A DNA stretch of 64,000 bases from Diprion similis. Taxonomy: Eukaryota > Arthropoda > Insecta > Hymenoptera > Diprionidae. The stretch's first letter is position 1; the number at the start of each line of letters is the position of its first letter. The notes beneath the pieces are model-generated. The model did not search any database. It was not told where the DNA came from and saw nothing but the letters and a program-made list of their open reading frames with translations. Below, piece after piece: positions 1 to 64,000 of this stretch. The stretch is taken from the NCBI RefSeq assembly GCF_021155765.1, contig NC_060107.1:15114501-15178500 (forward strand), read 5' to 3'. Position numbers and translations under genes: made by a program.

Positions 1-86
1 GGAGGCGAGGTGAATAATTACATCCTCGGATGCTAAACGAATATTGACACAACACAACTTTGAATAATCGTATTATTTATTTCTAG

Positions 87-3000
87 GGATTATTGGCTTC
101 AATGCTTCGAAGAATCTGTGGACAAATTCATTGCCAGAGCTGTAATGAGTCAGCCTCAAAGTCCGACTGCTCAAGATCGGGCTGTTAAACTCAAAGAAAA
201 GTACATCAACAGACTGCACTATCTGCATGTCGAGCCATTGTAAGCGTCACCCTTTCATTGATCATATTATATTTTTTAGATTCGGATGAACATTTTCTGA
301 CGATTTCATGTAATCATATTCCTTCTACAGCGCCTATGGAGCTCTAACCGTTCGGACTCTGCTGGACACAATTGAACACTGTATGAAAGAATTCGACTTT
401 CCAGATCCTTATTTGCATGTAAGATATGTTCTGTTTTGAAGTTGATAAGTATCGTATTACGTTTCACATTTACAATCTAGTGAAATTGGAGGAAAGTAAC
501 TGACCTTAACGGACTGGTCCTAAAACTTCCAACCCATTTCCATTAGTTGCGATGAGAGAAATCTTGTTGAAATAGATTTTGATTTTTGTAATTAACTGTG
601 GAACAGCCCAATCGATCTTGATGGAAATTTAGTCAGATCTAGACTAGTCAGAACCATACTAATTCAGATCAAAATTACAAAATTACGGTCATTCGATCCT
701 GAGATATGGATTATCGAAAATTGAACCGTATCCACCGAGCTCCTATCTAAAAACGGTCTGAGGTAATTTTCTAGATCTCAATACGTGGAGATCTAACAAA
801 AACTGAACTTTTTATTTCTGAAGTGATTATAATAATTCACACTCTCTTCGGAAACTGAGTAGTAGAAAGTTCTAAAACGAATTTTCTCTCTCTCTCTCTC
901 TCTTTCTCTCTCCAGATCTAATGCTTGATCATATTTTTTTTTTTTATCTGAATTTAATAGGTATATTTACGTTTTTTTTTCTTTTCCTTCAAAACATTTA
1001 TTTTAGCAAAAGAAAGACGAGAATGAGCAAGCCCTGCAGCATTTGCAAGAACGGATTTCAGCGATTGACCAATTAGAAGGCTCTGCAAAGGTAGAGGCAT
1101 TGATTATGGGTGTGTTAAGTGGTAATATGTTTGATTGGGGCGCAAAGGAAGTAGCTGCGATTATGGAAACAACTGACTTTGGTTTTAAGGAGGCCCAATC
1201 TAAGATACCTGGTAACGTTATTATTTCATTCATATTCATTTCACGTGGACTTACTGAATTTAAGACAAATTTTACAATTTTATATCATACACTTGCCTTC
1301 ATCTCGTTCAGAATTCTGTATAAAATATTTACTGTAAATCAATAGTAATCGACTTTGCAAATTTCTGTCACAGTATCATTTTTCAGTAATAAATCTCAAA
1401 CCTCAGTGACAGACTGGACAGACTTTGACCTAAAAATATGTTGCTTCTATGTAGAGTGTAGACGTAGAATCTGATGTGGCCTTCTAAAATCAACAACGAA
1501 AAGTGATTTGAGTATTATTAAATTTTAAACTTTTATTATTTTATTTGCCAGTATCAGAGTTTAAGGAAAACGAGCATTATGATCCAGTATTTCGTGTGTA
1601 GGAAGCCTTTATTCGTCTGACATATTTAATGATTATTTCATGATGATTATTTTTGGGTGACTGATTTTAACGAAATTTGAACGGGTGAAACTAGATCGAA
1701 TTTCATTAGACCTGTATTTTTTTTGCTGTGTCGTGGACAGCCATTCCGGAGAAATTATATAGGGTTTCTTCTTTAAAAAAATATTTGTGTTTTTATTACT
1801 TTCAAGTACAATTTAATGAAACTATTTTCTTCTGGCGGAATGCACTGGATGAATTAATCATTTTAAAAAAAAAAGATCATCAATTATCTGATCCGGTTGA
1901 GACATGCTGCAATACGCCTAGTTTGCAGAAAAATTAACCGAATCTACAAATGTCACATGTTCGTTACACGTACAAGTAGATGCGCATGCAGTGAACGAGC
2001 GTTTGTAACATGCTCTTAGTGCAGCACGTATGTTTATTTTGAATGTTTTTACGATGATTACCACCCACGTGCTTATATTAATGCTATTCCTAACATAAAT
2101 TAAATTAAAACTTTGAACTTGTCATTCGTTCATAATTACACTGAGAGATGAAAAAAATTACAGAATTTGATAATGCCCTGCAATATGTTGAATCGGCAGA
2201 ATAGAATTATTGAGTTTAACTTCATGTCATCATTTCAGGCAGACCGTGGCTAGTAGATTGTCTCGATGCTTGGATAGAGAGATTGAAGAAATGTCCGCCC
2301 CACAAGTGCGCTGCTATCTTCGTTGACAACAGTGGCGTTGATATAATATTGGGAATTTTGCCTTTTGCTCGAGACTTACTGCAGAGGGGAACGAAGGTTT
2401 GTAAAATTGACACGTTTAAAGTGAAAAAAAATTTCATACTTCGGCCATTTTAAATAGCTGCGCAAAGATTTTAACCATCGCTTCATGTGCATTGCTCAAA
2501 TTTTTGTTATTTTGTTCACTTGTGCAGGTGATATTGTGCGCGAATTCAGCGCCTGCTTTGAATGACGTTACTTATCCAGAGCTGGTGGTGACTTTGAGGA
2601 ACGCATCAAAAATTTGTAACGTCATTAAAAAAGCGATCAAAGAGCGAAGACTAATTGCGATGGAGACGGCGCAAGCTGGACCCTGTTTGGATTTGAGGTA
2701 AAAACAGAATGCGACAGTTCGTTATTCAGGACTTTTGATTATAGTTAATTATTTTTCCTATTGTATGTAGCCGACTGAATTTGGATTTATGTCTGGCTAT
2801 GGTAAGAAACAATGTGGACTTGATGGTGATAGAAGGCATGGGGCGTTCATTGCACACTAATCTTCATGCCAAGATGAAATGCGAATGTTTAAAGTTGGCC
2901 GTTGTCAAAAACCGCTGGTTAGCTAGACGCTTGGGCGGCGATATGTACGCAGTCATCTGTAAATATGAACCATTAGTACGAAAAGACAAAAACTCTGATA

Positions 3001-3209
3001 AAAATGGATTGAAGAAATCGAAAGACAAAACTACATGTGACGCTGCATGTAAAGAAGGTTCAAAAAATTTCTGCACATGTGCAAATGATGGTGGCATCAA
3101 TAAGACTGATATCAAAAAGAAGAGACACACATCCAAAGGCAGCTTTGATAGCGATGATAACAATGATGACGACGACAGTGATGGTGGTAACTCATCATCC
3201 AGTAGCTGA
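87..3209 (+). CDS. PANK4: 4'-phosphopantetheine phosphatase (pantothenate kinase 4), 3' part
   Basis: Exons read as 87-239, 331-418, 1007-1211, 2239-2396, 2528-2697 and 2771-3209; phases join without a break for about 404 codons to TGA at 3207-3209. The window opens in an intron, so the N-terminal kinase-like region is outside. The visible part is the DUF89/ARMT1-like metal-dependent phosphatase domain. Recognisable blocks are GNMFDWGAK (exon 3), [18 protein letters not shown] with the metal-binding Asp-Asn (exon 4), [14 protein letters not shown] (exon 5) and [13 protein letters not shown] (exon 6). In the family this domain removes phosphate from 4'-phosphopantetheine and damaged derivatives and so limits CoA synthesis. 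After the usual end of the domain (around KYEPLV) there is a tail of about 70 residues, first Lys-rich, then with four cysteines (C-x3-C-x7-C-x-C), then Asp-rich, ending in five serines. Family identity is firm; the tail has no assigned role. Confidence 0.93.
884..914 (+). repeat. (CT)n microsatellite in PANK4 intron
   Basis: A run of CT dinucleotides with one interruption lies in the intron before the exon at 1007. A T-rich tract follows and leads to the splice acceptor. Simple repeat; no function inferred. Confidence 0.85.
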
Positions 3210-3417
3210 ATGCGAATAATTTTTTACAGAAAATGAATGATCATGAAAGAAAATGAAATAATTGAACTGTGTCTAGTCGAGGCGACCTTATGTAACAAAT
3301 TCAAATTATTACAGTTGAAGTGGTGAAATGTGATTTTATGCACCTCGCTACATCGGAACACAAATATCATAAGCCTGAGAGTAAATATCTATGAAGTTTC
3401 TTATTCCATATTATTAT

Positions 3418-3423
3418 AATAAA
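3418..3423 (+). terminator. Probable poly(A) signal of PANK4
   Basis: AATAAA about 210 bases after the PANK4 stop codon, in AT-rich 3' UTR-like sequence. It is the first clear hexamer seen downstream. Cleavage would be expected within about 30 bases. Not confirmed by transcripts. Confidence 0.5.
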
Positions 3424-3556
3424 TATCTCTAACAAAGTTAAATACTGATATTCACTTCCAGCCTCGTTATGAACAATCTAACGCTACACAGCCAATTTTT
3501 CAAATTAAACGGCCAAACTAGTTTTAGAATTCGCGGGGATTTTTCGCGTCTTAGGA

Positions 3557-3681
3557 TGCGTTCCGAAACTAGCTATTAGTGCTATCAGCAATCTCTTATC
3601 TCTCTTGCGCCTGTGAGTTTGTCACTAGCTCTGTCTCTGTCCTAGGGAGTTTCTAACGCTGCTAGCTAGTTTCGGAACGCA
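3557..3681. mobile_element. Short TIR element (MITE-like)
   Basis: The left arm, beginning TGCGTTCCGAAACTAGCTA at 3557, is repeated in reverse complement at 3663-3681, giving near-identical terminal inverted repeats of about 19 bp around a core of roughly 85 bp. No ORF lies inside. This is the structure expected of a small non-autonomous DNA transposon. The target duplication could not be settled by eye. Confidence 0.55.
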
Positions 3682-4820
3682 CTCTTACTTCATGGTCTGA
3701 CGTAATAGCAACCATTCTGTACCGAATACTGTGAGCGGCCATTTTGTTTTTGTGTACGCATACTTCCGAGCCAATCGAAAAGAAGGATGTTCAGTCACGA
3801 GGCTATCATGTAAACTTTGCACATCTTCAAATTTTCCACTATCCAAGCCTTCTTATTGGTTTGCAAAGTTGAGTCAACCAATCAGAATGGTTGGATGGTG
3901 AGAAACGTGAAATGTTACATGATATCCCCCAGTTGACAACTCTTCAGAACTGTGAGGTGCTATTCACAACAGTGCAACAGCCGGTGAAGAGACCTTTAAG
4001 TAAATAATGAAGTGTTGAAAGGTGTACGGTATGTTTGATATTTTCAGGTGAAGCCTGTGTGTTCTGACAGTGGTATGAAACCAATGTTAACGAATAATGG
4101 ATGAATGACTCGCCTCGCTAATTAGATTATTAAATACACGCGTAGCTGGAAAGTCAACAACTGTTTATTCAAATTTAAGGTTAAGCTGTCTGCTTGCGGA
4201 TCTCATTTCGCTGCAGCCGCTGCAGCTCTCGTTCTGACAGGTGCTGCGTACTAAAGATAAAAATAATCCGGTGACCTAATCTGAGGCCTTTTATCGACGA
4301 CAATAAAGCTGCGGTTATTAGGCGCGACTTTCCTGTCGCGTTTCGTCGTTTCGCAACAGCGTAACGCCGTCGCTCAAACTTGCAGATTGATACTAAATGC
4401 CGTTAATATATACTCTCCACATCGCTATTGCTGATATTAATTAGGGTAACGATAATTAAGCTTTTATTTACTTCACTAAATCTTATTATTCTTAATCTGT
4501 TTTTTACTCACTCCTTACTTTATCAATTTTACTATAATTTCGATTGAGTTTACATTATTCTTATGTTTCTTACTTACATTACTTTACTAATTTCGCTGTA
4601 ATCAACATTATTCACATGTTTGTTTGACCCCTTTTATTATCAACATTCCGTAAAGTTGAAACAGCTTCTCGCTTACCTTTAATCACGATAATGTCAAGAA
4701 TAATAGCAATTCACAATCAATAGTCATAGTCACATCGGACTGAAATATTAAACAGTGTGAAACAATCAAAAGACAAACCAAACTGAACTAAGCTGAGTGA
4801 AAACAAAATAGCCTATAAAC

Positions 4821-7800
4821 ATGGCAGGTGCGAGTAAGGAGGTAAATCCTGCAGAGATGAACAACATTGGGGGAGACAACAACATCGTTGGGCTGATATT
4901 TTCCTTCGTTAAAAAATTTGTCACTGTCGGTCTTGTATGGGGATGTGGATACATGAACTGGAGCATCGCGTGGTTCATCGGACCGATCATATTGTCAGTA
5001 CTAAGAACAGAATGGAGGAAAGAAAGCGATCAGCGACGGCTCACCGCCCAGGCAACCGTTCTTGCTGGCGAACAACAAATGATCGTTAATAAAATGTACG
5101 AGCTTCCGTCTTGGGTGTATTTTCCAGACGTTGATCGAGCCGAGTGGCTGAACAAGGTCAGCGTGAGATTGTTTTTAAATTGCTCATCTTTTCAAATTCA
5201 TTTCTGCTATCTCAATTTTTCTTCAATCGTTACAGATCTTGTGTAAGCTCTGGCCGAGCATGAATCAATTTGTTCGTCAGCTATGTAAACAGGATATTGA
5301 GCCAGCAGTTGTCGCTCGATTGGCGCAATACAAATTGAAAGGATTTTCTTTCGAGAGATTAGTATTGGGCCGAATTGTGAGTATAAGTCTATCTTCTAAA
5401 TCACGGTCTGGCAATCAAAGGTGACAGACAGAGAAACACTCAGATCCGAATGACCGTTTTGTGATCTTTTCATTTTGCTGTTTAAAACAGGTTTTTTTAA
5501 TCGTTGCAAAAAAATAAATATTTCACTCACAAACGACAGATTCTAATAGTCACATATGGACTTTTTATTGAATAAACTTATTTTCTCTGTAATTCAAAAA
5601 CTGATTAAGATGACAAAGAATTGTTAAAAAATCATTTCCATCTTCTGCTACATTTCAAATAAATTTTTAATAATAGAGGGCTGTGTGTGTGTCGTTTGGA
5701 ATCGTTTACAAACGAAATTGTGTATTCAGTTATCATATTACAGTCTGATTCATGGAGCGCAAATATCAAATATGATCATACTAGACGAGAATGTGAAAAG
5801 TCCTGAGTCATTCCACTGACGTAAACGTCATTGTTAATACACAATTTTATGTGGAATGAAACACATGTGTAGGAACCAGCGAATTGTTCGTTTTGGCCAA
5901 CCAATTTACATGCAATTATTGATGTTATATACTAGTAGTTTCAATTAAATTAGGCCAATCGTGTTTCCAAGAATTTTTATTTGTTCTGCGATTCTCAATC
6001 CAAACAGCAGTATTAATATTACGGATATTGTTCCCTCAAACAGGGAAAACTGATCAGATCTTTTTCTTCTTTTTATCCACAGCCTCCGAGAATCGGTGGT
6101 ATTAAGGTTTATGACAAAAATACTGATAGGAATGAGATCATCTTGGATGCTGATGTATTGTAAGTTTACTTATTGCTTATGGAAGTTAGTTTTTAATTTT
6201 GCATATCTCATGTGCTGTTCTGTTTATCTTGTTCTTTTTAAATTAGCATCAGTATTTCGAATGATTGCAGAACTGAAATTTCACTTGTAATATCCCGTCT
6301 GAATGCACAATTAGGAAAAGATAAATAAAAAGAGTTTTTTATAAGTAAGTTGTAACCGATGTTTGTCGATAATCGTATTTGCGCCTTACAACTATACCAT
6401 AACGTAAGAATTTCCGATTTTTTTTTTGGACAATTTGTGGGAATCTGATCAGCAACAAAACTGAACCCAAAAACATTAGAACAGGGTTAAAAAAAAACGA
6501 GTAGAAGCATTACGAATATTTTAATTATAAAACCTTTTCTCAAATTGTTGATAGCTCGGTTTATGTTGTACAAATTTTTTCAAAATTCAATTCTGTTACA
6601 TAGCAGGGATGTTTCTTCACACTTACGATTAGTCACAATCATTGGCGCAAATGACATTGCTGGTAAATTGTTGAATGTTTTTTTTTTATTTAGTCCCAAT
6701 TTTTTATTCAGTTCCATTCACATTTAATGCTGATAATTCAAAATATCTTAATTTTTAACAATTTTTGTAACATTATAGATACGCTGGTGATTGCGACATC
6801 TCATTTACTTGTAACAGCTTTAAAGGTGGCATCAAAGATTTCCAGGTAAGATTGAAGCTCGGCAATAAAACTTGATTCTGCGATAGATTTTACATAGTCA
6901 TGACGCGAGTCGAAATATAATTTTCCGGATTCGGAATAACCCGATATGTAATCTTCTAACAAAATGTGAAAATTTTCACATAGATATTCAGGGATTCGAT
7001 ATCTATTTCAGATTCGTGGTATGATAAGAGTGGTAATGAAGCCCCTTTTGCCCATCATGCCACTTGTCGGAGGACTTCAGATATTCTTTCTAAATATGCC
7101 TTCGGTTGATTTCAATCTGGTTGGATTGGCCGACGTTCTGGATATGCCTGGTTTGAGGTAGGTGCGCAGGGATACTGCTGTGTTCCGCAACTACCGAAGC
7201 TTTACTACCAATATTATCATTTCACAGCGAAATTTTGAGAAAGGCTATTGTCGAACAAATTGGTGCGATTATGGTGTTGCCCAACAAATTGCCGATAACT
7301 TTGAGTCCAGACGTCCAACCTGAGATTCTCAAAACTCCCGAACCAGAGGTGAGCCATGAAACTCGATTTATTCATTCGAAAAGCTGCAATTTTTTATTTG
7401 GAATCGATCTTATTTCGTAAAAAGTAATCGATATGTGAACAAAATGTGGAGTTAATGAATATATAGATAAGGCGGTGGATGCAGGTAGACTACTCTTATC
7501 TCGATAACCAATGATTTAATTTATTTGGAGTTTGTTTTTTTCAAAATTGTTGTGTTTTAGATCAAATCGAATTGAATAATTGGTTTTCGATATATATATT
7601 CTCGTAATCACCCAATTTTTCAGCTGTCTACTCGTTCATATCTTATTAATCTATCTCAAAATACTAAATTTTCAGTGAAAATTAGTTCACCGAAACTGTT
7701 AAAAATAAAGAACTTGTTAGTAATAGAGTTTAAAAGATTTTTTGTAAATTAAACCCGCTACATTGAATTAATTTTTGTCTGTATTAAATGTTGAAAAAAG

Positions 7801-10800
7801 CAAAGTTACATGATCTTCTTGTTGATTAAAGGGTGTGCTGAGAATTCACGTAATAGAAGCAAAGCACCTGATGAAGAAGGACTTCAGTGTGTTGGGTAAA
7901 GGAAAGTCGGATCCGTATGCGGTAATAAATGTTGGAGCGCAGGAATTCAGGACAAAAACAATTGACAATACGGTAAATCCCATTTGGGATTTCTGGTGTG
8001 AGGTATGTAGAAAAAATTTAATTACAGAACAAATTATCTTTATTATTTTTGTTACATTTTTATACACAGCATGTGGCTTTGTTCAGGAATCTTTTCCTTT
8101 TATTATTTGCCTTATTTCAACCACTTTTTATCCATGTGATTTCTGATTTCAATTGCGATACAAAATTCAGCGTTCTACTGAATCACCTGAATTTATAATT
8201 AACTTTTCCACAGTAGCAGTTGCAAGGAAAACTCATTTTGAAAGTTGCTGAGAAATTTCAGTATTACTGAAATTTTTTTTTAACAAACAGATTGAGCTTA
8301 TAAAATAATATTTTGTTTATATGAAAATCAGAATGGTTTGGGCTAATTTGTTTCTTTACATCATGAATTTTATTGACAATTCAAAAGTTTTCCGACCATT
8401 TTGAAAAATTCTTTTATTCGCAGTATATTTGTCTCATGTATCGAATTCTTAATTCTCGTTATGCGTTTATCAATACTGGCTTCTACATATCCATTGCTGA
8501 CTTTACTGATTATATTCTCGTTCAAATACAACTCTGATGCATGAAATGAGACAAAAATATTCAACTTTCCATTAGCTTAGCGTAACTTAGATCTTCCACA
8601 AGTCAGCATCTTCACCATTTAAATAACGATTTGTTATAGTCGGTTAGACATGATATTCATTTGTTGTTCTCTATTATAACATGTTTATTCACTTGTGGTA
8701 CACTTAGCTCATCAAACTGGATGATCAATTTGTGATTAATTTAGTTTCACCTGCCTGCGTACAATGACATTGAACACTGGTCAGTTTTTTCCTGGTGTTT
8801 CAATTCCCATAGGATTAAGTATCGTACATTTACTTATTCACGCGAACACAGTTTAGCTGATTGAGACGTTGTCTCACCTAATAAGAGTGGAATTCTTTTG
8901 AGGATGAATGGGCTGTAACATCCAAATCGTAAGTTGAAAAAACAGAAAAAACCATTTAATCGAATTTCCGGAATGCAGGTTTTTCTGCTATGATGGTGAA
9001 CTATGGAACAACATCTCGGGCTTCCAGTGTGCAACTAATGACACTATTTTGCCAATGTTTTTCACATCTGCTACTATTTGCTTCTATTCACATGTCCCTG
9101 ATAAGAAGAAAATAGAAGTTTTCCTCTTGGCATCGTGTCCTCTAAAATGCCAGGATGCCTCTATATGTGGCTGGTTCGATCTCAAATAACCCATATTCTA
9201 TCATTCTGCTCTCAAAAAATTCGGGAAAGTAAGACAGAAGAATAGAAAAACTTTAAAACAATGAAAGAAATACAAAAGAACGGTCAGAACACATTCAAGG
9301 GTTGAAGGAGCAATGATTTGAATGAATTGCCGATGTACGGGATGATTAAAACAGAATCTTTTTTTTGAGTGAATTGAGAATACGTGTTTCTTCTAATTTG
9401 CCAAAGTTTCATATAAATTTTTTACGAGTTATTTGAATTTTTCCTCCTGATCTTGCTGGGAGATATAAGATAGAACCGGCTTACACTACTTTTTGATACT
9501 CAAATATTTATCAATCATTAAAAATCGGAATCTCGTTTGGTTCAAGATGCCACTTCTTTAACAACTAATTTTGTGGTTGATGCCACTGATGCAACTATAC
9601 TTAGGGACTCAGTCGCTGGAAGCTCCGACATCTTTACGCGACAGTGATGAACGTGTTAGGATTTCGCGCCCATTAATCCTTGACTATATCCTGAACTTGA
9701 CGCTTCTTAGTTTGAGGTAACGTCTCGACGAGCATTAAATCAGCCATCTGTGTAATGTGAAATAATTAATTTAGTATCGTCACCCTGGTATGTATGTGTG
9801 ATGCATGACTCGTTGTATGGCATTAGTGCGCTGTGGCGTCGGCCATCGCTCAGCAGCTGACTGTTCTTGTCTGGGACCACGACGAACCCAAGGATGATGA
9901 AAGTCTGGGCAGGTAAGATATCGTCAAACCTCACAGTTTCTCTCTTCCAGCTGTTGAAATTTCAATTCACAGAAATATTTTTCTCAAGCATCAAAGTGCA
10001 AAGCGAATATCATTTTCTTCAGCAGCACAAATATCGCATATAAATGAAACTTCGTAGCAGTACCATAAATTTTGAATATATTTAGAGTTTTTTTTATTTG
10101 AAGGAATGTCATGTCAAATAGTTATTATGTATATTAGGGTGTTTCAGAAAAATATAAATTTGCGATTTTCCATCGTGGCACCCCTTAAAAAGTTTGATTA
10201 CGGTAAAAGAAAGGTTCCGGCAAAATATGAGCGTTCCAACTTATATGGAAGATTACGTTCAGTTGATTTGTTACTTTTATACATCTTTTTAAATTTTTCA
10301 AGAATCTTGAATGATATTTTTTTAATGCTTAGATCAATCGTATGGATGGTAATAAATGTTAGAAAAGAAATAATAATTGAAATGCTCCAACATGGTTCTT
10401 CTCAAATTCAAAAAGATGTGAAAAAAAGTGAAAAATCAAATGAGTGCGATCTTCCACATAACTTAAAACGCTCATCTTTGTACAAAATCTTTCTTTTGAT
10501 TTAAACAAACGTTTAGATCGAGATAACTAATTTTACACGGCTCTCAAAATCATGCACGCAGTTATTATCATATAGTGGAATTATCGTATAGTACACGTAT
10601 ATTACATACATACTCACATATTACAAAATCAAAATATATATTATTTTTGTGTATCATAGTATTTGTCATCACACAGAACACGCAATACATACCTATACAG
10701 CATTATTGACTATAAAATGCATGTTAGTGTATGTGTAATATAATGTTTTGCAACTGGGTCTAGAGGAAAGTGGTAATCGTCGTCGTTACTGGTAATATAT

Positions 10801-13800
10801 GTATAATTTTGTTCGCATGTGTGTGCCTGAGTGTTGTGTGTGCATTCTGTGACTTCCAGCTTTAAAAGAGTGGGTACTGCAAAAAAATGTATATGCTCAA
10901 AAGAATTTTTTTGCAATGTCATTCAATTTGCAAATTTAATTTCATTACACAATTTGCCGTGGGAGATATCAATTTTTTAATGATCTACTATTTTAAAGCA
11001 AGCAAGTAATCATTAATGTATTTCAGTTTAAAATGTTGTTTTCCAGTTTCATTCGTCAGTTTCAAGTGAATCGTTAATATTTTTGTCACCGTTTTATACC
11101 AAATTTATACGCTTATCACGTTTATGCTCTTAAGTTTAAAAAATTTTGACAAACAAGTTAAAATCTGCTAAATTAAATGCAGCATTCTGTATAGTCCAAA
11201 AATAAGAATCTTTTTTTTTCATTTGTAAGCATTGTATACTATTCATTCATACTAATTGCGGAATTTTTTTCATTCCCATTCATTCTTTCATCCGAACCAG
11301 TAGTATGTATGTAAAGTGAAAATCTGTGTTTATATTACAATGTGGTGTTGGCACGTAGGCTGTGATCACTTGCTGCAGTGTACAGGTGATAAGTTCTTCT
11401 CTATGGGATTGGGATCCAGGATTTCCTTGCATCCAAAATGATGACTTTCTTGGAAGGTAGTAAATGAACATGCTTCAAATTGCTTTAGCTTTGCAATGAA
11501 TGTATGGAGAGTGATTTTTGTACATGTATTTTTGAACATACACTATTACTCACATCTTCACTGCGGTAAACAAAATTCTCTGAAATTATCATCTCTTTTA
11601 ACCGGCTGACTGGTAATGAATCACGTATCGTGTGTCGATGAGGAAAGTGCGCGCCTTATACTCGTTGTTGGGTCGCTTAATTGAAATTTGAAAGCAGAAT
11701 TGAAAAATTCTATATAAGGGATTCAAAATGGCGGCTTCAAATACCGGTAATTACGACTACGCCTCAGCACCGTTAAACCAAAAAATATGAGGCAAATTAG
11801 AAAAATTAGTTCTGAAATTAAATCAGGGACCCAAAAAAAACGCCGGTTACCAAGGGCACCAATTTTGGTGTCATTTGGTCGGTTGTATGTAGTTTCCAGT
11901 TTTGGCACGAAAACTGAAAAAACTCGTACCAGTCAACCGGTTAAGAATTCCTGCGAGATTGACTATGTTTTCAGACAGTTCTGAGAATAGTCTTATGCTA
12001 ATTTCGCAGGAAAAGTATCAATTATTATGATGATGTATGTATATGGGATTTCAACAAATTTTACTAACTTTCTGCAATGAAAATTATTTTCATTTGGAAT
12101 TGAATTTTTCATTGGAAAAACTGGGGAGTTTTTGTTCTTCTGACTATTTCTCACCGAGTCGATTCGCAGGAGAAAATTGAATCAATTTTTTGAAGAAATT
12201 TGTATTTTTTCAGAACCTAATTTTTTGTCAGAGGTATAAGAACTAAGAGGTCTGGTGTTTCTGCTTATTTTCCTATCGTCCCATGTTACAAAAGATCAGG
12301 CTGTATTTCTGAGAGAAATTAGGAAATATTTAGCAGTTGGAATCATTTTTTTTTTTTAAACGCAGAGCCAAAATGTGGAAACATCTGTTAAAGAATATTT
12401 GCAATATATCTAGAATTTTGGAAACCTCTAAAAATTATTAGAATTTGTCGGAGATTTTGCAGAAGAACTGAGAAACTATGGAAAATTCATTTTCTGAGTA
12501 AATTCGCGGCAATTTCCGAAAATTTCTGAAACAACTAATAACCATTGCCAATTAACACTAATAACCGCTAGAACAGTTCTCGTTCACTTTCATCGACTTT
12601 TAAGCTCTACTCTTGTAGTAATCTTAGATTTCACCAGTTTTACAATCTCTTTTTATGTTTCCTTGTAAAATTGCAATTGGGCCTCAATGGAACACTTTTC
12701 TTATTCTCTGCGCCCTGAGATCCGTCTTTGAAATCGCGTCTATCATCCAGGTCCGAATGTACAGAGTTACAAAAATACCGAAGAATTTTACTCTTAATTA
12801 TTTTTACTGTTCATCATCAACAATTATGTATTTATATATAGCTTATAATGTTTAGAAAAAAACTTGTATAATTTAATTCTTAACAATTTTCAACTTAATA
12901 TTTAAATTGCTCAGCAGATTTTTTCCGCAAGTGAATTTAATGGCCATAACGATTTGCGATACTAATATGAGTTAACTACAAAGGAATTATTTTATAATTA
13001 TAGAAAGGAATTTAGACTAACATCTTTAATAATTGTAACGAATTTTGCATGGATCTGATAAACAGATTGATCCACAGAATTTAAAAGTAAAGAAATTTGA
13101 TTCTTTTATTGTAACTAATTTATTATTCATTCATGGATAAATTCAATGAGTAGATTTTATGACGAAAAAGATGTTTCTCTTAGTTTTAAACGTTTTTTAC
13201 ATGATTTTGCTCTTTGAGTTTCTCTTTTTTTTTTTCAACATTAGGGCTGAAACGCCTTATAAGTTTAAAAACAGTCAAGTTATTAGTGATATTTACTCAT
13301 GATTAACTTTGAATTTATGAGGTGCTTTTCTAATCGATTAACTGCAAGTAGCAATTTGCACTTACAAATTGCAAATGAACTAAAACAGGTGTTGTTGTGT
13401 GGCAGTTTATAGTAGATGAGGGTGCGGGGGGATACAACAAGATCGTTGCCCGCCTATTTGACAAAGACACCACTGGCCACGACGATCCTCTAGGAAGGTA
13501 TTGCTGCTAAGTATACTGAATATCTGAATAACACGTCGTTCACAAACACTCCATGTTTTGCTAATTAGTAGGCGTAGAATCTCTTGATGACTTACGAAAA
13601 ATTACTGCTGAAGTCCAATGGCACAGGATTTTGGTTTTTAGTTCAATACTTAAGGTTCCGAGAAAAGTAATCGTATTTACCAAGCAATTTGAGGACTTAT
13701 ATTTGATGTCCGATTCATATGGTCAACAGCTTATTTACTTTTTTTTCATTCCTCCTTCGCTGAATCTAGTTATAATATTACTCCGATACTCGAAGAACGC

Positions 13801-16800
13801 AGTAGTAATTTTTTGTGAGGATCACCTGAAGGGGATAAATTATGCAAACACAAACTAAAATTTGCAGTATATTGCCGTTAGTGCGATGCATTGAGGGCCT
13901 GAAAATTTAAGCGAATGAACTTTTAACTTCACTCTTCCGATAGGGAATCGAGTAATAATTGTACATACAATAAATGAAGGAATGAAAATCTTTGATTGTG
14001 AGAAATGATTCTTTTTTTTTTCTTGGAATTGTACAAAGTTACTTGCATTCTACACTGCAATGAAAGCATTTATAATATAATTTAAGTTAATGTAAGCTAA
14101 TTAGATGATGCCAAATGATATTCGCAGAAAAAATTGCTATCTATGTGTCTGTCTGCCTGTCTTACACTCTTTGTCTATCAATTACTTCAAAACGCCTTGT
14201 GTAGCATTATTGTAGCGCATGAAATAGCCTCACACAGCTTAATTCACAACTACAAAATATCACTTACACTCAATTGTCACATACAAGGTTTCACACAGGT
14301 CACATTTTAACCCGATACTTGACTATTTCGCAACATGCAACACTAATCATGAAATTTACCTTTTTCATAACAGAGCATCTATCGAAGTAATCCGTGTTCA
14401 GCAAAAAGGAACTTTGGACACTGTAAGTTGCAGTTGTTATTACTTGAAGTAAAATTATATAACTACTTTGAAACTGAAGTACGTGCAATGCAGATTTGTT
14501 GCGCATACTAATTGACACATTCCCTGATCTTCAGCGTCGATTTATTTATTTTTCTCAAACTAACTTGGTGAAAATTATGAAAAATATTACATCTAAATTG
14601 AACATTTTTTAAAAACAGACTAACGTTTACCGTCTAATGGAAGATTTTTGAAATACATACATTGCTTTCCAATCGAATATGTTCAAAAAGCTCATTATAA
14701 CTTTGAAGTATATATTCCACAGTGGGTGACATTGGAGTTTGCAAAGCATGGAATGGTCCACCTCCGTCTTAAATGGCTGAGTCTTTCTAATAATGTCGCA
14801 GATTTACCAGCTGTGAGTAAAAGAATATAAATTCATGTATCATTTCTTTAAGTTTAGGTGAATCTATTACTCGTGTAAAATTTTATTCGAAAATTAGTAA
14901 ACGAATGATCAAAATCTGATTCATATGATTTCACAGGCCTTGGCTGAGACTCAACAGCTGCGAGTTACTTCGATGAGTACTGCACTTCTGATTCTCTACA
15001 TTGATTCAGCGAAAAATTTACCCGTGAGTTTGGAGTTTTGAGTATTGATTACTGGACAAAAGAAATATAATGAAACAATTTAATTGACGAATCGTTCAAG
15101 ACAGCTGATGATTTATACTAGGCCACACAATTCTGAGAACTCGTTTCTTTGTTTAGTGCCTCCGTGCTACAAAGCAGCCGGATGTCTACCTTGAGGCAGT
15201 GCTAGGAAATCGCACCGAGCGTACCAATACGATTTTAAGATCTTGTGATCCAGTATGGGAACAAGGATTCACCTTCCTTGTTTCAAATCCAGAAACAGAT
15301 ATGCTGCATTTAAAAGTATATACAATTCTTAATCTTATAAAATATTTCTAGATGTTGAAAATAACGTATTTGCTTGCCTCCTGATTGTGTTTTAGATTGT
15401 AGACGAGAAGACGGGCATGAACGTTGGTACATTGAGCTACCACCTGACCTCGCTAATGGAGAAAGAAAATCTAGAAATTTCTCAGCAGCCGTTTAATCTG
15501 GCACATGCTCAGGCTGACAGTAGAATAATTCTGTCCATGCGACTGAGGGTAAGAAATTTGGTAGTTTTTCTATTTTTTCATGGCTAAATATATTTCATCT
15601 GACGCTAACTATCCCGCTTCATACAAATCCAGATTTTGAAATACGATAATCCAGAGCCAACTCCAGATGAGGAAGAACACCAGGATATAAACACACTTAA
15701 CAGGGAAATCGAACGTCAAGAATCAAACATAAGCAACACTCCATCTAGTAGCAGTGAGTATTGTGATTGATTATGAATACGAATGCAAATACAAATGAAA
15801 CACACGAGAGCTGTACAATGTAATAGAAATAAATGAAAAATTATATACAGATACAGATATAAAAAATTCGAGAAAAGTTTTCATACTTACAACATTTAAA
15901 ATTATGATGATTAAACTCCGGTGTTTTTATCCAATGTATTTACGCGTATTTTTCTCGCTTACCAAATCCACAGAAAATTGTCTGAAAAACATTCCAGAAA
16001 TCTTACATTGTCATCGATTATGGTATAGTTACAACACACAAATGTTATTGTTGACAAACATCTATATAGTACCACAATCACCTAATTCTATTTTTATTCA
16101 CTCTGGAGATGACTATTGTAACATTTTTAGCAGGTGATCCCTGGAAATTCCTATAGTAAGATCGGATCATAAACATCAGAGTCTATGCATTTTGAACATT
16201 ATCATTGTAATACCATTTCTCCAATTGTTGATATCTTGACCTGCATTATTGGAATTTATTCCGAGGCGTTTCTATTATATGTATAGTAGGGATGTCATTT
16301 CGTTTGCGTTTACTTTTATTGATACAAATAAAATTGGTGTAGATTTTTTGAACGGTTTTTCTTTTCTTTCGCTCTAGCTCATGTAATGTTTCATTCTAAT
16401 TTGTAAAAAAAAAAAAAAATTATGTTGAAACACAGAACTCTCATCTGATTTTATTTGTTGCAATTAATTGCATTTCAGTCGCACCTAGTCCACTGAAAAA
16501 ACAACCATCTAAAGAATCTGTGGCCAGCAGTATCATCTCTGCGACGAGTTTGAATCCAACCGCTCCTACTGAAGATCAAGAGGCAACATTGATACAAGAA
16601 GAAATAGCGACTTCTACATTATTAGCACCGGTAAATGCAAGCCCGCAATTAATCCACAGGAACAGCAGCGTGACTTCTTCAGCGGGAGAAGCTGGCCTGG
16701 GTAGAATTCAGCTCACGCTACGCTACAGCGTCGCCAGACAAAAACTTGTTGTTGTTGTCCACAAGATTGCGTCAGTATCATAGATGATTTTTCTATAAAA

Positions 16801-17181
16801 ATGATTGACCGGCGAAACGGTTTTGTGAACTTCTTTCTCATTCTCTTTTACAGAAATCTACCGCTCCCGCAAAACGATCCTAGCAATGTACCCGATCCGT
16901 ACGTCAAGCTTTACCTCTTGCCGGATCGTCACAAGGAAACAAAGAGGAAAACTGCCGTGATGAAGGACAACTGCAATCCCATTTACGACGAGCAATTTGA
17001 ATACGTTATCTCTCAAGGTGACATAAATACACGCAGATTGGAAGTCTCGGTCTGCACCCAAAAAGGGTGGCTTTCTACTGGTGGCAATGTAATGGGTCAG
17101 GTCTACATAACTTTATGTGACATGGATTTAACTCAGACGAATACCGGTTGGTACGATTTACTGCCGGAAAATCGTGACTAA
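4821..17181 (+). CDS. Esyt2: Extended synaptotagmin (E-Syt2/3 type), three C2 domains
   Basis: Complete gene. Exons: 4821-5156, 5236-5376, 6083-6159, 6779-6845, 7012-7157, 7228-7348, 7832-8002, then either 9827-9912 or 13406-13497, then 14374-14422, 14723-14812, 14937-15023, 15157-15315, 15396-15548, 15633-15753, 16479-16770 and 16854-17181. Phases join throughout, giving 807 or 809 residues. Residues ~22-61 form a hydrophobic hairpin that anchors the protein in the ER. Residues ~95-295 are the SMP lipid-transfer domain (start WLNKILCKLWP). C2A (~297-425) keeps Asp residues in its Ca2+ loops, including KSDPYAV. C2B (~440-565) and C2C (~680-805) lack most Ca2+ ligands, as is usual in the family. 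A Ser/Thr-rich linker (~565-675) precedes C2C. In the family these proteins tether ER to plasma membrane and move glycerolipids in response to Ca2+. The ATG was chosen because it precedes the hairpin with a typical short polar N-terminus. Very confident on identity; the choice of exon eight is discussed separately. Confidence 0.95.
9827..9912 (+). other. Esyt2: E-Syt alternative exon 8a (C2A Ca2+ loop)
   Basis: An 86-nt exon entered at phase 0 and left at phase 2. It encodes the C2A strand and loop containing VLVWDHDEPKDDESLG; its last bases complete Arg with the first base of the exon at 14374. Donor AG|GTAAGA is strong. The acceptor CATTAG has a weak pyrimidine tract; an in-frame alternative acceptor ends at 9853 but would remove most of a beta strand. 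It is followed by the common exon starting ASIEVIRVQ. Compare exon 8b at 13406, which covers the same part of the domain. Confidence 0.8.
10188..10517. repeat. Imperfect inverted repeat (foldback) in E-Syt intron
   Basis: The arm at about 10188-10254, with ATGAGCGTTCCAACTTATAT, pairs with about 10449-10517, whose reverse complement reads ATGAGCGTTTTAAGTTATGT. Similarity continues outward through an AAAAGAAAGRTT-like stretch. Arms are about 67 bp and the spacer about 195 bp. A 132-codon ORF overlaps it by chance; it is AT-rich and shows no family features. Likely a decayed MITE. Confidence 0.55.
11598..11944. mobile_element. TTAA-ended MITE in E-Syt intron
   Basis: Begins TTAACCGGCTGACTGGTA and ends TACCAGTCAACCGGTTAA, so the 18-bp ends are inverted repeats with one or two mismatches. 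Length 347 bp, no transposase ORF. The outer TTAA could be the target duplication (piggyBac-like) or part of the TIR; this cannot be decided by eye. A related longer copy seems to lie at about 57279-57964. Confidence 0.65.
12120..12545. repeat. Dispersed repeat family R1, copy 1
   Basis: AT-rich sequence with phrases such as CTGACTATTTCTCACC, CTGGTGTTTCTGCTTATTTTC and GAGAAATTAGGAAAT. They recur in the same order at about 28330-28520, and in part at 36485 and 21600. Divergence is high and borders are approximate. No ORF. Confidence 0.45.
13406..13497 (+). other. Esyt2: E-Syt alternative exon 8b (C2A Ca2+ loop)
   Basis: A 92-nt exon, phase 0 in and phase 2 out, preceded by GTGTGGCAG and followed by donor AG|GTATTG. 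It encodes a strand plus the loop ARLFDKDTTGHDDPLG, equivalent to the end of exon 8a, and also completes Arg with the exon at 14374. The upstream half, FIVDEGAGGYNKI, differs from exon 8a. Both exons keep the D-x-D and later D-D pattern of Ca2+ ligands. Using both would add 178 nt and break the frame. Confidence 0.8.
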
Positions 17182-18590
17182 GACGAACAAGGCCTCAAAA
17201 AAAGAAACAGGAGTAGCTTTGCTCGGTTTAGTCGAAATTTGTTTGGAAAATCAAACTGTACTAATGCTTGATATGCTACGTTGCTAACAGTGGCAAATGA
17301 ATAGCGAAGAAAAGTTTCTGATTACCGAGAGAAAAAAATAGAAGTCTACTATTGTATGAAAATATATTTTCACAGTTCCAGTATGCAACGCATTATTATA
17401 ATTATTATTATTACGCGATATTTTTTATAGTTAGTAAGAATCAAGCGATTAAATTGCTCCATTTTTGAAAGCATTTTACATAGTTTTTATAATACGTATA
17501 CAATATATAACACTGGGGCATTTGTACATTAATTATAAGTATAGCCACATTTTCGATGATTACTTCAATATTTTTGTACTAACACTGACAGTTTATGGCA
17601 AATCCAATCGTGTTCAATTTTTTGGTGTGTTTTTTTTTTTTACTTGCTCATTTATAACTTATTTATTTTGTATTAGGAAATTTTGCTCTCAACATTCACC
17701 AAAATTCATGTAATAATGTTTTTATCATTGGCATTTAAAAAAAAATGTATTGATGTGCCACCTTTCTGAAATACCTATATTATGTTACGTTATACAATAT
17801 ACGGTATTTAAACCGTTGAGCCACTTTAATAACAAATATATTATTTAAATATTGAGTTTAATGGAGCGCTTGCATCTCGAAACAGACATAGCTGATTTAT
17901 ATATTATATATACACATATGTACAATATACATACACACTAATGGATCTGTTATTTAACACTATTCTATTTGTAATTAATATCCAGATGAACAACAAGGCA
18001 GTCCTTCACTACAATGATAGGTATATTATCTGTTATATATTAACGAAAAAAGAAAGAAAGAAAAAATCAGGTCTGTCATGCATAATTATAAATCTATTAC
18101 CTGATATACAAATTATGAACTAATATTTATATTAAAACATTATTTGTTAACGTTATAAATCAAAATATATATAATATATATTGTATACATATACAAATAT
18201 TATTATCGATATAGATATTTTTATTATCTTTTGCAAGAAAACTTGTTTCTGTTTTTGCTAATACAGTATTGCGTGCGATAAACTAATAATAAATATAATC
18301 TGCATTTAAATTGTATTATGATAATATTGCATAAGTTTTTGTTTATTTATTGGTGTATTCTTGATTATTGATTATTAGTTATACACTGTGAGAGTTGCCT
18401 AGGAAACAAGCAATGTCGAAAATAATCAGTGTTACAGAGGAATGAGGCTGTCGACAGGATCTAGATTAGCGGGTTTTCTATTTATTATCTTAATATGTAA
18501 CTGTAATCTACCGCGATATTATATTCCATTGATATTTCGCAATTGGGACAGGTTGAAACTTAAGTTGAATATAGTATCCGGAATTTAAAA
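17182..18590. other. E-Syt 3' UTR and EFHC2 upstream region
   Basis: Very AT-rich, with TA-rich tracts around 17890-17940 and 18150-18210 and AAT runs at 17395-17415. It probably holds a long E-Syt 3' UTR and then the EFHC2 promoter just before 18591. No coding signal was seen. Confidence 0.55.
18288..18293 (+). terminator. Possible poly(A) signal of E-Syt
   Basis: AATAAA about 1.1 kb after the E-Syt stop and 300 bases before the EFHC2 start. Other A/T-rich hexamer variants lie in between (17.4-18.3 kb), so earlier cleavage is possible. Confidence 0.35.
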
Positions 18591-21500
18591 ATGAAGCGAA
18601 GTACTGCACTGCCTGTCCTTCCGGGTTTCAATTTTGACACCAGAGTAAATACGCCATTCCTTTAGCGATTCTCTTTGTTTTTGAATGGTGTTATTTCATC
18701 AGTGAATCGTCTTTCAGATCGGCCAAACAAAATTCCACAAGCCTCAACACTTTGGTAAAATCCACACAGGCGTTTATTACCTCTCCGAGAGAGTAAAATG
18801 TGGCATCGGTGGCCAGCCTTTGCATTTCACTGAGCAAGACCGTTATCCCTCTCTGTACCCGAGAGGCGAGGTGCAAGTTTTGCCACCATGGCTTGCTTTC
18901 GATAATCAGGTGTGTTTGCGATCGGATTTGTTTAGTTTTATTTTCTGTGATGAAGGTTTTGGACTTTGCAAATAGAAATGTTGGTATTTTCCACAGCGAT
19001 TGATGTTCAAGGCTTATTTCCAAGAAACTGTTCAAGAGAGGTGGCAGTCCTCTTTTCAAATCAGGGTTGTTATAATCAGTTTCTTTCTTGAAGATGGGAC
19101 GATAAAAATATCTGAACCGGCTGTTGACAACAGCGGCTTAGAACAAGGTATGTGTTCAGCTTTGCTGGTTTTCCTTCAGAAATTATCATGCCAATGAATT
19201 TCAAGGTGTTTTGGTCAGACGGCAGCGAATACCGATGCCTGATCCAGTCAAATATCGATACTACGATATCATAGATCTCAACATAGGTAAAGAACCAGAG
19301 TTTTTTGCTCGTGTTTACAAAATTGTTGACTGTGACAAGTTCACTAGGAGATTCTTAAATCGATGCGGCATTCCTGTTCCTGATCCTATCGATATACCGT
19401 CTGATCCATACAACGAGCGACGGAAAGTTGTAAGACGATAATGTACATAAAATATTAACAGGCAATTCAATGAGTTACGTTTCTCATGGCAATCAAGTTG
19501 ATTATTTTCAGGAAATATTCCCGAAGAAGCCGAATCGCAAGATAGATACTCTGGCCAAGTTTCTATCCAACGATAGAAAAGTTTTGCGGTTTTATGGATA
19601 CTGGGACGACAGAGAAACGACTTATGGTGTTATCCATGATTTGGAACTGCATTTCTATCTTGCTGACGACACCATTGAGGTCAAAGAAAACGTGCCACCT
19701 AATTCTGGCCGGGACACAGGATTTATGTTCATAAAAAGGATGAAGCTACCTAAGGTGAGATGTGATTGAACAAGAAATTGGATTTCTGATCCACCTTGAA
19801 TGAGCAGATTTGAACAAACACTTTTCTAACGATTTCAATGATTCGAAGTATGAACAGTAGGGTGTTTCGTTTCAAAGCTACATTTTTCTTCGATGTCACC
19901 TGCAAGACTTGTCGCGCATAACAAAAAACAAATCTTTGCTGAAGGATAACTTTTGAACCCAATTTTTGAAGATCGCTGTTGGAATTCTGAGCTGAATTCA
20001 ACATTTATTGTAGGCGATAGCGAATAAATGCTGTATTCAAACGAAACTACCAAATGAATAGTCGATTACTTCTTTCATCTGTTACTTTCAGTCCTTTTCT
20101 AGAATCGATCCCCCTGGTGCTGGAGACCCGCTTACAGTGCTCAACGTTATTGGTGAGAATACTGCGTCTAGCTGGTACATTGTCGACTCGTTGGACACCG
20201 GAAGGAACGGCAGAGAATTCTACACTGATAAGGATCTGATGATTGGTTCCCAGATGAATGTTTTTGGTAGAAAAGTTGTTTTAACGGACATGGATCCCTA
20301 CACCAAAGAGTATTACAGGTACGTGCTTAAATTCAGTTTCTAAGGTTTCCTTGTTAGAGATCCTTCCTTGCAATCTCTCTGAAATTCCTTGAAAAATTCT
20401 GTGAGTCCAGACTTTCATAAATAGATGACAGCATTTCCATGAAACTACTTTGGAATGTTTCATCTCAAAGTTTAACAAAATAATTTTCACTAGAGGTACT
20501 TGAATTCAGAGAAATTACATAGGGATCGTACGTTGTCCAATAAACTTATCGAGTCTTTTTCATTTATAGATTAAAGTATGGTATAGAAGATTTCACGCCA
20601 CTAGAGAGACCGGATGCGAAAAAAGACTCCGAGTGCAAGAGTGTTGAGAAGTACATTCCACCCTACAACGGTTTTGGGAGCTACGAAGACTCCCTTGGGA
20701 ATTGTTTCAGCTTGGAGCCAAAACCGCCGAGAATAGACTCCGTTAAATTCTTCGATTATGACAAGTTAGCGAAGTATATTTGAATCGTGGTGATTGGATG
20801 TATGAACGGAAAATGAACTACTCGATCCTCATCTGCAATATTTTCAGATGTGGTTTCGAGAGCCACGTACTTCGCTTCAGAGCAAAGCTAGTCTCAAACA
20901 TACCTGAAAATAACGACAGGCATTTTATAATACGAGTATTTTTAACCGATGATACGATATCGATTTTTGAATTGGCTGTTCGAAACTCAGGTAACGTTCA
21001 ATTGTATTATTACACTTTTTCAACTGTAATGTTGATTTGGATTAGGTTGAAACATTTTGAATGGCTCCTGGTAAAAAAAAAAACTATCAGAAATTTCCCA
21101 CACTTATATTTTGTATCATATATATATATAAACAATGAAAAAGTATTGAAAGAAAAATTAGTAAAAAAAACATATGAAATAAAAAAAAATGTATATATAT
21201 GTATTTCATATGTTAGTTCGCTAATTTTTCGTTCAATACTTTTTCACTTAGCTGCCAAGTCCTATCAGTTGTAGATTTTTCATTCAGCCGTTTTCTAAAT
21301 CATCGCGGAAGTTTGTCGGACAGATCGACAGACTCTTACCCTGTTTGATGGTGACGAAAACTAATTTCGAGAAAACTGTTTTTCCGGTTTGTTTTTTGCT
21401 GACATAAATAGGTATATCTTCAAAATAACAAGTTTTTAAGTTTCTAACTTTCGGACCAAATCGAGTTGGAAGTGAAAATTCAATGCCTTTATAGAGAAAA

Positions 21501-24133
21501 TCCATATTTTTCCAAAACTTCGTTTCTATTAAATATATGTAAAAATTACCGTTGTTCCTGCGTAATTTTTGACAGTATTGCCTTAGAAAAAACTGAGATA
21601 GATATCTGAAAGAAATTAGACATTTTTTGGAGTTCAAATTTGCAAAATAATATTTTCATTAAAACCAGGATTATGAAAAATTTTCACAAGCTTTCAAAAA
21701 ATATCAAGATTTTTTCGTAAATTTGCCGAAATTTTGCAATTTGCATTCGAATTGAGAAATTTGTGGAAATTTTAAAAAAATTATTAAAATTGGTCGCACA
21801 TTGTCCAGAAAATCTGTACGACATTTATCATCTGTGTTGATTAGTATAACATTTCTGAAGCAAGTTTCCGGAACTTGTTTCCGTTAGATACGCCACTTTG
21901 GAATACAAATCATGCGACTCGAAAACGGCGATATTTGATTTTACAAGTCCTTTTCTTTCCCACTTTTGATTTTTAAACGATTTTAGATGAAAAAACAGAT
22001 GCTTTATAGCCTGCACAAGGTTTTCGGTTAATTGATATTTGTGTAATTTTCAAAACCATCAGCTGTTTCTTCGACGCCATATTAATTAGTCGCGCATTTG
22101 ATTGACTGATATGGTTACGTTTTGAAACGTGTTTGAGCTTTTGTGTTTTGGAACAGGATTCAAGCGATGTCTGTTTCAAAAGAGAATGCAAGTAATGATG
22201 CCTGGGCAAGATATTTACACCAACAAAAAGCCGAAGTATTACGAACCCCATCACTTCTACATTGGGGCCAGAGTTTCTCTGTGTGATTTTCATTTCCAAA
22301 TTACGTCTGCTGATATTTACGCGCTTCGATACATGGAACTCCATTGTAATCAGGTTTGTTTGAAAATTCAACATTTTTATGTGTTGGTATTTGATATATT
22401 GATTGAGAAATCTTATCAACATCTTAATTATTACGCATTTAGATTGGAAATATTATTTGAGTGATATTTGCTGCATCAATCCCTAGTTAATATTTCTCTC
22501 TGAAATTTTTTTTCAAGTTCTATGATATGTTCTGACAAGTACGAATTCACAAAATGCTTCACAGTTCTTTGACAAATTTAAAAGCTTTCCAGAAATTGGA
22601 TCCTATTTTGAAAAAAATGTTCACCACTTCTTAATGTGTTACTTAATACATTATTTTTGATCGTTATTATGGGTTGCAGTTTTCTAAAGCAAACATCAAA
22701 CTGATTATGGAAAAATTGCGCAAAGCTTTAAAGCCGGTGTATAAACAGTTTCTCAACGAAGTTAGTCCTGAGCCTGCAGATCGTGACCCTGATATTATTC
22801 AGTACAAGCATTTGAGGTAACTAATGTTTAAATGAATATTTTATTCTAAAGAAAACAAGTTGATGAATATAATTGAAAGTGAACCGCATTTTCGTTATTT
22901 TATGATCTATTAAACTATTCATCTAATTCATATTTTCAAACTGGCCTATGACATTCAACTTATTATGCATATTTAGAGAAGCTCTATGTAAGTACTTGGG
23001 AGACAAAATAACAGAGCACGAGATGATCACAGTCGCACGGCATTTTTCATCTCACGAAAAGAAGGAACGCCACAGTCGAGAATACATTAGGTAAAAAAAT
23101 TAATGGAAATTTTGTTTTTCTCATGGAATATATATTTTATTTCAGAGTTTATAAATGATCTTAATTAGGTTCACGAGTAATACCAGTACAAGGAAATTCC
23201 AAACTATTTTTCACCCATTCAATATGCAGATAGCAACTGTTGCAAATGTTTCTAGATTTTTATTTAAACTAAAATCTTCTTTATACACCCTTGACACAGA
23301 ATATTCATTAAATTTGTAATTAACGTCACAATTATTTCCAAAAGATGATTATGACCCTAATCCTCTTGTTCTGTGTGATATACATATTTTGAGAATAAAA
23401 TAGTCGTTGAAATGTTTCTGACTTCTTTGCAGAGCAGTTTCGAATGTAGATATACATGATGCAAATATTTTCAAAATGTCTGCATACAAGTTTCTCCGAT
23501 TTCTTTGTTTTCTTTTTCAATTACGCTTTAGGTCTCTGGTGCACGGGGAATTAAATCGACAGCTTTGGTCGGAGTTGGATAGACTTGAAGAGGATTTGCA
23601 TCACGTGGACAGAGCCAGAACTGGCTACTTACCCAGAAATGAGCTCTACACGATTATACGTGGCTGTCGTCTTCCTTTGGACGTCGAATTGATCAATTCC
23701 ATGTTGGATCAGTGAGTTGTAATTTAGATAATTAATGAAAGCGTCATTGCCTAACAGTTGTATGTATAAAATAATATATAATTATGTGCACATTTCCAGT
23801 CTTTGCAAAAATGAGGAGGGAAAAGTCGATTATAACGATCTACTGCAGTTCATCAACGTGAAACTTAACCCGGTCGTTCCCACGCCTCCCATTAATATTA
23901 AGGTGCAATGCGATATCAATTACTTATCTTCGGCATATTTTTGCAATACTTTAATAAACTCTCGAATTCGAGGTGTGATGATTAAAGAATTAATTGAAAT
24001 TTGCGAATTGCAGTCCGATTTGTGGTGGGCATCGGAAAAAGAGCCGGACTGCGGTGCTGGTATCGATTGGTGCCAATTTCGGAAAGAGTTGGGCATCCAG
24101 GATGAAGATCACGGATGTGGAAGCGAGGTTTAG
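18591..24133 (+). CDS. EFHC2: EF-hand domain-containing family member C2 (three DM10 domains)
   Basis: Complete gene. Exons: 18591-18644, 18718-18909, 18997-19147, 19206-19429, 19512-19754, 20092-20318, 20570-20764, 20848-20990, 22157-22353, 22680-22816, 22977-23090, 23532-23711, 23800-23902 and 24014-24133. All phases join, giving 759 residues, close to human EFHC2 (about 750). The N-terminus reads ALPVLPGFNFDTR then KFHKPQHFG, the EFHC2-like signature that fixes the start. DM10 domains lie at about 76-185, 226-365 and 422-530; each has the strand set around FFLEDGTIKI, FYLADDTIEV and FLTDDTISIF. A linker PPYNGFGSYEDSLGNCFSL joins DM10-2 to DM10-3. The C-terminal part (~650-712) has an EF-hand-like loop DRARTGYLPRNE and a weaker second one. 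In the family these are microtubule inner proteins of ciliary and flagellar doublets, so expression in sperm and ciliated sense organs is expected. Confident on family; EFHC2 rather than EFHC1 rests on the N-terminus. Confidence 0.93.
21590..21830. repeat. Dispersed repeat family R1, copy 2 (partial)
   Basis: In the long EFHC2 intron 20991-22156. It contains AAATTTGCCGAAATTTTGCA and following GAGAAATTTGTGGAAATTTT, which match the 3' part of copies near 28650 (AAATCTGCCGAAATTAATAT) and 36810. Highly diverged; limits approximate. Confidence 0.4.
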
Positions 24134-24317
24134 TCGTTAGGGGAAAAAACCAAGAAAGAATCCCCCAGCTAGACGGAATCTAACACTCATACACGTAAAT
24201 CTCAAAAAATATTTTACATACGATCTCATATTTAATATGCGAGGAAAACAAAGACACTCGTATAGTACATATCATGTTAATAAATTTATTGTACACACAC
24301 CGATGATCACATTACAT

Positions 24318-24323
24318 AATAAA
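24318..24323 (+). terminator. Probable poly(A) signal of EFHC2
   Basis: AATAAA 185 bases after the EFHC2 stop, followed by an AT-rich stretch. It fits a short 3' UTR. Confidence 0.5.
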
Positions 24324-24357
24324 GATAAAGAATCCTGCGTGTTTATTTACACAATTG

Positions 24358-24405
24358 AAATAATAATAATAATAATAATAAAAAAAATAATAATAATAAT
24401 AATAT
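24358..24405 (+). repeat. (AAT)n microsatellite
   Basis: Runs of AAT/TAA triplets interrupted by a short A tract, followed by TA-rich sequence to about 24435. Just downstream of EFHC2. Confidence 0.8.
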
Positions 24406-24663
24406 ACGGTATACTATATATATATAAATAAAATAAAATACAATATTAAATATTTAATATCATAATTAGACACAGAGTGAATAAATATTATTACTGGACG
24501 TATAAATTACAATTAAGTACGTGAAAATTATCTTTACGCTATTTCTGCTCGTCGTTTTGTTGGCAAGTTCACAATAAATTAGTTGTACAAGTAGAATATC
24601 ATTATACCATCTGGCTGGTTATTGAGATCAATTGAGATCCTTGAATTCAAAAGACTCGCAATG

Positions 24664-24675
24664 CCATCTAGTGGC
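24664..24675 (-). promoter_or_regulatory. CTCF-consensus-like site
   Basis: Read on the minus strand the sequence is GTTGCCACTAGATGGCAT, which contains CCACTAGATGGC, a full match to the published CTCF core CCASYAGRKGGC. It lies between two genes whose 3' ends face each other. A single 12-bp match can occur by chance, so this is only a candidate. Confidence 0.3.
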
Positions 24676-25232
24676 AACTCAACCAACTAGTTCTCGTATT
24701 TAATCATAAAAGTCATTTCTTATCCCATACTTTACGATACGTTGATTTAATATCACAAAATGAAAGTTCTACAGCTTGTATACGATGTTTTCTCTGCTCT
24801 GATGTTCATTATGCTTGGCTAAAACGACTAAAATGACCAGTTATTTATGCAGTAGAAGTAGACGCCATATTGCTCTAACCACGTTCTCAACTGCGCAGTT
24901 CGTTTGATACCAGCCTTCATGAAACACATTATTTTTGTAATATACACGTAAATACACCTGATTATCTATGATATTTTGACATTCAGTATCTTATCATTGA
25001 AATTGATAAAGAACGATGAACATTTTAGCTTTCACCACTTACATTTTGTCATTTTACTTATTGAATGGGGTTAAATTGTAAACGCTTTTTCCGTTATGAG
25101 TGTCTGGAACTCATATTTTGAAATTCATGCATCATCCAAACCACTTACTGCTGATGAATACATATACATATATATCATTCTTCTGTATCATTATTTTTGT
25201 AAATTATATTCCGTACAAATCGTTGATACATT

Positions 25233-28200
25233 TCAATTACACTCGTGAGTATTGGTAAATTTACGGCAAGTCTTGCACTTCACGTAGCAACAATTGTACC
25301 ACTTGCATTGACATCGTTCGAGTATTTCTTTGGTTTTTGTAATGTGTCCTCGTCCGCAGCAGAGATATTCGCAACCCTCGTAGCCTGAACTACTCGCGTT
25401 ACACTGCCTGAAATATTTTTTATTTATGATTACGATAAAACACAGCGTATTTTCATTATTTGCAACTATAAAGGTCATTCTATTTATTCCTGACTTAAGT
25501 CGTTACTATATTTTAAATTTATGTGAATTCGATGTTTTTCATTAATGATGATATAAAAACTTTCGAATAATTAGACAAGAAGTGAAAGTGATCATTTTTA
25601 CTTGCGTTAGGAACTCATATTTATGAACTTAGTGCACAGGTGAAACATTATATATTTTTATCGGAAATCTAAATCGTAGATCGGAGTATAGACTGAAAAT
25701 GGAGTCCACCCTAAATCTGCCTGAGGAACTTTTTAATGAAACCTTGACAGGTATGAACGTATGATTATTGCTTCCCGCTCTGCCGTAAATCTCTCCGCTA
25801 ACTGTAAAACGATCCTTTCTCTTGATGCATCTCCATTCTTTTGTAATGAACCAATTCTTCGACTTATGGTTCAATGAAATTACTGAAAATCGTTCTAAAT
25901 CACTGAAAATCGATTGATTTTACATCAGATAGTTTCAAATTGCAAAAATTATCATATTCCAAAATCAACTGATTTCCTCCTTTCATTTCACATAAAAAAA
26001 TTTCAAAATAAAAATTGAGTTATAAGGATTTTTACCCACTATTGGCCCAATTTATCCTTCGATGAACCAAATATCATCTTCAGGAATGTGGAAATTTTTT
26101 TTTTTTTAATTTAGCTAAATCGTTGGCAAATTGGTGAAACTTTTTTTTAGAGAATTAAGATAATTGGACATAACCAATCGCATGGTTCGTCGCAAGATCG
26201 AAAGAATTAATTGGACCATCGGTGAGGAACAATCCTTACGATAAGAATTTGGTCACCAAAGTTTTTTCCGATGTGAAAGGAGAACTTTGATCAAGAAATG
26301 AGAATATTCTAGACCATGTTACATTTTTTTAAGTAGCTGTATTGATCATCTCAAATTACTAGAAACAACTCAAATCGAATAAAAATCGATGAAAATTGAT
26401 CGAACCCTATCAAAAGTATTAGAGTCAGCAGAATATTGGAATCACTCGCCATTTTAGGGCGTATCTTAGTCGATATCGACGTGTCGTATATATCACCAAA
26501 TATCGAAATCCACGTATCTCAATTCTAAACACAATTCTGAACAAATACAAAAAAAAAAAAAAAAAAAACACTCCAATACATTTTTATTTCTGCGTCAAAT
26601 GAAAATATATTGGAGTGTTTTTGTTCAGAATTGTGTACAGAATGGGTCCGTTGAGCCCTTTTCCACGCGTGAGATAAGTAGCTCCGAATTTTGGAGATAA
26701 TTCGCACCTTGGTGACACAGGTGATACAGCTCAAAAATCGGCGTTTGTCGAGATTCAAATCCATAACCATACGAAGAGAAACTTGTGTAGTTGCGAAACG
26801 TGCCACCAGAGATCAGGAGTGTCGATATCGCTCGCAACCACTGATATTTTCTGAATCGCATTTGTCGTAAGCACTGTCCCTTCAGAGTCCGTACAGCGAA
26901 CTTCAACTTGCGTTCGCATCATTGTATTGAGTGTGAATGAAGTTTTTGATATTAATAATTTCCTTCAAAGATCAATGGTTTACCCCTTTTAACTTATGAG
27001 GGTTTGATCTTTTTTCTTTTGCTCGTACTGAAAATAACTATTTTTTCAATTCTGTCACCTATAGTCGTCATGGCGCGAACATAATTTAGATTGTCACTTT
27101 GCAATGCGTCATCTGGTGCAAAAAAATCAAACTCATGCAACCAGGCTGATAGCTGACCGTATTTTTCGCGTTTCGATGGTAGAACAGGTATATTATTGAT
27201 TACGTTTCATTAATTTATATGTCATGAGTAATTTGAAACTTCGAAAATAACGATTTTCCCCCATTAATACAATTAATATTAAACACTTAGGTTATGTGGT
27301 AGTAAAATGGCGTCGATAACGAGACTCTGACATCGTGAGGACATTTTCCAATATACAACAACGTCGAAATCGGCCGGGCACCCCTTAAGTAATAAAATAA
27401 ATAGCGGCTGGATAATATTTTATACCTTCCAGCGGTTCCAAGGCTCCCGCGTTTCTTGTCGGGCAGACAGTAGTCGGGACTTTTCGTCGTGTAAAGAAGA
27501 TTATCGTGATGGTATAACGGAGGCAAACGGCCGCCCGGTCTTGCTCGAACTTCTGCGGCAGTTGCATACCTCTGAAGAAGACGTTTCCCTGCCACGACTG
27601 GCCCCGAAGAGCTGAGCCCTCGCCAGCATGTGCGGACACTGCAAGAACCTGACACTCCGTGACATTTGCACTCCAAAGTCAAAGACTGTTCCACGGCCTG
27701 CACAGAGACAGCCGATGGTAAAATTAATTTTTATAAAGATCAAGAGAAATGAACAGCTAAAAATAGACTCGAATTAAGTTTTGCCCTGAAAGATATGCAA
27801 CCTAAAAACCCTCGTATTTAAGTTCGCAAGTCTTTTCATTTTCTATTGTTATCCTGTCACGCAACTTATTGAAACCAAATTAAAGCACAACAGCTTGCGG
27901 GAGGTTTTTTATGCGTTGGTATTACATATTTGTATAATCCATGGAAATCGATAAGCTGTTCCTTCGATATCATATTGCTTACGATTTAAATAAACCCTGG
28001 TAACACGTTGAAACCCGACTGAGACAGATTTACTTTTAACGAAATCAATCGTGTTAGTAAAATGTTCGTGTATTTGATAGAATCTATGCTATATTTAATG
28101 ATAATTTTTATACATTCCTACTTCGAACAAAAAATTTAAATCTATTTCATTCATATCTTTTAACCTACAGATATGCTAGAAAAGGCTTTGCATGGTGAGA

Positions 28201-30446
28201 AAAATTCTTTGCAATTTCTCATAATTATATAAAAAAAAAAAATTTGTTTTTCAGAAATATTGTACCTTGCTTCCGGTTAGTTTTGAGAAAACTTCCGTAC
28301 GATTTCTGAAAAACTCAGAAATTTTGTGTTGTTGACTATTTTTGAACAAACCCGGTTAGAGCTAACTATATCGAACCGATTTTGGCAGAAAATTAATATC
28401 TTTTCAGAACTCACTGTGTATCACAATAAGTTCGCAAAAAGTAGAAGGGCTGGTGTTTTAGCTTATTTTCTGATTATACAACGTCATGAAAAATTGAAAT
28501 TGCTTTCTGTGGGAAATTAGAAATTTTAAGGAGACAGTTAAAATGAATTTCTCCGAAATATCACTGAACAAAATCTGAACGTACTTGTGAAAGAATATTA
28601 CCAATGAAACTAGAATTATGAAAACATTTCAGAAATTTTCAAGAAATATAAAGGTTTTTCCATAAATCTGCCGAAATTAATATTCCGCGTAGCAGTAGAG
28701 ATTGAGATATTTGCACAAAATTTCTATAAATTAGTAGAACATGTCAGAGATGTGTCAGAAAAGCGAAAAAATCACATTCTGTGTCAATTGGTAGAAATTT
28801 TTGAAAGTTTATAAAAAATAAAAATCGCACAGGTGTGAAAATTTTTTCTCTTGCCACAGAATGTTGATCTTTCCTGCAGCTTTCACCCGTTGACCCTATT
28901 ATTAACTCACCCTTCTCCCAGCCCTGTTGTTGTGCATGTTGACGGCATGCATGAACTTTCCAAGGGTTCCACTTCCGGGGAGACTCGATGCTTGGAGAAA
29001 GCGCTTGGCGATTCGGGAAGCCGATTTGACGTCGTCGCCACAGCCACCCCATTTGAATGAGCTTCGCGAAGCCAGGGCCCCCAGAGCTATAGAAGATGAG
29101 GTCAGAGCCGAAGGGGAGGGTGGCTCTCTTCTTGGAGGCGTGGCGCAGGAACACGCGGCCAGGCTTCCTAGGGCACAACCTCGCGCCAATCTCCAAACTG
29201 CTGCAGCAGCCGACATCGCGTAGACAAAGGCTTGTTCCCGCGTTCCTGGATTGGAAGTAATGTGGCTTGAAGCGGAAGACTTATTTTTTAGGGAATTTTT
29301 TCGTAGAGCTACTAAATGAAGAAGAAGAAGAACGCAACTGTTTAGTGATTTGAATAAGGTGGCAGAAGAAGTAGAAGAAGAAGAAGATGACGGAGGATGA
29401 GGAGGAGGAGGAGGAGGGGAAGGAGAAGAAGAAGAAAAAGAAGAACGCATGTCTTCCGTGCTCTAAACCATTTCAAAAGAAGGATAAATAACTAGAAGAG
29501 GAAGAGGAAGAGGATGTCATTTTTTACTAATCAAAGGCATAATTTTTATGTAATTCAACGCCAATGTTCATCAGAATTTAAGAAATACTAATTCAATTAG
29601 TTTAACTTCTTTTTTGTGTTTTTCAATCGTGAACTATCGGCTTCCACACCGTCTGAAAATATTTCTCAACTGTTTTGCTACCCGCAGGAAAATCTCAAGA
29701 ACCTAATCAAAGCATGAACAAAAGGACAAGGCTCCTTTGAATACAGGACTTCGCAATAAGTATAAGACGAAAGCGTATAAGGTACTAATTCCTTCCACCA
29801 CGAGGATTACTTAAGGAGAAATTTAAAGGAAGAAGAAGCCATACTTGCCTCATGGTTCGATAATAATAAACTCTTGGTAATAATTAAGTACTAAAAGAGT
29901 AGAGTAAACGTCTTCTCTTCATGGGTTTTCCCGTACAACGCGACTTCGAATAACTCTTTCAACGGAATTTAGGGATTCAAACATTATATATAAGTATTTT
30001 TTAACAAATCTCTGAAAGCTTTTTACATATTTTTCGATCACCTTAAATGCAGTTGAAGAACACAGACTTACATGAAACACTTTTTCAGAATCCGTCTGCA
30101 CAGTTTTCAGAATTCTTAAGACTTCCGTTGAGAAAAATGGTTGCAAACAATGTTCCGGTGTTCGAAAATGACGCCACGGATTCAAAAAAGACGGTTTTAC
30201 CTACCGCCGAGTAAATCCTGAGTGTAGTTTGGGGCGAGTTGAATGCTGCTGCAGTTCCATCGGCGATAACGAAACGTCTGCTGGCAAACCGTCGACGTGT
30301 CTTTAGCGGCCTCGACCAAGCTGGGCATGACGTCTGGAGACGCGCGGCACACTCGGGCCTGTTTCCTTTCCAGGAGACCGGAACTCCTGACTCCGGTGCA
30401 GGACTCTCTCGACCAATTCCATCCGTCATTCGTGTGACCAAGTGCC
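25233..30446 (-). CDS. Wnt11: Wnt11 secreted signalling protein, first exon not identified
   Basis: Minus-strand exons in order: 30446-30205, 29245-28911, 27697-27426, 25407-25233 (stop at 25233-25235). Phases join (1, 0, 2). Exon one read here starts ALGHTNDGWNWS and contains RRWNCSSIQLAPNYTQDLLG, the Wnt11-specific WNCSSIELAPN block. Exon two has GTREQAFVYAMSAAAAV and WGGCGDDV; exon three has CKCHGVSGSCSVRTCWRGL, whose serine in CHGVSGSC is the family's palmitoleoylation site, and SPDYC; exon four has QCNASSSGYEGCEYLCCGRG and the C-terminal cysteine cluster ending HECN. The family binds Frizzled and mainly drives non-canonical, polarity and migration signalling. Between the CSC motif and WGGC there is a Pro/Ser/Ala-rich insertion longer than in vertebrate Wnt11. 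The signal-peptide exon must lie above 30446; the reading frame stays open to about 30497 without ATG, so the acceptor could also be near there. Confidence 0.92.
26529..26636. repeat. Hairpin with A-tract in Wnt11 intron
   Basis: The arm starting ACACAATTCTGAACAAATAC at 26529, then an A tract and CACTCCAATACATT, pairs with TATTGGAGTGTTTTTGTTCA and GAATTGTGT ending at 26636. The loop is about 15-25 bp. The long A tract in one arm has shrunk to five bases in the other. Could be a foldback transposon remnant or an inverted duplication. Confidence 0.6.
27886..27925. repeat. Short dispersed repeat (pair with 38711-38750)
   Basis: GCACAACAGCTTGCGG followed by GAGGTTTTTTATGCGTTG is matched by GCACAACAGCTTGCGG then AGAGTTTTTATGCTTTG at 38711. 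Flanks differ. About 40 bp shared, origin unknown. Confidence 0.5.
28250..28780. repeat. Dispersed repeat family R1, copy 3
   Basis: Lies in the Wnt11 intron between exons at 27697 and 28911. The longest of the R1 copies: it shares GGCTGGTGTTTTAGCTTATT with the copy at 12250 and AAATCTGCCGAAATTAAT with those at 21730 and 36815. No ORF with coding character. Confidence 0.45.
29315..29520. repeat. Purine-rich GAA/GAG low-complexity tract
   Basis: Runs of GAAGAAGAAG and GAGGAGGAGG, in the Wnt11 intron just upstream of the 28911-29245 exon. The minus strand gives a long Ser/Pro ORF that is an artefact of the repeat and runs into the true exon. Confidence 0.75.
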
Positions 30447-31189
30447 CTGAGACAAATTTCCGGTAGAAATAAGATGGATTGATCGGACCGTCTAAATCAG
30501 AAGTTGGAAGAAGCAAAAGTACCTGTAAAAAATCTCTAGCCGTTGTATCGGGGCCAATGACGGTGAGACAATTGCATTTTGAGAATTAAGAAATAATTCT
30601 GAGCAAAACACAAACTGGGGTAGCAACAATTTTTGAAAAAAGTTTTCATAATTATAACACTCAATTGCTTGAACTTTGGTGTTTTTTATATAATTGCAAT
30701 ATTTTTAGTCTTAGTCGGTTTATCGTAGAGATATCTAGAGATCACCTGAAAAAAAGTTCACCAAGAATCATCCCCACGGTTTATAAAAATGTATTTGTGT
30801 AAGTACGGTATATATAGCAGACATTCGTAAAAAATTACGTCAAGGCGTTCTCAATATTGTTCTACAATGCGAGATGACATGAATGTCTTACAAAAATTTT
30901 GTGGGAATTTGGCCAGTGAGTAAAATGAGTTCAGATATTAGAATTTAATCGAAAACACCAGAGTTTAATCATTAATATACTTATTATAACACTTCTTCTC
31001 GAACTGTTGATACGTTTTAGTTCTCATTCGAATTTGCTCAAATTATACATTTCTCTTATGCAGTAGTATTATTGCTTCATTTGCATTCACTATCATTTGT
31101 GTTAATAACTAACTAGATTTTTTAATGGTTTCTTCTCTTTTCCTAACTTTACTCAGACTGCAGATAAAAGAGATTTTAAAGCTCGAATA

Positions 31190-32221
31190 CACGGAGAGGA
31201 AAGGACTTCTTGAACCAACAAAATAGATTTTGTTGGAGTTCATTTACTTCAATCTTATTTGTTCCAAATACGATGACTTCGATTCAACAATTTCGACTTA
31301 ACTAGTTTGTCAATATGATTAAGTCGAGCGAATTCCTTGATTCAACGAAAGTCTTTTTTGTTGCGATTAAGTGTACCTTTTGATTAGTTTCCGAAACTGA
31401 GTCAACTAATTATCATTTCATTCGAAGTTTATGTATGGTTCTTCCAAGTTCAAATAAAAGAAGTACACGAATCTAGGCAACCAAAAATTTACATCGACGA
31501 ATCCCATACTTTGTTGATCTAACTGGTTGGATCAGTCGCACTAATTTATTCATGAGGTAAAAGAAACACCACATGCTTTGAAACAAGTAGAGAATATATT
31601 TATTGTAAACATCAATATATTAGCACTAGAAACCGCCACTAGGTGGCGAACTTTCTCGCTACGGAAGTAGCTTCAGAGATAGTTATAGAATCGGGTAGTC
31701 CGCTATGAAGTCAGATAAAGATACCGTAATCACAGGCAACTTATGGGACCGTAATATCAATTGTCCTCGGACCTACAAGCGAAGATAGCATAATACCAAG
31801 TGTCGAGTCATCGAAATTCATATTGACTAGAAATGAACTAAAACTGTTGACACGTGTTCAATTTATATTTCTTTTAAAATTTTAACTCAACAGATTTATA
31901 ATTGATATCATTTGAAGAATACCTTTTGTGCGCTTGAATAACTAATGTTCAGTCTGTATAAAAGATTTTAGTAACAACAAATTTCATTGCCTGGTTCAAC
32001 CATTGAATCCTTGTCTCAACAAAACATGAATTAGAACAAGCTCAATTTGTTTTGATATAACAATTTCATATTTTTAAAATAAAACGATTCAATCACAAGT
32101 ATTTGATTCCGACAAAAGTATTTTATTGAATTGAGTGAGTATTGTGTTCGCCGCATTTGATTTTAGCATTTAGTTGAATCAAACGAATATCACTTGACTC
32201 AAATAATCCTTTCTCTCCGTG
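31190..32221. mobile_element. TA-flanked non-autonomous DNA transposon, about 1.03 kb
   Basis: Left end TA|CACGGAGAGGAAAGGACTT, right end AAATAATCCTTTCTCTCCGTG|TA, so the ends are inverted repeats (CACGGAGAG core, similarity continuing about 20 bp) flanked by TA on both sides, as for Tc1/mariner-type insertion. The interior repeats short palindromic phrases such as TTGAATCAA, TTGATTCAA and CAACAAAATAGATTTTGTTG, plus a GC-richer middle (31620-31800). No transposase ORF. Confidence 0.65.
31636..31647 (+). promoter_or_regulatory. CTCF-consensus-like site inside the transposon
   Basis: CCACTAGGTGGC, with following G, fits CCASYAGRKGGC at every position and sits in the middle of the 31190-32221 element. 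Candidate only. Confidence 0.3.
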
Positions 32222-33156
32222 TACTTGGTAAATTCAATTATGCGTTGCTATAGCTAGAGTTTTTTGATTTTAACAAGCCCCCGTTTATGGTTTCACGAAA
32301 TTTGGAAGCAGAATCAGCGGCTTCTATGCATTGGAAAATGTAGATTCAGCTAAATTTTCTTTTTTAACTAATTTCCAAAAAAATTTATGAAAAATCCCAA
32401 GTAATTTTTCAAGTTTTCTGAGCATGTCAGTTCACGAAAAATCTAAATCCATTTCGAATTATGGTGGCTACATGTAGTTTACATAGCCTGATGGGTGATA
32501 GAACCAAAGTTGACTTGCAGATTTGATTCTGTTCGAGGCAGGTAATCAATCGCTGATATCTCAACGCCAAAGTATTTAATTAAAAACTTATGGGATTTGA
32601 TCTTATTTTCGAAGTGTCTAAAAAATAAATCACAGATTTGTATAAACGAATGAAAAATTGTCAAGATGGAAAATGAAAACGTAAAACCTGACTTGACTTC
32701 AACGTGAAAAAGTATTAATTATCCTTTGTGCGCAAATGCTTTGTTACTCTGACTAGAGACTGAAACTAATTCCGTCCCACGTAGGTTTAAGTTGATTTGA
32801 AATTTCAGTGACTTCTACAAACGAATTGCAACTGCATGGCACAAAAGAGATCGTATCTCTCAGCCATGAAAGGGTTCCTGCAGAACTGATAGACGTGCCC
32901 ATAACCCACGCAACGAAATAACATCCATCTCTCCTGTAGCACCTTTATGTGCCAGGTGTTAAGTGGCAACGGCTTATTATACGAGCGGCAAGACACTGCG
33001 GAGGGTTTACTGTCCGGGAAAAACCTCCCACTCACAGTTCGTTGTCTCGGATGTATGTACGCTGGTTTCACATACGTTCAAACTCGCGTACTTCTTACAC
33101 AAAACACACCCAAGTACTTTAATGTACCCTACTGCAATTTTTAGCCTTTTGTCCAA

Positions 33157-33490
33157 CGATATCTCGAGAATGGTTCAAAGGATTTAGATGCATTTGCAAT
33201 TGGTCGCGCGTTTTTCGACTTCGTCGACTTAGATTTGACTAGATTTTTATCAAAATCGGTAGAGCCAATTTTTCGGTCAATCATTTGTCTCGAGAACGGT
33301 TCATCAAAATGCAGTTTCTTTTCGTTGAATGATATCTTAAGAACGGATTAACCAATTTAGATGAGATTTGGTCACCTGCTTTGGCGTCCAATCAATTCCT
33401 TATTTAATCCCGAAAGTTCAATTTCTCTACGGACAACAATATCTTGACGATGGTTGAACCGATGCCGATGAGAATTGGTCTTCTGCTTTG
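33157..33490 (+). repeat. Degenerate repeated phrase (four copies)
   Basis: Four copies of a phrase of the form ATATCTCGAGAACGGTT-ACC-GATTTAGATGA-ATTTGGT, at about 33159, 33287, 33328 and 33440, with irregular spacing. A further similar phrase (CTCGAAAACTACTGAACCGA) is at about 42610 in the arylsulfatase gene. Probably a decayed repeat family. No ORF. Confidence 0.5.
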
Positions 33491-35500
33491 CTTTGATTTA
33501 ATTCAGATCTGATTAAATATTGACGAAAATTGGTTGAGCAATTCCTGAGTGATTTCCAAAAATAAATTTCCAAGTTGCCATGTTCAACTCAGCCTTGAAC
33601 AGATTTTCAAGTAGACTTGATCAAGTTTTGGTCAAGTTATTCTCACGTCCAGTTTTCACGTTCGTAATTAAGTACCTTAGTGGAAAGATGAAGGACCGAT
33701 TTTCCATGATATTTTTATTTCACTTCTGGGAACTCGTGATATATAAAGCAGCGCAGGTATAGGCGAAAACGGGCCTAATTGTACTCGAGAAAATAAGGAA
33801 CAACCTCGGTTGATGAACTGCGGAGTGATGGCATTTTCGCGTGCCAGCCTAGCGCCAAAAAGCAGGCGCGTTGCCCGAAGTACAAACTGCAGAAGATTGA
33901 GGGGTGTATATAGATACGAATGTACGTACCTGTATGCTGCTTATTCTTGTGATTTATGCCGGTTGAACGGCGATGGAGAAAAAGGGGATATGCTTTAATA
34001 ACAGCCCTCAACACTGTTATTATCCCCGAGAATAATTATATTGCAAGCCACGTTCGCGGCAACAAAAAGCAATTAGGGTTACGGCCCCGTTTAGACCTCG
34101 GGTAGTTATTAATTTATCGCACATATTTTGCAATATTTAACACGGAATAAAAAATCATTCTCATATTATATTACAATTTACGTGCACGTGCTGCGGGTGC
34201 GTCTTGAGACATAAGGTATTGGTATTATACTAGATGGAACTACATATTACGCTTCTTATACATAAATAAATATGAATATTCACGTTAAATCAATTAGATT
34301 TTTGCCTATTTTTCGGAAAAGAAGAGTTCCTTCAAATTGCGTGCAGTCCGTTCCCTGTCGTCAAACTTTTGGTTGAGTTATGTATACCTAACCTAAAACT
34401 AGTGTAAAGATTTATGTTCGGCCAGAACCTTATTTAACAATTGCGTGCGCTATTGAGACGCCGAATTGAAATACTTATAAACTTTGCTCCTAAAATAGTT
34501 AGGATAGTTTTAATCTGTGGCAGTTTCTGCAGATGAAATGAATCTAGAACGAGTAACAATATACGTTCTTGAAACCTTGAATAATACTAACGTGTTCTTA
34601 AAGCGATTCATTTTTCACCTAGAATTGACAGTTAACCTTCAGCAAAGCTTGCGGACGAAATGACTCTAGTTGATTAATATGCTTTTTTGAAACCCCAAAA
34701 AGTGCTGAAGCGTTCTTGAAATGATCGATTTTACTCTAAGAACAATTTTATTGTAATCTTATATCATTAGCAGATCCTGCGGATGGAATGAATCTAGAAG
34801 ATTGTGGTCTCTAAGGGGGCGTTCCTGAGAATCAGGGATGCGGCAATGAGACAAGTCTGAGAAGAGCGGCCTGCCATGGGCCCCATATGAAATATGATCC
34901 AGTGGTCGAAGATTATGATATAGGAGGCCACTGTCGTATTATACCCATATATACCCGACCTATCCGTTTCTCATTAAGCGGCCTGCATTAATCTTCTGAA
35001 TATTCGTTTCTCCGTCTGATGACTCATATTTTACACCGTATTCGTCCTTAGTTAAACTTTCAACAATTAGGTAATGATCGTTTGACGATCATTCCGCGCA
35101 AACAGAGAGTACATACAAAGAAAATTGACTCTAAATTGAAAAAAATCCAGCGTAGGGTTGGAAAATTAAAAATTTTATCGGGAGTTAGTTATATATTTGA
35201 ACCGATTGTTTGTACTCACAACCACTTGATGCACCTTCCATTCTGCACGAACAGTATCACAAGTATAAAAGATAGTGTGCAGAATTGTTCCAGGAGGCGG
35301 CAACGCTTGAAATCACACCGCATCTTCTCTTCTGGGCGATAATAAATTGACGAAATTGACGACGGTCCTTCACATCGTATAAGCAAAGGGCGACGCTGGT
35401 GTCACGGAGGTCGTTCGTACCTTCATGCCGCGATGAGGCGTGGAGTTAAAATATTATCGGCGTTGGTCCCGATCGTTTTCATTATTATGTTCCTACTTAC

Positions 35501-35630
35501 CTGAAGGTACGGCTCAGCTCTATCGTGCTCCACAAGCGTATCGATAAAACGAAAGAATCGCACCTCAACACGCGGCACCAACGTCACTCATTTCGTTAAA
35601 CTCGATCCTAAAATCACGCGAAATTTTACC
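35501..35630 (-). other. Exon-like segment with strong splice sites, unassigned
   Basis: On the minus strand a T-rich acceptor (TTTTTTTTCCTACAG) precedes 35630 and a consensus donor (CTTCAG|GTAAGT) follows 35501. All three frames carry stops in the 130 bases, though one frame is open over the last 80 bases without ATG. It could be a 5' UTR exon of Wnt11, about 5 kb downstream, or of a non-coding RNA. Confidence 0.35.
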
Positions 35631-36379
35631 CTGTAGGAAAAAAACAACCAAAGACGTCAGGATCGATCAGATTTCCTTACGGCGTCGTCAGCGACTATTC
35701 CGAACCACCGAATCCACGTATATAGAAATTCCTTCTCGTCACAAACACTTTATCAGCTCCATTCTCGTTACTCGATAGATCTTGCTTTTTAGTTGTTTAT
35801 GTTATTAACAGTATTTCTATTTCTCGTTTAAACAATTCTCACTCAGGATTCTTTTTCTGGAGTTTACATCTTGTGCTCCTCACTGTTCGGAGGCCGGAGG
35901 ACGTTTCCTTGGGCGACAGAGAATCCTCTTCTTGCAGAGCTCCGTAATGCGCGCGTTTATCGTTTGCCGGCGTCGCGGCGGTGGCGCACGGCGTTTGAAC
36001 CCGAAAGGGTGTTCAGCCCTTGTGATCAAGCTTGCACCTGTGGTATTTATCTAACTATTCTTCAGTTTTAGGTGAACACAGGAAGTGAATTTTGGCTGTG
36101 CGCGACGGATGCATCGAGACGACGCGTCGACGAACTTGCACTGATCCACAGGAAGTCGGATTTCCATCAGCGACGCGAGGAAACCCCACCACAAGCTCGA
36201 GCACCGCCTCCTTCTGGGCCATCCAGCATCCACGATTTCGACCGAACCAATGTCGACTTTTCCTTGGTGAAAATATGCTCAGAAATTTTCATTTTATCAA
36301 TTTTATTAGAAATGCTCCACGTTTTTGAACAGTTCTGAGATGAATTCTGCATTATTTCATACATAAAAGTTTGCATTAC

Positions 36380-36900
36380 TCTCACAATGCCTGAGAAATT
36401 TCAAGAAGTTCCGGAGTTTCTGGAAAAAATATCTAAGTCTTTCTTTCTTTTTCTTTGAAAATCTGAAAAATTCCGAGGTTTCGTCTAGCTGACTATTTCT
36501 GACCAAGTCTGGTTAGAGGTCAAAATCAAACTAGTTTTTTAATATAATTCACATTTGCTCAGAATTTTATTTTGGATCAAAAATATGAAAATATTCGATG
36601 TATGGTGAGTCTATACCTACGTATTTTCTAATAATACCACGTTCTGGAAAACTGGAATAGATTTCTAGAAGAAATTCAACATTTTTAGGAATCAGTTGTG
36701 AATAATTGTATTCAACAGTAGCTAAGATAATTTCCTCATATCGGTGAAGGAATATTAAAAAAAAAAACAAAATTAATAAGTCTTTTAAAAAATTAATTAT
36801 CAATAAATGTTAAAGTTTTTACAAAAATCCACCGAAATAATTTTCTTCGTTGAACTTGAGAAGTTTCTATAAAATTTTTAGAAATTACTACAGTATGAGA
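36380..36900. repeat. Dispersed repeat family R1, copy 4
   Basis: Contains CTGACTATTTCTGACCAAGT (compare CTGACTATTTCTCACCGAGT at 12141) and ATCCACCGAAATAATTTTC (compare 28665). AT-rich, no ORF. Confidence 0.45.
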
Positions 36901-36979
36901 AAAGTTCTCAATCCATCGAATTTCGCATTGAAAACGCTGGGTTGTCAATAATTTCAGAGGAAATGTATCTTTGCATCGA

Positions 36980-37470
36980 CTTTCTGCTTCTTCAAACGTA
37001 TCGTTCTTCCGATTTTAATGAGTTGTGCGTGATTATTAGTGTGTCAATGAATTCTTTACAAATCACTTGAAACGAATTTTATTCCTACGTCCTAATTTCA
37101 CTGTAAAAACCTTGCAAAGAATGAATCACAGATTAAAGTCAATAAACTTGTCCTCCATTGAGAATTATATTAGCAAAATATTCAAAATTTATTTAACAAA
37201 ATTATAGATTATCGATTAACAGGTGAAATGAACCATGGATCCATCGAAATTGGGCTGATGATACGAGTTTTTAACCGTTATGAAGTTAGCTATAACCATA
37301 CGTTCTTCATTTAGACCGACAGTGTTCAATTTTTTTCGAATTGAGAAGAGATTTTCCGAATCAAATTCTACTCAGAATCAATCAACTCGAGCTCGATATG
37401 AGAAACCCTGACTGTGTCAATCAAGTATAAATGATGAATAATTTATACAAAGAATGGTGTAGCCAATAAG
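36980..37470. repeat. Dispersed repeat family R2, copy 1
   Basis: Shares with 43270-43815, in the same order and orientation, ACAAATCACTTGAAACGAAT, CCATCGAAATTGGGC, TTTTTAACCGTTATGAAGTT and AAATTCTACTCA. About 500 bp, diverged. Confidence 0.55.
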
Positions 37471-37604
37471 TACGAAACATTAACCGATAGCAGGTGAGAA
37501 ATCCTTTTCTCGATCAAGGTATTCTGACAATGTTATTGAGATATCGGTGTGAATGTGGCTATGAAGATGAGGGGGTTATAATGACCAGAGTAGCCACACG
37601 GTAC

Positions 37605-38065
37605 GACGGAGGAGAGGGAAAAATAAAAATCCTGGAGAAAGAAGAAAAAGAAGTGAGAAAAGAAGCGGTATGGCCGAAGAAGAGCCGAGAAGAGAAGGGA
37701 CGGAAAGGGAACTGAAGGGAAGGGGAACAAATGGTGATTACGCGTACCCTGGAGCTGTGATTCTCACGTTCTCACGCCCGCAGCCCTGCGGCTTATTAGC
37801 TGCAGCACCATCATCTGAATCCCTGTTACAGCTCGTGATTTTCAAGTGAACCGAAGATCTCCGAGGAAAGAGAAGAGAGAAGAAGAGTAGCAAAAAGAAG
37901 AGAGTAAAAGAGAGCAGGACGAAACTTGTGAGGTAAGTTGAGACCAGGTAGGACGGGGTGAGATCGCGATGAGGAAAAGGACAAGACGAGAGAATAAGGC
38001 GAGAAGAGGAGAGGAAGGACAAGAGAAAGAGATTTAAGAACAGGGGCAGGACGGAGGAGCACGCG
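37605..38065. repeat. Purine-rich low-complexity DNA
   Basis: Two GA-rich blocks, about 37605-37725 and 37860-38060, flank a short GC-rich stretch around 37750-37830. ORFs here on either strand are compositional. Confidence 0.6.
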
Positions 38066-38710
38066 GACTTTCAAACATAAAGCTGCCGCCCAGTCATTAA
38101 ATCAGCCGGCGAGTCTCGGATGCTGCGCCACCCATTCTATAATACTGCATTATATATACGCCGGTGTATTCGTCTAATAGACACGCATTCCTATGTATTA
38201 TATACCCGCTTGTATACACATTTATAAATAGGTATACGAACAGGCTGCGGTTTCTGAGGAAGGTATAACGCAATTCGTTCCGGCAATTATTTCTCTCCAT
38301 TCACGGAAACAAAAATTGCAGCTAAAGGGATTCAGGGGATCGAAAGGTTCGAAGTTTCAAAAATTGCCTCACGTTTGACTGGTTTAACGAGGGTACGAAT
38401 GAACTTGAATTTTTTTACCACCTTTTTTTTATTCATTGTATCCTTTTGACGTAAGAAAATGCATCGAAAGTAGTTCCGACGGAAATAACAATCGAGTTTT
38501 GTTGTAAGAAAATTAGTTCAAAGCGATTCTAATTCCGAAAGAAAGACGAACTCTGCACACAAATTTTCAAAATTCGTATCCAAATTCTTTGACGTTAGTA
38601 GACGCCATTTTGTGGTAGAAAATTTACGATTCCAAAACGTTGAGATTTTAGCTTAATTGTGTCTTTTTTTTTTATTCCAACTATGAAGAAATTTCATGTG
38701 ATAAAATGAA

Positions 38711-38750
38711 GGCACAACAGCTTGCGGAGAGTTTTTATGCTTTGATAATT
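38711..38750. repeat. Short dispersed repeat (pair with 27886-27925)
   Basis: Begins GCACAACAGCTTGCGG, identical to the start of the copy at 27886, then diverges slightly. Lies in gene-poor DNA. Confidence 0.5.
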
Positions 38751-39247
38751 GGTAAAATGAACCTAAAAGTATCAGCTGTGCATGCGCCGCCATGTTGTTA
38801 TATCGCGGCCGAGAAAGCGAAGGATATAGTAAAACGGCGCGAATATAGATATTATACGATGCAGCTGCGACGTTTGGCTATTAAAAGTGGCTTATACCAA
38901 CCCTGCAAGGCATGCACCATGCGAAACTGTCGTCTGGGGGAGAAAACCCCTTAGAGCATGATGGCATAAGCTGGCTACGGTATCTCGAGAGGGGAATATG
39001 GAGCTGCGTCGCTGTATACGAAGGAGGCAAATATCAAGATTGGTAAATGAGGCGTGTAACGTCGGAGCTAGACTGGTAGTAAGAAATCAAAAAAACAAAG
39101 CAAGGCGTGCTGCTCGTTGAAGCAGATGTGGAGTTGCCCGTTAGTTATATCAGGTTATATCGAACCGCGCGAATCTTTAGGGGTGGACGAATAATTGTGT
39201 GCACAGATCTGGACCTGAAATAAGAGCCTAATGATATGGAATTATAC

Positions 39248-39250
<3 letters not shown>

Positions 39251-39300
<50 letters not shown>
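39251..39300. repeat. (TA)n microsatellite
   Basis: Perfect TA dinucleotide run of about 50 bases. Confidence 0.95.
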
Positions 39301-39302
<2 letters not shown>

Positions 39303-40118
39303 GACGGAAGGAGGGCGGAATTATTATAATTATGATGGCGGACAGTCGAGATTAATCGACACTTCAAACTCACCGCCCATTAATTAATAAAACAGTGGCG
39401 TGATGCAGAAAATTATGCAAGATTTGCGATGTTTTGGATCAGTTTAACGCATAGCTGAGGTGCTTCACTCGTCTTATGATCTCTCGTTCCACTCAAAATG
39501 CTGTGATATTAAAACGATATCAAGGTCTTATGGCGCGCGCACTATTTCTATATGGAACAATATCCGCAGCGTACCGCATCTACATAATCTTTATACAATA
39601 GCTTAGTAGGCAATATGTAGGTAAAGCCGAAAAAAGATACCTTTTACATGGAGGAAACTATGGATCATATTATATTATATTATACTATATTATACAATTC
39701 ATTCAACATTTATCACACAATTTTTCTATAATAACTGAATTCTGATGCCAGTTACTGAGGCTGCACCGCATAAGACAAAAAGCCTCGGTCATTTATATAA
39801 TGCATGGATTGTGTATAAGTCCGTGGTATAATGCCACTTGAATCGTGCTGCTTACCTTCAGCTGGTATCGAGTACATTATCTACAGAGTCTGCAGGCAAC
39901 GTGTATTTATTGGTAAATTTATCGTCTCATGGTCTGTATGGTGCAGTTGAAAGATCTTCATGATGGAAACATCGAAGCAAAAGAAATAAAACTGGCGAAG
40001 TGCAAGTGACAGTTGTCGTTTATAACTCTTGAGCAGCTTGAGTTAAATTTTAATTATTTGAAATTTTCATCCATGTATCTATTTAAGAACAGATACGTAA
40101 GCGTAATGATTACCACAT

Positions 40119-43100
40119 CTACGTGAGATTCATGACGACATCACCCTGAAACAGAAATCAGAGATCATTTTTTAGAACAATTTCTTAGAACTCATTTGAG
40201 AATTGATTCAAGCAACTAATCGGCATGCTAATATAAGCTTACGGTGTAACTGATTTGCAGCGCTTCGAGAAACAACGTAGTTTCATCATTGTGGTTGAAT
40301 TTTAACCACGGCATCCATACTCCACCAAATTTGGCAGGAGTTGAAGTCCTATCGTATAAAGCCGTCGATTGCGGGACTACAAGCTTTTCATATTTCTCCA
40401 TATACTTCTCCATTATTTCAACTTTCTGTGAAATGAAAAATGCATATTCATTACACATTTATTTATATACGTACCGCATAAAAATTTCTGTATAAATTAT
40501 GAATCATTTACAACTCTGTGATAACTGGATTTTCATCAATTTAGTGATTGATTTTCTTGTAATTGTAGGTGAGATCAACATTGTTAACGTCACATAAGGG
40601 TTCAGTTCAGTCAGTGACAAAGGTTTACTGTCAGCGTATAACGTCGTTCGAAAATAAGGATCACGAAGTTCATGCATCAAACTGAAAATGGTACAGAATT
40701 TCGGAAAAAGCATAAAAAAAACGTATCCTACCGTCGGATTCTGTTCAGATAGATCGACAGTCTCACAGGGGTCAACACTCAAGTCGAAGAGGCATCTGTT
40801 CGTGCAGTTCACGTATCTTTGAAATGGTGGACACGAAATTTTTGCTTGCGAACGCAAGCTGATGATCTGTTGCGGAGTTGCAACGGACTCGGAAATTTGA
40901 GAAATCGCCTGCCCAGCAGCGGAAGATATGACTGACGCTGCACAGTAAGGCGGGTAATCATCCCCGTCGCCACTGTCACCATAAAATTCAGGGTACATGG
41001 TCTGGTTACCTAATGTATTACGAAAATAAATTGATGAGCCATGAAAGCATTCGAAATTGCGCATGCCCCAAAGCAAGCCTTACAGTGTAAAATATAGCAT
41101 TTCAGTTGTACGGATTGGCTAACGATGTTTTACCGCACTGTTCGGAAATGAGGCACTTTACGCTGCACGGCCTCGAAAATGGACCTTTTCAAACAGGTGT
41201 TGGATAAGTCATAACGGATTTCTGGAATCGTATTATATACTCCTTTTTGTCTGTGGTGTCCTCCATTTTCGTAATATCTCGAGCTGACATATTTAAAGAC
41301 ACCATCTTACGATGTGTGAAAATCGTCGTATTCGATTTCACAAATATCGTATTTTCTTCGGTATTAAAAAAAAAGAAAAAGAAACTACACATCTGACCAA
41401 CCTTTTAAAAATTTAAATTTCCCCATAACTGCTCCAGCTATTTCGAGCTTTTCATCCACATTGAGGACAAGCGAAGTCCGAGGACTTTTAAGGCCGTACT
41501 TCAATGTGGGCCATTGATCCACTCCGTCGATTTCTCCGAGGACCTTGACATCCCCACCGGCAGCTGAATACAAGGTTGGCATCCAGTCGGTAATGTGCAT
41601 CAACTCGTTCGATACTCTCGACGAATTTGCGATCAATGGCGAATAAATGCAGCCAACTCCTCTAACGCCGCCGTCAAACATGCTGAACTTTAACTGGAAT
41701 GCAGATTTTAACTTTGATCATTATCGCATTATATCTCTTTAATAACTTCGATAACGTAAATATTTCTTCTGAAACTTTCTATTTTTTGAAAAACGAACTC
41801 GCCCAGCGACAGGAATAATTTTTGGTTAATTTCTTTGTCCTTTTCAGGATTACTTTTTTCTTTTATCAGATCTACGTCCTGATCTGAAATTTGGCAGAGG
41901 TCAGAAGAGATTTTTCAACTTCCGCATGCAAAAGCACGAATTTTTTCTGTCGTAGATGATATCGTGACTGAATTTATCCTGTCTTTGTCAGCATCACTCA
42001 CCCCGCGAAGAGGATAATTGGATCCATAATTCTCGTGGAGTCCTTCAGTCTGGGCGCCATTATCGGTGGTGAATATAACGATCGAATTTTCCAGCATCCC
42101 GGCGTTCTTCAAGGCCTTGATCGTTCGCCCGACCGAATAATCCAGTCTCGTAACCATTCCTAACCACAAAAGTACACTTTATGAGTGCCAAACCAAGGGA
42201 AAACAAAGCCCACGGATCAATTCTCACCAGCAAACTTCCGTCTGTTGATATCCTTGATGTAACCGAGAGTCAAGTTGACTTCTGTCATATTCCAAACCTC
42301 CAACGGATCATCCGGCTCTCCGCTATGTGCTGCTAGGTGAGCAACCTGCAAGTAAAGAGGCTTCGACACGTCGTGGTGTTTTATTACATCCTCAACTTCC
42401 TCCGTCACGAAGTCTGTAAAGTAATCCTGGTTCCGCTCAATCGTCAAATTCTGGCGATCATCGCGGTGCAGGTCATAACCAGTCTCATTCTGCAAACGTT
42501 TGTATAACCAGAGCATCGGTTAATCTGGCTGGCCTTGATTAACGACACCACGAACTTCTTCCTCGAATGCATTTCGATTTCAGAAAACATTGTTAAATAT
42601 AATTTTGTTGTTCGAATGACTCGAAAACTACTGAACCGATTTAACCCAAAATTCAATCAGTTCCAGCAACGTAAAGTTCTCACATTCCCAACCTGGATTA
42701 GACTCGCACATTTCTTTTAATATAAATTGCACATACATATAACTGACAGCATCTAATAACGAGAACAAACCGTTGCTTCCTGCCTGATCGTGTGGTCGAA
42801 GTACTTTATGTAGCCGTTGTAGTACCCAACGAAGGAATCAAATCCTCGTTGGGTTGGAACGTGATCTGGCGTGTAGTAGCCGACATGCCATTTGCCCACC
42901 AGTCTGGTGGTATAACCCAGATTACGAAGGTGCCCCGGGAAAAGTGGAGTATCCACTGGGATTCCCCAACGTTCTCCGGCAGTCAAAGGAAACCCCTGCA
43001 TTCCTGTAAATTTTAAAATAAAAATTTAATTCGTTCAGATCCTGGCGTTTTGAATTCTGTAGACAGCGAGAGTATCAAACGAAGGAATTATGGGTCGATG

Positions 43101-45873
43101 GTTTAGAATTTATGACTAAAGTTAGTTTAGTTGGATTGCACTAAATCGATGTCTCCTAAGTCTACAATAAGACTTTTAACCCTATGAATTGGTAATGATA
43201 AACCCGAACTGACAGTAATTCTAGTTAGAAGAACCGCATCGTTGCGTTATTTCTTTGGCATCAGAAGCGCAGTATCGTTTATCTAATTCCAATAAACTCT
43301 CTACAAATCACTTAAGATAAATTCCATTCTTGGATCCTAGTTACGCCGCAAAAACGGTATGAATAAGATTATTACTGGGGATAATCAGTGAACTCCTGCT
43401 GTCTTGATAAGCCCCATATTAACGTTATTCATATCTGCTAGCATGCTCTGTTTTCTCGATGTAATTAAGCGTATTTGTAAACAGTCGGACAGTCAAGATG
43501 TTGTCAGTTGGAAGATTAGAAATTTCCAGAAAAGATAATTGCGCATACTCTATCAGACCATAAGATGTAGAGTATCGACTAACGAACAAAATAAGTCGGA
43601 ACCCATCGAAATTGGGCAAACCATATGGTTTTTCAACCATTTCATTTGGTCCATAACCAAGTGTTCTTAATTTGAATACGCAGTTTTCAATTTTCCTTGA
43701 ACTGGGAAGCGATTCGTCCATTGAAATTCTACTCAATTAACTTGAAGTTGACATTTGTAACCCAGCAGGGTTACATTTATCATTCAAATATGATGATAAC
43801 TTACACAAGCGTGTACAATTTCAAACTAAAATAGTATTTATTACAAAATTCAATCGATAATTACCAGTACGCAGAGGATATCGTCCAGTGAGAAATGCAG
43901 TTCTGGAAGGCGTGCATGTTGGCAGAACGTAATAGCGATTCAGTATCACCCCATTTGTCGCCAAAGCGTCGATGTTCGGTGTCGGAATTTGATCGTGTCC
44001 GTGAAAGCTGACGTCGTTCCATCCCTTTTCGCAAAAACCTCAAAGTTAGACATTTCTGACTAAATAACTTATGACATCAACGCGCAAGTCGTTAACACCA
44101 AATTGCTTTCATTAATTGTAAGTATGCCAGATAGTAAATGAATACATATGCACAATAAACTCTTGCCGCTTTTCAGAAGTTCATCAGTGCATGATATATT
44201 AAAGAAAAAAATGTTATGGCATTCGCAATTTTGCATTGCGATGCAATTTTCGTCAAGAATGCTATTTTTCGATCGAACATCTCGAAATTCTGACACGTGG
44301 GGAAAAACGGCAAACGCCAACGTCTTCAGCGCCCCGAAATACGTCGGAAATACACTAAATCATTCTTTCACCAGTTTTTCAAAAAAAAAAAAAAAAATTG
44401 CAGGCTGTGTAACTATTGCAAGATGTCGCTCAAGTCTTCCTTGACACACTATGGATTTGAACCCGAATCCTCCGTCGAGATGCGCGACGTTATTACGGTC
44501 CGTACATCCTCAAATATTAGTTGAAATAATGTGAAAAAGTAGTGTTTTTCAAAAATCTCCTTACAGAACGATTACTGTGGAGTGTGGTAGGCATTTTTTT
44601 TTAAATTCCACGCTTATCGGCGGCGCATCGGGAAGAAAAGTTACCATCTAATAGCGCCAATAATTCGCAATTAACTGTTGATTTTAGCTCACAAAAATTT
44701 TTGTTAAAATTGTAAATCCTGAATTGATGGAATAATTAGGTGGTAATTCGTCGGTTCTCTCCTCCAATGATTATAGATTTTTATGTGATTTTCGTGACAA
44801 AAATTTTACTGTAAGGAGCTTTGATAAAAACACCACCTTTTGACATCATTTTAAATAATATTTGGGCATACATTAAACGTAATTGATTGAAACCAGGTGA
44901 GAAAACCACGTGTTTCATGAAACTTATTACGGTTCTCAAGTCCAAGCGTATTTCCTTAAGTTATATGGAAACCCACATTGCAGTATTTAACGAAGCTATA
45001 TTGGGGAACCTTGTGAAGTTTTAAATTTTAATAAATAGAATATATGTTTCATTCCAATAACCGTAAAAGATAAGCTGTTATAAGTTTACGTAAGCCAGAA
45101 ATTTTGTTACTTCAGGTGCAACTGTTCTTTTCATCTTATGAAACCTTCAAATGTACTTATATGGATATTTTCGTTGAGCACAGTTACGCTGCGCCTGATC
45201 AGCAAGGTATATTATAACAAATATCGATCAATGGGATTGAAGATGTAACATATTTAATAATGTAAAATATAGCGACACAATTGAGCTATTCAAATCTAAT
45301 ACGAATGATTAGGACAATATATTGACTGTATCGCACAGATATAATTTTTTACAATGATTTCCACTCTACGATTCACTTATTACACACACATGCTTCCCGA
45401 ATACCACTTCATGTCAATGATACGCGTGTAACGGCTCAGAATGTTTTATTCATGTTGCGACAGCGCTAAATACTAGTTTCCTAAATAGTTGTACCAATAT
45501 TATTGTGATTATCATTTATTTTGTGCGTAATAATTGACATTCATTGTATCGATTATATGTTATACGCAATGCAAGTAAAAACTTTCTCTTCATAAATACT
45601 TGAAAAGAACTATTGAAAATGTTCAAATATTTGCACGTTGATCGTTGTTCTCTTTTGTGACAGTTGTAAATATAATATACGTAAAATTGTGTCATCGAGC
45701 TTTACCAGATCGTCGGCAATAATTGTGATGATGTGTGGCCGATTAGTACGAGGCGAATCTCCATTCAAATTGTCGGACGTCTTGTTAGTTTTCGGGCTGA
45801 ATGAATCTGCAGAATACGTCATTGACAGCAGGCCAATAAGAGCACAAATAGTTTTAGCACGAGGACACTTCAT
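40119..45873 (-). CDS. Arylsulfatase B-like sulfatase, copy 1
   Basis: Minus-strand exons: 45873-45706, 44024-43865, 43003-42771, 42489-42228, 42159-42002, 41693-41402, 41009-40732, 40425-40243 and a short last exon 40145-40119. Phases join. If the donor at 40243 is not used, translation stops at 40228 instead; predicted length 586 or 582 residues. The start gives a signal peptide ([15 protein letters not shown]). Sulfatase features: ADDLGWND with paired Asp near 54-55; CTPSR at 93-97, whose Cys becomes formylglycine; [24 protein letters not shown]; and a Lys in [12 protein letters not shown]. These match metal ligands and catalytic residues of arylsulfatase B, which removes 4-sulfate from N-acetylgalactosamine in dermatan and chondroitin sulfate in lysosomes. 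The C-terminal part has NxT/S sites and conserved Cys ([11 protein letters not shown]). Orthology to a named fly gene was not attempted. Confidence 0.9.
41131..41210. repeat. Dispersed repeat (pair with 55121-55200)
   Basis: In the copy-1 intron 41010-41401. GTTTTACCGCACTGTTCGGA, then GGCACTTTACG, GCCTCGAAAAT and CAGGTGTTG recur in the same order in intron 1 of copy 2 at 55121-55200. The flanks differ, so this looks like a dispersed repeat rather than part of the gene duplication. Confidence 0.6.
43270..43815. repeat. Dispersed repeat family R2, copy 2
   Basis: In intron 2 of arylsulfatase copy 1. Same order of blocks as 36980-37470, including CCCATCGAAATTGGGC and GAAATTCTACTCAATTAACTT. No ORF with coding character. 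Confidence 0.55.
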
Positions 45874-48156
45874 TTTCACATTTGCTGAAAATTTTGTTTC
45901 TTCAAGTCAGACTGGTTTTGCATTTATGTGTATTTATATGCTATGTATAATATATCTATATATAGAAAATTCAGATATGGCCAACGTGATCAGAACCGAA
46001 ATCTACCAATCTCAAATATTTACTACAGAACTAGACAAAGTATTCTTCGACAGAGTATTTTTTCCTTGCCTTCTCGCGATCAACTGACATAATAGCCACG
46101 ATCGACCGGTCGATCGCGATCGATGGGCCATCTCTGAATAAGAATACTTACGTAGTGTTGTTACGTGTGAATGTATGTATGTATTAAATGTATATATATA
46201 TACAAACATTTGTAACACACACACTACATATATACGAATACATATTCTTAACACAAATATACTCATACATCAATTATATGAGTATTATTGAATATTATCA
46301 CTAATTTCAAAATAATATCCCGAAGCAGAATTCAAATTTGATACGTAAGTATGGCGGATTCCGCTCACTTGGAGAAATTGAGAAAGGTGAAACTCAGCTA
46401 ACAGCTACACAACGTATTTCTGTCTATGGCCACTGGACACGGCTGGTCGACTGACAAAATACCACGCGTTCTAATAAATAAAGATATGTAAAATCTGTGT
46501 TGCGTTATCAGCACCTTTCGAATCCGGGACTGAACTCGACAATCTTTATGGAAAATTTAAACGACGCGCATATTTTTTATTCTATTGCGTAAAGGCATTT
46601 TAATAACCGAATAAAAATGTAACGTCGGTAAAAATAACTAGTTTTTGTTTAGCAATGCACAATTCTGAATTTTTAAATATTATAAACTTCAGATTTGAAA
46701 TTTGCGACCCCGAAAATACGGAGATCGACAATTTCCTCATTAAATTAAAAACTGTAATAAATGTCGAAAAGTAGAAAAAAAAACTTTTGTAAAGCTGTTA
46801 AAGAAGAACGATTCTCTTCTGGAAATTTTTTTCACATTTTCAAATTTCCTGTTTGTAAGAAACCTCACCGCCTTTTTGTTACTTGAAAATTTGATCTTTA
46901 CTGCAAATTTTTTACTCTTACCCATTTCAATAAAACTTGGCAGCAACAAACAGAATCAAAATAAAAAATTTGATAAACCAAATTAATTGAAGAAAAAAAA
47001 TCATTCAATGCAAGCATTGAACTGAACAACGTATCTATCACGTATGCGCATGCAGTCAACTATAGTTCAATGTAATTCGTGTACCGATTAGCGAACGACT
47101 GCACCTTGAAATATGCAGTGTTTGTAATAATTTCGTAAGATATAACTTGCGATTAACTTGAATACTTGTTTACCTTGTAACTTTTATAATGCTGTATATA
47201 ATAATAGGTATATAATACATGAGGTGAGAAAAATAGATTTATACCGAATATATAAATATTATATACTTTGCATGATGAATAATATTTACAAAAATTTCTA
47301 CCGTAATATAATATGTATAAAATTACATAACAATACAAAATATTAGTATATATTCATATGTTTATAAATTTAAGAACCTGAAATCCGTGCACTTTAATGT
47401 CATAAATTATTCCACGTCAATCATCAAAAAGGCTACACCAAGCGTCGATTTGCACAATCTACGATGTAGCTGTATATAATACAATATGATCAATCAGTTT
47501 TTTAATAACTTTACAGCTGCTAATTTGTCAAAATTACAAATCCAGACATGCGCTGAATTCTGTAATCGACTCATCATTTGTTTCCTGGACAAATTATTCG
47601 TACACTTGTATACGATATTCTGATAACTTAGCTGTAGCTGTGCCTAATTACAAAGATTCATGCTCTAACTTTTTTCGATGATTAAAAAGTATCTGTCTCG
47701 GTCACTGACAATCAACGTTGCTACATTCAAGCAGTGAGCTCTCTGCACAGTTTACAAGTTATACAATAAATATATTATTATATTAATATTATTATTATTA
47801 TCATTATTATTATACATAATAGATATATCCGGCACGAAACGCTGACATATATGCAATAGGTATAATATATATGTAGATATAAATATGAGGTGCAAATAAG
47901 TAATATAAAGTCATTTAGGCATGAAAAATTAATTATAATAAGTTGTGGTTAGGTGATTATATTATAGTTGATTGTAATTTCAATCGTCATCGACAAAATT
48001 GATTTCCACTAGTTCCTCCTTTTCCTCGTTTCGTTCATTGTTCTTGCTTTGTTGTGGAGAATTAAGATGATCGCCTTTTGCGTAGTTCTGAGCGCCATCT
48101 TTGTGAGAGGAGCGGAAGTTGGAGATTGTATTTTTCGCGGGAAACGTGTCCCTCAG
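45874..48156. other. Gap between arylsulfatase copies
   Basis: Contains the copy-1 upstream region with the palindrome at 46100, AT-rich filler with TA and ATT tracts (47.2-47.9 kb), and the copy-2 3' UTR. No other gene is seen. ORFs of 60-150 codons here are AT-rich or shadow the copy-1 first exon. Confidence 0.55.
46100..46115. repeat. 16-bp perfect palindrome upstream of arylsulfatase copy 1
   Basis: GATCGACCGGTCGATC is its own reverse complement. It overlaps GATCGCGATC at 46112-46121 and an ATCGAT, so about 25 bases are almost all nested palindromes. It lies 227 bases upstream of the copy-1 ATG and may be a promoter-proximal binding site. Confidence 0.6.
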
Positions 48157-51100
48157 TCAAAGAAATGCGCGGAGACCGACAACCAGCAAAACCATTCCCA
48201 TGTGGGCGCAGATTGCGATCGTACTAACCGCTGCCCCGCATTTTGTGTAAGCGTATGCTCCGGGGCTTAACCAAGACTGCCAGGTGCCGTTAAAACTGCG
48301 AGGGTCCGCGTGCCAGTCGACCGGTATCAGAGCCTGTTTCTCCAAGTAGTTGGCGTACCTCTCCAGGAAAAGATCCAGCTCCGATACTATCTAAACTCGA
48401 AAGTGTCGAAGATTAGAACGACCAAAAATAATCGATTTTCTATTGAATAGATTGTTTTTCCCGATTAATCGACTACAATCGATTACTTTTTCAATTCGAT
48501 TAATCGACTATAATCGATTATTTTTCAAATTCGATTAATCGACCAACTCGATTATTTTTCCTCACAATCGGTTTGTCGTTTTTTACTCCTATGAATGACG
48601 CAATACAATATCGATTTATTTGATTAGAGTATCAATTATTAATGCACCGTTTCGATAACATACGAAGTAATCGATTTATCGATTAATTTTTACCGATTCA
48701 ATCCAGTCGTGTTCAATTGTTTTTCTGGACTCGATTAATCGATGCTTAATAATTTTAACAATTTTTAGGTAAACAATTTTTTTCAATGTCCTCTTATCAT
48801 ATCTGAGAGTACAACATGTGACCAGTATTTCAACTGAATAATAATAACCGACAATTTAGCCCGAAAGAAGAATCATTTGTATAACTTGTGTACATTGTAT
48901 TGCAAATGGAAACGGGTACGGAAATTTTATCATGCAACTGTATTACCCACCTTAGGAAAATCTTTGGCAATGTTCTTCGTCTCGCAAGGATCGTTAATAA
49001 TATCAAAGAGGCACTCCGTCTCATTGCAGGTGTCAAAGTGTGACTTCCGAAACGGACCGGGATATACGGTGCACTCGATGGTGGCGTTGAGCCGAAGAGG
49101 AATCATGGCACTGTGCTGAGTGATTGGACCCCCGAGGTAAGTAGTTATTGTTTTCGAAACTGCGCTACCGATAACCAAACTGGTATTATAAACTACATTT
49201 CGCATATCACGACCAGATTCTCCCTGATATCCGTCGTAGAATCCCCGGTTGAAAGAACCTGAAATAGATAGAGAGCTCTAATAAAAAGTGGGTTTCAAAT
49301 GATAGGCCTGGAACTTTTCTGTTTTAGCAACTGATTCAGCAAGTCGTATTTTATTCATCCGAAAAATAGAATTGCTTGGAATGATTAAAACCGATAGAGT
49401 TTACGTGATCGCGGTTGTATCAGCTTTGAGAAAGGTTCGTAAAATTTATAAAAAAACATGTAAGACGTGGGTTTCAAAGCGAGTGCAAATCAGCTGCAGT
49501 TAAATTTTTGAACTGTTTTTATTGATTCCACGAGACCAGTGATCAGGAACCCTCGATTCTTTCAATTTTTAAAGAGATTCCGTTACTTCAAGAAAAAGTA
49601 TAAAATATGATTTGTTGAATGAGTCAATTATTAGTTATAAACCTCGAAGGAGTTTGAAACGGCCTTGTATCGCCGCCTCGGTTTGGGAAACCTCATCGAT
49701 GTTCAACAGTAGCGAATTCCGAACTTTTCCACTATTTTCGGTACTGAAGCTCGGCCACTGATTCACACCATCGATGTCACCCAAATGCTCAATATCACCA
49801 CCAGCTGCTGCATATAGAGTCGGAAGCCAGTCCGTTATGTGTATCAGTTGCTCTGAAACCCGCATCGTATCGTAGAGCCGCGGTGACCAAACTGCAGCAA
49901 CCCCTCGGACTCCGCCTTCGTACAGGGTGTACTTTGTCTATGCGAGTTGTGATGGTAAATTGTTTTATTTGTTTACAACATTTGTTTCTTATTATCTCGA
50001 GCAAAACAAAACTTGATAGCTTTTACGACTAAATTTCTAAGATTTCTTAATTCCTAAAATCCCAAAAAAGCCATTTTGTAGCATGTAGAAGCACTATGGC
50101 GATTGGATTCTCTGCAGGAATTTTTTTTTTTTTAATCTACTTTATCATCGAAATTGATAGGTATTATCAAATTTTGGGAAAGCAATATTAAAAATTGAAA
50201 AACAGTTCACATATAAATATGGATACTGACTTGCAAAAAGTACTATTAAAAGAAGTCAAACACGAGTCCATTGTCATGGCCGTCACATTTTAATATAAAA
50301 GTAATTTTTTATCGCATATTGCACTCTACGCTGACTTAATGTCACGGAACAAAGGTGTAACAGATAGCACGATCTTTTTATAAGTGTCTTACTATTTGCT
50401 AAATGACCCCAAAACAATCAGCTGATCGTCACCCCGACGCCATATTACCAAGCTGTTTTCTGTTCATCTCTATTCATTTTTTTTCCTTTAATTTGTATGT
50501 AAGCTTCACCTCAAACGTTTATAACAATTTTGTATTGCTTTAACTTACACCACGGAGCGGCCAGTTAGAACCGAAATTACGGAACTCGCCGACGGAAGCA
50601 GCGCCGTTGTCAGTCATAAACAGGATCAACGAATCCCTTAACATATGCTGGGATCCTAAGGCTGCCACGATTTGGCCTACTGAATCATCAAGGCGACTGA
50701 CCATCGCTGAAACAATTTGTACGATATTCTAGGCATCAGAACCTAAGACTGATATAGCATAATGATAAAATTTTACGAAGAATAATTTGGAAATGTTATG
50801 TACCATGTTTACTATTTTTATTCTCCGTTACTGCGCATCTAAAAACGATTTTCCAAATCATTACTATTGTTATTGTTAATTTAATCAGATTGTAACACGG
50901 AGTAGCAGGAAGGAGACAACACTCAAGCAGCGCTCAGCTCAAAAGTTGGTCCAGTTTTTTGGGCAACGTAGGATGAATTGTCAAGGTGCGATTTAAGCGC
51001 CCCTTGCGGTGTAAGCTCGTATGGCGCTGTTCCCCCTTCCCCCTATGATATTACGATTCGCTGTTTGCCACCTTTTCTTCGGATTTAATGTTGGTTGAGG

Positions 51101-54100
51101 TTGGAAAAGCAATTACTCGGTTTTCACTTACTTCAAATGCGTATTTTACGAATTTACGAAGTATGTTTATAGCATAGAGGTTTATAGGTTACGATCGCTG
51201 CTCATCTTTTTTTACATAGTAAAGCGAAAAGTTTACTTTTCCCGTATGAGGCGCTCAAATCGCATTCAGACGATTCTTCTTACGTTACCTCAAAACTGGG
51301 GACAAGTTTTATCGCAGAGTGTTGTCTGATTCTCTCTTTCCTACTACTCTGTGGATTGTAGAATATCCGGACATCTACATACCAGCAAAAATCCGACGGT
51401 TAGATTCTCGGATGTGTTTGAATTCATCGGTCCATAAGTCTTCTCGAGGAACTTCGAGAGGCGGGTGAACCGCTAAGTGAGAAACTTGAAGATAAAGAGG
51501 ACGAGATGGGTCATGTGCTCTTATTACCCGAATTGCCTCGTCAGTGAATAAATCCGTAGCATAATCGCCCTGAGATTCCCAGTCCGGCTCCATTCCTCGG
51601 TGCATATCGAACCCACTCAAATTCTGCAACGAAATATAACAACCATAAAAATAGTCATTACAATCAAACCCTCCATCCCCTTTCAGATAGGCCCCCATAA
51701 GCGATTAGCTTGTGCAGGGTAAGGAAGGGATGGGTTTGTAACCATTCGTTCTCCTTCATTGAATTGACACAGAGTAAAATACGTGTAGTGTAGTTAAAAA
51801 ACATAAAAATTTAAATACGGTTTCGTCAGTGCGAAGTGAATTTCCTACCGTCAGATGACATCTTTAATTATTTTCGATCCCAATATATTCCAATATTTCA
51901 AAGATGTTTTAAAATCCCAGAAAGAATTCATTAAACGAATCACTGAATAATAAGTTACGATAACAATTAGCTGCGAGTTTTTATCACCTGTTGCTTGTAT
52001 TTGTGATCAAAATAAGTGATGTGGCTGTTGTAAAATCCGAGGAACGAATCAAAACCGCGGTGCATCGGCGTGTGCTGTGGCGTGTGATAACCAACGTGCC
52101 ATTTTCCTATTAGTCTCGTTACGTAACCGATCTCCTTCAAGCGTTCTGGCAAAGTGTGCACGTTTAGTGGAATACCACGTGGTTCTCCACCCTTAATTCC
52201 AGCACCCTGCATCCCTGAAAAAAATTATTTGATTATAAAAAAATATTGACTGGTAATACTCACAAGATTTAGGAATAATTTTCATAATACATACACGTAT
52301 AAAATTGTGTTTCAATATACGATAGGTATAGACTTTGTTTATCATTATTGTTGCCAAATTTGAATTCAAATAAGAGTTATTATTTTGAATTGTTCTGTCC
52401 GCTTCAAGCGATAATAATAATCATTATCATATTAAATTATGGTAGAAACTTACCCATACGGATGGGATATCGTCCAGTGAGAAAAGCAGCTCTAGAGGGT
52501 GTGCATGAAGGCAGAGTGTAGTGCCGATTGAGGATTATTCCATTGTAGGCAAGAGCGTCTATATTCGGCGTTGGGATTTGGTCTGACCCGTGAAATCCAA
52601 CATCATTCCAACCCTGAAGAAAGACAATGATTTGAAAAGTAGGTAAAAAATATATCACAAAATTCCCGAGTAATTCAAACTTGAAGTTGGGAATAGGTGA
52701 GAATTAAAATCAATCATGTTGGCGCTATATTGTTTAGTAAAGTTGGCGGAATTGAAATTGGATGCGTAGATAACTTTTCACCGCTCTAAATGACAAATTG
52801 AAAATGAAATAAGTTGTGCAACATATGTATATATATACGCGTGTAATTATTACATATTGCAGGCAAACAAACAACGGAAAGACGAAGAATTATGAGAAGG
52901 AGAAAGAAAGGAGGATTGAATTAAAGACAGAGTGGCAATTACGTAACCTAAATGAATTTCGTCATCACTTTGCAGGAATTTTATTTGTTTGGCTCGCCGT
53001 GAGTCAGACGCCCGTGTCTGCGGATAATCTTCCTCATTGCACGTGCCTCTTCTCCTTCGCCCTGGATGCGTGGGCGGCGGTTCTAACATAAGTAAACTAG
53101 TAGAAGCCTCCGCATCTTAAGAGGTAATTGCCTTAACTCGGCGTGCATTATTAATCCGAGTCGTGAGTCGTGTACCTACGGCCTACCTCAGACTCTCTGA
53201 ATAATAATACACCAGAGAATATTAAACTCGCAGTTAACAATGAGACGGAATGCTCCTTGATCTCCGCGGCAAATCCCCATTCATGGCGCATCATATGTAT
53301 GCACCTAGTAAACAACCCTATCGTCCCAAAGCAGCAGGGCACCGGGGTTCCATGTCTAATAATTTGGCATGAAAAATTTGGAGACTCGGCTGAAGATTCG
53401 TCAGAATGCTAAGAGTTTTCTGCGTTCAATGAACCACTTTCTGCTTTACAGTTCTACCAAATTTTCCACTCGAATCATCGGCTGCAATGCGATCAGTCAG
53501 TGAAAAGATTTTTGACATCAAGAAAATTTCTTAAAGTCCGATATAATTTTTAAATTACCGTGACACTTGGACAAGTTTTTATTTCATTTGAAATATTATG
53601 TAGTTCACCCTTCTGTCTTCAACATAAATAAATCAGTTTTTTGTTTTAGCAAAAAGATCATCAACTGTATGTATTCCTACAAAATATTTATTTCAAAGAA
53701 CAATTTAATTTGTTGAATTGAAACAAATTTTTTTTTACATCAAATAAACTCTTGCAAACAATAATTTTTTTTTAAACCAAAAAATTGTTATTTGTTACTT
53801 TTTGCGAAATTAAATACAACTTTGTTTACTTTGAACACATCTATGATTCAAATTGAACGAATTAGAGAATTATATTTTTTACAGTAAATATAACCTCTTC
53901 TCTAAGTATTTGAGACCAAGGGACGACCTCGACCATTGTTAATGGTGAACAAAATTATTCGCAACTACCACAATGTTCGAGGAACTTCAATTTTTCGAAT
54001 ACAAGTACACTCGGAAAGCTTCAACGACTGTGTGAAATTTTTTTTTTTTTTAAATTGTCACGATGTTGACGGATCTTTTACCACAAACTGAAAATTGATT

Positions 54101-55624
54101 ACGAAAAAAATTATTCTAAAACCACGCATTTGAACATATAACATGATTCAAAATCTGGTTAAATAGTAAACGACGGTTGATTAAACGCAGAACATCCTAA
54201 ACTTTTACTCTAGTATTTGTTTCGTGGAATTATAAAATTTTGAACTCAAGTGCTCTAATTTAGATTGATGAATTTTCAAACTCCAAGGTCAAACATGTTA
54301 GTGTGTACCCTTAATATTATGGTGCAACGCTCCAATCATCGTGTTTTGAGATGAGATGATTTTAAGAACAAAAAACATTCATGTCCCTAAAGAATGATAA
54401 AATTGACCTTACAAATCCGGTAATGAACTTGTTTACTCTGCAAAGTGACTTTTAATATTCAAGTGAGCCTTATCCTCTTGACCTCTCTATACCGTCTATT
54501 TTTTTTTTTCAAATAAAACATTATTTTTAATTTATCTATTTATAATTTTTAATAACCGTTTGCGCGTAATCTGTTACATCCGGCCCGGAAGTCACTCAAC
54601 ATAATAACTAATTAAAAATACATCGTGTTAGCTGCTGCACGGTTGTTCTCCCACTTTCACCATATCCGTAGCCCACTATCCACCCCATAAATTAACGGCA
54701 ACCTACGTAAGAAGACTCGCAATTCAAATTATCCACTTCCAAATATTGAAATGTCATTTTGGCTCTAAATTAAAAGGTCTAAAGGAAGCGTCCGTAAATT
54801 GCGTCATCGAATTTTGAGGGTTTTAGCCTTTCCCTCCCCACGCGTAGTATTTATTCAACACCGGGCTAATGAAAATTTTTTTCTTTCTCAATTTCGCTTT
54901 TTGCATGTGATGTCATAATTTTTATGCTCCCATCTCCCGCCCGCTGGTCATAATCTAACACCCCTGAAATCGATGACGTAATTTATGAACGCCCCCAAAA
55001 GACGGGAGTGTCATTATCTTATGGACAAGTTTCTCAGCATCGCAGGAACATGTGTCATTATATTGCGCATGTGCAAAAAGAAGCTCTGATGTATTTCATT
55101 TGTGCGCATGCACCAACCTCGTTTTACCGTACAGTTCAGAAAAGGAGCACTTTACGTACGCTCCACAGCCTTCGAAAATCGAGCTTTCCAACCAGGTGTT
55201 GAAAAAAAAAAATACAAAACATTACTGGTAGGCGAAGTTAAAATATACTCTAAAATAAATATGGCTGCTTTAAGCTACTTGAAATTTTATTTCGGATCCA
55301 CGATCGTTTTCGATATTTGGTAGCTAACAAGCGATATTGCACGACAGAAACAATGATGACAAGAGTAACTTGAATATCATTTCAAAGTCGGGAAAACTGA
55401 GAATGTAGCCTGAAAAGTTCAGATGAAACATTGAAATGCCAATGGTTCCCTCTTAAGAATTGTAATCACGGGCTTACCAAATCATCAGCCATGATGACAA
55501 TGATGTGAAGAGGGGTGGTATACTCTATAGGTTCGCGTCTGTAATAGTCGCGATAAGGTTCGCAGGAGACGAAGGCGAGTACGAGCGAAGCGAAGCTCGC
55601 TAATTCCGCAAATCGCAGCACCAT
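48157..55624 (-). CDS. Arylsulfatase B-like sulfatase, copy 2, with hydrophobic C-terminus
   Basis: Minus-strand exons: 55624-55478, 52613-52454, 52214-51988, 51623-51383, 50706-50549, 49937-49643, 49258-48951 and 48390-48157. Phases are those of copy 1, and two exons (160 and 158 nt) have identical length. Predicted length 589 residues. The signal peptide is around [11 protein letters not shown]. Catalytic features are complete: [18 protein letters not shown] near residue 86, [24 protein letters not shown] and [11 protein letters not shown]. Expected activity is hydrolysis of sulfate from glycosaminoglycan sugars. Unlike copy 1 it ends in a hydrophobic stretch ([16 protein letters not shown] then RAFL), with no cytoplasmic tail, which suggests a GPI signal or C-terminal anchor. 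The two genes point the same way with a 2.3-kb gap, the pattern of a tandem duplication that is no longer recent. Confidence 0.9.
48463..48740. repeat. Array of TCGATTAATCGA palindromes in intron
   Basis: The last intron of arylsulfatase copy 2 has three tandem units of about 35-40 bp, each with TCGATTAATCGA and a following AATCGATTA (48463-48565), then further single copies to about 48740. The core is palindromic. Confidence 0.75.
50891..51360. mobile_element. Foldback element with TIRs over 100 bp
   Basis: In the copy-2 intron between exons at 50706 and 51383. The left arm has ACACGGAGTAGCAGGAAG, GACAACACTC, CAGTTTT, AACGTAGGA and TGCGATTTAAGCGCC; the right arm in reverse complement has ACAGAGTAGTAGGAAAG, GACAACACTC, CAGTTTT, AACGTAAGA and TGCGATTTGAGCGCC, in the same order. 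About 470 bp in all, no ORF. Structure of a MITE or foldback transposon. Confidence 0.65.
55121..55200. repeat. Dispersed repeat (pair with 41131-41210)
   Basis: GTTTTACCGTACAGTTCAGA, GAGCACTTTACG, CTTCGAAAATCGA and CAGGTGTTG, in the same order as at 41131. In intron 1 of arylsulfatase copy 2. Confidence 0.6.
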
Positions 55625-55813
55625 GATTTTACTCGATATCTGGTTTTAATTTGATAATTGTAATCACCCTCCAGAAATAATGATAAAATTATAGAAATAA
55701 TACATAAACACTGTTTCAATTCAAACTTGGAATAATCGACACCTCAGGTAACGATGCACTTCAAGACCAACTGCACGCGGATATGAGAAAGCTCTTTGCT
55801 AAGGGCCGCCAAG

Positions 55814-55821
55814 CTTATATA
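55814..55821 (-). promoter_or_regulatory. TATA box of arylsulfatase copy 2
   Basis: TATATAAG on the minus strand, about 190 bases upstream of the copy-2 ATG. Transcription would be expected to begin about 30 bases further on, near 55785. The position and the clear hexamer make it a good candidate. Confidence 0.5.
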
Positions 55822-57278
55822 GCAAAAGGCGGCAGGAAGATGGGGATATCTGCGTATGAATGAACCCAAAGACGTAAGGTGGGGATCTGTCAGAGAAGAA
55901 GCTAAGCTCGTATGTGGCTAATGACTCGGACAATCAGCAAAATACGTGCTCCGGTGCTCGGTCAACTTCATTGAATATGTACGTGCAACCTGAGACCTGC
56001 CCGAGACCGCTTCTCATACTATGATCTTGCCCCATTTCTTATCCTTGTCGTTTTTATTTCTCGTTCCTGTTTGTTTCAATTTATTACTCTTCTACTTCTT
56101 CTTCTTCTTTTTCTCACTGCAATCGCACGTCCAACCACGTCTCATTGACATTCCAAGAACATTTTTAAAGAAAAGCTCACTAGGAAGCAAGTGTCTTCAT
56201 TGTATCTATAGGAAGCTATAAATCCGTGTCAACCATAAACTGGCGCACACATTTTACTGTATTCATTGATTGATTCGTGAATTGTTGAGATTAATTACCA
56301 GCTGGCGCGATCCAGATTTTGCAATTGACTTATCAAACTTATCATCACTTGCGCAAGTGACAATCAAGCAAGTGACGTAATAGGGTGTTTTTTTTATCAA
56401 TTCTTTTATACGAAAGCAATCATTCAAACGGACAATAGTAAACAAAACAATTTTCTAAGTAGTAATAAAAAAAAGTTCTCGCATGGGAGCAGAGGTGAAT
56501 TTTAAATCCCAATTATGAGATTCTCCGCAACAGATGCGTGAGAATTCGTTTAATTTCAGTTGCAACCGATTTTCGGGAAGGTTTAGAGACCAGTGAATGA
56601 AGAAAACGAAACCTCCTAACTCTTCGGTCGAAGATTAATTCAATTTAATTGAAAAGATATTCAATTTCAAATTTGTTTGCTTATCCGGAGAATTTGAATT
56701 CCATAACTCAGAAAGAACACAATGTTACCCCTACTTCAAATCAGTGTTGCCAAGTCGGATTCTCGTAAACCCGTTAGAGTCCTTATCAAATCCCGCCAAA
56801 AACTGCTAAACTTGTTTGCACTATTTCCCACCAAAAATCACCGAACAAGCTAGGTTTTACGCAAAAAAAAACACCAAAACTCAAAAACCGAACTCGATAA
56901 ACCAATCAAGAGGCGTACATAAAACCCAACGAAAACGAGCATGCTAGCAAAACCAAATTCGAAAATCGGCGTCTAAACCGAAATAACAGTTACCGGGAAT
57001 AAGAGGTAAGGATGGATTGGAGTCTACAATGTCCGTATGCGAATCCGTAGTCGCTAATTCAGTAAAGAGTCAAAGGATAAGGAAACCTGTACAACGGTTT
57101 CCAATCGATGCTGTAAACTATAGTATACAGGTATCCTTACTCTTCAACGTTTTACTGAAATGGTATAGGAAACGTTGATGTTAAATTAAAAAATTAATTT
57201 TTTATACATTCGAGTTTTTATTTGGTCTGTTTAATGTTTGTTCATTTGGGGTTATGTCTGGATGTTGGGTTTGTTTAT

Positions 57279-57964
57279 TTAACCGGTTGAACAGTATTGT
57301 ATCATATATGTACAAAAGAATTAAAACTGCGCCAATCCTGGTATTGTATCATATGTGTACAAACTTGAATAACTTTCCCAAATTTCAATCTATTTGGACA
57401 ATAATTTATAGATAACTGTTTTTTGGTATGCTCTATTCGACTGATCAATCAGATTTATTACACTCAAAATCTTGACCTAAAAATTACCCAAATCATATAT
57501 AATTATTCTACACTCTTTAAAGTACATACTTTTTAAGTGATCGTATGATTGTAAAACTTTTACTCCGAGATTTTTTGGGTTGCCAACTATGAATACGCTA
57601 TCTGAATCGTGGAATTCTAAATGGCGGATACTGAAATGTAAATAAACAAAAATGGCAATCATGAATTTTTAGGAATTTACATTTTGGCGTTCACGTCGTT
57701 CGGATCTACCATTTGAACTTCATGAATCTGACACTGGATTTTTATTTGTACATACTATCGAGAATTGGAGGAACTGAAGCATTTCAACCTCAACCCTTAT
57801 TTTTACCCCTTAAATATGGTGCAAAGCAAAAACTAAATTCAAAAATGGAATCGACAACACCAAAAACCCCCTTAAAACAGATTTTTGTGTATGCTAGTTA
57901 AGAATATGCTTCTACCAAGTTTTGGCACAAAAACTCTAAAATACCCTACCAGTCAGCTGGTTAA
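57279..57964. mobile_element. Possible longer copy of the TTAA-ended element
   Basis: The right end, GTTTTGGCACAAAAACT with following ACCAGTCAGCTGGTTAA, closely matches the right end at 11889-11944 (GTTTTGGCACGAAAACT, ACCAGTCAACCGGTTAA). A matching left end TTAACCGGTTGA is at 57279. The middle is mostly different, so the left border is less sure. Confidence 0.45.
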
Positions 57965-58734
57965 GATCATATTTGACTTGTTATTTGGGTTTATATCTGA
58001 TTTTAGTTTTAGTTTAATTGGTTTCATATTTGACTGTGAGTTTAGTGTATTTGCTTTTGTGATTTTTCCATTATGTGCATTTGAATTTTTGGAGGTAAAA
58101 AAATTGTATAAGAATCAATTTGTAAAAAAAAAAAAGTCAAACCATCAAATTTCCTGGTATAAATGTAAAATTACGAATACCACCAAATTTCCCACTAATA
58201 AAACCAAACTTACAATTAGACCATATACCGTATGGAGGAAGCCTAGTATTACCCTCGTTGCACAGGGCCCCGGCACCCTGGGTTTGTTGAACATACATTC
58301 TAAGTCTGTAAACACTGCTCTGTGTCCTTGCAACTTAGAGCTTATACAGTATATAACTCGATATATAAATATATGTATATATATATATATATATATAACT
58401 CAATTTCTCTGACTACCTGTGTTGAGTTTACTTTACTACTATATATAAATATATATATATGTGGGCGCATTAGTGAGACAAAAAGCCTCAAGCACTGTAC
58501 AATTACGAATAGGTATACGGACGTACACTAGATTGGTTCGGTAAACCATTACGGGCTGACAGATGGCGCTAATAGTTTGATGGTAATAAAACCGAGCTGT
58601 TATCAGCCGAATAGCTTAGAAGTGAGTCGGTCCGCGTACGATACGCATCGGCTCCTGCGCCTCCCAGTTTTTGTGCGCTCTGAACTCGGGGCTGAAGGGA
58701 TGAGTACCCACGATGCTAATATCGCTACCACATA

Positions 58735-59184
58735 TACAGGGTGTCCCAGACTAAAGTGCAAAAATTGATAGGGGTTGTAGAGAAGGCCGAACTGAGTGAA
58801 TTAACCCAAAGAACTTGTGGTCTCCGAAGTCGCGTTTGCGAGATACGACCGGTCAAAAAAGACCTGCTAAGCGCCGACATGTAGGCAACCGAATGTAGTA
58901 CCGAATCAGGCAGCGATGAGCGGTCTTCTTGATGCGCGTTTGACTATCAACGCGAAACATAACACGCTCAAATTCACAAGTTTCAAACAGAAACACTCTT
59001 GACATTAAATTTTGCCGGCGGTGTGTGTGCTTGATTGCCTAAATGCCGGCGTTTAGCGACACTTTTTTGACCGTATCTCGCGAAGGCGGCGCGGAAGACC
59101 ACATGTTCTTTGGGTTAATTCACTCAGTTCGACCTCCTCTACAACCCCTATCAATTTTTGCACTTTAGTCTGGGACACCCTGTA
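58735..59184. mobile_element. Palindromic MITE with ~165-bp TIRs (450 bp)
   Basis: Left end TACAGGGTGTCCCAGACTAA, right end TTAGTCTGGGACACCCTGTA. The arms match for about 165 bp each (e.g. GAACTGAGTGAATTAACCCA in both) around a core of about 120 bp. TA at both outer edges fits a Tc1/mariner-type target. No ORF. Confidence 0.8.
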
Positions 59185-59800
59185 TGTATATATATATATA
59201 TATATACATTTTAATTACTTATATCTATTACTTTTCAAGTTTTAAAGTTTAACATATTTAGAAGTTTTTACGGTATATGTTAAAATGTGTATTGCTAAAT
59301 ATGTATATTTTTACATGCATTTATATTACTTATAAATATTACGATTCATTTATTACCGATTATTTATATTACTCATTTATAACCGATGACCTAGGCACCT
59401 GTTCCGTTCGGTTTCTTTTCCGTTTTGACCGTTGACCGTTGTCCCGCTCATACGCAGTCTGATCAAGTTATTTTTGGTACATTTTAATTAAAACAACTTT
59501 AATGGAGAAGTGGGAGGTTAGGAGAAAAAGACTAACATGTGTACTGTGCCTACGTATAAAAAATGGGCTGATGACGTTTTTTTTTCTAATTTCAATGTCC
59601 TGTATATAAGGTTAGTTTCGCTTTTTCGCCAATTGAATGTTACCTTTTTGTACAATACAAGCACGTTTCCTTTGCTTGAAAGGTACGCAAGAGGCCTATA
59701 TTTTTTTTTATATATACGTTTAAATCTTGCCTTGCGTCACATCGCAAGCTGTTTGTAACATTTCATTCGTTCCGTAGATGAATTAATAAATATATCAGTC

Positions 59801-59830
59801 TTGAAGATGACTCAAATCCAGAGTCGAAAC
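59801..59830 (+). other. Hammerhead-ribozyme-like core (degenerate)
   Basis: TTGAAGATGACTCAAATCC continuing GAGTCGAAAC shows the hammerhead order: TGANGA core, a stem (GACTC / GAGTC with a 7-base loop), then GAAA. The expected C before TGA is T here, so the fold is probably inactive. Such remnants occur at the ends of Penelope-like retroelements. No reverse-transcriptase ORF is left nearby. Confidence 0.35.
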
Positions 59831-60532
59831 GTTGACATCAAATTGGTTTGTTGTTAATTAAAAGACCTACATATCCAAGAATTCATTCTACATTAATACA
59901 AGGTGGTCAAGACTATTTCATACATATTACGATTCAGTCAGCGCACATTTACAAATTAGATTTTTACATTTAAAAATACGTTAACTTGAGATTAATGACT
60001 CGTTTCAATAACCTGACCCCCTAGTGCATTTGCATGTCTAAGATATGTTCTTCGGATTACAATATCGCCGCAGTGCTTGGGGCACTCAATTAACATAAGT
60101 ACGCTCTTGCCGTGGAAAGAGAGAAGTACTCGTCATACTATGTCTCTTTTTTTCGCCGGCTCGGTGACACTTTTTCCGCCACCAGGCTTGCTCCATACTG
60201 TATATGCTCTAAGAAACCAAATTGCTTTGAAAATCGACAAATTTTACGCCAACAGGTAATCAGATAAGTATTCTCACCAAGAATCTTTTAAAACCACCAG
60301 ATTTAGCGGGAAAATCACCAAGCTGGCAATTCTGATTCGAATTACAAATCCTTTGTACAAATCCAGGAATAATCTGCGCCAGCGCTGCTATCGGCAAGAA
60401 TTGGAACCATTATTATTCGAAATTCCGGCTGCAACTAGCTTAATGTAGGAAGCGCCGAGTGCCGAGTGGAGCGGGTGGAACTCTTTCTTCCTACCCTCCA
60501 CATTTCAGGAATTCGGGTTGATTTTGGATATT

Positions 60533-61567
60533 ATGTTTACTAGAAAAGAACAATTGATTGCACGTACAGGAAAGAATAAGGTTGGCCGTTTTGAATTCTT
60601 AAAACTTTTGACTAACGAATTCAAAACTTCAAAGTCTAAAGGTAATCGATACTAATATTCTAATTTTTGTGTTGTTGTTATGGTCAAAACGTTTGAGCTT
60701 GCATGATTTTTCATTATACAAACAATTCGATGATGTCCATCCACTTCTAATTCTAAACATACAAATATGGAATTCGGTTGAAACAAAAGCACTGAGAGGA
60801 ATACATGGGAAAGAATTCCTAACCCCAATCTAACTGAGAAGTTCCGAATGACCTATTTTACACCAAATAAATTTGTCGAATACATTATTTACATGTAAAA
60901 ATTGATTGTACATTCACAGAAGCAAAGACACAGGTGTTGGCTAACTTGGCAAATTTTGCTTACGATCCAATAAACTATGAATATCTACGGAAACTGAAGG
61001 TAATCGATCTGTTCCTATATTTACTTTCGGAAGATGACAAAGATTTTGTACGTTTTGCCATCAGCGGAATCTGCAACTTGTGTTTAGGTAATGTTACTTA
61101 TCGTCAACAAAAACCATCATTGGCAAAAATTATTCTCATACACTTTCAAAAATTTCTACCAAATTACTCAGAATTTAAATTTCAGACAGTTGAATATTTT
61201 TGATAATTTTTTCATCACAGATTTCCCACGTAAAACCTAAGTTTTGTTTGCAGATCCAGAGAACAAAGATTACATCGTTCACAGTCAAGGTGTGCAGGCT
61301 GTATCGTCTCTGTTGACATCCTCCGACGAAGAGACTGTTCTTTCTGCTACAACAACATTGATGTTCCTGATCTCGCCTTTTTCGAAACCACTCATAACTT
61401 CTCCTAAAATTATCGAATCTATGATACATTTCTCAAATAGTTCCAATATTAGAATTAAAAACTTGGCAACTATATTCCTTACAGATTACTGTTCCGATAC
61501 CGACGTCAAGCACACCAAAGAACATCCAACAGTTTTACCAGTTTCTGCGATTCCACTACCGCATTGA
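60533..61567 (+). CDS. ARMC7: Armadillo repeat-containing protein 7
   Basis: Exons 60533-60641, 60920-61087 and 61254-61567; phases join to give 196 residues, against about 198 in human ARMC7. The N-terminus ([19 protein letters not shown]) leads into [19 protein letters not shown], the most conserved ARMC7 block, then [34 protein letters not shown] and a C-terminus near IPLPH. The fold is a short stack of armadillo repeats that fills most of the protein. The family has been linked to spliceosome-associated assemblies, but its molecular task is not well defined. The first ATG after a pyrimidine-rich leader was chosen. The next gene, HTD2, begins 79 bases after the stop. Confidence 0.93.
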
Positions 61568-61646
61568 ACCAATTTTCATTCTCTAAGAATATTTGTCACA
61601 ATATTTTGATACTTCAAATCACCAAACGATATTATTTAGCTAATCC

Positions 61647-62123
61647 ATGATGTATAGCAGGCTTTGCACACTCTGCGCAAGGCATTCAAGGTCCTACAGT
61701 GCCAATCTTCAGTCGAAATTTGCCTCTAATCGAAGCTTCAAAGCCGGCGATACTATAACTATAACTAAATTGATAACGGAGGATGATATTTTGAGTTTTG
61801 CCAAGCTCACTGGCGATTTCAATCCAATTCACATAGATTCTCCTAAGAATATTGTCCACGGAGCATTCCTAAATAGTTTGGTTTCTGGAGTTATTGGTAC
61901 TAAATTACCAGGTCCTGGGACAATAGTCGTTGAACAGCTAATCAAGTATTTGAATCCTTGTTATACTGGCGATACTGTTTCGATAACTGTTGACGTAATC
62001 GCTATAAGGAAAATTATCAGGTGTAAATATCGCTGCATTGCTAACATGGAACGAATTGTTCTTGAAGGTGAAGCTAAACTCATATCGAGTAAGAAGAAAA
62101 AGAACATCAGCTTCACGGAGTAG
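61647..62123 (+). CDS. HTD2: Hydroxyacyl-thioester dehydratase type 2, mitochondrial
   Basis: Single-exon ORF of 158 codons. The first 30 residues (MMYSRLCTLCARHSRSYSAN) are basic, lack acidic residues and look like a mitochondrial targeting peptide. The rest is one MaoC/hot-dog domain: FKAGDTITI, then FAKLTGDFNPIHID with the hydratase-2 catalytic Asp and His, IVHGAFLNSLVSGVIGTKLP, GPGTIVVEQ and LNPCYTGDTVSI. In the family this enzyme does the dehydration step of mitochondrial fatty acid synthesis (3-hydroxyacyl-ACP to trans-2-enoyl-ACP), which supplies octanoate for lipoic acid. Two ATGs occur in tandem at the start; either could be used. It follows ARMC7 by 79 bases and has its own poly(A) signal 56 bases after the stop. 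Human HTD2 is translated from the bicistronic RPP14 mRNA. Confidence 0.93.
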   Translation: MMYSRLCTLCARHSRSYSANLQSKFASNRSFKAGDTITITKLITEDDILSFAKLTGDFNPIHIDSPKNIVHGAFLNSLVSGVIGTKLPGPGTIVVEQLIKYLNPCYTGDTVSITVDVIAIRKIIRCKYRCIANMERIVLEGEAKLISSKKKKNISFTE

Positions 62124-62178
62124 GATTTATATAACTCTTCACTAATTGTGAGCTTCTTGTTATGTAGATGTGTATTAT

Positions 62179-62184
62179 AATAAA
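62179..62184 (+). terminator. Poly(A) signal shared by ARMC7/HTD2
   Basis: AATAAA 56 bases after the HTD2 stop. No AATAAA or ATTAAA occurs in the 79 bases between ARMC7 and HTD2, so this is the first candidate end for ARMC7 transcripts as well. Confidence 0.6.
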
Positions 62185-62782
62185 AGTAAAAATGTATTAT
62201 AATACTAATTTTCCTATCAGTACAAATTCACTGGATCGATAAAATCTCGAGAATTAAGTTACTTAATTTTCCCATAGGACAAACATTTCTGTGTTTCTCT
62301 AAATCTTTTTTCTCAAAAACTGACATCTCTTTTTACGTTTTCGGAGATTCCTCAAAATGCATTTTCAAAACTTTTGCATTAATTCTGAACATAAAACAAT
62401 GCTCAGTTAATTAATTATCGCTTCAAATTTAAACAAATTTCTCAGTATTATGTTTCATTACTTACTTTTTCGTATTGTAGACAACAAAATGAGTTAATGT
62501 GATTGTTAACACAGTTTGTGGATCTGTTACTTTAGGAACGTGAAAATGGAAGCAAAAAAACGAAAAATGAAAAATTGTTTTGTCACATTTGGAAAAACTA
62601 TTCGTGAAAATGAAAACATTAATATATTCACGCTTCCTTTACCAATACCAAGGAATCGGACAACAGTTTTTGTGCAGTGCTGAAATTTATTTGTTGGTAT
62701 TTTGCACAGCAAGCAATTTTTTCCTTCCCTGTTGACCTCATTGTGTAACTGTTGACGCTGACAATTTTGCGGAACTTTGCAT
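62185..62782. other. Gap between HTD2 and the follicle cell protein gene
   Basis: AT-rich spacer after the shared poly(A) signal, leading to the TATA box at 62783. No further gene or repeat was recognised in it. Confidence 0.5.
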
Positions 62783-62789
62783 TATAAAG
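62783..62789 (+). promoter_or_regulatory. TATA box of the follicle cell protein gene
   Basis: TATAAAG upstream of a spliced 5' leader. With the usual spacing, transcription would start near 62812, giving a non-coding first exon of about 70 bases ending at the donor AG|GTAAGT after 62882. Confidence 0.55.
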
Positions 62790-63104
62790 CAATCAGCAGG
62801 TTTAAAACATATCTGGATAAACGCCAAAAGACTTATTCAAGTCTTAGTCATTCAACTAACAAGTGCCTAATTTCTGCTACAGGTAAGTGAAATTGTGAAT
62901 TGAAGTAATATGCATTATGTTTTATTTTATTTTTCGGACTTGTCGAGTTATACTTTTGAGAAAGAACACTGATTCGACATTTATCGAATTTTGTATTCGA
63001 TTATCTATCAAATAGAAACATGTTCTCAGATTTATTACAAATGAAGTTATTTCCTGGCCCTGAATTGTTGTCTCAAATTATTCTTGAGTCTACAGCTTAT
63101 TACC

Positions 63105-64000
63105 ATGCGCCTACAAATTCTGGCCGTGATTTTGTGTGCGTCGCAAATCTGTGCGGATGAAACGACGCAGACAGCAACGACAAGTAATGTGACAACAACC
63201 GATGCTCCTACAACTGAAACAACACCACTCGGCTGTGTTTGCGGAGTATTTTTGAGCGGGCAGTTCAAGAAGGGAAGCAAGGAACAACCTAAAGGAAATC
63301 CAGCTCTACTTCACGAACATCCCGATGATTTTCCCTGCTCAATTGTCGGGAACAAACTCTGTACCAACAAATGCCTCGACACTGTTAGTAACCTTTTTGT
63401 TGTTCAAAAACCATTAACGGCAATTTAAATTCCTGTTTACTTTTATCTTTTTCTTTTAGTATTCCTTTTTGGTATCAAAAATAGAAAATGAATACATGCG
63501 ATTATCATTCATTCATCAACTGAATAACTATTTACAATTTTGAATATCGATGACTTTCACAGATTGTGAAGCACCTTCCCAACAGTCCAGCGATTCTCTG
63601 CGGATCAATTGATCGTGATTGTCATAAAGAAAGGGTAAGTTTTTGTCAAATAATTGTCTTACATTATCAGAAAATAAAAACAAGCTCATTGATATCTTGA
63701 TGCAATTTGAAATTAGATAAAATCGGTAATATTGTGTTAGAATTAAATTTTCTTAGCACATGATTTCATAACACTGGTGAAAAGAGAAGACTTATTACGC
63801 TTGCTTCAATAACGAAAATGAATTCATATTTTCTACGTCGGTTGGAATTGCAATGTTGTGCGTATAGTACAGTTTCAAATTTTCAATACCACAATTTACT
63901 TCCAGGCATACTTGTTCATAAAGAACTGCAAGGATGAATGGATAAACACGAATCTCTCGGCAGGACGTGAATACTGCTGCAAAGATGGATTGCCGTACAA
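63105..64000 (+). CDS. Fcp3C: Follicle cell protein 3C-1-like secreted protein, 5' part
   Basis: Coding exons 63105-63383, 63563-63634 and 63906 to beyond the window end. A non-coding first exon ends at 62882, and the acceptor for the ATG exon is at 63095. The ATG is followed by a signal peptide (RLQILAVILCASQICA), then a Thr-rich stretch likely to be O-glycosylated, then a Cys-rich region: CVCGVFLSGQFKKGSKEQPK, NKLCTNKCLDT, LCGSIDRDCHKER and GREYCCKDGLPYK. These blocks resemble insect follicle cell protein 3C-1, a small secreted protein known from ovarian follicle cells; its biochemical role is not established. Truncated by the window edge, so the C-terminus is missing. The family name is from recognition of conserved blocks; secreted and Cys-rich is directly visible. 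Confidence 0.75.

Follow-up and report, generated by a model that had tools for sequence, protein, structure and literature searches.

The ARMC7 and HTD2 genes

The window analysed here is a stretch of 64,000 nucleotides (G000:C3:15114501-15178500) within a 269-Mb genome of 60 contigs, and all positions in the window are counted from its first letter. Two genes, ARMC7 and HTD2, follow one another on its forward strand. Their features are as follows.

60533..60641, + strand: ARMC7 coding exon 1, with an ATG start (A at -3) and an open joined frame; the exon was matched in its own genome
60920..61087, + strand: ARMC7 coding exon 2, with an open joined frame; its acceptor is in the top 2.2% of the window AGs
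61254..61567, + strand: ARMC7 coding exon 3, ending in the stop codon TGA (61565-61567); its acceptor is in the top 2.4% of the window AGs
61424..61646, + strand: stretch of 223 nt free of ATG before the HTD2 start, from an ATG scan
61568..61646, + strand: intercistronic gap of 79 nt with a GC content of 27%, devoid of ATG and of all 12 poly(A) hexamers searched for
61630..61639, + strand: acceptor-like sequence TATTATTTAG, present, with a weak score
61647..62123, + strand: HTD2 ORF, intronless, 158 aa, an intact ATG frame with a MaoC-like domain
62179..62184, + strand: first AATAAA 3' of the ARMC7 stop, 56 nt past the HTD2 stop

When the three ARMC7 exons are joined, they give a complete coding sequence of 591 nt with a single open frame of 196 aa. 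The best PDB match of the whole protein is human ARMC7 (7dvq_K, E=7.8e-51); residues 10-190 of 198 are aligned, with 50% identity over the aligned part, and the similarity to the human protein is full-length. Only one ARMC7 locus was found by the own-genome search. Collections of viral and of prokaryotic contigs were also scanned for relatives of ARMC7 that might come from stray insect DNA, and the pattern matches obtained (24 and 64, respectively) yielded no confirmed relative. According to passages of PMC11039992, ARMC7 is one of four proteins that the minor B-act spliceosome contains and the major one lacks, and it binds the U6atac cap together with RBM48. Its membership in the minor spliceosome is also listed in a section of PMC12084885. 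As a separate observation, the sequence AAGGTAATCGAT occurs at 60997-61008 within ARMC7 exon 2 and also at 60639-60650 across the exon-1 donor; because it is shared with that donor, exon 2 contains a possible decoy donor.

The HTD2 frame matches the MaoC-like Pfam family PF01575 (E=1.5e-11), and among PDB entries it is most similar to human HTD2 (3ir3, E=4.4e-19). Besides the domain, it carries TGDFNPIH aligned with human 3ir3, which agrees with GDxNPxH, the active-site motif of the MaoC-like domain of HTD2. Residues 1-34 are basic, lack D and E, and look like a mitochondrial presequence when the sequence is read by eye. There is an in-frame TAA at 61641-61643, upstream of the ATG, and together with the basic N-terminus this stop indicates 61647 or 61650 as the start of HTD2. 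Of these two ATGs, the first has T at -3 and the second, 3 nt downstream, has A at -3. The own-genome search gave a single HTD2 locus. Two other MaoC-like matches were found at E <= 0.1, both on contig C10, and they probably represent exons of a gene for a peroxisomal multifunctional enzyme.

Two further observations were made around HTD2. A segment of 8 residues after GDFNPIH (window 61830-61860), near the active site, is present in 3ir3 and 5cpg and absent from the HTD2 frame. Beginning about 1 kb 3' of HTD2, the next + strand gene (window 63105-64000) apparently encodes a secreted, threonine-rich protein that contains cysteine.

Both genes are ordinary and intact and lie head to tail, and the arrangement is real. 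The original prediction, made by a model from the letters of this DNA, named both genes and gave their coordinates, their common strand and the gap of 79 nt, and all of these are confirmed.

Poly(A) signals and the closeness of the two genes

It had also been predicted that no AATAAA lies between the ARMC7 stop and the HTD2 ATG while one lies just after HTD2, and this is correct, with the latter at 62179. Neither the gap nor the sequence spanning the ARMC7 stop contains any of the 12 common poly(A) hexamers, and the same holds for the whole stretch from 61548 to 61763. Weak hexamer variants do occur inside the HTD2 ORF (ACTAAA at 61764 and 61899, and AAGAAA at 62094).

For comparison, a control set of 39 3' ends was prepared from the same genome, consisting of 12 of 13 Ras-family, 14 of 20 mitochondrial-carrier, 9 of 13 LSM and 4 of 5 CHCH ends. 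The 13 Ras and 20 carrier ends were chosen from 30 loci each, out of 110 and 112 matches, by the profile end and the absence of an internal stop, and 7 of them were skipped as no stop was nearby. The LSM and CHCH matches dropped were MIA40 itself and L073, L075, L076 and L080, which had internal stops or gave a short match. Seven carrier ends (L039, L041, L054, L063, L064, L065 and L066) are likely false because a further family match lies downstream. Therefore, the counts below use the other 32 ends, among which some may still be false. For all 39 ends, the corresponding counts are 29 without A(A/T)TAAA, 19 without all 12 hexamers, 1 with a close follower and 0 with an ATG-free stretch.

It was found that A(A/T)TAAA is missing from the first 79 nt in 24 of the 32 sampled 3' ends, and all 12 hexamers are missing in 16 of them, which is an even chance. 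In 5 of the 32 the first A(A/T)TAAA is at least 612 nt away, as with ARMC7, and of all 79-nt stretches on the + strand of the window, 92% have no AATAAA. Read-through from ARMC7 into HTD2 is permitted by the missing signals, but because such a lack is so common among the control ends it is weak evidence for a shared transcript, and in this use the original prediction does not hold up. The unusual feature is the closeness of HTD2 to ARMC7, unlike the missing signals. Only 1 of the 32 sampled ends is followed within 150 nt by an ATG-ORF of 100 aa or more on the same strand, and that one is the COA4-PTRH2 pair described below. Three more downstream ORFs of 80-100 aa were seen at L022, L064 and L066; the family check covered the COA4 follower only.

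From this arrangement, ARMC7 and HTD2 quite probably share an mRNA. Transcription of ARMC7 would run through the gap, and cleavage after HTD2, at or near 62179, would yield a dicistronic mRNA. On the other hand, the two genes may be separate units that are just compactly packed, with ARMC7 using a non-canonical poly(A) signal in the gap, and with transcription of HTD2 from a promoter in exon 3 or the gap. The frequency of hexamer-free first 79 nt in the control set leaves room for such a short 3' UTR, and the AATAAA that lies across the COA4 stop indicates that read-through is not a necessary feature of close pairs in this genome. With none of the 12 hexamers in 61548-61763, however, ARMC7 would need an unusual signal, and we regard the separation into two units as unlikely.

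Two other approaches to the gap were discarded. The RNA fold of the gap is not distinctive (z -1.34, with 18 of 200 shuffles equally good), and a structured element was rejected as the fold is no better than shuffles. A bacterial promoter scan of the stretch is irrelevant for insect DNA.

Translation of HTD2, putative short leaders and promoter motifs

Counted from the ARMC7 start along the spliced mRNA, five ATGs (that of ARMC7 and 4 more) are ahead of the HTD2 ATG, and 2 of them are off-frame. Scanning from the ARMC7 cap is disfavoured because the ARMC7 ATG, with its A at -3, and the 4 others precede HTD2, and also by the T at -3 of the first HTD2 ATG, although the second one has A there. 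Re-initiation after a frame of 196 codons is usually poor. The number of off-frame ATGs in ARMC7 (2 observed vs 4.2 expected, P=0.07) was considered as a sign of leaky scanning and rejected, as it is not significant and the HTD2 frame itself shows the same depletion (P=0.03).

Immediately before the HTD2 start there are 223 nt free of ATG. Such stretches make up 2.4% of the sampled + strand window stretches of equal length, and an equivalent one was found at 0 of the 32 control 3' ends. When ARMC7 was shuffled synonymously, the coding part stayed ATG-free in 27% of the shuffles, and the gap in 48% of its own shuffles, so by comparison with shuffles the lack of ATG in the leader is not significant. 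Of the other tight pairs described below, MIA40 has 306 ATG-free nt upstream of its ATG (shuffles: coding part 7%, gap 15% ATG-free), and at PTRH2 the preceding ATG is merely 92 nt upstream. The ATG-free stretches give a weak hint, from a pattern recognised post hoc, of short leaders that start inside the last exon of the upstream gene.

Core-promoter motifs were searched for from 60101 to 61700 with six consensus sequences. One Inr-like match (TCATTC, 61576) and one Ohler-7-like motif (60380) were found, and the rest of the six gave no match in this interval. The Inr at 61576, together with the 223 ATG-free nt before the HTD2 ATG, would suit a separate HTD2 unit. However, the Inr consensus occurs about 2 times per kb in the window, and the match is thus only at chance frequency. 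The sequence ATCGAT at 60645 and 61003 was given no weight because it has 39 occurrences in the window.

There are several ways in which the HTD2 protein may be supplied. One alternative is that both proteins come exclusively from one mRNA, with leaky scanning, re-initiation or internal entry giving HTD2. The gap of 79 nt is inside the range (-34 to 319 nt) of the exclusively polycistronic loci of Drosophila, the first AATAAA does not come until after HTD2, and for human RPP14/HTD2 leaky scanning and/or re-initiation is expected in a review. Against these points, the HTD2 ATG still has five ATGs ahead of it after splicing, two of them off-frame, the ATG depletion is within chance, and the gap has no unusual RNA fold. 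Such exclusive expression is possible but rather unlikely.

The reading that we prefer, and consider reasonably probable, combines the two sources: a dicistronic mRNA exists, and HTD2 is made partly from it and partly from shorter capped mRNAs. Part of the protein would come from the dicistronic mRNA by leaky scanning or re-initiation. The other part would come from shorter capped mRNAs that start within ARMC7 exon 3 or the gap, and the leaders of these would use the 223 nt without AUG before the HTD2 start. If HTD2 is expressed, the chance that it comes mainly from its own short mRNA is about even, the dicistronic mRNA as the main source falls somewhat short of that, and exon skipping as the main source is improbable.

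A possible exon-skipping isoform

The original prediction also pointed to an acceptor-like sequence at 61630-61639, and TATTATTTAG is indeed present there. It was taken to allow an isoform that skips ARMC7 exon 3 and links the ARMC7 leader with HTD2. In such an isoform, the leader and exon 1, or exons 1-2, would be joined to 61640. The site was scored with a small model trained on 22 acceptors inferred in this genome, which shows poor separation in leave-one-out. In this model, 39% of the AGs on both window strands score at least as high as the site at 61639; the two acceptors of ARMC7 itself are equalled or exceeded by only 2.2% and 2.4%. As support for the skipping isoform the site is therefore weak; owing to the poor separation, the low score lowers the probability of such an isoform and does not exclude it.

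A splice to 61640 would leave a truncated ARMC7 frame of 39 or 95 codons. The two ARMC7 donors agree in phase, and with either join a TGA falls at 61648-61650, which overlaps the HTD2 ATG (ATGA), an arrangement that suits stop-start coupling. Splices that disrupt one frame are also known to give rise to some monocistronic isoforms in FlyBase, as described in part of PMC4528330. But the overlap of TGA and ATG is a one-in-three matter of frame, and with 39% of the window AGs matching or beating the acceptor, alternative splicing as the explanation of this locus is very improbable.

Other tight gene pairs in the same genome

Tight same-strand pairs recur in this genome, with two more besides ARMC7-HTD2.

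L005 913-1755 (G000:C13 ~258620-259462), - strand: RPP14 last exon, then 69 nt, then MIA40/CHCHD4, from PDB matches
L085 1287-2093 (G000:C10 near 11986048), both on the same strand: COA4-like gene of two exons, then 47 nt, then PTRH2, the latter from family and PDB matches

The first pair came from the question of where RPP14, the vertebrate partner of HTD2, is located. A single match to the Rpp14/Pop5 family was found at E <= 1 (G000:C13:259208-259417, - strand) and identified as RPP14. The identification rests on the last exon, the part that was compared, for which the human RNase P subunit p14 was the sole distinct PDB sequence matched at E <= 1. The MIA40/CHCHD4 frame behind it is intronless, encodes 157 aa (PDB 2k3j, E=1.2e-41) and occurs at one place in the genome. 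From its sequence, RPP14-MIA40 is a second candidate dicistronic pair, with an RNA-processing gene first and a mitochondrial gene second.

In the second pair, we read the first gene as COA4, and its protein has a CHCH-like domain only, below the curated cut-off. The PTRH2 frame is intronless and matches PF01981 (E=4.4e-43) and bit1 (1q7s, E=4.7e-32), which we take to be human PTRH2. As COA4 is itself mitochondrial, the RNA-processing theme fails at this pair. Also, RPP14-MIA40 was found via the question and not by sampling, so only COA4-PTRH2 counts for the rate of close pairs.

Both pairs are like ARMC7-HTD2 in their common strand, their short gap (69 and 47 nt) and their intronless mitochondrial second gene; the second frame is intronless in all three (HTD2, MIA40 and PTRH2). 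They are unlike it in a possible poly(A) signal across the upstream stop. AGTAAA spans the RPP14 stop and AATAAA overlaps the COA4 stop, so the end of either upstream gene could lie in the gap, and the two pairs are poorer support for read-through.

Comparison with known dicistronic systems

The vertebrate RPP14-HTD2 bicistronic mRNA was reportedly the subject of a study by Autio et al. in 2008. HTD2 is the downstream frame in that mRNA, as given in passages of PMC5932603, PMC4705651 and PMC8509007, and a review expects leaky scanning and/or re-initiation for human RPP14/HTD2 and calls it uninvestigated. The insect locus is similar in that HTD2, a mitochondrial dehydratase gene, is again the downstream frame and lies behind an RNA-processing gene on the same strand. 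It is different in the upstream frame, which is ARMC7 here; RPP14 has MIA40 behind it on contig C13. The shared mRNA is reported for the vertebrate pair, whereas for the insect pair it is predicted from the DNA.

The partner of HTD2 thus differs from that in vertebrates, as predicted, with RPP14 beside MIA40 on C13. The prediction called the new partner unrelated, which calls for a qualification, as both partners are RNA-processing genes. As ARMC7 is a minor-spliceosome protein, the neighbour of HTD2 is an RNA-processing gene in both lineages. It is tempting to regard HTD2 as a second cistron that swapped partners and always stayed behind an RNA-processing gene, RPP14 in vertebrates and ARMC7 here, with RPP14 in its turn carrying MIA40 in this insect, but we consider this improbable. 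If such a partner exchange were true, it would point to selection for the co-production of nuclear RNA-processing factors and mitochondrial proteins, and not to one frozen accident. The RPP14-MIA40 neighbourhood is the most useful addition of this analysis, and HTD2 behind ARMC7 and RPP14 before MIA40 form a natural test, in which selected links would be expected to recur across insects and packing accidents would not. Apart from such a test, the locus is an ordinary compact pair.

No report of an ARMC7-HTD2 pairing, or of RPP14 with MIA40 under its name CHCHD4, was found in the open-licence literature, which is no proof of their being unreported. Su(var)3-9 with eIF2 gamma, described in PMC1435931, is a different gene fusion.

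A wider comparison can be made with Drosophila melanogaster. According to excerpts of PMC4528330, FlyBase holds 159 dicistronic pairs, with a polycistronic transcript in 2.5% of gene models; exclusively dicistronic expression is annotated for 45 of the 159 loci, and the gaps of the exclusively polycistronic loci are from -34 to 319 nt. ARMC7 and HTD2 are likewise adjacent coding frames on the same strand with a short gap, the 79 nt being inside this range, and as in most of the FlyBase loci the partners are dissimilar. The FlyBase loci rest on cDNA or RNA-seq, and ARMC7-HTD2 on genomic DNA. ARMC7-HTD2 is an arrangement of a known kind, fairly common in Drosophila.
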